Shown here piece by piece: positions 1-38,595 of a stretch of DNA of 38,595 nt (the stretch's first letter is position 1; each line of letters starts with the position of its first letter). The DNA is taken from NCBI GenBank assembly GCA_029820995.1, contig JALGUG010000072.1, positions 1 to 38,595 on the forward strand. Reading direction: 5' to 3'. The stretch is from Candidatus Zipacnadia bacterium. GTDB taxonomy: Bacteria > Armatimonadota > Zipacnadia > JALGUG01. Below the pieces are notes generated by a model. That model was not told the origin of the DNA. It saw only the letters and a list, made by a program, of their open reading frames with translations, and ran no database searches. Both the position numbers and the translations under genes were made by a program.

Positions 1-26
1 AGGTCAATTGCCGGTATGACGAGCAT
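1..26 (-). CDS. hisA: Partial HisA, N-terminus only (ProFAR isomerase)
   Basis: Only the first eight codons and part of the ninth lie in the window. They read MLVIPAID followed by an incomplete Leu codon, which matches the usual HisA N-terminus (M-L-I-I-P-A-I-D-L). HisA isomerises ProFAR to PRFAR in histidine biosynthesis and folds as a TIM barrel. The gene follows hisH on the same strand, the expected order. An in-frame ATG at 44 is an alternative start, but a G-rich SD-like run directly abuts it. The ATG at 26 has GAGG about 12 bases upstream and fits the family start better. The call rests on a short peptide plus context. Confidence 0.75.
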
Positions 27-46
27 GGGTGCAAGGACCCTCATCT

Positions 47-80
47 CCCCCAAACGGGCCTTCAAATGCTCGTCTGGGGG
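47..80. repeat. Imperfect inverted repeat between hisH and hisA
   Basis: Ten-base arms at 47-56 (CCCCCAAACG) and 71-80 (CGTCTGGGGG) pair at nine of ten positions around a 14-base loop. It lies in the 111-base hisH-hisA gap, just upstream of the hisA start. There is no T-run, so it is not a clear terminator. It could be an intercistronic processing or translation-control hairpin. The role is inferred. Confidence 0.4.
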
Positions 81-137
81 GCCATGGCCGACCATTCTTA
101 GGATCGAGACCACACACGGATTCCGCCGGCCAGGCCG

Positions 138-755
138 CTAGTTCTTGGTGACGTCCGTCAAGTGCTTGAAGTTCGTGAGTATCTGCAGGCCCACGGCCTG
201 GCTCTTTTCCGGGTGAAATTGCGTGGCGAAGATGTTGTCGCGCCAGATCGCGGAGCAGAACTCGTAGCCGTAGTCGGTGGTGGTTGCGACGATGGCCGGA
301 TCGTCGGGAACGCAGTGGTAGCTGTGCACGAAGTAGACGTAGGAGCCCTCTTTGACGCCCTCCAGGTGCGGCGCCGGCTGCTTGATCGCGATCTGGTTCC
401 ACCCGATCTGCGGGATCTTCAGATTGTGCGTGAACCGCACCACCCGCCCCGGCACCACGCCCAGGCCCGGATACCGCCCGCCCTCCTCGCTGCCGTCGAA
501 CAGCATCTGTAGGCCCAGGCAAATGCCCAGAAAAGGCTTGCCCGCGGCTATCAGTGCCTTGATCGGCTCATCTAGTCCGTGCTTGCGCAGTCCGGCAACG
601 CAGTCGTCGAAGGCCCCCACGCCGGGCAGCACCAGGCCGTCGGCACGCTCGAGCACGCGCGGGTCGCTGGTGATCTCGACCTCGCAGCCGACACGCCGGA
701 GCGCCTTGTCCACGCTCCCCAGGTTCCCCATCCCGTAGTCTATCAGTGCGATCAT
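138..755 (-). CDS. hisH: Imidazole glycerol phosphate synthase, glutaminase subunit HisH
   Basis: This 205-residue protein is a class I glutamine amidotransferase. It hydrolyses glutamine and channels ammonia to HisF, which converts PRFAR to imidazole glycerol phosphate and AICAR. The catalytic triad is visible: the nucleophile Cys79 in PFLGICLGLQ, and His181 and Glu183 in QFHPEKSQ. The N-terminus IALIDYGMGNLGSV and the oxyanion-strand motif LPGVGAFDD are typical, and the length matches the family (about 200). It lies 29 bases downstream of hisB in the same operon. The SD is weak (GACGAG about 10 bases upstream), so it may be translationally coupled. hisF is not in the window. Confidence 0.97.
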   Translation of the reverse strand: MIALIDYGMGNLGSVDKALRRVGCEVEITSDPRVLERADGLVLPGVGAFDDCVAGLRKHGLDEPIKALIAAGKPFLGICLGLQMLFDGSEEGGRYPGLGVVPGRVVRFTHNLKIPQIGWNQIAIKQPAPHLEGVKEGSYVYFVHSYHCVPDDPAIVATTTDYGYEFCSAIWRDNIFATQFHPEKSQAVGLQILTNFKHLTDVTKN

Positions 756-784
756 GGTGCCGTTTCTCGTCCGATGACGGGTGG

Positions 785-1372
785 TTACAGACTGCCCTTC
801 GTGGACGGCAAGTCGGTCTGCCGCGGGTCGAGCATGGTCGCCTGGTCCAGGGCCTTGCCGAGCGCCTTGAACGCGGCCTCGATGATGTGGTGGGCATTCT
901 CCCCGGCAAGTTGGCGCACGTGCAGCGTGATCTCGCCGGACCGCGCCAGGGCCTGGAAGAATTCGCGCGTCAGCTCGGTGTCGAACTGGCCGACCTTGGG
1001 CCGGCCGATCCGCAGGTCGTACGCCAGAAAGCAGCGCCCCGACAGGTCGAGAGAAATCTGCACCAGCGCCTCGTCCATGGGGCAGAAGGCTGTCCCGTAG
1101 CGGTTGATGCCGCGCTTGTCGCCCAGCGCCTCGCGCAGCGCCTGCCCCAGGACGATGCCCACATCCTCCACCACGTGGTGGAAGTCCACGCCGATATCGC
1201 CCCTCGCCTGAACCTTCAGATCAAATAGCCCGTGCTTGGCCACGTGCGAGAGCATGTGGTCGAAGAACTCGACCCCGGTGTCCAGCTCATACTGGCCGGT
1301 TCCGTCCAGTTCGAGCGCCAGGCTGATTTCCGTTTCAGTGGTCTTGCGCTCCACGGCGGCGGATCGCTTCAT
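785..1372 (-). CDS. hisB: Imidazoleglycerol-phosphate dehydratase HisB
   Basis: This 195-residue monofunctional dehydratase converts imidazole glycerol phosphate to imidazole acetol phosphate. The metal-binding family motifs are intact: FFDHMLSHVAKHG near residues 36-48, DFHHVVED at 63-70, GENAHHIIEAAFKA near 157-170, and the terminal PSTKGSL. There is no fused histidinol-phosphatase domain, the usual state outside enterobacteria. It starts 22 bases after the hisD stop, with a good GAGGCAAGG site 3-11 bases upstream of the ATG. It is the second gene of the his operon. Confidence 0.98.
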   Translation of the reverse strand: MKRSAAVERKTTETEISLALELDGTGQYELDTGVEFFDHMLSHVAKHGLFDLKVQARGDIGVDFHHVVEDVGIVLGQALREALGDKRGINRYGTAFCPMDEALVQISLDLSGRCFLAYDLRIGRPKVGQFDTELTREFFQALARSGEITLHVRQLAGENAHHIIEAAFKALGKALDQATMLDPRQTDLPSTKGSL

Positions 1373-1394
1373 GGCCTTGCCTCATCGGTCGGGT

Positions 1395-2702
1395 TCAGCC
1401 CCGTCGTCGCCGAATCGCTTCCGCATGACCCGGCAGTCCCTCGCCCTCAGCCAGGATTTCGACTCCCGGCCCCAATTCTTTCAGTGTTTTCTCGGACGCC
1501 CACACGATGCTGGATACCTTCACGAAGTCCTGCACGGTGACAGGCGATGAGAACCGCGCCGTGCCGTTCGTGGGCAACACGTGGCTCGGCCCGGCGGCGT
1601 AGTCGCCCAACGGGACCGGCGAATGCGGTCCGACAAAGATGCAGCCCGCATGCCGTACGCCGTTCAGGGCCACCGTCGGCTCGGCGACCATGAGCTGCAG
1701 ATGCTCGGGCGCGATGTCGTTGGACAGGCTGAGCGCCGCCTCCAGATCAGATACCAAGACGACCGCCCCGTGCGCCGACAGCGACTGCGCCGCCAACTCA
1801 GCGCGAGGCGTTTCCTGCAAGAGCTGCTCCATCTCGGCGTTGACCGCGTTCGCCAGCTCCATCGAGGTGGTGAGCAGGAATACTGCGTTGTCGCCTGTGT
1901 GCTCCGCCTGCGAGAGCAGGTCCACGGCGACTAGCACCGGGTCGGCGGATTCATCGGCGATGATCAGCGACTCGCTGGGCCCCGTCAGGGAATCGATGCC
2001 GACTAGGCCAAACACGGCGCGCTTCGCCAGAACAACGTAAACGTTTCCCGGGCCGACGACCTTGTCCACGCGGTTAACGGTCTGCGTCCCATAGGCGAAC
2101 GCTGCGACAGCCTGGGCGCCGCCCACGCGATAGACCTCCCGGACGCCGCACTCGGCCGCCGCCACCAGCATCGTCGCCGCGACACTGCCGTCCTTCCGGG
2201 GCGGCGTAGCCAGGGCCAGACGCTCCACACCCGCTACCGCCGCCGGCACGGCCAACATATAGATCGAGGAATATAGGGGCGCCGAGAAGCCGGGGATGTG
2301 CATTCCCACGCTGTCCAGCGGCCTCACCCGTTGCCCCAGCCGGGTGCCCTCGTGCTCCTCGAGCCAGCTCTCGGGAACGTGCTGCTCGTGAAACCGGCGC
2401 ACGCTGGCGATCGCCTGACGCAGCGCCGCAAGCCATTCCCCCTCCACTTCGGTGTAGGCCCTCTCTATCTCCTCGGGGCTCACGGCGATCTGGTCGGCCG
2501 TGAAGCCGGGGCAGTCGAACCGCCGAGTGTACTCGACTAGCGCCGCATCCCCTCGCTCCCGCACAGCGCCGAGGATCTCGGACACGATCACCTCCGCCTC
2601 CTGCGGGAACTCGCTGATCGAGCGGCAGCGCAATGCCGCCACCTCGGGCGGGTCGGCCCGGCGGGCGTCGTAGATCCGAATCGAGGGGCCCTGTCTCTCC
2701 AT
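1395..2702 (-). CDS. hisD: Histidinol dehydrogenase HisD
   Basis: This 435-residue zinc enzyme oxidises histidinol to histidine in two NAD-dependent steps. Family signatures seen: DSVGMHIPGF with the following helix, the zinc/substrate region LSQAEHTGDN (Gln and His ligands), DIAPEHLQLM with the catalytic Glu-His pair, PLGDYAAGPSHVLPTNG, and LPGHAEAI near the C-terminus. The open frame extends to 2870, but the ATG at 2702 (N-terminus MERQGPS) gives the normal family length. The extra upstream residues are basic and non-homologous. It is the first gene of hisD-hisB-hisH-hisA and diverges from the thioesterase operon. The start site has only a distant GAGG, so the start is moderately certain. 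Confidence 0.96.
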   Translation of the reverse strand: MERQGPSIRIYDARRADPPEVAALRCRSISEFPQEAEVIVSEILGAVRERGDAALVEYTRRFDCPGFTADQIAVSPEEIERAYTEVEGEWLAALRQAIASVRRFHEQHVPESWLEEHEGTRLGQRVRPLDSVGMHIPGFSAPLYSSIYMLAVPAAVAGVERLALATPPRKDGSVAATMLVAAAECGVREVYRVGGAQAVAAFAYGTQTVNRVDKVVGPGNVYVVLAKRAVFGLVGIDSLTGPSESLIIADESADPVLVAVDLLSQAEHTGDNAVFLLTTSMELANAVNAEMEQLLQETPRAELAAQSLSAHGAVVLVSDLEAALSLSNDIAPEHLQLMVAEPTVALNGVRHAGCIFVGPHSPVPLGDYAAGPSHVLPTNGTARFSSPVTVQDFVKVSSIVWASEKTLKELGPGVEILAEGEGLPGHAEAIRRRRG

Positions 2703-2835
2703 GTTCAATGCCAGTTTACCTCGAAACTGACGCCCGCGCAAGGTGGCTGCAGACCGCAGCAGTGTGCCACGAAGACGTTCCGCATATCGGTGCGCGCCAG
2801 TCAGTGAGCAGCCCCGTGGCTCGCGGCTGTGCTCC

Positions 2836-2864
2836 TTGACGCCTGCGGCTGGTTCCTCTATCAT
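2836..2864 (+). promoter_or_regulatory. Sigma70-type promoter for the thioesterase/ligase operon
   Basis: A TTGACG -35 box (2836-2841) and a TATCAT -10 box (2859-2864) are separated by exactly 17 bases. The ATG at 2888 lies 24 bases after the -10 box, leaving a short leader that contains a G-rich ribosome site. This is the best promoter match in the window. Confidence 0.6.
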
Positions 2865-2887
2865 GCGCAAAACAGCGGGCGGGAGCC

Positions 2888-3286
2888 ATGCGCGTCAAAG
2901 CTGATCGGTACTGCTTCGCATGCGGGCCTGACAACCCGAAGGGCCTGCATCTTCGGTTTCGACCGGAAGGAGACGAGCAAGTCGCCGACTTCCTGGTGAA
3001 TCGCGAATGCCAAGGGTGGGCCGGCATTGCGCACGGCGGGATCCTCGCCACCTTGCTCGACGAGGCCATGACGACGGTCCTCTACGCCCAAGGCATCATG
3101 GCGACCACAGCGGCACTGGAAGTGCGATACCGCCGACCGGTCCCCGTGGGAAGGACTGTGCAAGTCCGGGGCCGAATAGTCCGCCGACGAGGTCGCTTGG
3201 CCGAGACGGCGGCGAGTATTACTCTCGATGACGGGTCGGTAGCTGCGGAGGCGCGAGCCAAGTTCATGGGGGACCGGAAACAGTGA
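2888..3286 (+). CDS. PaaI-like hotdog-fold acyl-CoA thioesterase
   Basis: This 132-residue single hotdog domain is predicted to hydrolyse acyl-CoA thioesters in the cytoplasm. The N-terminal CFACGPDNPKGLHLRF (Cys9, Cys12) is typical of a PaaI-like subgroup. The catalytic-region motif GIAHGGILATLLDEAM holds the HGG (49-51) and the Asp/Glu pair (58-59). The C-terminal strands VRYRRPVPVG and VEARAKF-like segments complete the fold. It is the first gene after a strong promoter, and its stop codon directly abuts the start of the acyl-CoA ligase, so the two are almost surely cotranscribed. The substrate chain type cannot be read from sequence. Confidence 0.9.
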   Translation: MRVKADRYCFACGPDNPKGLHLRFRPEGDEQVADFLVNRECQGWAGIAHGGILATLLDEAMTTVLYAQGIMATTAALEVRYRRPVPVGRTVQVRGRIVRRRGRLAETAASITLDDGSVAAEARAKFMGDRKQ

Positions 3287-4909
3287 ATGGTCGGTCCCCG
3301 GAGAACCAGAGTAAGGTGGGTGTGGCGGGTGGAGCGAGACACCGAACAACGGGTTCCGGAGCCGGCGACACGGCCCCCTGAGGCAGAAACACCGAAGCTG
3401 CTCAGTGAACTCCTCGCCGCAGCGGCCCATAGGTACGGCCGGCTGCCGGCCCTGGCCTGTGGTGACCGGCGCATCAGCTACGCCGAGCTGGCCCTCACGG
3501 CCGACTACCTGGCCGGGGGCCTGGCCTCGCTGGGCGTAGGCCCGGGCCAACGCGTCGGTTTGCTGTTGCCGAATTGTCCCCAGTTCGTACTGGGCTACTT
3601 CGCCGCCATCCGAACGGGCGCCATGGCTCTCCCGATCAGCGCCCTGCTGGGGCCCGAGGAAATCGCCTACATCCTCAATAACGCCGAAGTGAGCACGCTC
3701 ATCACCGTGGACGCGCTCAGCAGCTCTCTTCCGCTGCTGCGGGCCGCTGTGCCGTCGCTGGAGAACGTTATCGTAAGTGGCGCCGCGGTGCCCGAGGGTG
3801 CGATCGGCTTCGAAGAACTGGTGGGCATGAAACAGCAGCCGCCTGCGCCCCCCGATATGCAGCAGGATGACGTGGCGGTGCTGCTGTACACCTCGGGTAC
3901 GACCGGCCGCCCCAAGGGCGCCATGCTCACCCACCGGAACATCATGTGGGATGCGGCGGCGTGCATGAAGGCCATTGACGTTCACACCGAGGAAGTCTTT
4001 CTCACGGTGTTGCCCCTGTTTCATTCCTTCGGTGCCACTGTATGCATGGTGATCCCGATCCTGGCGGGCGCTTGCTCCGTGATGCTGCCCAAGTTCGCGC
4101 CCCTGGACGTGCTTCGCGCCGTCACCAGAGAGAAAGTCACGGTGCTGGCGGGAGTGCCCTCCATGTACGGCGTGCTGCTTTCGGCCAAAACTTCGGAGGA
4201 GTACTCGTGGCGTACCGTGCGGCTGGCGGTGTCCGGTGGCGCCCCGCTGCCCTTGGAGGTGCTTCACGGACTCCAGCAGATGGTCTCGCACGGAACGGTG
4301 CTCGAAGGCTATGGCCCGACCGAAGCGGCCCCGGTCGTGAGCGTGAATCCTCTCTATGGCGTCCAGAAACCGGGCAGTGTCGGGCTGCCTCTACCGGGCA
4401 TTGAGCTCCGGGTCGCCGATGACAACGATCGGAGTCTGCCGGTGGGCGAGGTCGGTGAGCTGCTCGTCCGTGGTCCGAATGTGATGGCTGGGTACTGGCG
4501 GGACCCGGCGGCCACGGCGGAAGCCCTGTGTGGTGGCTGGCTCCACACCGGCGACCTGGCCCGCCTGGATGAAGACGGCTATCTGTACATCGTGGACCGC
4601 AAGAAAGACATGATCATTGTGAGCGGGATGAACGTCTATCCGCGCGAGGTCGAGGACGTGATCTATCGCCTCCCTCAGGTCGCCGAGGCTGCGGTAGTCG
4701 GCGTGCCCAGCCGCTTGCGGGGCGAGGACGTGATCGCGACCGTCGCCCTGCGGGAGGGCGCAGCACTGAGCGCCCACGCGATCATTGAGCACTGTGCGGC
4801 GAATCTGGCCTCCTTCAAGGTGCCCAGACGCGTGGTCTTCTTCCCCGAGTTGCCGAAATCCGGCAGCGGGAAAATCCTGAAGCGGGAGATACGCGAGATT
4901 GTCCAATAG
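3287..4909 (+). CDS. AMP-dependent acyl-CoA synthetase/ligase (FadD-like)
   Basis: This protein of about 540 residues belongs to the ANL adenylating superfamily. It would activate a carboxylic acid, probably a fatty acid, to acyl-AMP and then acyl-CoA. Seen: the P-loop YTSGTTGRPKG at about 201-211, GYGPTEAAPV, the hinge region HTGDLARLDEDGYLYIVDRKKD, and the C-terminal lysine motif PKSGSGKILKREI. The ATG at 3287 directly follows the thioesterase stop. The first 30 or so residues are Arg-rich and look non-homologous, so a later start (for example GTG at 3330) is possible. The pairing with a thioesterase suggests acyl-CoA pool control or lipid remodelling. The exact substrate is unknown. Confidence 0.93.
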   Translation: MVGPRRTRVRWVWRVERDTEQRVPEPATRPPEAETPKLLSELLAAAAHRYGRLPALACGDRRISYAELALTADYLAGGLASLGVGPGQRVGLLLPNCPQFVLGYFAAIRTGAMALPISALLGPEEIAYILNNAEVSTLITVDALSSSLPLLRAAVPSLENVIVSGAAVPEGAIGFEELVGMKQQPPAPPDMQQDDVAVLLYTSGTTGRPKGAMLTHRNIMWDAAACMKAIDVHTEEVFLTVLPLFHSFGATVCMVIPILAGACSVMLPKFAPLDVLRAVTREKVTVLAGVPSMYGVLLSAKTSEEYSWRTVRLAVSGGAPLPLEVLHGLQQMVSHGTVLEGYGPTEAAPVVSVNPLYGVQKPGSVGLPLPGIELRVADDNDRSLPVGEVGELLVRGPNVMAGYWRDPAATAEALCGGWLHTGDLARLDEDGYLYIVDRKKDMIIVSGMNVYPREVEDVIYRLPQVAEAAVVGVPSRLRGEDVIATVALREGAALSAHAIIEHCAANLASFKVPRRVVFFPELPKSGSGKILKREIREIVQ

Positions 4910-6278
4910 CTCTTGTCGTGGATGGCTCGTGTTGTGGCTGTTGGGCGCGAGCCTGGGGTCAATCACGGCTCCGGCTGGCGCTGCACCGATCTTGGTCCCG
5001 GACCATGTGAAGCTGGAGACGCTGGACAACGGGCTGCGTATCGTCCTCAAGCAGGAGCCGGCCCAGCCCGCGGTCGCCCTCGCCTTGTACATCAAAGCGG
5101 GGTCACTCTACGAACCCGAGGGCAAATCCGGCCTGGCCTTCTTGTCTCAGCGAATGGTGTTCGGCGAGCAGGACGCCGACGGCGAGCCCGGCTTTGGCCG
5201 GCAGATCCAGGCACTGGGCGGCGAAGCGATGGTGGGCACGACGCGGGATTTCGTCCAGGTGACTGTGACTGTGGCCCCGGAGTACGTCGGCGATGTCCTC
5301 CAGGCGATGGGGCAGGCCCTGGCCCAACCAGACTTGAGCGCAGAGGCCTTCGAGCGAGAGCAGCGTGCCGTCTTACGCCGGCTACAGGTGGAGCGCCAGC
5401 AGATCACCCCGCGTAACATGCAGGCGCGCCTGAGTCGCCGCCTGTGGGCCGAGGCGTTCCGGAAGCACCCCTACGGCGGCTCGCCGCGTGGCTCGGAGGC
5501 CGACATCAAGAAGCTCAAGCCGGCCGACGTGGCAGGCTTTGTCAAGCAGTTCTACGCCCCCGACAACATCTCGCTCGTGGTGGTCGGAAACACCACGGCT
5601 CAGGACCTCGTCCCGCGCGTACAGGCGGCGCTGGGGGCCCTGGAACCGGCCCGAAGCCGTTGGTCCCGGCCCCCACCCGAGCCCGCGCAAAGCGGCCGAC
5701 GCGTGCGGGTCCAACGCGAGGCGACCCTGAAAGCCACAATGCTCAGCCTCGCCTTCCGCGCCCCGGGCATCGAGAACAAACCGGACGTGTGCGCCATGGA
5801 CCTCATCTATACCCTCCTGGGACAAGGCGATTTCGGGTGGCTAAACCGCGTCCTGCGCGACGAAAAGGGCCTGGCCATCAGCGCGGAGGCGGACTTCTTG
5901 ACCCAGAGAGAGCCGGGGCTGTTCATTCTCACGCTGGCCACGCCTCCCAGCAAGGAGCTGCAGGCGCGCGCTGCCCTGGAGCAGAAGATCGCCAAGCTGC
6001 AACAGGAGCTCGTCCCGGAGGACCGGCTCCGAGAAGCCAAACGTCTCCTGACGGTCAACTACGCCTTTCAGAATGAGACGGGCACTGACCAGACGGGATC
6101 GCTGGGCTTCTACGATGCCATTGATACCTACGAGTTCGCGATTCAGTACATTAATCAGGTGCGGGCGGTGACCCGCGAGGACCTCCGGCGTGTGGCCCAA
6201 CAGTATTTCGTGCCCGAGAGAGCCACTCTGGTGATCATGCGCCCTCGCGGCGCTCGCAGTGGGCAGGAGGCCACCTGA
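4899..6278 (+). CDS. Exported M16-family (insulinase-like) protein lacking the zinc motif, subunit 1
   Basis: This 459-residue protein has an N-terminal signal peptide (about residues 1-29) and the two-domain M16 fold. Motifs include LDNGLRIVL, the AGSLYEPEGKSGLA block, HPYGGSPRG, and FVKQFYAPDNISLVVVGN. The inverted zinc motif HxxEH is replaced: GLAHxxEHMxF of active members reads GLAFLSQRMVF (78-88). The distal ligand region (usually V-L-E-E) reads VLRRLQ. It is therefore predicted to be non-proteolytic. It starts at TTG (4899) inside the end of the ligase gene, an 11-base overlap. GGAG lies about 9 bases upstream and the signal peptide begins right after, which supports this start. It likely partners the next gene in the periplasm. 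Confidence 0.88.
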   Translation: MSNSSCRGWLVLWLLGASLGSITAPAGAAPILVPDHVKLETLDNGLRIVLKQEPAQPAVALALYIKAGSLYEPEGKSGLAFLSQRMVFGEQDADGEPGFGRQIQALGGEAMVGTTRDFVQVTVTVAPEYVGDVLQAMGQALAQPDLSAEAFEREQRAVLRRLQVERQQITPRNMQARLSRRLWAEAFRKHPYGGSPRGSEADIKKLKPADVAGFVKQFYAPDNISLVVVGNTTAQDLVPRVQAALGALEPARSRWSRPPPEPAQSGRRVRVQREATLKATMLSLAFRAPGIENKPDVCAMDLIYTLLGQGDFGWLNRVLRDEKGLAISAEADFLTQREPGLFILTLATPPSKELQARAALEQKIAKLQQELVPEDRLREAKRLLTVNYAFQNETGTDQTGSLGFYDAIDTYEFAIQYINQVRAVTREDLRRVAQQYFVPERATLVIMRPRGARSGQEAT

Positions 6279-6281
6279 GCT

Positions 6282-7646
6282 GTGTTTGCCCCCAGCAAGA
6301 AGCTCGCTGTCGGATTGCTGCTTTTGACTACGGCGGTCCTGTGCCTGGCCGCACCCGAGGGCCAGGTCGTGACCGCCACGCTGGATAACGGATTTACGGT
6401 CCTGGCCGTCCACGACACCAGCACGGATGTGGCCGGCGTGGCTTTGGCCTTCCGCGCTGCGGCCACCGAGGAGCCCCCGGGCAAAACCGGCGTTCGGGCC
6501 GTGCTGCAAGAACTCGTGCAGCAGAAGCTGAATGAGCTGCTCAAGAGCAAGGCCGGCGCGTCACTCGATGCCCTGGCCGACGCCGGCGTGCAGGTCGGCG
6601 CCAATACCGATCGCAGCTACGTGGAGCTAACAGGCCAGGTCGTCACCGACGAGGTTGCGACCACCATCCGGCTATTCGCCCAGGCAGCGCTGAAGCCCAC
6701 GTTCGACGAGGGGAGCGTCGCGGCCGCACGGGAGAACGTTCGGGCGGAAGCCGCTGAGAAAGAGAAGGACCCACTGCGCGGCACATTCAACCTGTTCCGC
6801 GCCGCCTTGGGCCTCGATAACCGGGGGCTGTGGGTTCTGACCACTGAAGCCGCCGTCAAGGCGATCACGGCCGATGACCTGAAGCAATTCCATGCGACGC
6901 ATTACGTCGGCCGGCGCGGGGCTCTTGCTGTCAGCTCGGCCCTGCCGGTCGCGGAGGTCAAAGGGCTGGCCGCAAAGACGCTGCAGGACTTCCCCTCGGG
7001 CGAGGCGCCGACGATCACGCTTGAGCCGCTCAAATTGCTGGAGCGGACGCGGACCAAGGTGCGTGGATTGCGCCCCGAGGGAAGCCGCCCCCTGGCTCGC
7101 GCGGCGATCATGGTGGGCGTGCCGGCGCCCGGCCCCGGACAACCCGACTTCTACGCCACCGAGATCGTGCGCGAGGTCCTGGCTGGAGGCGAAGGCGGCC
7201 GTCTGGCCGAGAGCCGGGAATTCCGCCGAAGCCTTACCGAGCCCTCCGGCGATGTCCCCTGGCGTGAGTTCTGGGAGCCGGTAAACCGCGCCTTCTCGCC
7301 CGATTTCAGCCCTGTGGCAGTGGTGGCAGCCCCGCGGCCTCTGAAGGTTGATGCAGTCAGCGCTGCGTTGCAACGGGAGTTTCGAAGATTGTCTGAGAAG
7401 CCACCCACGAAGGAAGAGATCGCTGCCGCCAAGTGTCGGCTGATTAACGCCTATGCGCTGTCGCGGCAGCGCAAGCGGGCCCAGACGGCGATCCTGGCGC
7501 GCTACCACGTGCTGGGACTCCCAGTTAGCCTCGACCGAGCGTATCCGGCGAAAGTACGTGCGGTTACCGAGGACGAAGTCAAGCGAGTCATCCGCAAGTA
7601 CTTCCAGCACTGCGCCATCGGCGTGCAAATGCCCCTGAGCGGCTAG
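6282..7646 (+). CDS. Exported M16-family protein lacking the zinc motif, subunit 2
   Basis: This 454-residue protein has an N-terminal hydrophobic signal segment (about residues 6-23). The M16 pattern is recognisable: ATLDNGFTVLAVHD, the GKTGVRAVLQE block, and a second half with RAAIMVGVPAPGPGQPDFYATEIV. The HxxEH position reads A-V-L-Q-E (73-77), so the zinc ligands are absent, as in many second subunits of bacterial M16 pairs. Start GTG at 6282 has AGGAGG 11 bases upstream and follows the first M16 gene by three bases. A complementary-subunit role is expected, but the usual catalytic partner is also inactive by motif here. Sequence drift is greater than in subunit 1. Confidence 0.82.
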   Translation: MFAPSKKLAVGLLLLTTAVLCLAAPEGQVVTATLDNGFTVLAVHDTSTDVAGVALAFRAAATEEPPGKTGVRAVLQELVQQKLNELLKSKAGASLDALADAGVQVGANTDRSYVELTGQVVTDEVATTIRLFAQAALKPTFDEGSVAAARENVRAEAAEKEKDPLRGTFNLFRAALGLDNRGLWVLTTEAAVKAITADDLKQFHATHYVGRRGALAVSSALPVAEVKGLAAKTLQDFPSGEAPTITLEPLKLLERTRTKVRGLRPEGSRPLARAAIMVGVPAPGPGQPDFYATEIVREVLAGGEGGRLAESREFRRSLTEPSGDVPWREFWEPVNRAFSPDFSPVAVVAAPRPLKVDAVSAALQREFRRLSEKPPTKEEIAAAKCRLINAYALSRQRKRAQTAILARYHVLGLPVSLDRAYPAKVRAVTEDEVKRVIRKYFQHCAIGVQMPLSG

Positions 7647-7674
7647 GCGACCCATCGCCTCCTCGAGGATCATT

Positions 7675-7696
7675 CTCGGTGACACGCACAACCGAG
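7675..7696. repeat. Short inverted repeat upstream of the ClC gene
   Basis: CTCGGT (7675-7680) and ACCGAG (7691-7696) form perfect 6-base arms around a 10-base loop and end five bases before the ClC start codon at 7701. The right arm covers the only weak GAGAG ribosome site, so a hairpin could limit translation. No T-run follows. The role is speculative. Confidence 0.3.
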
Positions 7697-7700
7697 AGCT

Positions 7701-9521
7701 ATGAGCAAGGAAAAGCAGTTGCCGAAACATGACGCTTCGATGCACCTGCGAGGGCGCGTGCCCCAGTGGACCCGGCGCCTCGCCGCGCTGGTGGACCGCT
7801 CGGAGATGTCGTCGCGCACCTTCCTCATGGTCCTGGCACTAGTCGTTGGTCTGGGTGGCGGTTATGGTGCCGTGTTCTTTCGCTGGTTGATCCGCACGTT
7901 CCACAAGCTGTTCTTCGAGCATGGCGCTACACTGCTTGCGCCCCTCGGCCCGTATTACGTGATCATTGTCCCGGCGGTCGGCATGGTCATTGTAGCGGCC
8001 ATGGTGCGATACCTGGCCCCCGAGACCAAGGGGCACGGAGTCCCCGAGGTCATGGAGGCTGTGGCGTTGCGGGGGGGCATCATTCGGCCCCGAGTCGCCG
8101 TCATCAAGTCGCTGGCTTCGGCCGTCTGTATCGGCTCCGGGGGTTCAGCCGGCCGCGAGGGGCCGATCGTCCAGATCGGCTCCGCCCTGGGCTCAACGCT
8201 CGGCCAAATCCTGCATCTGTCCGACAACCGCGTGCGGACCTTGGTGAGCTGTGGCGCCGCCGCGGGCATCGCCGCCACGTTCAACGCTCCGCTGGCCGGC
8301 GTGTTCTTTGCGCTCGAGATTATCGCCGGAGACTTCACGGCCGAGTGCTTTGGCGGTGTCGTAGTCTCCTCGATCATGGCCTCCGTCGTGGGACGCAGTG
8401 CCTTCGGAGACATGCCCGCCTTCACGGTCTTCCCCTACCAACTGGCGCGCCACGCAGAGCTCATCTTTTTTGTGTTGCTCGGCATTGTCGCCTGTCTGGT
8501 CGCGCAGCTCTTCATGCGTACGCTCTACTACTGCGAGGACCTCTTTGAAGGAATGCGTCTCCCCTGGCCGGCGACCGCAGTGATCGGCGGGCTGGGGATC
8601 GGTGTGACCGGTTTGCTGTTTCATGAGGTGTTCGGGGTCGGGTACGCCGCGATTGATGAGGCCGCCTTTGCCCGCTATAGCATCGGATTCGCCCTCTGCC
8701 TCCTGGCCGCCAAGATCCTCGCCACCTCCGTCACTCTGGGAAGCTGGGGCTCCGGCGGAATCTTTGCTCCCTCCCTCTTCATGGGCGCCATGCTGGGGCT
8801 GGCCTTCGGAAAGCTGATGAACCTGATCGGCAGCCAAACATCTCCCGGAGCATACGCGCTCGTCGGAATGGGGGCCGTGTTCGCCGGTACGGCACATGCC
8901 CCGATCAGCGCGATCCTCATCCTGTTCGAGCTCACGCGCGACTACCGCCTGATCCTACCGCTCATGTTCGCCTGCGTGATCTCGACCATCCTCTCCCGTC
9001 TGCTGGAGCGGGACTCGATCTACACCTGGAAGCTGACACGCCGCGGCGTGCACGTCAGCTTTGGTCGCGACATCGGGCTGCTCAACATGATCAAGGTCGC
9101 GGATGCGATGACCACCGATCTTACGACCGTCGCCACAACGGCTAGCGTCCGGGAGGTTGCGCAGTTGCTCGAGACCACGAAGCACCACGGCTTCCCGGTT
9201 GTTGACGAACAGGGCCTATTGCACGGAATTGTGACGCTCCAGGACATCCGCCGGGCGCTCCATGACGGCCAGGAGAATGTTCCGGTCACGGAGGTCGCTA
9301 CCCATGCCGTGCTGGTCTGCTTCCCCGAGGAAAACCTCAACGACGCCTTGCGCAAGCTGGGGCTCAGGGACGTCGGGCGGATTCCCGTGGTGGACCCCGA
9401 CGATCACCGCAAGATCCTGGGCCTGATCACCAGAAAGAATGTCATCACCGCCTACAATCAGGCCCTGATGCGCCAACACGTGGGGCTGGAGCAGACCTTG
9501 GAGACGGAGACCTACGACTAA
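7701..9521 (+). CDS. ClC-family chloride channel/transporter with C-terminal CBS pair
   Basis: This 606-residue integral membrane protein should move chloride or a related anion, as a channel or H+/anion antiporter. Seen: GHGVPEV (111-117) at the GSGIP selectivity position, with His112 where ClC-ec1 has Ser107; GREGP (151-155) with the gating Glu153; FNAPLAG near 194-200; GGIFAP (352-357). After FNAPLAG the segment FFALEII has Glu206 then Ile207, so the inner proton glutamate (E203 of ClC-ec1) is Ile. CBS1 covers about 466-520 and CBS2 about 529-585, likely nucleotide-sensing. It is followed one base later by the DUF362 gene. Specificity and coupling cannot be settled by eye. Confidence 0.93.
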   Translation: MSKEKQLPKHDASMHLRGRVPQWTRRLAALVDRSEMSSRTFLMVLALVVGLGGGYGAVFFRWLIRTFHKLFFEHGATLLAPLGPYYVIIVPAVGMVIVAAMVRYLAPETKGHGVPEVMEAVALRGGIIRPRVAVIKSLASAVCIGSGGSAGREGPIVQIGSALGSTLGQILHLSDNRVRTLVSCGAAAGIAATFNAPLAGVFFALEIIAGDFTAECFGGVVVSSIMASVVGRSAFGDMPAFTVFPYQLARHAELIFFVLLGIVACLVAQLFMRTLYYCEDLFEGMRLPWPATAVIGGLGIGVTGLLFHEVFGVGYAAIDEAAFARYSIGFALCLLAAKILATSVTLGSWGSGGIFAPSLFMGAMLGLAFGKLMNLIGSQTSPGAYALVGMGAVFAGTAHAPISAILILFELTRDYRLILPLMFACVISTILSRLLERDSIYTWKLTRRGVHVSFGRDIGLLNMIKVADAMTTDLTTVATTASVREVAQLLETTKHHGFPVVDEQGLLHGIVTLQDIRRALHDGQENVPVTEVATHAVLVCFPEENLNDALRKLGLRDVGRIPVVDPDDHRKILGLITRKNVITAYNQALMRQHVGLEQTLETETYD

Positions 9522-9522
9522 C

Positions 9523-10656
9523 GTGAACGAGGGACGAACGGTTGTCAGCCTCGTGCCGTGCGAGACGTACGAGGCGCCCAAGGTGGAATACGCCGTGCGC
9601 CGCGCCCTGGATCTCTTGGATGGCGCGGTGCCGTTGATTCAACCCGGCGCCACCGTACTGGCCAAGCCGAACCTCCTCCAGGCGCGTCCCCCGGAGGCCG
9701 CCATCACAACTCATCCCACTGTGGTGGACGCCGTGGTGGGGTGGGCCGCCGGACTGGGCGGCCGGGTCGTAATCGCTGACCAGCCCACGTACAGCCTGGG
9801 CCGTAGCGCCTCTCGTCTTATGGAGAAGACGGGCATGGCCGCCCTCGCAGACCGGCGTGGGGTCGCGACGGAGCTGCTGGCGGAGGCCGGCTACGTCGAG
9901 TGCCGCGTTCCAGGGGCGCACCAGCTCCCGATGGTGCACCTGGCCCAGCGCGTGGTCGAGAGCGATATCGTAATCAACCTGCCCAAGTGCAAGACCCACA
10001 TGCAGACGTTTTTCACGGGAGCGGTCAAGAACATGTTCGGCGGACTGGCGCCCCGGGATCGCATGGACCTGCACTGCCTCGGCGGCTTCCGCGCCGTGAG
10101 TGATGCCATCGCCGACCTGTACGCGGCCCGGCCTCCGCACCTGAACGTGATGGACGCGGTTGTGGTCATGGAGGGCTCGGGCCCGGCGCGCGGGGAGCCG
10201 CGGCCGCTGGGCCTGATTGCGGCGTCACGAGACGGCGTGGCGCTGGACCGGGTGATGACCGAGGTCTTGGGCTTTCGCCCCGGCATGGTGCGCACCACGG
10301 AGGCCGCCGCGGAACTGGGCGCCGGCGTATCGGACCTGCAGCAGATCGAGGTGCGCGGCGTTGACTTGGATGCCGTGCGCACCTCAATTCGCATCCCGCC
10401 GTCGCACTGGACCGGCATCCCGCACTTTCTGGCGCGTGCCGCGCGGCGCTGGCTCTACATCCGCCCGCGGGTCGAACCTGCTCTCTGCCGGGCCTGCGGT
10501 GGTTGCGCGCAAGTCTGCCCTACCGGGGCCATACAGGTCGGCCAGGTGGCGACAATTGACCGCCACAAGTGCATCGAGTGCTTTTGCTGCCAGGAGGCTT
10601 GTTCCTTCGATGCCATCGAGGTCGAGCGGAGTTGGCTATCGCAGTACGTGAGCTAG
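9523..10656 (+). CDS. DUF362 protein with C-terminal 2[4Fe-4S] ferredoxin domain
   Basis: This 377-residue protein is mostly DUF362 (about residues 45-280). Blocks include LAKPNLLQARPPEAAITTHP, VVIADQPTY, INLPKCKTHMQTFFTGAVKNMFGG and MEGSGPARGEPRPLGL. The C-terminus has two cluster motifs: Cys322, 325, 328 and 332 followed by Pro, and Cys350, 353, 356 and 360. It is a predicted iron-sulfur protein, but the reaction of DUF362 proteins is not established. Start GTG 9523 lies one base after the ClC stop (TAA, 9519-9521). It is the last gene of the plus-strand operon. Its TAG stop overlaps the stop of the convergent metal ATPase in the tetramer CTAG. Confidence 0.9.
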   Translation: MNEGRTVVSLVPCETYEAPKVEYAVRRALDLLDGAVPLIQPGATVLAKPNLLQARPPEAAITTHPTVVDAVVGWAAGLGGRVVIADQPTYSLGRSASRLMEKTGMAALADRRGVATELLAEAGYVECRVPGAHQLPMVHLAQRVVESDIVINLPKCKTHMQTFFTGAVKNMFGGLAPRDRMDLHCLGGFRAVSDAIADLYAARPPHLNVMDAVVVMEGSGPARGEPRPLGLIAASRDGVALDRVMTEVLGFRPGMVRTTEAAAELGAGVSDLQQIEVRGVDLDAVRTSIRIPPSHWTGIPHFLARAARRWLYIRPRVEPALCRACGGCAQVCPTGAIQVGQVATIDRHKCIECFCCQEACSFDAIEVERSWLSQYVS

Positions 10657-12560
10657 CCGCCCGGTGCACGGAGCAGACGCATCGAGTTGAGAATCACCGC
10701 CAGTGAGCTGACCTGGTGTAGAATCGCGCCGCCGACCGGACCGACCCAGCCCACCGACGCGACGATCACGGCCCCCGCGTTGAACAGCACCGCGAAGGCG
10801 AGGTTCTGGCGGATCACACCCAAGGCCCGGCGGCTCAGGGCGAAGGTCTCCACGAGTTGTTCCAGGTTCGAGGACATCAGCGCAATGTCCGAGGCCTCCA
10901 GAGCCACATCGGATCCCGCTGCTCCCATGGCGATGCCCACGCTGGCCGCCGCAAGTGCCGGAGCGTCATTCACTCCGTCCCCGACCATCGCCACCCGGTG
11001 GCCCGCATCCACGGCCTGTCGCACATGCTCCAGCTTCTGCTCCGGCAGCATTTCCGCGTGGACTTCCTCAATGCCGACCTCGCGTGCCACGGCGTCGGCC
11101 GCCTGTGGGTTGTCGCCCGTCAGCATCACGACGCGCTTCTTTGCGGCTCGCTGCAAGCTCGCAACGCTCCCGGCTGCTCCCTCCCGCACCCGGTCAGCCA
11201 CTGAGACCGCGCCGATGATCTCCTCGTTGGCCGCGACCAGAATGACCGTCCGTCCAAGCTGCTCCTCGCGCTGGACGTGCTGCTCCACCACGCGCGGTAG
11301 ACCCACGCCGGCGCCCCGTAGATGCGGCGGACTGCCAACATGCAGCTTCAGGCCCGAGTACTGGGCGCGGACGCCGCGGCCGCGCTCGTTCACGAACGCC
11401 TCGGGCTCGGGGACAGGCTGGGGCGAGAATCCGCGCCATGCCTCCACAATCGCCCGCGCCAGAGGGTGCTCGGAGCGCACCTCGGCGATGGCCGCCAGAC
11501 GCAACACTTCCTTCGGGGCCCGGTGGTCGAAGCCTTCCACTCTCACGACGCTCGGTTGGCCCGCTGTCAGGGTCCCCGTCTTGTCCAGTGCAACCATCGT
11601 CGTCGCGCCTGCCGCCTCCAGGTGCTCGCCCCCCTTAATCAGGATGCCGTGCCGCGCCGCTCGGCCAATGGCGGACACTACTGCAGCCGGCGTGCCCAGC
11701 ACCAGCGCGCAAGGACAGGCGACCACCAGGATCGTGATCGCGCGCGACAGCTCTCCGGTGAACAGCCACACGCCCAAGGCAGTGATAACCGCCACCGGAG
11801 CAAACCAACTGGCGAAGCGGTCCACTGTGCGCTCCACCGGCGCCCGAGACTCCCGGGCCTGCTCAACGAGACGCCGCACTCGCGAGATAGCGATGTCCTC
11901 GCCCACCCGGGTCGCGCGCACGTCAATCGTCCCGTCCTCGGCCAGCGTGCCGCCCCACACCTTGTTGCCGACACCAACATCGCGCGGCAAGGACTCCCCG
12001 GTCACAGTTGCCTCGTTGACTGCCGTGGCCCCGGCCACCACCTCACCGTCCACCGGAATGCGGTCGCCCGGACGGACTACGCACACCTCCCCGACCTGAA
12101 CCTCGGACGCCGGCACGCTCGCCAGCTCCGCACCTCGCCGCACCAGCGCCATCTCCGGAGCCAGGGCAAGCAACTTGGCCAACGCCCGTTCCGAGCGGTC
12201 CCCCGCCACCTGTTCCAGATATTCGCCCAGCAGCATGATGAAGGCGACCATCCCGGCGGCACGGTACTCCTCGATGGCCAGCGCGGCGAACACCGCGATC
12301 GTGACCAGTAAGTCGGCGCCGATCTTGCGCCGTAGCAATTGGCCGCCCGCGCTCACCGCAATCGGGTAGACGCCCAACACCGCCGCCAGTGCGCCCAGAG
12401 CATTACTCACCCACACGGGCTCGACGCCCCACCAACGCGTCAGCCACGCAGCCGAAATCAGCACCCCAGCCACAACTAGGCGCACTAGGGCCCGGCGCCC
12501 ACCCGGCGCTTCGCGGCTCTCAGGACTGCCGGGCACACAAGTCGAACAAGAGGCACTCAC
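10653..12560 (-). CDS. Heavy-metal translocating P1B-type ATPase
   Basis: This 635-residue membrane pump uses ATP to export a transition metal. Visible: TGES (187-190), the transmembrane CPC (282-284), phosphorylated Asp326 in DKTGTLT, SEHP (363-366), TGDN (481-484) and GDGVND (527-532). There is no N-terminal HMA domain. Instead a short tail contains Cys5 and Cys8 (CSTC). The last helix reads GGAILHQVSSLAVILNS, unlike the M-SS pattern of CopA or the Asp of ZntA, so the metal is not assigned. Start GTG has GAGAGGAG about 9 bases upstream and lies 4 bases after the csoR stop, so the pair is an operon. An incorrect copper label is possible if only the regulator is considered. Confidence 0.92.
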   Translation of the reverse strand: MSASCSTCVPGSPESREAPGGRRALVRLVVAGVLISAAWLTRWWGVEPVWVSNALGALAAVLGVYPIAVSAGGQLLRRKIGADLLVTIAVFAALAIEEYRAAGMVAFIMLLGEYLEQVAGDRSERALAKLLALAPEMALVRRGAELASVPASEVQVGEVCVVRPGDRIPVDGEVVAGATAVNEATVTGESLPRDVGVGNKVWGGTLAEDGTIDVRATRVGEDIAISRVRRLVEQARESRAPVERTVDRFASWFAPVAVITALGVWLFTGELSRAITILVVACPCALVLGTPAAVVSAIGRAARHGILIKGGEHLEAAGATTMVALDKTGTLTAGQPSVVRVEGFDHRAPKEVLRLAAIAEVRSEHPLARAIVEAWRGFSPQPVPEPEAFVNERGRGVRAQYSGLKLHVGSPPHLRGAGVGLPRVVEQHVQREEQLGRTVILVAANEEIIGAVSVADRVREGAAGSVASLQRAAKKRVVMLTGDNPQAADAVAREVGIEEVHAEMLPEQKLEHVRQAVDAGHRVAMVGDGVNDAPALAAASVGIAMGAAGSDVALEASDIALMSSNLEQLVETFALSRRALGVIRQNLAFAVLFNAGAVIVASVGWVGPVGGAILHQVSSLAVILNSMRLLRAPGG

Positions 12561-12564
12561 TAGC

Positions 12565-12876
12565 TTAGCTCCTCTCGATGATACCGGCGCTCAGCAACGC
12601 CGATCTCAGGTCGTCGAGGGCTTGCCGGCCCGTGCCCTCCTCGATGGCCCGCGCCACGCAGTGCTCCAAATGCTCTTCCAGCAGCTTCGTGCTCACCCGC
12701 GCCAGCGCCGCCCGCACGGCGCCGATCTGAAGCAGCAGCTCCTCGCAAGGCCGCTCTTGCCGGATCATCCGGCGGATCCCGCGCACATGCCCCTCGATGC
12801 GGGCCAGCCGGTCATCAATCTTCTTCAGATCCGGAGGAGCGGCAGACAGCTCCGCCTGAGCAGTTCTCGAGCTCAT
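12565..12876 (-). CDS. csoR: CsoR-family metal-sensing repressor
   Basis: This 103-residue all-helical repressor belongs to the CsoR/RcnR (DUF156) family. The core RLARIEGHVRGIRRMI leads to Cys44 in RPCEELL and His69...Cys73 in EEHLEHC. The C-to-H (25) and C-to-C (29) spacings equal those of the Cu(I) ligands Cys36, His61 and Cys65 of Mycobacterium CsoR, so Cu(I) sensing is the leading prediction. The frame is open to an ATG at 12909. The ATG at 12876 is preferred because GGGAGGGG sits 7 bases upstream, and the longer form would translate the operator palindrome. It is predicted to repress itself and the downstream ATPase and to release DNA on metal binding. Confidence 0.9.
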   Translation of the reverse strand: MSSRTAQAELSAAPPDLKKIDDRLARIEGHVRGIRRMIRQERPCEELLLQIGAVRAALARVSTKLLEEHLEHCVARAIEEGTGRQALDDLRSALLSAGIIERS

Positions 12877-12879
12877 TAT

Positions 12880-12898
12880 TATCCCCTCCCAGGGGATA
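12880..12898. promoter_or_regulatory. Perfect 19-bp palindrome, likely CsoR operator
   Basis: TATCCCCTCCCAGGGGATA has perfect 8-base arms around CCC. It resembles known CsoR operators with C-tract/G-tract arms. It lies 4 bases upstream of the preferred csoR ATG, and its inner part encodes the GGGAGGGG ribosome-binding site on the minus strand. The same stretch therefore serves DNA binding and ribosome binding. Repressor binding is inferred. Confidence 0.75.
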
Positions 12899-12913
12899 GG
12901 ATACGCCAATCAC

Positions 12914-12919
12914 AGTATA
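12914..12919 (-). promoter_or_regulatory. Candidate -10 box of the csoR-ATPase operon
   Basis: On the minus strand this hexamer reads TATACT, a good -10 box. No convincing -35 was seen at 16-18 bases. Transcription would start near 12906, placing the palindrome at 12880-12898 in the first 30 transcribed bases, consistent with a roadblock or initiation-blocking operator. Confidence 0.4.
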
Positions 12920-13006
12920 CCAGACTTGAGGCCGAGACAGTGTGGGTTTTCATACAGATGGACCAGCCTCGGAGGCCTACCGGTGAGGGGCGGCACCGTC
13001 AGGCAT

Positions 13007-16000
13007 TCACCGCCTCTCGGCGGCCACCGCAATGCCGCAGAGCACTGGAGCACGGGTTCGCGCTGACGCCGCAGGTTTAAGGCTGACCGTCAAGCTTCCT
13101 TTCACGTTGACACCTTTGAACTGCTTGACGATCATCCGGTTCGGCCCGCCCGCCTGCTTGACGATGTCGAAGTCCTTGAGGACCTCTCGCTCCTGCAGCG
13201 CCACGCTGAAGACCCGCTCGCCGGGCTTGGTGTTATCGGGCTCCATGAAATACAAAGCCACAGTGTAGAGACGCTCTTGCTCCGCCTTCTCATCCAGCGT
13301 GATCGTGACTGAGCGCAAGCCCTTGGCGCCGGAGGCAGCGACCCATCTCAGGCCCTCGCCACCGATGCGCGAGGAATGCCGGCGGAACCACTCAGGCTCC
13401 TCGGGTGCGACGCTCACCGATATCGCAGGCGATGGCCCCCCGACGATCGGATACTCCAGCCACAGCATCCCGTCGGGCCCGTAGCGGTCGCCCGGTGCCC
13501 CGAGGTTGATGCCAACGCGCTGCACGGGCGCCCGGTCCTGGGGAAAGATGCTGAAGGTCCATGTTTCGACCTCGGGCATGTACACGAAGGCCAGCGACGT
13601 TTGGTTCTGGTAGCTGCAAGTGCAGGTCCGGGTGTAGTCCGGCGCATTGAGGACGCCGTTGGCGACGATCAAGTTGGACGTGCAGCCGGACTTGAAGCCC
13701 CCCAGGTTGCCGGTCCCGCCGTCAGTTGCCAGGTCGAAGTAGCCCGCCGCGGCAGATCGGAACGTGATCAGATACTCGCTGGCCACGATCGTATTGCAGC
13801 CATAGTTTCGACCGAATTGCCACGGAGCCTCCCTGCCCGTGATCGGGTTCCGGCGCATTATCTGTTCGCCCGTGAGCAGGTTGAAGGCCTGGGCTAACTC
13901 CCGGAGGGAGATCGTCTGGGTGATGATGGTGTCACCGTGCAGCAAACAGGGCCCGTAGTACTTGTGCGGCTTGTCCCACAGCACCTTGCCGTCCCTGCCC
14001 CGGTACGCAATCATCCGGTCGCCCGGCTCGTTGGGCAGCATATCGCGCGAAGGCCGGCCGGCCTGCAGCAGAACATCGTACCGTTCGGAATACCCGAGCC
14101 ACGTGCCGAACACGTCCTTGGTCGTCTCCCACAGGACCTTCCCCGTGCGTACGTCCAGACACACGAGCCGTGGCTGGCCCTCCGGCGTCTGGCCCCGGCG
14201 TTCCATCTTCTGCACCACGGCGTCCGGCAGACGGTCAATGCCGAACAGCTTGTCGTTGCCCAGGGCAATGGCGTTGTGCCGGAAACAGAACACCGAGTCG
14301 AAGGTCCACAGCACTTTGCCGCTGTGACGATTCATGGCGACTAGCTGTTTGCTGGACGTCGCATCCCAGTTGTCTTTGGCGCCGATCGGCTCCTCGCCCT
14401 CGAAGATCAAGGGTGAAGAGCCGGCCACCAAGAGGTCCTTCCAGATGCCCAGATAGCCCCAGATCGGTGCCTCTGACGCGCCGGGCCCGGCCGGGAGCTT
14501 GAACTCGGACACCTGCTTCCCCGTAGCCGGGTCCAGGAGCAGGCATCGCTGTCCGTGAGCGACATAGATTGCCTCCGAGGACGAAACGTAGTTGCTGCCG
14601 ACGGAATTCGCTCCCGGCTGATGGCTGGTGCTGTTATACGGCTTGCCGATGCCCGGAAGCCGCACCTTCCACAGCACGCGTCCGGTATATACGTCCATGG
14701 CGCGCAGCGTATCGGGCCCCTCAATGAACAGCCGACCATCCACCACCTGCTCCGACGGACCATGGCCATGCCGCGGCAGGATCTCAGTGTTCGATGAGCC
14801 GCCAAACCAGAGTACACCCAACGGCGCTTTGACCAGCTTGTCCCGGGACACGCAGGTGTTCCCGGCATCCGCATACTGGTGTGTCCAGTTCGCGGCCCCC
14901 GGCAAGGCTCCCACACGCCTCAGTGTGACGAACTCTCCCTTCACCTTGATCTCGGCCTTCGGCAGCTTGGCCGCCTGGACCGATTGGACGAAGCTTCGCC
15001 TCTTGCTCGCCGGAATCGCCAGACAAGCCACGCCGCCGTAAGGACGCAGCGGGTAGAATAGCTTCTTCGCGAAGGCAGTGCCCTTCGCCAGTCCCGCCGC
15101 TGCCGGATCCTCCGACACAATGAGGCTGGCCACGTACGGGGGGAATCGGAAGGTCAACGGGTCGCCGGCGTGGGCCGATACCCGCACACCGTACAGGCCG
15201 GCGGCCTTCAGCCTCGTGCGCAGCGACGCGATCTTGCCTTCGTCAGGGTCCACGGCGACAAGATGCAACTTGGACTGGCGGGCGAGTTCTTCGATCAGCC
15301 TTCCGTTCCCCACGCCCCAGACCAGGCAGTAGCCCTCAGTTACCCCGGTGAGCCTCAGCAGATCCCCGACTCTCCTGGTCCATTCATCCCGAGTGGGAAC
15401 AGCCCCGGTGCGTTCCTCGGCATAGGTCCTTGGTTGGGTCTTCTGCGATCCGAAGCAGTAGATGCGGCCCTCCAGCGTAACGACCAACAGCCGGTCGTTG
15501 GCCGCCACCATCGAGGCCGGTGTGCCCTCAATCTCCGCTTGCCACGACAGCTTGGGCTTGCCGCCCGGCTGCGGCAAGTCAATTGCCATCACAGCGCCCC
15601 TCTTGCCCGCATACAGGCGCAAGCCTGCCTTCAGGAATACTCGTTCAGCTTCAACGGGCAAGCTCCACAACTGGGGTGCCCACCACCTCTCGATCTTGTT
15701 CCCCTTCCTGTCCTTGGTGATTGTGACTTCCAGCTTCACCGGGTCATAGGCTGCAACAGCGCCCTTGTCCACGCCGTACAGTCTGTCCTCGGTCACGATG
15801 GAGCAGCGAGCATCGGGAGTCGCCGTGCTGCGATACGGGTTCAGGTTGGCTGGAGAGCCGACGCCCGCCCGGAGCCGACCGTCGGCCAGGTCATAGACGA
15901 TGCCGCAGTTGACGAAGCGCTCACCGGCCGCTGAGACCCAGAACCCCCCCAGATACTTGTTCTCTGCGAGGTGAAAGTACAGGAGCTTGCCGGTCTTGCG

Positions 16001-16765
16001 GTCGAAGCAAGCCGGGGCTGACCGGCCGCCGGCCACCAGGAGCCTGTCGCCCGCCGCCGCCAAGTAGCCTTGTGGCGCGATGCCGCCGAAGGCCGGGCTG
16101 TTGTGGGGCTGCTGGATGTACATGGCGCCCGTGCCGTCGTTCTGCCACAGAACTTGACCTGTTTCCGCGTCCAGGCAGTAGATGAACACGCCCATGAACG
16201 GCCAGATGCCCGCAGCGAAGTACACCTGCCCGTCGGCGACGACCGGCGCGCCCCGGGCCGGCCAGGCGGAGATCAGCCGTTTGTTGCCCAGGAGTTTGCG
16301 CTCACTCGGCGCCCCGAGGAATTTCCACACGAGTCTGCCGTCCGCCGCTCTCAGACAGTACAGGTGACCGTCGTCCGAGGCGAAGTAGACCCGGTTCCTC
16401 CAGGCTACAGGGGCAAAACGTACCGGGCCGTCGGCAAAAAAGGTCCACTTGGCGGCGCCGCTGGCCGCATCCAGGGCCAACACGCTGTCGGTCCCCGGCG
16501 AGTTCACGAACACCATACCGCCCTTCACCACCGGCTCATAGCACACGTCGAACCGCATCCGCGGCTCATCCGGCCAAGCCGGCTCCAGCGGCGGGTACTG
16601 CCGGACCCACTGAAGATGCAGCTCAGCCGCCAATTCCGTCGTCACGGCACTGCGCCGGGCGTCACAGCGATACATCGGCCAGTCCGTCGCGCCGGCACGT
16701 GCCGCGAGCAGGGCGACAGATAGCAGAAGGAGGCGAATTGATCCACAGAACCTGGTGCGACGCAT
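13007..16765 (-). CDS. Giant exported PQQ-like propeller protein with inserted methyltransferase-like domain and malectin-like C-terminus
   Basis: This is about 1252 residues. Positions here count from an upstream GTG at 16774. A signal peptide ends near residue 29. A first BamB/PQQ-type propeller (about 30-443) begins DWPMYRCDARRS. A Rossmann-like region (about 460-620) has VWGVGNGRLIEELA and, one strand later, VAVDPDEGK, as in class I SAM-dependent methyltransferases. A second propeller (about 627-1077) begins NWTHQYADAGNT and repeats motifs such as DVYTGRVLWK and DVRTGKVLWE. The tail (about 1087-1250) resembles malectin-like sugar-binding modules. The ATG at 16765 is preferred, with GAGGTG about 6 bases upstream. 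It diverges from the GH116 gene. The function is unknown, and whether the methyltransferase part can work outside the cytoplasm is an open question. Confidence 0.85.
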   Translation of the reverse strand: MRRTRFCGSIRLLLLSVALLAARAGATDWPMYRCDARRSAVTTELAAELHLQWVRQYPPLEPAWPDEPRMRFDVCYEPVVKGGMVFVNSPGTDSVLALDAASGAAKWTFFADGPVRFAPVAWRNRVYFASDDGHLYCLRAADGRLVWKFLGAPSERKLLGNKRLISAWPARGAPVVADGQVYFAAGIWPFMGVFIYCLDAETGQVLWQNDGTGAMYIQQPHNSPAFGGIAPQGYLAAAGDRLLVAGGRSAPACFDRKTGKLLYFHLAENKYLGGFWVSAAGERFVNCGIVYDLADGRLRAGVGSPANLNPYRSTATPDARCSIVTEDRLYGVDKGAVAAYDPVKLEVTITKDRKGNKIERWWAPQLWSLPVEAERVFLKAGLRLYAGKRGAVMAIDLPQPGGKPKLSWQAEIEGTPASMVAANDRLLVVTLEGRIYCFGSQKTQPRTYAEERTGAVPTRDEWTRRVGDLLRLTGVTEGYCLVWGVGNGRLIEELARQSKLHLVAVDPDEGKIASLRTRLKAAGLYGVRVSAHAGDPLTFRFPPYVASLIVSEDPAAAGLAKGTAFAKKLFYPLRPYGGVACLAIPASKRRSFVQSVQAAKLPKAEIKVKGEFVTLRRVGALPGAANWTHQYADAGNTCVSRDKLVKAPLGVLWFGGSSNTEILPRHGHGPSEQVVDGRLFIEGPDTLRAMDVYTGRVLWKVRLPGIGKPYNSTSHQPGANSVGSNYVSSSEAIYVAHGQRCLLLDPATGKQVSEFKLPAGPGASEAPIWGYLGIWKDLLVAGSSPLIFEGEEPIGAKDNWDATSSKQLVAMNRHSGKVLWTFDSVFCFRHNAIALGNDKLFGIDRLPDAVVQKMERRGQTPEGQPRLVCLDVRTGKVLWETTKDVFGTWLGYSERYDVLLQAGRPSRDMLPNEPGDRMIAYRGRDGKVLWDKPHKYYGPCLLHGDTIITQTISLRELAQAFNLLTGEQIMRRNPITGREAPWQFGRNYGCNTIVASEYLITFRSAAAGYFDLATDGGTGNLGGFKSGCTSNLIVANGVLNAPDYTRTCTCSYQNQTSLAFVYMPEVETWTFSIFPQDRAPVQRVGINLGAPGDRYGPDGMLWLEYPIVGGPSPAISVSVAPEEPEWFRRHSSRIGGEGLRWVAASGAKGLRSVTITLDEKAEQERLYTVALYFMEPDNTKPGERVFSVALQEREVLKDFDIVKQAGGPNRMIVKQFKGVNVKGSLTVSLKPAASARTRAPVLCGIAVAAERR

Positions 16766-16800
16766 TCGTTTCACCTCAAGCGGCGAGTTGCCGGGCTATT

Positions 16801-16855
16801 CCCTCTTGTCCGCGATGCCCCCTCCCGGCCGCAGCCGAGCCGCGGCGCAAGAGGG
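16801..16855. promoter_or_regulatory. Long inverted repeat in the divergent promoter region
   Basis: CCCTCTTG (16801-16808) and CAAGAGGG (16848-16855) are perfect arms. The pairing extends inward through CCGCG/CGCGG with one extra base, giving about 13 pairs. The inner sequence is GC-rich and partly self-complementary. It sits in the 145-base gap between the propeller gene and GH116, upstream of the GH116 ribosome site. It could be a leader hairpin or a regulator site for one or both genes. Confidence 0.4.
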
Positions 16856-16910
16856 ACTTCCAAATCCGGGCACGAACAACCCGACAAGCAGCGAGCAGGA
16901 GGTCACAAGC

Positions 16911-19900
16911 ATGAAAGCTCTCGCCTGGATAACGGTAGCGCTGTTGGCCTTCGCGGGCTTGGGCCGTGCAGCGGACCCGCCACTTGCGAAGTGGGACTTC
17001 GAGACCGGCGATCTGCAGGGCTGGAAGGTCGTCAAAGGCCGGCTCGGCCCGCAGCCCTCGGACAACGACAATGACCGGCACGGCGGCAACTTCGGCAAGC
17101 AGGGCCGGTATTTCATCGGCACCTTTGAGGGCGCGGGCGACAAGGCGACAGGCGAAATCCGCTCGCCCGTGTTCACGGTCCGCGCCAACAAGCTCGCCCT
17201 GCGGATCGGCGGCGGCGCACATGTTGGTACGACCTATGTGGCCCTCTGCCGGGCGGAGGATGACCACGAGCTGATCGCGGAAACGGGCCATAACGCCGAG
17301 CGCATGGACCTGCGTATCTGGGACGTGTCGGCATACAAGGGCCGGCAGGTATACCTGAAGGTGGTGGACCAGCACTCCGGCGGCTGGGGGCACATCAATC
17401 TGGACGATATCCGCGAGCTCACGGCAGCCGAGGAGCGGGAGATCGAGCGCCGGGAGGCCCGGCGAAAGGCGGAAATGGCCCGCCGGCTGCGCCAGTGGAA
17501 GCGCGACCTCCATCGGCCCGCGCCGCGCACGGTCTACCACGGCGCCACTGCGCGGCACGTCGCACTGCCGCTGGGCGGCATCGGCGCAGGGAGCATTGCC
17601 CTCACCGGGCAGGGCGCGCTGGAGCAGTGGCAAATCATGAACACTATCAACTCGCGCGCCTATCTGCCGGGCAGCTTTCTCAGCGTCTGGGCCCAAGTTG
17701 GCGGCCGGGAGCCTGTGGCGCGCGTGCTCCAGCTCAAGCCTATCGGCGATCTGCCCCTGGTGCGCGACCTCGAGTTCGTCGGCGAATACCCCTGGGCCTT
17801 CGTCACGTACCGGGACCCCGCGCTGCGCCCGCTCCGCATCTCGCTGGAGGCCTTCTCGCCCCTGATCCCGCTCAATGCTCCCGACTCGGCCCTCCCCGCG
17901 GTCATCTTCGTACTGAAGGTGAGGAACGAGGGCAGTCGCACTGCGCGGGTCAGCGTGGCGCAGACGGTGCAGAACGGCGTGGGCTGGGACGGCCGCACGC
18001 CGATTAATGGCACAAAGCTGAGCGACCCCTCAAGAGCCGAGTACGGCGGCAACTTCAACGAGGTGCGCAAGCTGCCCGGGATGACCTCGATCCAGATGGC
18101 CGGCGCCCGGCTTAAGCCGAACCACAAACGATATGGTACCATGACTCTGAGCGCCTTGACGAGCAACGCCACCACGCTCGCGCAGTGGAATGACGCCGGG
18201 ATGCTGTGGGCGGACTTCGCCGCGGATGGCCAGCTCGATGGGCCGATGCCCGTGGGCCTCAGCCCCTCCGGAGAGACGTGGAACGCCGCCCTGGCGGTGC
18301 CCCTAACCGTCGAGCCGGGACAGGAGCGGCGGGCCGTCTTTGTGCTCACCTGGCACTTCCCGAACCACTATGCCGACTACCAGAAAGAGCTGGCGCAGTT
18401 CCGTATCGGGAACATGTACAACAACTGGTTCCGCGATTCGTACGAGGTCGCAGGATACGTCCAGGCGCAGTTTCAGCGCCTGTACGACCAGACGGAGCTA
18501 TTCCGCGCGACCTTCTACGACAGCACCTTGCCGTACTGGTTCCTCGACTGCATCAGCTCGCAGATCTCGACCATCCGGACCCAGACCTGCATGTGGATCG
18601 AGGACGGCACTGTGGCCTGCTTTGAGGGTGCCGGCTGCTGCCCCATGAACTGCACGCATGTGTGGAACTATGAGCAAACGCTGGCCCACATGTGGCCGTC
18701 GCTGGAGCGCAACATGCGGGAGACGGACTACTTCGTCCAGCAGATGGACAGCGGCGCCATCCGCCACCGTACCCGACTGCCGCTCAGCCAGCCCCGCTGG
18801 ACCGGCCCCGCCTGCGACGGCCATCTGAGCACCATCGTGAAAACCTACCGCGAGTACCTCCGGTCCGCCGATCAAACCTGGCTCGACAAGGTGTGGCCGC
18901 GCTGCCGGCGGGCCATGGACTGGGCGATCACCGAGTACGATCCCGACGGCAACGGGGTCCTCGAGGGGCAGCAGTTCAATACGTACGACTGCTCGGTCTA
19001 CGGGCCGAATACCTTCATCGGAACACAGTGGCTGGCGGCTCTCCGCGCCAAATATCGGCAGCTCTTCACCGCGGGACGGCAGAAGTACGACGACCAGCTC
19101 TGGAACGGCGAGTACTGGATCCAGAAGTATGATGAGGACAAAATCAAGAAGCACCAGTACGGCCGAGGCTGCCACTCGGATCAACTGATGGGTCAGTGGT
19201 GGGCCGACATTCTGGGGCTGGGCGATGTTCTGCCCGCCGACCACATACAGACCGCGCTTCAGTCCATCATGAAGTACTCCTGGCTGCCGGACTTCACCGA
19301 TTTTGTGCATCACCAGCGCGTGTTTGCGGATGGCACCGACAAGGGCCTCCTGTGCTGCACTTGGCCTCACGGCGGGCGTCCCGCCCAGCCGATCCTGTAT
19401 TGCGACGAGGTCTGGACGGGCCTCGAGTACGAGGTCGCCGCGCAGATGATCTACCGGGGCATGATTGACGAGGCCTACTGCATCGTCAAAGGGGCCCGGG
19501 ACCGGTACAATGGCGTCAAGCGCAACCCCTGGGACGAGATCGAGTGTGGCGAGCACTATGCGCGGGCGATGAGCAGTTGGTCGCTGCTGCTGGCGGCGGA
19601 GGGGTTCCAGTACAACGGGCCCCGTGGTGTGATGTCCTTTGCGCCTCACATCACTCCCGAAAACTTCCGCGCCTTTTTCAGCGCCGCGGAGGGTTGGGGC
19701 ACCTTCTCGCAGCGCCGGCGAGGCCGCCGGCTCGAAGTCAGCTTGGAGGTCGCACATGGAAGGGTGCGGTTGGCGCAATTCAGCGTCGCGCTCCCGGCCG
19801 GGACCACGGCGCGCGCGGTCGCCGTGCGCCTCGGGTCTCACGAGATTGAGCCGGTCGCGGCGGTCGTGGACGGGCAGCTCGTGCTGGACTTCGGCCCGGC

Positions 19901-20030
19901 GGTAACGGTGGGCCCGGGGCAGGGGCTAGCGGCAACGGTAATCAGCTATCAGCGGTCAGCAAACGGCAGCCGGCGGTCAGGTTTGAACAATGAGCTTTCG
20001 ACCGCTGGGAGGGCGGGCACTCGTCCTTGA
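16911..20030 (+). CDS. Exported GH116-family beta-glycosidase (GBA2-like)
   Basis: This 1039-residue protein has a signal peptide (about 1-21), then a lectin-like jelly-roll region (about 25-165, DFETGDLQGWKVV to GGWGHINLDDI). The GH116 N-terminal beta domain starts near 203 (HVALPLGGIGAGSI), followed by an alpha/alpha catalytic barrel with CTHVWNYEQTLAHMWP. The candidate nucleophile is Glu685 in LEGQQFNTYD, aligned with Glu527 of human GBA2. The candidate acid/base is Asp757 in HSDQLMGQWW, aligned with Asp677. Such enzymes cleave beta-glucosides, beta-xylosides or related sugars. The ATG at 16911 is chosen because AGGAGG lies 9 bases upstream. The last 28 or so residues are encoded by an intergenic-type repeat and look like read-through. 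Substrate is unknown. Confidence 0.9.
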   Translation: MKALAWITVALLAFAGLGRAADPPLAKWDFETGDLQGWKVVKGRLGPQPSDNDNDRHGGNFGKQGRYFIGTFEGAGDKATGEIRSPVFTVRANKLALRIGGGAHVGTTYVALCRAEDDHELIAETGHNAERMDLRIWDVSAYKGRQVYLKVVDQHSGGWGHINLDDIRELTAAEEREIERREARRKAEMARRLRQWKRDLHRPAPRTVYHGATARHVALPLGGIGAGSIALTGQGALEQWQIMNTINSRAYLPGSFLSVWAQVGGREPVARVLQLKPIGDLPLVRDLEFVGEYPWAFVTYRDPALRPLRISLEAFSPLIPLNAPDSALPAVIFVLKVRNEGSRTARVSVAQTVQNGVGWDGRTPINGTKLSDPSRAEYGGNFNEVRKLPGMTSIQMAGARLKPNHKRYGTMTLSALTSNATTLAQWNDAGMLWADFAADGQLDGPMPVGLSPSGETWNAALAVPLTVEPGQERRAVFVLTWHFPNHYADYQKELAQFRIGNMYNNWFRDSYEVAGYVQAQFQRLYDQTELFRATFYDSTLPYWFLDCISSQISTIRTQTCMWIEDGTVACFEGAGCCPMNCTHVWNYEQTLAHMWPSLERNMRETDYFVQQMDSGAIRHRTRLPLSQPRWTGPACDGHLSTIVKTYREYLRSADQTWLDKVWPRCRRAMDWAITEYDPDGNGVLEGQQFNTYDCSVYGPNTFIGTQWLAALRAKYRQLFTAGRQKYDDQLWNGEYWIQKYDEDKIKKHQYGRGCHSDQLMGQWWADILGLGDVLPADHIQTALQSIMKYSWLPDFTDFVHHQRVFADGTDKGLLCCTWPHGGRPAQPILYCDEVWTGLEYEVAAQMIYRGMIDEAYCIVKGARDRYNGVKRNPWDEIECGEHYARAMSSWSLLLAAEGFQYNGPRGVMSFAPHITPENFRAFFSAAEGWGTFSQRRRGRRLEVSLEVAHGRVRLAQFSVALPAGTTARAVAVRLGSHEIEPVAAVVDGQLVLDFGPAVTVGPGQGLAATVISYQRSANGSRRSGLNNELSTAGRAGTRP
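19941..19980. repeat. Intergenic-type GCTGA/CAGC repeat block, copy 1
   Basis: The stretch contains ATCAGCTATCAGCGGTCAGC followed by degenerate CAGC/GGTCAG units. It is similar in style to blocks near 24102-24139 and 28401-28440. It encodes the low-complexity end of the GH116 reading frame (QRSANGSRRSG), suggesting the original stop was lost. It immediately precedes the four-helix-bundle gene. Confidence 0.45.
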
Positions 20031-20058
20031 TCCGCTCGGGTTGCGGGAGCCGTTCAGA

Positions 20059-20415
20059 TTGAGGGACTTCAGACAACTGAAGGTCTGGGAAAAGGCGCAC
20101 CAACTCGCCTTGGCGACCTACAAGGTGACGGAGCGCTTTCCGAGACATGAACTGTACGCATTGACAAGTCAAATGCGTCGGGCGGCCGCTTCTGTCCCCG
20201 CGAACATCGCAGAGCGCTGTCGTAGAGGCGGGACCGCGGAGCTGGGTCGGTTCCTACGTATCGCAATGGGTTCGGCAAGCGAACTCGAGTACTGCTTACT
20301 ACTTGCCCGGGACCTGGTCCTGCTGGATGACACGAACTACGCTTCCCTGGCGGAGCAGGTCGCCGAAGTGAAGCGAATGCTCGCCCCGTTCATTCAGAAG
20401 CTGACCGGAAGCTGA
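20059..20415 (+). CDS. Four-helix-bundle protein (23S rRNA intervening-sequence protein family)
   Basis: This 118-residue protein matches the TIGR02436 family: LRDFRQLKVWEKAHQLALATYKVTERFPRHELY, SQMRRAAASVPANIAE, then helices LGRFLRIAMGSASELEY and LAEQVAEVKRMLAPFI. Family members are small helical proteins first noted in intervening sequences of 23S rRNA genes, and many are free-standing as here. The cellular role is not established. A TTG start at 20059 is chosen because GGGAG lies 9 bases upstream and the protein then starts at the usual family position. An upstream ATG at 19990 would add 23 residues of unlikely sequence. The gene is flanked on the left by repeats, and its 3' end overlaps the truncated UroD-like gene by 26 bases. 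Confidence 0.85.
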   Translation: MRDFRQLKVWEKAHQLALATYKVTERFPRHELYALTSQMRRAAASVPANIAERCRRGGTAELGRFLRIAMGSASELEYCLLLARDLVLLDDTNYASLAEQVAEVKRMLAPFIQKLTGS

Positions 20416-21415
20416 CGTTATCGGGCACTGAGTGATCGGAGTGATAAATGTATCCTCCGCCGTGCTTGACTACCGGGATCTTCGAGGCGATCTCGTGCTC
20501 GATCACCGCGGGATCCGGGTCGGCCATGGCGCGCACATCAATGCCGCCCATGAAGGCCAGCCGCTCGCCATGGTCGCGCTTCAGCGCCAGCATGTCGTTC
20601 CCCGCTTTCACCTCCAGCGGCTGCAGCAGGTCGAACCCGCACTCGATGATCAGCGGCACGAACTCCATGTTGTACCCGCAACTGTGGAGCAGCGCCGGCA
20701 GCCCGCGCCGCTTGAAAGGCTCGATAATCGTTCGGTGTGCGGGCCACAGCAGCTCCTTGTACATTTGCGGCGAAAAGAACCCCCGCTCCTTGTGGCCCAA
20801 GTCGTCGAAGACCCAGCCGCCGTCAATGTGGAAGCCCCGCTGGAAAAAGGCCTCGGCGATGTCCGCGCACAGGCGAGCGTCGGTCATGAACATGTCGTAG
20901 GCCCACTCGGGGTCCTCGACCATCGCAATCATCAGGGTCTCCGGACCCACCAGGTTGCAGACCTTGGTGAAGCCGGGGCCGAAGTTGAGCGTGATGAACA
21001 GGCCCTGCTCGTGCTGGGCCTCATTGGCCTTCCGCTGCGCCTCCCAGTTCACGCGGTCATCCGTCATCACCATCCGATGCTTGTGCTGCTCCCACAGCTC
21101 CTTCGTGTTGATGCGGAAGTCCAGCAGCTCCGGCGTGGACATCGCGTCCTTCCAGTTCTTGCGCACCGCGCCGTCACCGCTGGTTGAGATCACGTATTCG
21201 TCGGTCTCCTCCAGCACTTCGGTGGGCAGCATCAGCGAGTTGTCACACCACGGACCGCCGAACTCGAAGCCGAAGTACGAGTGCGGAGATTGGTCCTGGG
21301 GCAGGCCTTCTTTGTGCCAGCGGGCGATGGTCGTGTGCCACGGCGAGTCGTGGATGGGCACGCGGTCGGGCTCCTCGTGGTTAATGGCTATCAGAACGCG
21401 TTCGCGCGGCAGCAT
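20390..21415 (-). CDS. UroD/MtaA-like methyltransferase-family protein, C-terminally truncated
   Basis: This 341-residue protein has the uroporphyrinogen decarboxylase fold. It belongs to the UroD-like group related to corrinoid methyltransferases rather than haem synthesis. Seen: the N-terminus PRERVLIAINHEEPDRVPI, the zinc-type motif LLHSCGYN (His244, Cys246), FMGGIDVRAM, and GGGYIYHSDHSVPDNVSF. Homologues normally continue about 20 residues beyond HSVPxxVS (a helix ending in V-x-x-Y-G). Here the frame leaves the family after VSF and ends RSASE, read antisense from the four-helix-bundle gene. Start ATG has TGAGGT 8 bases upstream. The substrate is unknown. Activity may be lost or altered by the truncation. 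Confidence 0.82.
   Translation of the reverse strand: MLPRERVLIAINHEEPDRVPIHDSPWHTTIARWHKEGLPQDQSPHSYFGFEFGGPWCDNSLMLPTEVLEETDEYVISTSGDGAVRKNWKDAMSTPELLDFRINTKELWEQHKHRMVMTDDRVNWEAQRKANEAQHEQGLFITLNFGPGFTKVCNLVGPETLMIAMVEDPEWAYDMFMTDARLCADIAEAFFQRGFHIDGGWVFDDLGHKERGFFSPQMYKELLWPAHRTIIEPFKRRGLPALLHSCGYNMEFVPLIIECGFDLLQPLEVKAGNDMLALKRDHGERLAFMGGIDVRAMADPDPAVIEHEIASKIPVVKHGGGYIYHSDHSVPDNVSFRSASE
20397..20416. repeat. 9-bp direct repeat at the junction of the two convergent genes
   Basis: GAAGCTGAC occurs at 20397-20405 and again at 20408-20416, separated by CG. It lies exactly where the UroD-like frame stops resembling its family and the four-helix-bundle gene ends. It could be the scar of a recombination or insertion event. 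Confidence 0.5.
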
Positions 21416-21618
21416 GGTTCGACCTCACTGTGGCAGCTTGGAGCAGCGACGTCCCGGTCCCAAAGGTCTTCCCCGTCGGCGCCCCAAGTCCTCGCCGCAG
21501 CGTATCCAGGCAGGTGTCAGGCACTCGCACGCGAATCCTAACTCCCAGGCCGCCGTTCAGGAGCAGCGGCAATTGGGCCGTGAGAAGGGGTGCACATTCC
21601 AAGATGAAGGGAACAGGC

Positions 21619-23904
21619 ATGGCCGTTTCGTGGAAGCTCCTGCTCCGAGCGTTGGCGATGGTGATGGCTCTGGTCCCGGGCGGAGCCGCCCGGGCCGACG
21701 TCGTCCTGGTGGAAGACGGCCAGGCGCGCGCGACGGTCGTACTGCCGCGGGGGGCGTCGGCGGGACACCAATTCGCCGCGGACGAGCTGGTGCAGCATAT
21801 CAAGCTGAGCACGGGCGTCGAGCTGCCCGTCGTCGAAGAGGGGGCCGACTACGCGGGCCTGCCGATCTTCGTCGGCGACACTGGAGCGGCTCAGAAGCGC
21901 GTGACGGACGGCGAGGTGGGGAAGGGGTGGAGCGACCTCCCGGCGGACAGCTTCGAGGTCTACATCGGCCGGGATCGCCTCATCCTGCACGGCCGAAACC
22001 CGTTGGCCAACTTGTACAGCGTGTACGACTTCCTGGAGCAGGAAGTCGGCGTGCGCTGGCTCACGCCTGCCGAAAACGGAACCATTGTGCCGCGCCGCAA
22101 GTCGCTGGTCTTGCGGCAGACCCGGCGAATCCGCCGGCCGGCCTTCAAGCTGCGCATGTTCTTCGTCCGCGACCAGACGGCGCAGTGGGCTCTCCGCAAC
22201 CGTGTGAACGGCTTATTTCCCGCCGACTGGGCGGAGAAAGTGGACGGAGATCTCGCCTACTTGCCGCCCGGCATCGGCGCGGGAATCCACTCCTTTGCCG
22301 ACCTGATCCCGCCGAAAGAGTACTTCGCCGACCATCCCGAGTACTTTCCCCTCATCGGCGGCAAACGGCATCCGATCTCGATCCACCGCGGCCAGTTGTG
22401 TACGACGAACTCCGACGTGATCCGCATCGTGGCCGACAAGGTGCGGGCGTACTTTGAGCAGCGTCCGAGGGCCCGCGTGTTCCCGGTGGCCCCGGACGAC
22501 GACGCGGGCTGGTGCGAATGCGAGCACTGCCGCCGGGTGGACCAGGAGCTCGGCGGCGGGCGGATGTGGACGGAGTACCCGAGCGTGCCGGTGACCACGG
22601 ATCGGCTGATGCTCTTCCTGAACCAGGTGGCGCAGGCCGCCCTGGGCGAGCGGCCGGACAAGACTCTGATCACGCTGGCGTACATCAACTATCTCCCGCC
22701 GCCGCATTCGGTCCAGGTGGATCCCCGGGTGCTGCCGCTGCTGTGCCACTATGCGCCCGCCTGCTACGCCCACCGCATGAACGACCCGAGCTGTGCGGCC
22801 AACGCGCGGTTCGCGGACAGCCTGCGCGGCTGGGTGCCCCTGTGCCCGAACGCGGGCGTGTACGCCTACACCGACAAGAGCATGTGGTACTACTTCTGGC
22901 GGCCCGTGTTTCGGCTGATGCCCCACGACATTCGGTTCCTCCACGAGCAGGGCATTCACAACTACCTCGCCCAGTCCAACGGTGCCCGCTGGGCGTACAT
23001 GGGCCCGCTGTACTGGGTTACCACCAGGATGCTGTGGGACCCGTCCCAGGACATTGACGGGCTGATTAGCGAATGGTGCCACACCCTCTTCGGCCCGGCC
23101 GGCGACGCCATGCTCAAGCATTACAACACTCTCGAGCAGGCCGTGCTCGCCACGGGACACCACTACCGCGACAATCCGCTGAGCCAGGCCGTCGGGCTGT
23201 ATGATATGAAGCTCATCGCCCAGGCCGAAGCGGCGCTGAGCGAGGCCGAGAAGCTGGCCGCGGGCGACAAGGCCTGCCGGGAGCGAGTGAGCGCCGTGCG
23301 GAGCCGCTGGACCATCAGCCGCACCTGCTATGACTACCTGGCGGCCTATCGCCACTACGAGGAGACGGGCAAGCTGGAGGACCTGAGCAAGTCGGTAGAG
23401 GCCCTCCAGGAGCTGCAGCGGCACGTCGGCAAGGGCTGGAAGCCGTACTCGTGCCCCTCGGCAGAGGACCTGGCGCGGGAGCTGGCGACCGGGGGAATCC
23501 GCTGGAGCGGCTTCGGGCCGGAGGAGACCAAGGGCGGGCGCCAATGCCGCAACAGCGACTCCACCGGGCCGGGGGACGGCAGGGCCGGCTGGGCGACGTT
23601 CCGCTTTTTCCTGCCCGACGCAACGAAGGATACGCGCCTCACGATGGTCGTGTGGGGCCGGTCGGCCGGGTTCAGTCCCGTAATCTGCACCAAGGGGCAT
23701 GGTGCCGGCTACAATGCCGGCGGGGTCTGGAACACCTTTGGGACCTTCAAGCCCTCCGGGAAGGAAGAATGGCAGGAGGTGGCGTTCACCATTCCGGCCA
23801 AGTTCTACGAGCCCGATGTCCGGCGGCAGATCGTCGGCTTCGGCGGCGGCGATTCCCAGATCTGGATCGCCGACGTGCGAGTGGAAGCAGTAAACGAGAA
23901 GTAG
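21619..23904 (+). CDS. Exported DUF4838 protein, glycosidase-like (GH67/GH20-type architecture)
   Basis: This 761-residue protein has a clear signal peptide (residues 1-24). It then has an N-terminal alpha-glucuronidase-like domain with GHQFAADELVQHIKLSTG and LHGRNPLANLYSVYDFLEQ, including the V-G-V-R-W-L-T-P motif. The DUF4838 region covers about 230-540, with DDDAGWCECEHCRRVD (Cys299, Cys301, Cys304) and YAYTDKSMWYYFWRP. A C-terminal beta-rich region (about 640-755) may bind carbohydrate. DUF4838 proteins are common in polysaccharide-degrading bacteria, but the substrate is unproven. The ATG at 21619 is preferred, with AAGGGA upstream. An in-frame ATG at 21604 has no ribosome site. It diverges from the UroD-like gene. 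Confidence 0.85.
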   Translation: MAVSWKLLLRALAMVMALVPGGAARADVVLVEDGQARATVVLPRGASAGHQFAADELVQHIKLSTGVELPVVEEGADYAGLPIFVGDTGAAQKRVTDGEVGKGWSDLPADSFEVYIGRDRLILHGRNPLANLYSVYDFLEQEVGVRWLTPAENGTIVPRRKSLVLRQTRRIRRPAFKLRMFFVRDQTAQWALRNRVNGLFPADWAEKVDGDLAYLPPGIGAGIHSFADLIPPKEYFADHPEYFPLIGGKRHPISIHRGQLCTTNSDVIRIVADKVRAYFEQRPRARVFPVAPDDDAGWCECEHCRRVDQELGGGRMWTEYPSVPVTTDRLMLFLNQVAQAALGERPDKTLITLAYINYLPPPHSVQVDPRVLPLLCHYAPACYAHRMNDPSCAANARFADSLRGWVPLCPNAGVYAYTDKSMWYYFWRPVFRLMPHDIRFLHEQGIHNYLAQSNGARWAYMGPLYWVTTRMLWDPSQDIDGLISEWCHTLFGPAGDAMLKHYNTLEQAVLATGHHYRDNPLSQAVGLYDMKLIAQAEAALSEAEKLAAGDKACRERVSAVRSRWTISRTCYDYLAAYRHYEETGKLEDLSKSVEALQELQRHVGKGWKPYSCPSAEDLARELATGGIRWSGFGPEETKGGRQCRNSDSTGPGDGRAGWATFRFFLPDATKDTRLTMVVWGRSAGFSPVICTKGHGAGYNAGGVWNTFGTFKPSGKEEWQEVAFTIPAKFYEPDVRRQIVGFGGGDSQIWIADVRVEAVNEK

Positions 23905-23962
23905 TCACCCAGCGACCAACGGCTGATCGCCGAGTACTGACACTGACCGGTGGTTCCCCCGG

Positions 23963-23992
23963 TTGGCAGCACAACCTCTGTTGTGCTATCAT
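23963..23992 (+). promoter_or_regulatory. Candidate proS promoter with palindromic spacer
   Basis: TTGGCA (-35, 23963-23968) and TATCAT (-10, 23987-23992) are separated by 18 bases. TG two bases upstream of the -10 makes it an extended -10. The spacer carries the perfect inverted repeat AGCACAAC-CTCT-GTTGTGCT (23968-23987), which touches both boxes. A regulator bound there would block polymerase. Alternatively the hairpin ends the DUF4838 transcript, though no T-run follows. Confidence 0.5.
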
Positions 23993-24062
23993 TACCCGCC
24001 GTGCAAGCCGGCTCCGGCATGGCCCGGGCCGACCTCGAACTCAACCGTCACTGCCGATGTCG

Positions 24063-24083
24063 AGCCGGCAGTAGCTGCCGGCT
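24063..24083. repeat. Perfect 9-bp stem-loop in the proS leader
   Basis: AGCCGGCAG (24063-24071) and CTGCCGGCT (24075-24083) pair perfectly around TAG. The hairpin lies about 75 bases upstream of the proS ATG and downstream of the predicted promoter, so it would be in the leader RNA. No T-run follows, and no T-box consensus was seen. Confidence 0.5.
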
Positions 24084-24101
24084 AACAGCCGAGGGCCGTT
24101 C

Positions 24102-25601
<1,500 letters not shown>

Positions 25602-25702
25602 ACCCTTGCCGCGGGCACTCACCAGGAGGAAGGCTCGGCGGCGGAGTAGAAAGCGGTCCGCACGTCCCACTGGCATGAGCATTCGGAAGGAGAACATCGT
25701 TC

Positions 25703-26710
25703 ATGAAGTACGTCAAATTCGGCAATGCGGGCATTCAGGTCTCGCGGCTCTGTCTGGGAGCCATGGAGTTCCCCGATAACTGCGAGGAGAAGGTCGCCCA
25801 GGCTCTATTGGACGAGGCAATTGACGCCGGCATCAACTTCATTGACACTGCCGACGCCTATGGCCGCGGCACCAGCGAGGAGTTCCTGGGCCGCGCGTTG
25901 ACCCCCGAGAAGCGGGACAAGCTGATCATCGCCACCAAGTTCTGGGTCAAGATGTACCGCGACAACATCAACGGCGGCGGCTGCTCCCGCTATCATATCA
26001 TCCGCGCCGTGGAGGCCAGTCTGCGGCGCCTCAAGATGGACTACATTGACCTGATCCAGCTCCACCACCCGGACCCGCTCACGCCGGTCGAGGAGACCCT
26101 GTCTACGCTGGACAATCTCGTCAAGCAGGGCAAGGTCCGCTACATCGGCGTGTGCAACCACTACGCCTGGCAAATGGCCCACATGCTCGGCGTCAGTGCC
26201 TTGCACAACTGGGAGCCGTTGGTCTCGATCCAGTGCCGCTATAGCCTGCTGGATCGCGTCGTCGAAAACGAGACCATCCCCTTCGCGAAACGCTTCAACA
26301 TCGCCACGATGACCTACGGCCCGCTGGCCGGCGGAGTGCTTACCGGCAAGTACAAGCGCGGCGAGCCCTTCCCCCCCGACTCGCGCGTCGGGCGCACCAA
26401 GCAAATGCAGGAGCGCATGACCGACGAGGTCTGGGACATCCTGGACGAGGTCCGCGCCCTGGCCGACAAGTACGGCGTCGCCATGAACAAGATCGCGCTG
26501 GCCTGGCTGGTGTCCAAGCCGTATGTCACCTGCCCCATCCTGGGCGGCAAAAAGCCCGAGCATTTCAACACGCTCTACGACGTCTGCGAGTTCGAGTTGG
26601 CGCCGGAAGACCTCCAGCATCTGGACAAAATCACCGCGTCTATGAAGTATGGTCCCTTCGCCAACCAGTCCATCTTCCAGGGCTCCGAGCTGGCCCTCAA
26701 CCGTTGGTAA
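25703..26710 (+). CDS. Aldo/keto reductase
   Basis: This 335-residue NAD(P)H-dependent oxidoreductase has the TIM-barrel AKR fold. The catalytic tetrad is visible: Asp48 and Tyr53 in FIDTADAYGRG, Lys79 in ATKFW, and His121 in IQLHHPDP. The cofactor-binding end motif GGKKPEH lies near the C-terminus. It resembles the Kv-beta/YhdN-like group acting on aldehydes or sugars, with unknown substrate. Start ATG has AAGGAG 10 bases upstream. It is 101 bases after proS on the same strand. Confidence 0.93.
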   Translation: MKYVKFGNAGIQVSRLCLGAMEFPDNCEEKVAQALLDEAIDAGINFIDTADAYGRGTSEEFLGRALTPEKRDKLIIATKFWVKMYRDNINGGGCSRYHIIRAVEASLRRLKMDYIDLIQLHHPDPLTPVEETLSTLDNLVKQGKVRYIGVCNHYAWQMAHMLGVSALHNWEPLVSIQCRYSLLDRVVENETIPFAKRFNIATMTYGPLAGGVLTGKYKRGEPFPPDSRVGRTKQMQERMTDEVWDILDEVRALADKYGVAMNKIALAWLVSKPYVTCPILGGKKPEHFNTLYDVCEFELAPEDLQHLDKITASMKYGPFANQSIFQGSELALNRW

Positions 26711-26759
26711 CGGCCGCACCGGCAGGCTACAGCACGTCCGTCTTGCAGACGATAGTCTA

Positions 26760-26802
26760 GAGGTGGTTTCACAACCGCTGTCGGAGCGGGTCCGCCCTGC
26801 GA
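26760..26802. repeat. REP-like dispersed element, copy A
   Basis: A leader reading GAGGTGGTTTCACAACCGC is followed by an imperfect GC-rich hairpin (GCGGG at 26786-26790 against CCCTGC at 26795-26800). It is related to copies B (28442-28484) and C (30853-30904), with 17 of 24 leader bases identical to copy B. It lies between the aldo/keto reductase and PPK2 genes. Confidence 0.4.
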
Positions 26803-26896
26803 CAGCCGTTCCGTGCGGAGGGATCGGAGTACGAGGCGTCGTTTTGTGACGCCGCAGTATCCGGCCCAAGGACGTTGCCGGGAGGCCTTTGGACTC

Positions 26897-28381
26897 ATGC
26901 TCGAAACCGTTGACCTGTCGCTCAAGCTGTCCAAACAGGAGTACCGCGAGGCCTTCGAGCCCCTGTCCATACGACTCGCCGAACTCCAGCGCGAGGCCCG
27001 CGCGGCCGGCGTGCCGGTAATTGTGGTGTTCGAAGGCTGGCAGGCCTCCGGGAAGGGCACCTGCATCAACCGCCTCACCAACGTCCTGGACGCTCGCGGC
27101 TTCAAGGTCCACTATACCATCGAGCCGAACGAAGAGGAGCGCCTCCGCCCCTGGATGTGGCGCTTCTGGACCAAGCTCCCGCCGCGCGGCGCCATCGCCA
27201 TCTTCGACCATAGCTGGTACCGGCGGGTTCTCCTCGAGCGCCTCGACGGCACGGTATCCGAGGACGAGTGGCGCCGGGCCTATGACGAAATCCTCCAGTT
27301 CGAGCGCCAACTGATCCAGGACGGTGCCGTGATCGTCAAGTTCTGGATGCACATCAGCAAGAAGGAACAGAAGCGGCGGTTCAAGAGGCTGGAAAAGGAC
27401 CCGGCTCTGGAGTGGCGCATCACCAAGACCGACTGGCGTCGCCATAACCGCTACGACGATTTGCTGGCCGCGGTCGAGGAAATGCTCCAGCGCACCAGCA
27501 CCGCTCAGGCGCCCTGGACCGTCGTGGAAGCCACCAACAAGCGCTTCGCCCGTGTCAAGGTCGCCGAGACGATCATCGCCGCCTGCGAGCAGGGCCTCCA
27601 GCGCGCCGCAATCCAAAACGAGGCTCCGGCCGTCGAGCCGGTCGAACCCCCGGATCGCAGCAACCCGCTGTCCCGCGTTGATCTCTCACTGCACCTGGAG
27701 CGAGACGAGTATCAGCAGCAACTCAATGAGCTCCAGGACCGCCTGTTCCACCTGGAGCACGAAATCTACACCGCGCGCGTTCCCGTGGTCATTGTCTACG
27801 AGGGCTGGGATGCCGCCGGCAAGGGCGGGAGCATCCGCCGACTGACCCGCGGGCTCGACCCCCGAGGTTACGAGGTCGTCCCGTACGGCGCTCCCACCGC
27901 CGAGGAGAAGCAGTACCACTACCTCTGGCGCTTCTGGCGCAATCTCCCCAAGGCGGGGCACATCACGATCTTTGACCGCAGTTGGTACGGCCGCGTGATG
28001 GTCGAACGCGTCGAGGGCTTCTGCTCGGCCGCCGAGTGGCAGCGCGCCTACCAGGAGATCAACGAGTTCGAGGCGCAGCTCGCGGCCTTCGGCACCGTCA
28101 TCGTCAAATTCTGGCTGCACATTAGCAAAGACGAGCAGCTTCGCCGCTTTGAGGAGCGTCAGGCCGTTGAATACAAACGTTGGAAGATTACCGACGAGGA
28201 CTGGCGCAACCGCGAAAAGTGGGATCAGTATGAGCGCGCGGTCAGCGATATGATCCAGCGCACCAGCACGGTCTACGCCCCCTGGACGATTGTCGAGGGC
28301 AACTGCAAGCTGTACGCCCGCGTCAAGGCTCTCCGCACCATCGCCGACGCCGTCGAAGCCGCCCTCAAACATGCCTCCTGA
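26897..28381 (+). CDS. pap: Two-domain polyphosphate kinase 2 (polyphosphate:AMP phosphotransferase type)
   Basis: This 494-residue protein has two tandem PPK2 domains, as in class II PPK2 enzymes, which phosphorylate AMP to ADP with polyphosphate. The N-terminal domain has Walker A GWQASGKG (47-54) and a degenerate lid motif DHSWYRRV (104-111). The C-terminal domain has canonical GWDAAGKG (303-310) and DRSWYGRV (360-367). The first domain is thus probably structural and the second catalytic. ATG 26897 is chosen with GGAGG 11 bases upstream. The longer frame from 26813 adds an Arg-rich, non-homologous stretch. It is the last gene of the plus-strand run and convergent with the hydrolase-like gene at 28539. 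Confidence 0.93.
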   Translation: MLETVDLSLKLSKQEYREAFEPLSIRLAELQREARAAGVPVIVVFEGWQASGKGTCINRLTNVLDARGFKVHYTIEPNEEERLRPWMWRFWTKLPPRGAIAIFDHSWYRRVLLERLDGTVSEDEWRRAYDEILQFERQLIQDGAVIVKFWMHISKKEQKRRFKRLEKDPALEWRITKTDWRRHNRYDDLLAAVEEMLQRTSTAQAPWTVVEATNKRFARVKVAETIIAACEQGLQRAAIQNEAPAVEPVEPPDRSNPLSRVDLSLHLERDEYQQQLNELQDRLFHLEHEIYTARVPVVIVYEGWDAAGKGGSIRRLTRGLDPRGYEVVPYGAPTAEEKQYHYLWRFWRNLPKAGHITIFDRSWYGRVMVERVEGFCSAAEWQRAYQEINEFEAQLAAFGTVIVKFWLHISKDEQLRRFEERQAVEYKRWKITDEDWRNREKWDQYERAVSDMIQRTSTVYAPWTIVEGNCKLYARVKALRTIADAVEAALKHAS

Positions 28382-28400
28382 CGCAACACCGTTCAGACCT

Positions 28401-28440
28401 CAGCCGTCAGTCGTTGGTGGCTAGCTCATTGCTGACCACC
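28401..28440. repeat. Intergenic-type CAGC/GCTGA repeat block, copy 3
   Basis: CAGCCGTCAGTCGTTGG followed by CTCATTGCTGACCACC resembles the repeat blocks at 19941-19980 and 24102-24139. It lies in the 157-base convergent gap and runs directly into REP-like copy B. No gene or clear terminator was seen in this gap. Confidence 0.4.
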
Positions 28441-28441
28441 G

Positions 28442-28484
28442 GAAGTTGTTTGATAGCCTCTGTAGCAGCGCGTTCACGCGCGAT
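28442..28484. repeat. REP-like dispersed element, copy B
   Basis: A 24-base leader starting GAAGTTGTTTGATAGCC is followed by a perfect hairpin GCGCG-TTCA-CGCGC (28468-28481) and GAT. It shares 19 of 24 leader bases with copy C, the identical TTCA loop, and the downstream phrase TGGTCGTTGAG or a variant of it. It could act as a terminator or mRNA stabiliser in the convergent gap. Confidence 0.55.
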
Positions 28485-28538
28485 TGCCCTTGGTCGTTGA
28501 GCTTATGACACGACCTCTAATCGCTCCTCGCCGTTCAC

Positions 28539-30797
28539 TCACCGTGAGCGATACAGGTGCACAGCATAGGGATGGAACTCATCCCTGAGCTCGCCCGCAC
28601 GGCTGTGCACCACGCGGTTCTCGAACAGCACCTCCCAATCCGCCGCGCCGCTCACCGGGACGCTGATACTCGCCTCCTGAAACATGTCGGTCGGATTCAC
28701 TCCCACGATGTACAGACGGCCCTCGTGGTGCCAGACCCTGGCCTCCACGCCCTCCCCGCGCACCTTAGCTGGACCGAGGCTCAGCCCATCAGTCAGCGCC
28801 GGCTCCAGCGCGTGCAGCCGCTTGTTGGTGCCGCCCATGGACTGCCACAGGCGCGGCGCATCGCGTGTGATCAGATATGCCGGCCGATCGCGGTGCGAAA
28901 TTGTCTGAAAGCTGCGGAACACCAGGCCGTTGGCCCCATGCACCAGCGCCAGAAAGGTCAGGCACCGATGCTCCTCCGGGGTAGGGTTGCGCCCCGCTCC
29001 GTCAACCGGCAGATTCCGGTCCAGGCTAAAGTGCGTCCCGATGCTTTGAATGCTGGCCCAAACCGGCTTGGCTCCGCGGACCGCCGCGTGCGCCAGGTCC
29101 AGATCATGGGCCAGAGTCTGCAGCGGCGCGACCGGCACGATATCGCTCTCGACGAGCAAGATGTCGCAATCGCCCGCGTACTCGCGGTAGTATGTGGGCG
29201 ACCCCAACGCCGCCACCACGGGCCGCACCGGATCGCGCCGTCGCAGCAACTCGTAAATCGGCGCAAACAGGCCCGGGGACATCAGTGCCTGACCGGGACG
29301 GCGGAAGATCTCATAGCCTAAGAGGCCCGAGCGCGCTCCGAACTTCTCGTGCACGCGGCCCCAGAACTCCTCGACGTTGGAATCCGACTGCACCACGTAC
29401 CCCAGACCGAGACGCTCCGCTTCCTCGGCATATGCCGTGTAGCAGGCCCGATAGGGCGCCAGAACGCTATTGAAACCTGTTTGGGCCGCGGTTTCCAGGT
29501 CCTCCTGGATCAACACACCCGCCAGCATCAGCGGAAACAGCTTCTTGCCGTCGCGCCGGAGCAAGAGGTCGGCTCCGTAGCCGAATTCGTGCGGCGCGGC
29601 CGGTGCCTGCCGAAACACCAGCGACTGCGTCGCCTCGGTCTTGCCGTTGACCTCCGCCTGCAGCCGCACCTCGTATTCGCCTGTCAGGAGCTTACCCGGA
29701 TCAAGCGTTACCGTGAACTCCTGCCGGCCCACTCGTGTCAGCCGCTGCACCTTCCCCTCGCCCAGTGCCGGACCGGCGCCATGCACGCTGGCCACCACAT
29801 CCATCTTGGACGCCAGCGCCTCCGCCGCGTTTACCCGTCCGCGCACCACAACTTTGGTCTCGCCCAGCAAGGGCAGGCGCGTGCCCCGGAAAGCCGGCGA
29901 GACGATTTCCGCATCAAACAGCCCGGGCACCGTCACAACTCGGCGATCATACACGGCCTCCCCGGTCTCGTCCGTCAAAACGTACTCTAACTGCTGCGTT
30001 TCCTCCACCGGAAGATCGTACTCCAGGCTCAGTTCGCCGTCAGCCGCAGCTTTCAGCGACAGGCTCTTCTTCCAAGTCCGCGGTTTGCGCTTCGCCGAAC
30101 GCAGAACGAACCGGCCGCGAACCGTGACGGGCTTCTCGGTGCCGTTCTTGACCGCGACAACGATCCGCCGCTTTCCGGAGAAGCTCTGCACCTCGCCCAG
30201 TGCCTTCAGGCTGCTTGTGACTTCCGCCGGAAACCGGCGCACGCTGACGGCGTCAACCAGGAAGGTGCCGTCGGCCGCGACCTTGAGCAACAGCACCGCC
30301 TGCCGTACACCGGGCGTGAGGTCCACGACCCAGGAGAAGTGCCGCCAGTCCTTCGCGCCCTGTACCAACTTCGCCACATCTTGCAGTCGGGGAGTATCCC
30401 AACCGCGTTCGCGGAAGTCTTGCCGGAAAGTGACCAGTTCAACCTGTGCCGCCGGGTGCCCGGCGGTCTTGTACCAACAGCCGATGATCAGCCGGTCCGG
30501 CGGGTCCGGCTGCAGCTCCAGGGGCCAGCACGAGACCCCGAAGTTCACCGGTCCGGTCTTGGACGTCACAGCCAGCGCCCGCTTCCCGCGGTACGCCTTC
30601 TTCGTGAGGCCGACCTCTGTCGGGACCTCGGGGCCCCAGCGGCGCACCTGCCAGCTCTCCGGCAGGCCGTCAGCCGTCATCGCCTCAAAGGACGGGTTCG
30701 CCACCAGATTCTGCGCAGCCGCCGCCCCAGCGACCAGTGCCCACAGCGACAGAACCGCCCCAATCAGCCGCGTTCGGTCACGCAATCGTTGCTTCAC
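28539..30797 (-). CDS. Exported glycoside-hydrolase-like protein, probable pseudoenzyme
   Basis: This 752-residue protein starts at GTG 30797 with GAGG 5 bases upstream and a signal peptide (about 1-29). An N-terminal CBM4/9-like domain (NLVANPSFEAMTADGLPESWQV) is followed by beta-sandwich modules. A C-terminal TIM-barrel-like domain (about 415-700) resembles putative hydrolases of Planctomycetes and Verrucomicrobia, with KPVWASIQSIG and PTPEEHRCLTFLALVHGANGL. Those homologues usually have W-Y-x-x-D-E-P at the strand-4 acid/base site. Here it reads YEIFRRPG (495-502), so the acid/base Glu seems lost. A longer frame to 30884 lacks a signal at its start. It may bind carbohydrate rather than cut it. 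The family match is from memory. Confidence 0.75.
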   Translation of the reverse strand: MKQRLRDRTRLIGAVLSLWALVAGAAAAQNLVANPSFEAMTADGLPESWQVRRWGPEVPTEVGLTKKAYRGKRALAVTSKTGPVNFGVSCWPLELQPDPPDRLIIGCWYKTAGHPAAQVELVTFRQDFRERGWDTPRLQDVAKLVQGAKDWRHFSWVVDLTPGVRQAVLLLKVAADGTFLVDAVSVRRFPAEVTSSLKALGEVQSFSGKRRIVVAVKNGTEKPVTVRGRFVLRSAKRKPRTWKKSLSLKAAADGELSLEYDLPVEETQQLEYVLTDETGEAVYDRRVVTVPGLFDAEIVSPAFRGTRLPLLGETKVVVRGRVNAAEALASKMDVVASVHGAGPALGEGKVQRLTRVGRQEFTVTLDPGKLLTGEYEVRLQAEVNGKTEATQSLVFRQAPAAPHEFGYGADLLLRRDGKKLFPLMLAGVLIQEDLETAAQTGFNSVLAPYRACYTAYAEEAERLGLGYVVQSDSNVEEFWGRVHEKFGARSGLLGYEIFRRPGQALMSPGLFAPIYELLRRRDPVRPVVAALGSPTYYREYAGDCDILLVESDIVPVAPLQTLAHDLDLAHAAVRGAKPVWASIQSIGTHFSLDRNLPVDGAGRNPTPEEHRCLTFLALVHGANGLVFRSFQTISHRDRPAYLITRDAPRLWQSMGGTNKRLHALEPALTDGLSLGPAKVRGEGVEARVWHHEGRLYIVGVNPTDMFQEASISVPVSGAADWEVLFENRVVHSRAGELRDEFHPYAVHLYRSR

Positions 30798-30852
30798 GCT
30801 CGCCTCGCCCACGACGTTCCTCCCACTGACCCGGTGCCTCACTGCCACACTA

Positions 30853-30904
30853 GAAGTTGCTTCATAACCCCCGTAGGATAACATAGAGCGCCTTCAGGCG
30901 CGAT
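30853..30904. repeat. REP-like dispersed element, copy C
   Basis: A leader starting GAAGTTGCTTCATAACC is followed, after a 9-base insertion relative to copy B, by a perfect hairpin GCGCC-TTCA-GGCGC (30888-30901) and GAT. It lies in the 165-base gap between ridA and the hydrolase-like gene, which otherwise holds nothing recognisable. Confidence 0.55.
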
Positions 30905-30962
30905 GCCTTTGCGGCGGCGGTCGCGCGATGGTCGTTCGTCGTTGAGGTCACGCAACCCACCA

Positions 30963-31355
30963 CTAGTCAATGCACGCCACCGCGTCCACCTCAATGTCCA
31001 CGTCCAGCGGAAGCCTCCCAACCTGCACTGTGCTCCGCGCCGGCGGCGCTTCGTCGAAATACGTAGCGTAGATGCCGTTGAACTCCTTGAAGTTCTCTAT
31101 GTTACTGAGGAACACGCCGGTCTTCAGAACGTTCCCCATGCTGCTGCCCGCGTCTTCGAGCACGGCCTTCAAGTTGTCCAGGCAGCGGCGCACCTGGTCG
31201 CCGAAGCTGGTGCGCACCACCTCTCCAGTTGCCGGATCTATCGGCACCATGCCGGAGGCGAACACCAGGTCTCCATGACGCACCGCATGGGAATAAGGGC
31301 CCACGGCTTCCGGCGCGCGGCTGCTATTCAGGGCCTGCCGGTCTTTTCCTGCCAT
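30963..31355 (-). CDS. ridA: RidA/YjgF family enamine-imine deaminase
   Basis: This 130-residue protein of the YjgF/YER057c/UK114 family hydrolyses reactive enamine/imine intermediates released by PLP enzymes. Motifs: EAVGPYSHAV, VFASGMVPIDPATGEVV, LKTGVFLSNIENFKEFN, and PPARSTVQV with the substrate-binding Arg107, followed by DIEVDAVA. The length fits the trimeric RidA barrel. ATG 31355 has GGAGGGAG a few bases upstream. It is divergent from the RqcH gene. It may share a transcript with the hydrolase-like gene, but 165 bases with a repeat element lie between. Confidence 0.95.
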   Translation of the reverse strand: MAGKDRQALNSSRAPEAVGPYSHAVRHGDLVFASGMVPIDPATGEVVRTSFGDQVRRCLDNLKAVLEDAGSSMGNVLKTGVFLSNIENFKEFNGIYATYFDEAPPARSTVQVGRLPLDVDIEVDAVACID

Positions 31356-31469
31356 TGCTCTCCCTCCAGAACTGTCCTATGATGTAGGAGCGCAGAGTAG
31401 GAATGGTTCTGACCGACTAGTTTCGCGCCAAGCAGAGCCAGACCTCCCGCGCCGCACTCACGAACGATC

Positions 31470-33191
31470 ATGACCTTCGACAGTCTAATGCTTCATGCCG
31501 TCTGCGAGGAACTGCGCGCCCGGCTCACAGGCGCGACGGTGGACGATGTTGTCCAGCCGATCCACGACGAGGTCTACCTGAGCTTCGGCCGCGGTGGCGT
31601 GCGCGGGACGATGGTGCTGTCCTCGTCGGCTGAGTATGGGCGGGTGCACCTGGTGACCAGTGTCCCCGTCTCCCCGTCGAAGCCCTATCCCTTTTGCTCC
31701 GCTCTGCGCCGCCACCTGCGCGGCGCGCACCTCGAACGCCTGGAGCAGGTGGGCTTCGACCGGATCCTCCAGTTGCACTTCACGCATTGCGAGGGCTACG
31801 GGCCCGAGTGCCGCCGCGTGCTCATCGCCGAGATCATGGGCCGCCATGCCAACCTGGTGCTCGTGGGCCCGGAGGGCGAAATCCTAGCCTGCGCCAAGCA
31901 TGTCACCAGCCGCGTGAACCGCTACCGCGAGACCTTGCCGGGCTTGCAGTATGTCCCGCCCCCGAGCGGGGAGCGGATCAATCCCCTGGCGCAAGAGGCT
32001 CCCCCGGAGCCGCAGCGCGGCGAGCTGACCGCCGAAGATTGGCTGCAGCGCCGCCTGATGGGCGCCTCGCCCGTGCTCCGAGCGGAGGTCCTGGTCCGGG
32101 CTGCAACCCGGCAAGCGCAGGGCGAACCCTCTTGCCCTGAGCTGATTGGCCTCGTCCGGGAGCTTGTCACGGAGGCGACGTCAGCGCCCCACTCGTATCT
32201 GTACGCCCGACCGGGAGACGAGACGCGCACGCCGGTCCTGGCGTATCCCTTGAAGCTGCAACACCGGCCCGAGGAACTGCTGGACCAGCGAGATAGCCTC
32301 AGCGAAGCCCTCGAGGGACTGGTTACGCTCCAGCGACAGGCCCGGCTGTTGCGCGTGCGATCCGAGCACCTTGTGGCACGGATCAGGGCCGCTTCGACCC
32401 GAGTCCGGCACGCGCTACGCAAGTGCAAAGCTTCGCTGGAGAACACGCGGAACTGGCCACAGTGGAAACGATATGGCGAACTACTACTCGCTTACGCCGG
32501 GCAGCTCTCTCCCGGTCTTTCCCAGGCCGTGGTAGCCGATTACTTCGACCCAGGTCAGCCGCTGGTCACTATCGAGCTGAATCGGGATCTATCCGTGCCG
32601 GCGAACGCTCAGAGATACTTTGACCGCTACAAGCGCGCCCGGCGGGCCCAACAGCACCTGGAGCAGCGAATCAACACACTTACCAAGCGCCTGCAGCGGC
32701 TGGACCAGGGGTACCGCAGCGCCCGGACTGCTCCCTCTGTGGGCGAAGTCGAGGCCGTTGCTGACTGGCTGGAGCGCACCGGCGTGCTACCACCCGAGAA
32801 GCCCCGCCGCTCGCAGCGGACTCCCACGGAACCGTGGCGGGTCACCACAACCCGCGACGGCATCCCGATCATCTACGGCAAGACCGAGGAGCAGAACGAG
32901 GCAGTCCTCAAGGCCGCCCGCCCTCGCGACGTGTGGTTTCACGTCCGCGGCGCGCCCGGTGGACACGTCATCGTTCGCTGGGAAAAGGACCCTGCCGATC
33001 TGCCACGCGGCGCCCTCTCCCACGCCGCCTCCTTGGCCGCCGCGCTGTCCAAGGTCGGCGCCTCGGGCCCCGTCGAGGTGGATTACACTGCGCGCAAGTA
33101 CGTCACCAAACGGCGCGGCGCCGGACCAGGGCAGGTAACCTATACCAACGCCAAGACCGTGCTCGTGGCGCCGCGTGGGCAGCCGCCTTGA
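31470..33191 (+). CDS. rqcH: NFACT family ribosome quality-control protein RqcH
   Basis: This 573-residue protein is homologous to bacterial RqcH and eukaryotic Rqc2/NEMF. These bind stalled 50S subunits with peptidyl-tRNA and add C-terminal alanine tails that mark nascent chains for decay. The N-terminal NFACT-N domain covers about 1-200 and includes Asp97-Arg98 (GFDRIL), the residues needed for tailing in Bacillus RqcH. A helical/coiled-coil middle follows (about 270-430). The C-terminal NFACT-R (DUF814) domain covers about 445-570, with TTTRDGIPIIYGKTEEQNE and DVWFHVRGAPGGHVI. No clear ribosome site precedes the ATG. The gene is convergent with the BON-like gene, five bases away. Confidence 0.95.
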   Translation: MTFDSLMLHAVCEELRARLTGATVDDVVQPIHDEVYLSFGRGGVRGTMVLSSSAEYGRVHLVTSVPVSPSKPYPFCSALRRHLRGAHLERLEQVGFDRILQLHFTHCEGYGPECRRVLIAEIMGRHANLVLVGPEGEILACAKHVTSRVNRYRETLPGLQYVPPPSGERINPLAQEAPPEPQRGELTAEDWLQRRLMGASPVLRAEVLVRAATRQAQGEPSCPELIGLVRELVTEATSAPHSYLYARPGDETRTPVLAYPLKLQHRPEELLDQRDSLSEALEGLVTLQRQARLLRVRSEHLVARIRAASTRVRHALRKCKASLENTRNWPQWKRYGELLLAYAGQLSPGLSQAVVADYFDPGQPLVTIELNRDLSVPANAQRYFDRYKRARRAQQHLEQRINTLTKRLQRLDQGYRSARTAPSVGEVEAVADWLERTGVLPPEKPRRSQRTPTEPWRVTTTRDGIPIIYGKTEEQNEAVLKAARPRDVWFHVRGAPGGHVIVRWEKDPADLPRGALSHAASLAAALSKVGASGPVEVDYTARKYVTKRRGAGPGQVTYTNAKTVLVAPRGQPP

Positions 33192-33196
33192 CGCGA

Positions 33197-33442
33197 TTAC
33201 TCCATCCGGAGATTGCGGTCCGTCACCTCCCGAACCCCGGGCAACGCCAGGATAATGTCCTTCACCGTCTCCAGCTCCCGTTTGACATCCAGACCGCGCC
33301 TGACCGGATTGGCCTTGAGCACCCCGCTTAAGTCAACCACGTTATTGATGCACGTCACGACCAGCCGGGATGTGTCCAAGTCGTTGCGCTTGGCGATCTC
33401 GCGCCATACCCGTCGCCACATCTGCTTGTCCTCGAGTGGCAT
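33197..33442 (-). CDS. Small BON-domain-like protein
   Basis: This 81-residue protein looks like one BON fold: the strand LVVTCINNVVDLSGVL, a helix DVKRELETVKDII, then LPGVREVTDRNLRM. BON domains bind membranes or lipids, but this one has no signal peptide. ATG 33442 (MPLEDKQMW) is chosen because GGGGTGAGG lies 3-11 bases upstream. A longer form from 33493 would overlap the upstream zinc-ribbon gene by 17 bases. It is the last gene of the minus-strand run and likely cotranscribed with the zinc-ribbon gene. The family assignment is by pattern only. Confidence 0.6.
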   Translation of the reverse strand: MPLEDKQMWRRVWREIAKRNDLDTSRLVVTCINNVVDLSGVLKANPVRRGLDVKRELETVKDIILALPGVREVTDRNLRME

Positions 33443-33476
33443 CTGCCTCACCCCTTCCGCCAGTTCGCCAGGCCCC

Positions 33477-34199
33477 TTAGGGCATGACGTCAATCTTCTC
33501 TTGCCACTGGCCCAGAAGACGACCTAGCTCCGCCCACACGGACAGCGAGAAGTCGAGCTGCCCAAAGGTCTGAGGCGCAAAGGTGATCGTCACGTCCTGC
33601 GAAGTGTTCGGCGGCAGCTTGTCCGGAAACGTGAGATAAACGGCCTTACCCCGCTGCTCCTGTCGCGCCAGTGGGGCAATTTCGACCAGCTTGAACCGCT
33701 GCAGCACGGTGCGGTCCAGTCGGATCTGCACCGCAGCAGGACGCGTCGAGCTGCGGTTTGCCAGGGTCATCAGGACGTCGAAGGTCCGGTCCTGCACGCA
33801 ATCCGTGGGAATATAGACCCGCGTCACGAACACCTCAATATCTGCCGCCGGCCTCGTCGTACGCCAGATCAAGATGACGGCGACGAGCACCACGACCGCC
33901 GTTCCCAACCCCGTGGCCAACCAGAAGGGCCGTCCCAGCGGCTGCCTCTCAGCCGACGGCTCCCCCGGCTCCTCCAGGGCCAGCGAGCTGCGGAATTGGG
34001 GACACGCCGTGCGCGCATCGGGGTCGGTAACCACGTCTACGCCTGAATTCGGATTGAGACAAGCCCCGCTGGAGCCCTGATACGACACGCAGTAGCGGCA
34101 GCGTTGCGTATTCGTGCCGCAGCGATGGCACACCGGGTACGTGGCGTACCCCTCGGCCATCAGCATGCCGCATTTGGGACAGCGGAGCCTGAGCGCCAC
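33477..34199 (-). CDS. Zinc-ribbon single-pass membrane protein
   Basis: This 240-residue protein of unknown function has an N-terminal zinc ribbon (CPKCG at 7-11 and CHRCG at 24-28). Further cysteines follow at 34, 37, 47 and 65, possibly a second metal site. A single transmembrane segment lies at about 92-112. The C-terminal half (about 120-240) looks like an Ig-like beta-sandwich (FDVLMTLANRSS, LPPNTSQDVTITFAPQ) outside the membrane. Start GTG 34199 has GGAGG 8 bases upstream. It lies 72 bases after the E1 gene and upstream of the BON-like gene. No family name was recognised. Confidence 0.7.
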   Translation of the reverse strand: MALRLRCPKCGMLMAEGYATYPVCHRCGTNTQRCRYCVSYQGSSGACLNPNSGVDVVTDPDARTACPQFRSSLALEEPGEPSAERQPLGRPFWLATGLGTAVVVLVAVILIWRTTRPAADIEVFVTRVYIPTDCVQDRTFDVLMTLANRSSTRPAAVQIRLDRTVLQRFKLVEIAPLARQEQRGKAVYLTFPDKLPPNTSQDVTITFAPQTFGQLDFSLSVWAELGRLLGQWQEKIDVMP

Positions 34200-34271
34200 G
34201 CATCACCACCTCCACTCTCGCACGGCCGGCCTCTCTCCGAGACGCTGCCCGCCCGCACGTTGACTGGGCTT

Positions 34272-36551
34272 TTACGGGCGTCGGTACGCCACTGTCTCCT
34301 TCAAAGCCGCCAGTACCTTCGGCGGCGACGGCAAATTCTCCTGCTCCAGCGATTGAGCCATCGGTGGCGGAACGTCGTACGCAGCCACGATCCGCGCCGG
34401 AGCCTTGAACGCCCCGAACACCTGCTCCTGCACCTTCGTGATAATCGTCTCCGGGAAGCACCCGGTTCGCGGCGCCTGGGTCACACACACGAGCCGCCCG
34501 GTCTTCTCGACCGACGCGGCAATCGTGTCCACGTCCAGTGGGATCAGCGTCCGCGGGTCAATCAGCTCCACACTGAGCCCCTCCTGTTCCGCCAGTTCCG
34601 CGGCCTGCTCTGCCACTCGCGCCATGGCGCTATACGCCACCAGCGTCACGTCCCTCCCTTCCCGCCGCACCTCGGCCTGACCCAGCGGAAGCGTGTACTC
34701 CTCTTCCGGGCAATAGTCCTTCTCCGTGTACAGATTCTGGTGCTCGATAAACACGACCGGATTGTCGTCGCGGATCGAAGTCTTGAGCAGGCCCTTGATG
34801 TCGTACGCCGTGGAGGGCGCTACCACCTTCAATCCGGGGAACTGCGTCACCACCGCCTCCAGTGACTGCGAATGCTGCCCCGCATAGCCCTTCCCGCCGC
34901 CCACGGTCGTCCGGATCACCAGCGGGATCTTGGCCTTGCCGCCGAACATATAGCGCGTCTTGGCGACCTGATTGCCGAGCTGGTCCATGGTCATCAGGAT
35001 GAAATCAATGTACATGATCTCCACGACGGGCCGCAGGCCCGCCATGGCCGCACCGCAGCCCGAACCGATGATCGCCGCCTCGGAGATGGCCGTGTTGAAC
35101 ACCCGATCGCGCCCGAAGACCTCGATCAGCCCGCGCGTCGCCCCGAAAGCCCCGCCGTAGTCGGCCACGTCCTCCCCGTACAGCACCACGCGCCGGTCGC
35201 GCAGCATCTCCTCGCCAATCGCTTCAGCCACCGCGTGTCGCTGGAGAATCCGCCCCTGACTGTCGCGCTTCTGCCGCCGGAACTCGCTCTTGAGCTCCAC
35301 CGTCTTCCATTCGTCGCCGATGTCCTCCGAGGTCGTATCGGACAGCAGCCCCACATACATGTCCTTCGGGTCCGGGTCGGTGCCGCGCAGTGCCATGTCT
35401 ACGGTGGCCCGCGTAACCGCCTCCTGTGCCGCCTCGCGGCGCTCCTCCAGCTCTTCCTGTGTGAGCACCCGGCCCTCGATCAGCCGTTGCGCCAGCACTG
35501 ACACCGGGTCCCACCTCTCCCAGGCCGCGACCTCCTGCGGACTGCGATAGGTTGAGCCGTTGTCGCTCAGCGAGTGCCCCTTGTAGCGGTAGGTCAGACA
35601 GTCGAGCAGCACCGGGCCCTGGCCCTGGCGGCACTTCTCGGCCGCCCGTGTCACCGCGTCGCGCACCGCCAGAGCGTCCATGCCGTTGACGACCTCGGCG
35701 TGCATCGCCTGTTCGTTGTAGCCCATCCCGCGCCGCGCTAGATAGTCCACGCCCGTGACCTCGCCCACCTGCTGGCCGGTCATTCCGTACTGGTTGTTCT
35801 CGAACAGGTAGATTACGGGGCAGCCCCGCTGGAACTGATCCATGCAAGCCATGTTGAACGATTCATGGCAGATCCCGTTGTTCGCCGCGCCGTCGCCTAC
35901 GAGGCAGAGCACGATGCGGCCATTGTTCAACTTATCGCAGGCAATGGCTGCACCGGTAGCGATGGCCATGCTGCCGCCCACGATCGCGTTGGCGCCCAGA
36001 TGGCTGAACGCATACTCGGCAATGTGCATTCCGCCGCCGCGGCCGTGGCAGTAGCCCTCCTCCTTGCCCAGCAGCTCCGCCATGGCCCGATGCAGGTGCT
36101 CGTCGAACGCACGGGCTCGCAGCTCCTCGACGTCCTCCTGCCGGCCGTCCCCTACGAACTCCCGCAGTTGCGCCTCACTCATGGCCGCAATGCAGAACAC
36201 GCCCTTGGCGATGGAGTGACCATGCCCGCGATGGGTACTCGTGATGTAGTCGTCCGGGTTGAGCGCCGAAATGGCGCCCATGGCCACCCCCTCTTGCCCG
36301 ATAGACAGGTGAGTGGCGCCCACGAACTTGAAGCCTTCAACCGGAGCGAACTTGCCCACCTTCATCGCTGCCACGGTCTCCTCAAAACTGCGGATCCACA
36401 GCATGCAGTCCAGCATCAGCAGCAGCTCGTCGGTGGCCAGGCCCAGCTTCATCTCGTCCGCCAGGGTGCGATTGTACTGGAACTTGGGGATCGTGCCGAA
36501 CTCAATGACCCCCGGTTCGAAGTCCGGCAGCACGTCAAGATGCTTGGGCAT
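34272..36551 (-). CDS. Fused E1 alpha-beta subunit of a 2-oxoacid dehydrogenase
   Basis: This 759-residue protein joins a thiamine-diphosphate-binding E1 alpha (about 10-370) and E1 beta (about 405-755) in one chain. The alpha part has THRGHGHSIAKG, CHGRGGGMH, and the cofactor motif GDG (219-221) to NN (252-253). The beta part has YGEDVADYGGAFGATRGL, QHSQSLEA and FIEHQNLY. It would decarboxylate pyruvate, acetoin or a branched-chain oxoacid. The substrate and any E2/E3 partners are not visible. About 30 extra residues lie between AKG (115-117) and MAELLGK (157-163). ATG 36551 has GAGGAG about 9 bases upstream and overlaps the DUF1667 gene by 17 bases. Confidence 0.92.
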   Translation of the reverse strand: MPKHLDVLPDFEPGVIEFGTIPKFQYNRTLADEMKLGLATDELLLMLDCMLWIRSFEETVAAMKVGKFAPVEGFKFVGATHLSIGQEGVAMGAISALNPDDYITSTHRGHGHSIAKGVFCIAAMSEAQLREFVGDGRQEDVEELRARAFDEHLHRAMAELLGKEEGYCHGRGGGMHIAEYAFSHLGANAIVGGSMAIATGAAIACDKLNNGRIVLCLVGDGAANNGICHESFNMACMDQFQRGCPVIYLFENNQYGMTGQQVGEVTGVDYLARRGMGYNEQAMHAEVVNGMDALAVRDAVTRAAEKCRQGQGPVLLDCLTYRYKGHSLSDNGSTYRSPQEVAAWERWDPVSVLAQRLIEGRVLTQEELEERREAAQEAVTRATVDMALRGTDPDPKDMYVGLLSDTTSEDIGDEWKTVELKSEFRRQKRDSQGRILQRHAVAEAIGEEMLRDRRVVLYGEDVADYGGAFGATRGLIEVFGRDRVFNTAISEAAIIGSGCGAAMAGLRPVVEIMYIDFILMTMDQLGNQVAKTRYMFGGKAKIPLVIRTTVGGGKGYAGQHSQSLEAVVTQFPGLKVVAPSTAYDIKGLLKTSIRDDNPVVFIEHQNLYTEKDYCPEEEYTLPLGQAEVRREGRDVTLVAYSAMARVAEQAAELAEQEGLSVELIDPRTLIPLDVDTIAASVEKTGRLVCVTQAPRTGCFPETIITKVQEQVFGAFKAPARIVAAYDVPPPMAQSLEQENLPSPPKVLAALKETVAYRRP

Positions 36552-36978
36552 GGTTCTCGCTCCTCGGCGTCCGTCGGGACTTGGGGCTCTCAGACGACGC
36601 CCCGCCATTGTCTCCAACGCTTCTGGTGGCCACCAGATCCGCTCCGGTTCCGGCCACATCGCGCATCAGCACATCGCCCCGGCGCACCGGCGGCTCAATC
36701 CTCAGCTCGCGGGCCGCCTGCACACCGGCGCGCAATCGCTCTCGCGGCACCGCCTCAGACGTCTTCACCGGCAGTCTGGGCACCTCGCTGCTGCACAGCC
36801 GCACCGTCGTCGTCAGCACTCGCCGCGGGTCGAACAACTCCTGCGACGCGTAGGCCTCACCCCGCGGGCACTCGTGCCCCTCCAGTGAGACGATCTCTTG
36901 TCCCCGCACGGTCGCCCTTAGCTCGCAGCCGATCGGGCAGACCAGGCAGGTCAATCTTCGCGTGCTGCTCTCGCCCAT
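36535..36978 (-). CDS. DUF1667 cysteine-cluster protein
   Basis: This 147-residue protein has four conserved cysteines (11, 14, 18 and 37: CLVCPIGC and HECPRGEAYA). The DUF1667 sequence RVLTTTVRL, RLPVKTSEAVP, RRGDVLMRDVAGTGADLVATR follows. Family members usually stand next to an FAD-dependent oxidoreductase and a glycerol-3-phosphate dehydrogenase or glycerol kinase, and probably carry a metal or iron-sulfur centre. Here neither partner is nearby. It sits between the C45 gene and the E1 fusion, overlapping the latter by 17 bases. The last 25 or so residues, rich in Ser, Arg and Pro, look extra. No ribosome site was seen, so it may be coupled to the upstream gene. Confidence 0.88.
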   Translation of the reverse strand: MGESSTRRLTCLVCPIGCELRATVRGQEIVSLEGHECPRGEAYASQELFDPRRVLTTTVRLCSSEVPRLPVKTSEAVPRERLRAGVQAARELRIEPPVRRGDVLMRDVAGTGADLVATRSVGDNGGASSESPKSRRTPRSENHAQAS

Positions 36979-36999
36979 GGTTCAATCGGCGACAAGCTC

Positions 37000-38250
37000 T
37001 CACTCGGCCGACACAATGCCGCTGCCCGTCATCCGGAAGCGGCGATAGGGCTGCCGGCAGGCCGGTGTCTTGCCCATGGCGACCGCAAAGCTCAAATCGC
37101 CCGGAAACAGGAGTGCCGAATGGAGGTTGATGCTCGTGATCGCGACTCCCGGCTCGGCGGCGAAGTTCATGCTGCGGTCCGTCTTGCCGTAATTCTCCCG
37201 GATCAGTTTTGCCAGCAACTCGTACCGAGAGTAGTAGCTGTAGGAGCTGCCGTAGTCCGCAGCGTCGTCCTCGTCGCTCTGCTCTTCCCGGTACAGCTTG
37301 CGGAAGTCGTTGGCCGCAAACACCACGCCCTGCTCGGCCCAGCGCGGCAGCGCCTCCAGATGGTCATATTCCACGATGCACGCCGCCGGCGGCCGTCCCC
37401 CGGCCACGAGCATATTCGTGCCGCAGGCCCGGGGCGTGTTCTGAATGATCTGTACCCCTTCCTGCACGGTGGCCGCGTACTGGGCCACCTTGCGCAGCAT
37501 GAAGCAGGTGGAGATCCCGTGCAGACTGTCCTTGCGCCCGCCGTAGGCCGTGTTGTTGGCCACCACAATCCCGCGAGCATTCATCAACGTCCACCCGTTG
37601 ATGATCCCCGCCCAGGTGACGGTCACGAAGGGATACCCGCGGTCCGGTCTGGCGTATAGCAGAATCGCTCCGTACTTGGTGACGCCGTGGTCCCAGTAGT
37701 CCATATTGCGACCGACAATGCATTCGCCTGTGGCTGTCGCCGCGCCGAACACGGCATAGGACGTGCACCACATCGCCCGCCACACATCGCCGAAAAGCTG
37801 CGCCGCCAGCAGGTCCTCATAGTTGACGTCCGCGGCCCGAGCCAGCGCACGAAGCTCCAGCCGAAACTCCACCGGCTGGAACCGCTCCATGGCCCGAGCG
37901 CCCCTCAGCAGCCGCTCGTGGGAATCTCCGTAGGCGCACTCCCCGTCCAGAATAAGGTCCTTAATCATCCGCCGGACCTCGTCCCGCAGCAGCCGCCCGT
38001 GCTGTTCGCCCATCTCTCGCGGGCTGCCCGACACCTCCAGGACCTTGTAGCCGTTGATGATCTCCAGACGCCCGCCGCCGGCGCTCTCCTGTGCCAGGCA
38101 CGGCAGCACTGAGGCCCACAGCATCCATGCCGCTGCCGGCACCACAAACGGGCGCCGAAAGCCCCGCTCTTGCGCCGCGCTCCTGATTCCGGACGTCTGG
38201 TCTGCGGCTACCCTTCGGCTCATTGCGCGTTCGCCGATCACATCCGCCAC
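37000..38250 (-). CDS. Exported C45-family autoproteolytic acyltransferase/hydrolase
   Basis: This 416-residue protein is an Ntn-hydrolase of peptidase family C45, like acyl-CoA:6-aminopenicillanic acid acyltransferase and Phospholipase B-like relatives. A hydrophobic segment (about 36-53) ending in L-A-Q suggests export. The predicted self-cleavage and nucleophile is Cys162 in WCTSYAVFG, followed by GRNMDYWDHG (180-189), the usual next motif. Other motifs: TWAGIINGWTLMNARGIVVANN and TNMLVAGG. The substrate is unknown. It starts at GTG 38250 and now overlaps the acylphosphatase frame by 13 bases. Before the tandem duplication there it would have started one base after that gene's stop. ATG 38223 is an alternative. 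Confidence 0.85.
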   Translation of the reverse strand: MADVIGERAMSRRVAADQTSGIRSAAQERGFRRPFVVPAAAWMLWASVLPCLAQESAGGGRLEIINGYKVLEVSGSPREMGEQHGRLLRDEVRRMIKDLILDGECAYGDSHERLLRGARAMERFQPVEFRLELRALARAADVNYEDLLAAQLFGDVWRAMWCTSYAVFGAATATGECIVGRNMDYWDHGVTKYGAILLYARPDRGYPFVTVTWAGIINGWTLMNARGIVVANNTAYGGRKDSLHGISTCFMLRKVAQYAATVQEGVQIIQNTPRACGTNMLVAGGRPPAACIVEYDHLEALPRWAEQGVVFAANDFRKLYREEQSDEDDAADYGSSYSYYSRYELLAKLIRENYGKTDRSMNFAAEPGVAITSINLHSALLFPGDLSFAVAMGKTPACRQPYRRFRMTGSGIVSAE

Positions 38251-38573
38251 TCTACCACAGCCTCACGTCGAATGCAGGCAGGTCGCCCACATACGGGCAG
38301 GTCGCCCACATACGGCAGCCACGAAACACGGGTCTCCTCTACGCGTGCGGCTCGCGGTCCGACCCGCAGGAACTCCAGCAGCTCCTCCAGCGCCTCTCGA
38401 TCGCCCTCGGCCTGTACCTCGACCGACCCGGTGGGCAGATTGCGCACGGTCCCCTTGAGCCCGAGCGACCGGCCCCGCCGTACCGTGCTGATCCGGAAGC
38501 CCACGCCCTGCACCAGCCCGGTCACCACAACATGGACCCGGGCCCGCCTCTGCCCCGCAGCCAAGGGAATCAC
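38238..38573 (-). CDS. acyP: Acylphosphatase with frameshifted C-terminus
   Basis: This is a 111-residue acylphosphatase, which hydrolyses acyl phosphates. The catalytic Arg27 lies in GLVQGVGFR and the catalytic Asn45 in GTVRNLPTGSVEV. The domain normally ends about 90-95 residues in with an aromatic, strand-forming tail. Here, after SWLPYVGDLP, the frame reads VCGRPACIRR and on to a late stop because of a 19-bp tandem duplication. Removing one copy restores DLPAFDVRLW and a TAG stop at 38252-38254. The start GTG 38573 has GGAGG very close upstream; TTG 38564 is possible. It is first in the minus-strand run here, though the operon may continue past the window. Confidence 0.9.
   Translation of the reverse strand: MIPLAAGQRRARVHVVVTGLVQGVGFRISTVRRGRSLGLKGTVRNLPTGSVEVQAEGDREALEELLEFLRVGPRAARVEETRVSWLPYVGDLPVCGRPACIRREAVVEWRM
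38277..38314. repeat. Perfect 19-bp tandem duplication in the acylphosphatase gene
   Basis: GGCAGGTCGCCCACATACG is present at 38277-38295 and again, identically, at 38296-38314. Nineteen bases is not a multiple of three, so the second copy shifts the frame of the last codons of the acylphosphatase. Confidence 0.95.
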
Positions 38574-38595
38574 CTGCCTCCGATCGCTCTGCAGC

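Follow-up and report, generated by a model that had tools for sequence, protein, structure and literature searches.

Two adjacent M16 genes

The window analysed here, a stretch of 38,595 nucleotides from a Candidatus Zipacnadia bacterium, carries two adjacent genes for M16 proteins, referred to as S1 and S2 (Table 1). Zipacnadia is a poorly known group of sediment bacteria. Both reading frames are open over their full length: S1 encodes 459 aa from a TTG start codon that overlaps the stop codon of the acyl-CoA synthetase gene upstream, and S2 encodes 454 aa from a GTG start preceded by AGGAGG. A search with the M16 Pfam HMMs, suggested as a check on the original prediction, placed both domains above their cut-offs in each protein (Peptidase_M16, PF00675: 70.5 bits in S1 and 28.2 bits in S2; Peptidase_M16_C, PF05193: 117.9 and 60.1 bits). 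The hydrophobic N-termini of S1 and S2 resemble signal peptides by eye, and both proteins are apparently exported.

Table 1. Features of the locus (positions within the window)
Feature	Position	Strand	Basis
4HBT thioesterase, upstream; of the loci compared, only that of f3 had a match	2888..3286	+	Pfam
Acyl-CoA synthetase (AMP-binding), conserved upstream neighbour	3287..4909	+	Pfam, synteny, sequence
S1, M16 protein in catalytic-subunit position, zinc site lost, putatively exported	4899..6278	+	Pfam, orthologues, AF2 model
Former HxxEH of S1, now F81-L-S-Q84-R85	5139..5153	+	Alignment with orthologues
Glu104 position of S1, class-invariant; Gln in the window	5208..5210	+	Every active orthologue read in the class has Glu
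Former distal zinc ligand Glu of S1, now R161	5379..5381	+	Alignment
S2, M16 protein of inactive-subunit type, putatively exported	6282..7646	+	Pfam, AF2 model, partner of S1 in orthologous loci
AVLQE of S2 at the HxxEH position	6498..6512	+	Class consensus there ALLQx or similar
S2 loop, location of the catalytic R/Y pair in other M16 proteins; pair absent here	7185..7247	+	Missing from every S2 read in class Zipacnadia
ClC channel with CBS domains; its place beside the pair is not conserved	7701..9521	+	Pfam

AF2 models were obtained with a mean pLDDT of 90.9 for S1 and 87.7 for S2, and the S1 helices bearing both former sites (residues 79-88 and 148-167) were predicted to be intact. In Foldseek, both models matched M16B structures with a probability of 1.00; the best PDB matches were 3ami, 5euf and 4nnz for S1, and 3ami, TTHA1265, 4nnz and 3amj were matched by S2. 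By sequence, the closest solved relatives of S1 were subunits of bacterial M16B heterodimers, namely PA0372 (4nnz) and the Sphingomonas A1 subunits, and that of S2 was the inactive Sphingomonas subunit (3amj_B). The gene pair has the make-up of a bacterial M16B heterodimer, with adjacent genes of about 450 codons that encode an active-type and an inactive-type subunit by descent. In M16B enzymes, a two-subunit clamshell encloses the substrate, and pairs with one dead subunit are ordinary.

The original prediction had described a pair in which both members lack the zinc motif, with Arg-Arg in the distal ligand segment of S1, and the alignment with orthologues agreed on each point. An M16 peptidase carries HxxEH and a distal Glu in one of its two halves; the residues found were FLSQR and R161 in S1, where the HxxEH positions are F81, Q84 and R85, and AVLQE in S2. 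R161 lies within VLRRL, which aligns with xxREL in active orthologues. Position 112 of S1 is also changed, to V; many active M16 proteins have N-A on this strand. A shifted motif had been named as evidence against the prediction, and a scan of both whole proteins revealed no HxxEH or HExxH anywhere in S1 or S2. The only histidines of S1 are His36 and His190, neither of them in a metal-binding pattern. There is a 5-residue insertion after R161, and it could be argued that E165 replaces the distal Glu; the three HxxEH residues are gone regardless. As read from these residues, neither S1 nor S2 can hold zinc.

The second catalytic element of an M16 peptidase, an R/Y pair that the partner half carries in its C-terminal domain, is likewise missing from the window S2. 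The R/Y pair functions in substrate binding and transition-state stabilisation (PMC12731061). It was present in the S2 of most outgroup Armatimonadota and was missing from every Zipacnadia S2 read, even beside an S1 with a zinc site. HxxEH was also absent from S2 in every orthologous pair read, which makes S2 the inactive subunit throughout the class.

The original prediction had placed the pair beside acyl-CoA and ClC genes. The first of these neighbours is conserved, with an acyl-CoA synthetase gene preceding the pair in many class genomes, but no ClC gene was seen beside the pair in the comparison flanks annotated, and ClC was dropped as a functional partner for that reason. The usual next gene after the pair in the class encodes an RmlC-like cupin (PF00908, about 151 aa) of the dTDP-4-dehydrorhamnose 3,5-epimerase type, for example at L057:6627-7079. 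This cupin was present in 42 of 46 class genomes, including the zinc-less lineages f2 and g18 described below, and it is better conserved than the M16 pair (58-88% identity among class members, two weak matches excepted). It was not found in the window genome, and in family f3 it sits on another contig than the pair. The acyl-CoA synthetase and cupin neighbours give a weak hint of an envelope setting. Elsewhere in the window we noted a very large ORF (13007-16774, minus strand) that combines PQQ/BamB-like repeats with a malectin domain and a weak match to a methyltransferase; a family I prolyl-tRNA synthetase (TIGR00408) with a ProRS-C_1 domain (24159-25601, plus strand); a double-domain PPK2 whose best match was polyphosphate:AMP phosphotransferase (TIGR03708; 26813-28381, plus strand); and a 781-codon ORF (28539-30884, minus strand) with no Pfam or NCBIfam match.

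Orthologues and loss of the zinc site in the class

The named relatives of S1 came from Armatimonadota MAGs, many of them Candidatus Zipacnadia or candidate division WS1. S1 was matched in 45 of the 46 class genomes compared (E <= 1e-30); most carry an orthologue at 33-41% identity, and in a few the match is to a more distant M16 protein only. Where the contig allows, the S2 orthologue generally lies directly after S1. Forty class sequences formed a supported S1 clade (support 100/98), within which HxxEH and the distal Glu were kept in 32 and lost in eight. The eight zinc-less sequences belong to the window, to one genome of family f3 (G002), to all four genomes of family f2 and to two genomes of genus g18, which lies inside family f8; the other readable f8 genera keep the motif. 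The residues at the site differ among them: FLSQR with R161 in the window, RFVNE with Q in f3, DLVRH or DLVRY with R in f2, and RFVAH or RYVAH with L or I in g18. Both S1 and S2 were present at all eight zinc-less loci.

A broken HxxEH was also found in three homologues outside the class clade (L088, L089 and L052). L088 and L089, of the Abditibacterium lineage, read HLLET and HLVEI, keeping the first His and the Glu and losing the last His; L052 reads ALLQR. On the S1 tree, the 11 zinc-less rows imply a minimum of five state changes. The window and f3 sequences grouped weakly (support 91/69), and their loci are alike in having a thioesterase upstream and no cupin directly downstream, so the two may share one loss. 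The topology test rejected neither a single loss in the window and f3 nor a single clade of f2 and g18. One loss common to all eight class sequences was disfavoured but not firmly rejected on S1 alone (p-AU 0.065); genome taxonomy speaks against it, as g18 lies within a family whose other readable genera keep the motif. Two to four losses of the zinc site within the class are likely.

The window genome contains two further M16 genes with HxxEH. One is a single-length ORF (a 444-aa frame on contig C194), and the other is an 890-aa ORF with two M16 halves (G000:C248:25560-27257), the first of which carries HFLEH. Most class genomes have long ORFs of this type. The cell therefore still has an M16 enzyme that is apparently active, and general M16 activity is not missing. 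A recent duplication that freed one copy was considered and was unsupported, with no second S1-like gene at orthologue level in the genome.

Selection on the zinc-less pair and competing explanations

Rates of substitution were compared by the Nei-Gojobori method. The zinc-less pair of f2 (G014 versus G041) gave dN/dS values of 0.14 for S1 and 0.10 for S2, and is under purifying selection. The values were 0.17 and 0.21 in zinc-less g18, where dS is near saturation, and 0.21-0.31 (S1) and 0.23-0.49 (S2) in active pairs. A set of 44 S1 positions was defined as invariant (at least 95% conserved in active S1), and the window S1 keeps 38 of them. The six positions lost were W56, H81, E84, H85, E104 and E161, which include all four zinc and catalytic positions (hypergeometric P = 1.1e-4). 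Across all eight zinc-less S1 sequences 27 of the 44 positions are kept, and H81, E84 and E161 are lost in every one. No break interrupts the 913 codons of the two window ORFs, although the terminal branch of S1 amounts to about one substitution per site. From these intact frames and conserved positions, and by extension from f2 and g18, we infer that the window pair is probably under selection as well.

These data bear on whether S1 is simply decaying, with catalysis lost, the gene on its way out and the pair functionless. Such decay would fit the retention of HxxEH by S1 orthologues at 36-41% identity and the lack of the usual downstream cupin in the window genome. It would also fit the rate of S1 relative to the neighbouring acyl-CoA synthetase, which was 1.3-2.65 in zinc-less lineages versus 0.6-1.4 elsewhere (one-sided p = 0.001, with rows that are not independent); this faster evolution may reflect relaxed constraint as much as new function. 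We read it as a release of catalytic constraint, with selection for a scaffold or binder function still acting on the protein. A functionless pair is nevertheless unlikely, given the 913 open codons, the concentration of losses at the zinc site among otherwise conserved positions, and the low dN/dS of the zinc-less f2 pair, which is present in all four genomes of its family. The recurrence of the loss, its fixation in f2, the purifying selection and the focus on the zinc site together argue against simple decay. The original prediction had held that close homologues with the motif would point to decay or sequence error; HxxEH is indeed retained in orthologues that are about 40% identical, but the conclusion of decay or error fails.

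The explanation by error, with miscalled catalytic codons or a chimeric contig, draws on the state of the genome, a MAG of 5.5 Mb in 481 contigs with 5% estimated contamination. We consider it highly improbable: four separate codons are changed with no frameshift, the same loss, through other residues, is seen in seven more genomes from independent records, and the order acyl-CoA synthetase, S1, S2 is that of the class. The pair might also still be enzymatic, through a zinc-independent or relocated activity or through S1 and S2 each joining a further M16 subunit as the provider of the active site; the HxxEH-bearing ORFs on C194 and C248 would be the candidates. However, the 890-aa protein already comprises two M16 halves, and the adjacency and co-conservation of S1 and S2 point to each other as partners. 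With no metal-binding pattern around either S1 histidine and with the catalytic R/Y loop of S2 gone too, continued enzymatic activity seems quite improbable.

The reading we prefer, with a probability of about 0.68, is that the pair is a zinc-free, non-proteolytic two-part clamshell, derived from an M16 peptidase and kept by selection, that binds peptides or acts as a scaffold. The ancestor of S1 and S2 would have been an exported M16B-type heterodimeric zinc peptidase, with S1 catalytic and S2 non-catalytic, that the ancestor of the class already possessed. In the window lineage, and separately in other lineages of the class, most or all of the zinc and catalytic residues of S1 would then have been lost, with both subunits remaining under purifying selection. 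The product would be a zinc-free clamshell in the cell envelope, its chamber binding peptides or an unfolded segment without cutting; alternatively, the dimer would serve as a structural scaffold. The S1-S2 heterodimer, its envelope location and its peptide binding are presumed in this scheme. Since the pair retains neither zinc ligands nor catalytic Glu nor R/Y, holding a peptide or protein segment, or a structural role comparable to that of the bc1 core proteins, is most likely what is left. A non-proteolytic role for which the pair is conserved, as originally proposed, is the most likely one, given the recurrence, the f2 dN/dS and the losses focused on the zinc site. The original interpretation is supported in part: a chaperone, a peptide binder and a scaffold are all candidates for that role.

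A broader version of this scheme is possible but doubtful. The main selected function of the pair across Zipacnadia, whether peptide holding or envelope scaffolding, may already have been non-proteolytic, and loss of the R/Y pair from S2, no later than the base of the class, may have made HxxEH of S1 dispensable, leading to its repeated loss. If the class-wide version were true, the group would parallel the bc1 core proteins in bacteria and would comprise both cutting-type and non-cutting orthologues.

Comparison with known M16 pairs

A search of the accessible literature found no bacterial M16 pair with both subunits dead, although one may exist. S1 and S2 form a bacterial M16 pair, apparently exported and inactive in both subunits, whose orthologues in the same class include active-type pairs; such a pair appears to be new. 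Cutting-type and dead orthologous pairs at one locus in one class would allow the change from enzyme to scaffold to be compared directly, and the comparison bears on how the M16 clamshell functions without catalysis.

Among two-gene bacterial M16 pairs, YfmF/YfmH (EF-P modification) and AlbE/AlbF (subtilosin) offer a likeness in organisation, the latter compared with S1/S2 by literature description only. S1 was weakly similar to the YfmF and YfmH models, but the NCBIfam scores were far under the cut-off (64/285 bits for YfmF and 23/250 bits for YfmH) and the gene context differs; membership of YfmF/YfmH or PqqF was ruled out by the scores. The best sequence and fold matches of S1/S2 were SPH2681/SPH2682, TTHA1264/TTHA1265 and PA0371/PA0372, which also consist of an active-type and an inactive-type subunit. 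In those pairs one subunit has HxxEH and the Glu, whereas neither S1 nor S2 does and S2 lacks R/Y.

Pairs with both members dead are known from the mitochondrial bc1 core proteins. Core I and II likewise form a two-subunit M16B dimer that is usually non-proteolytic and related to an active M16B pair, and the fold match with S1/S2 is strong. HxxEH is missing from yeast core I and modified in bovine core I, and the cavity between the cores is occupied by a small subunit (PMC12731061). The window ORFs scanned included no recognisable bc1 gene, and the alignment revealed no long glycine-rich loop in S2, a difference from the cores. The core proteins are mitochondrial and built into bc1, whereas S1 and S2 are bacterial and apparently exported.
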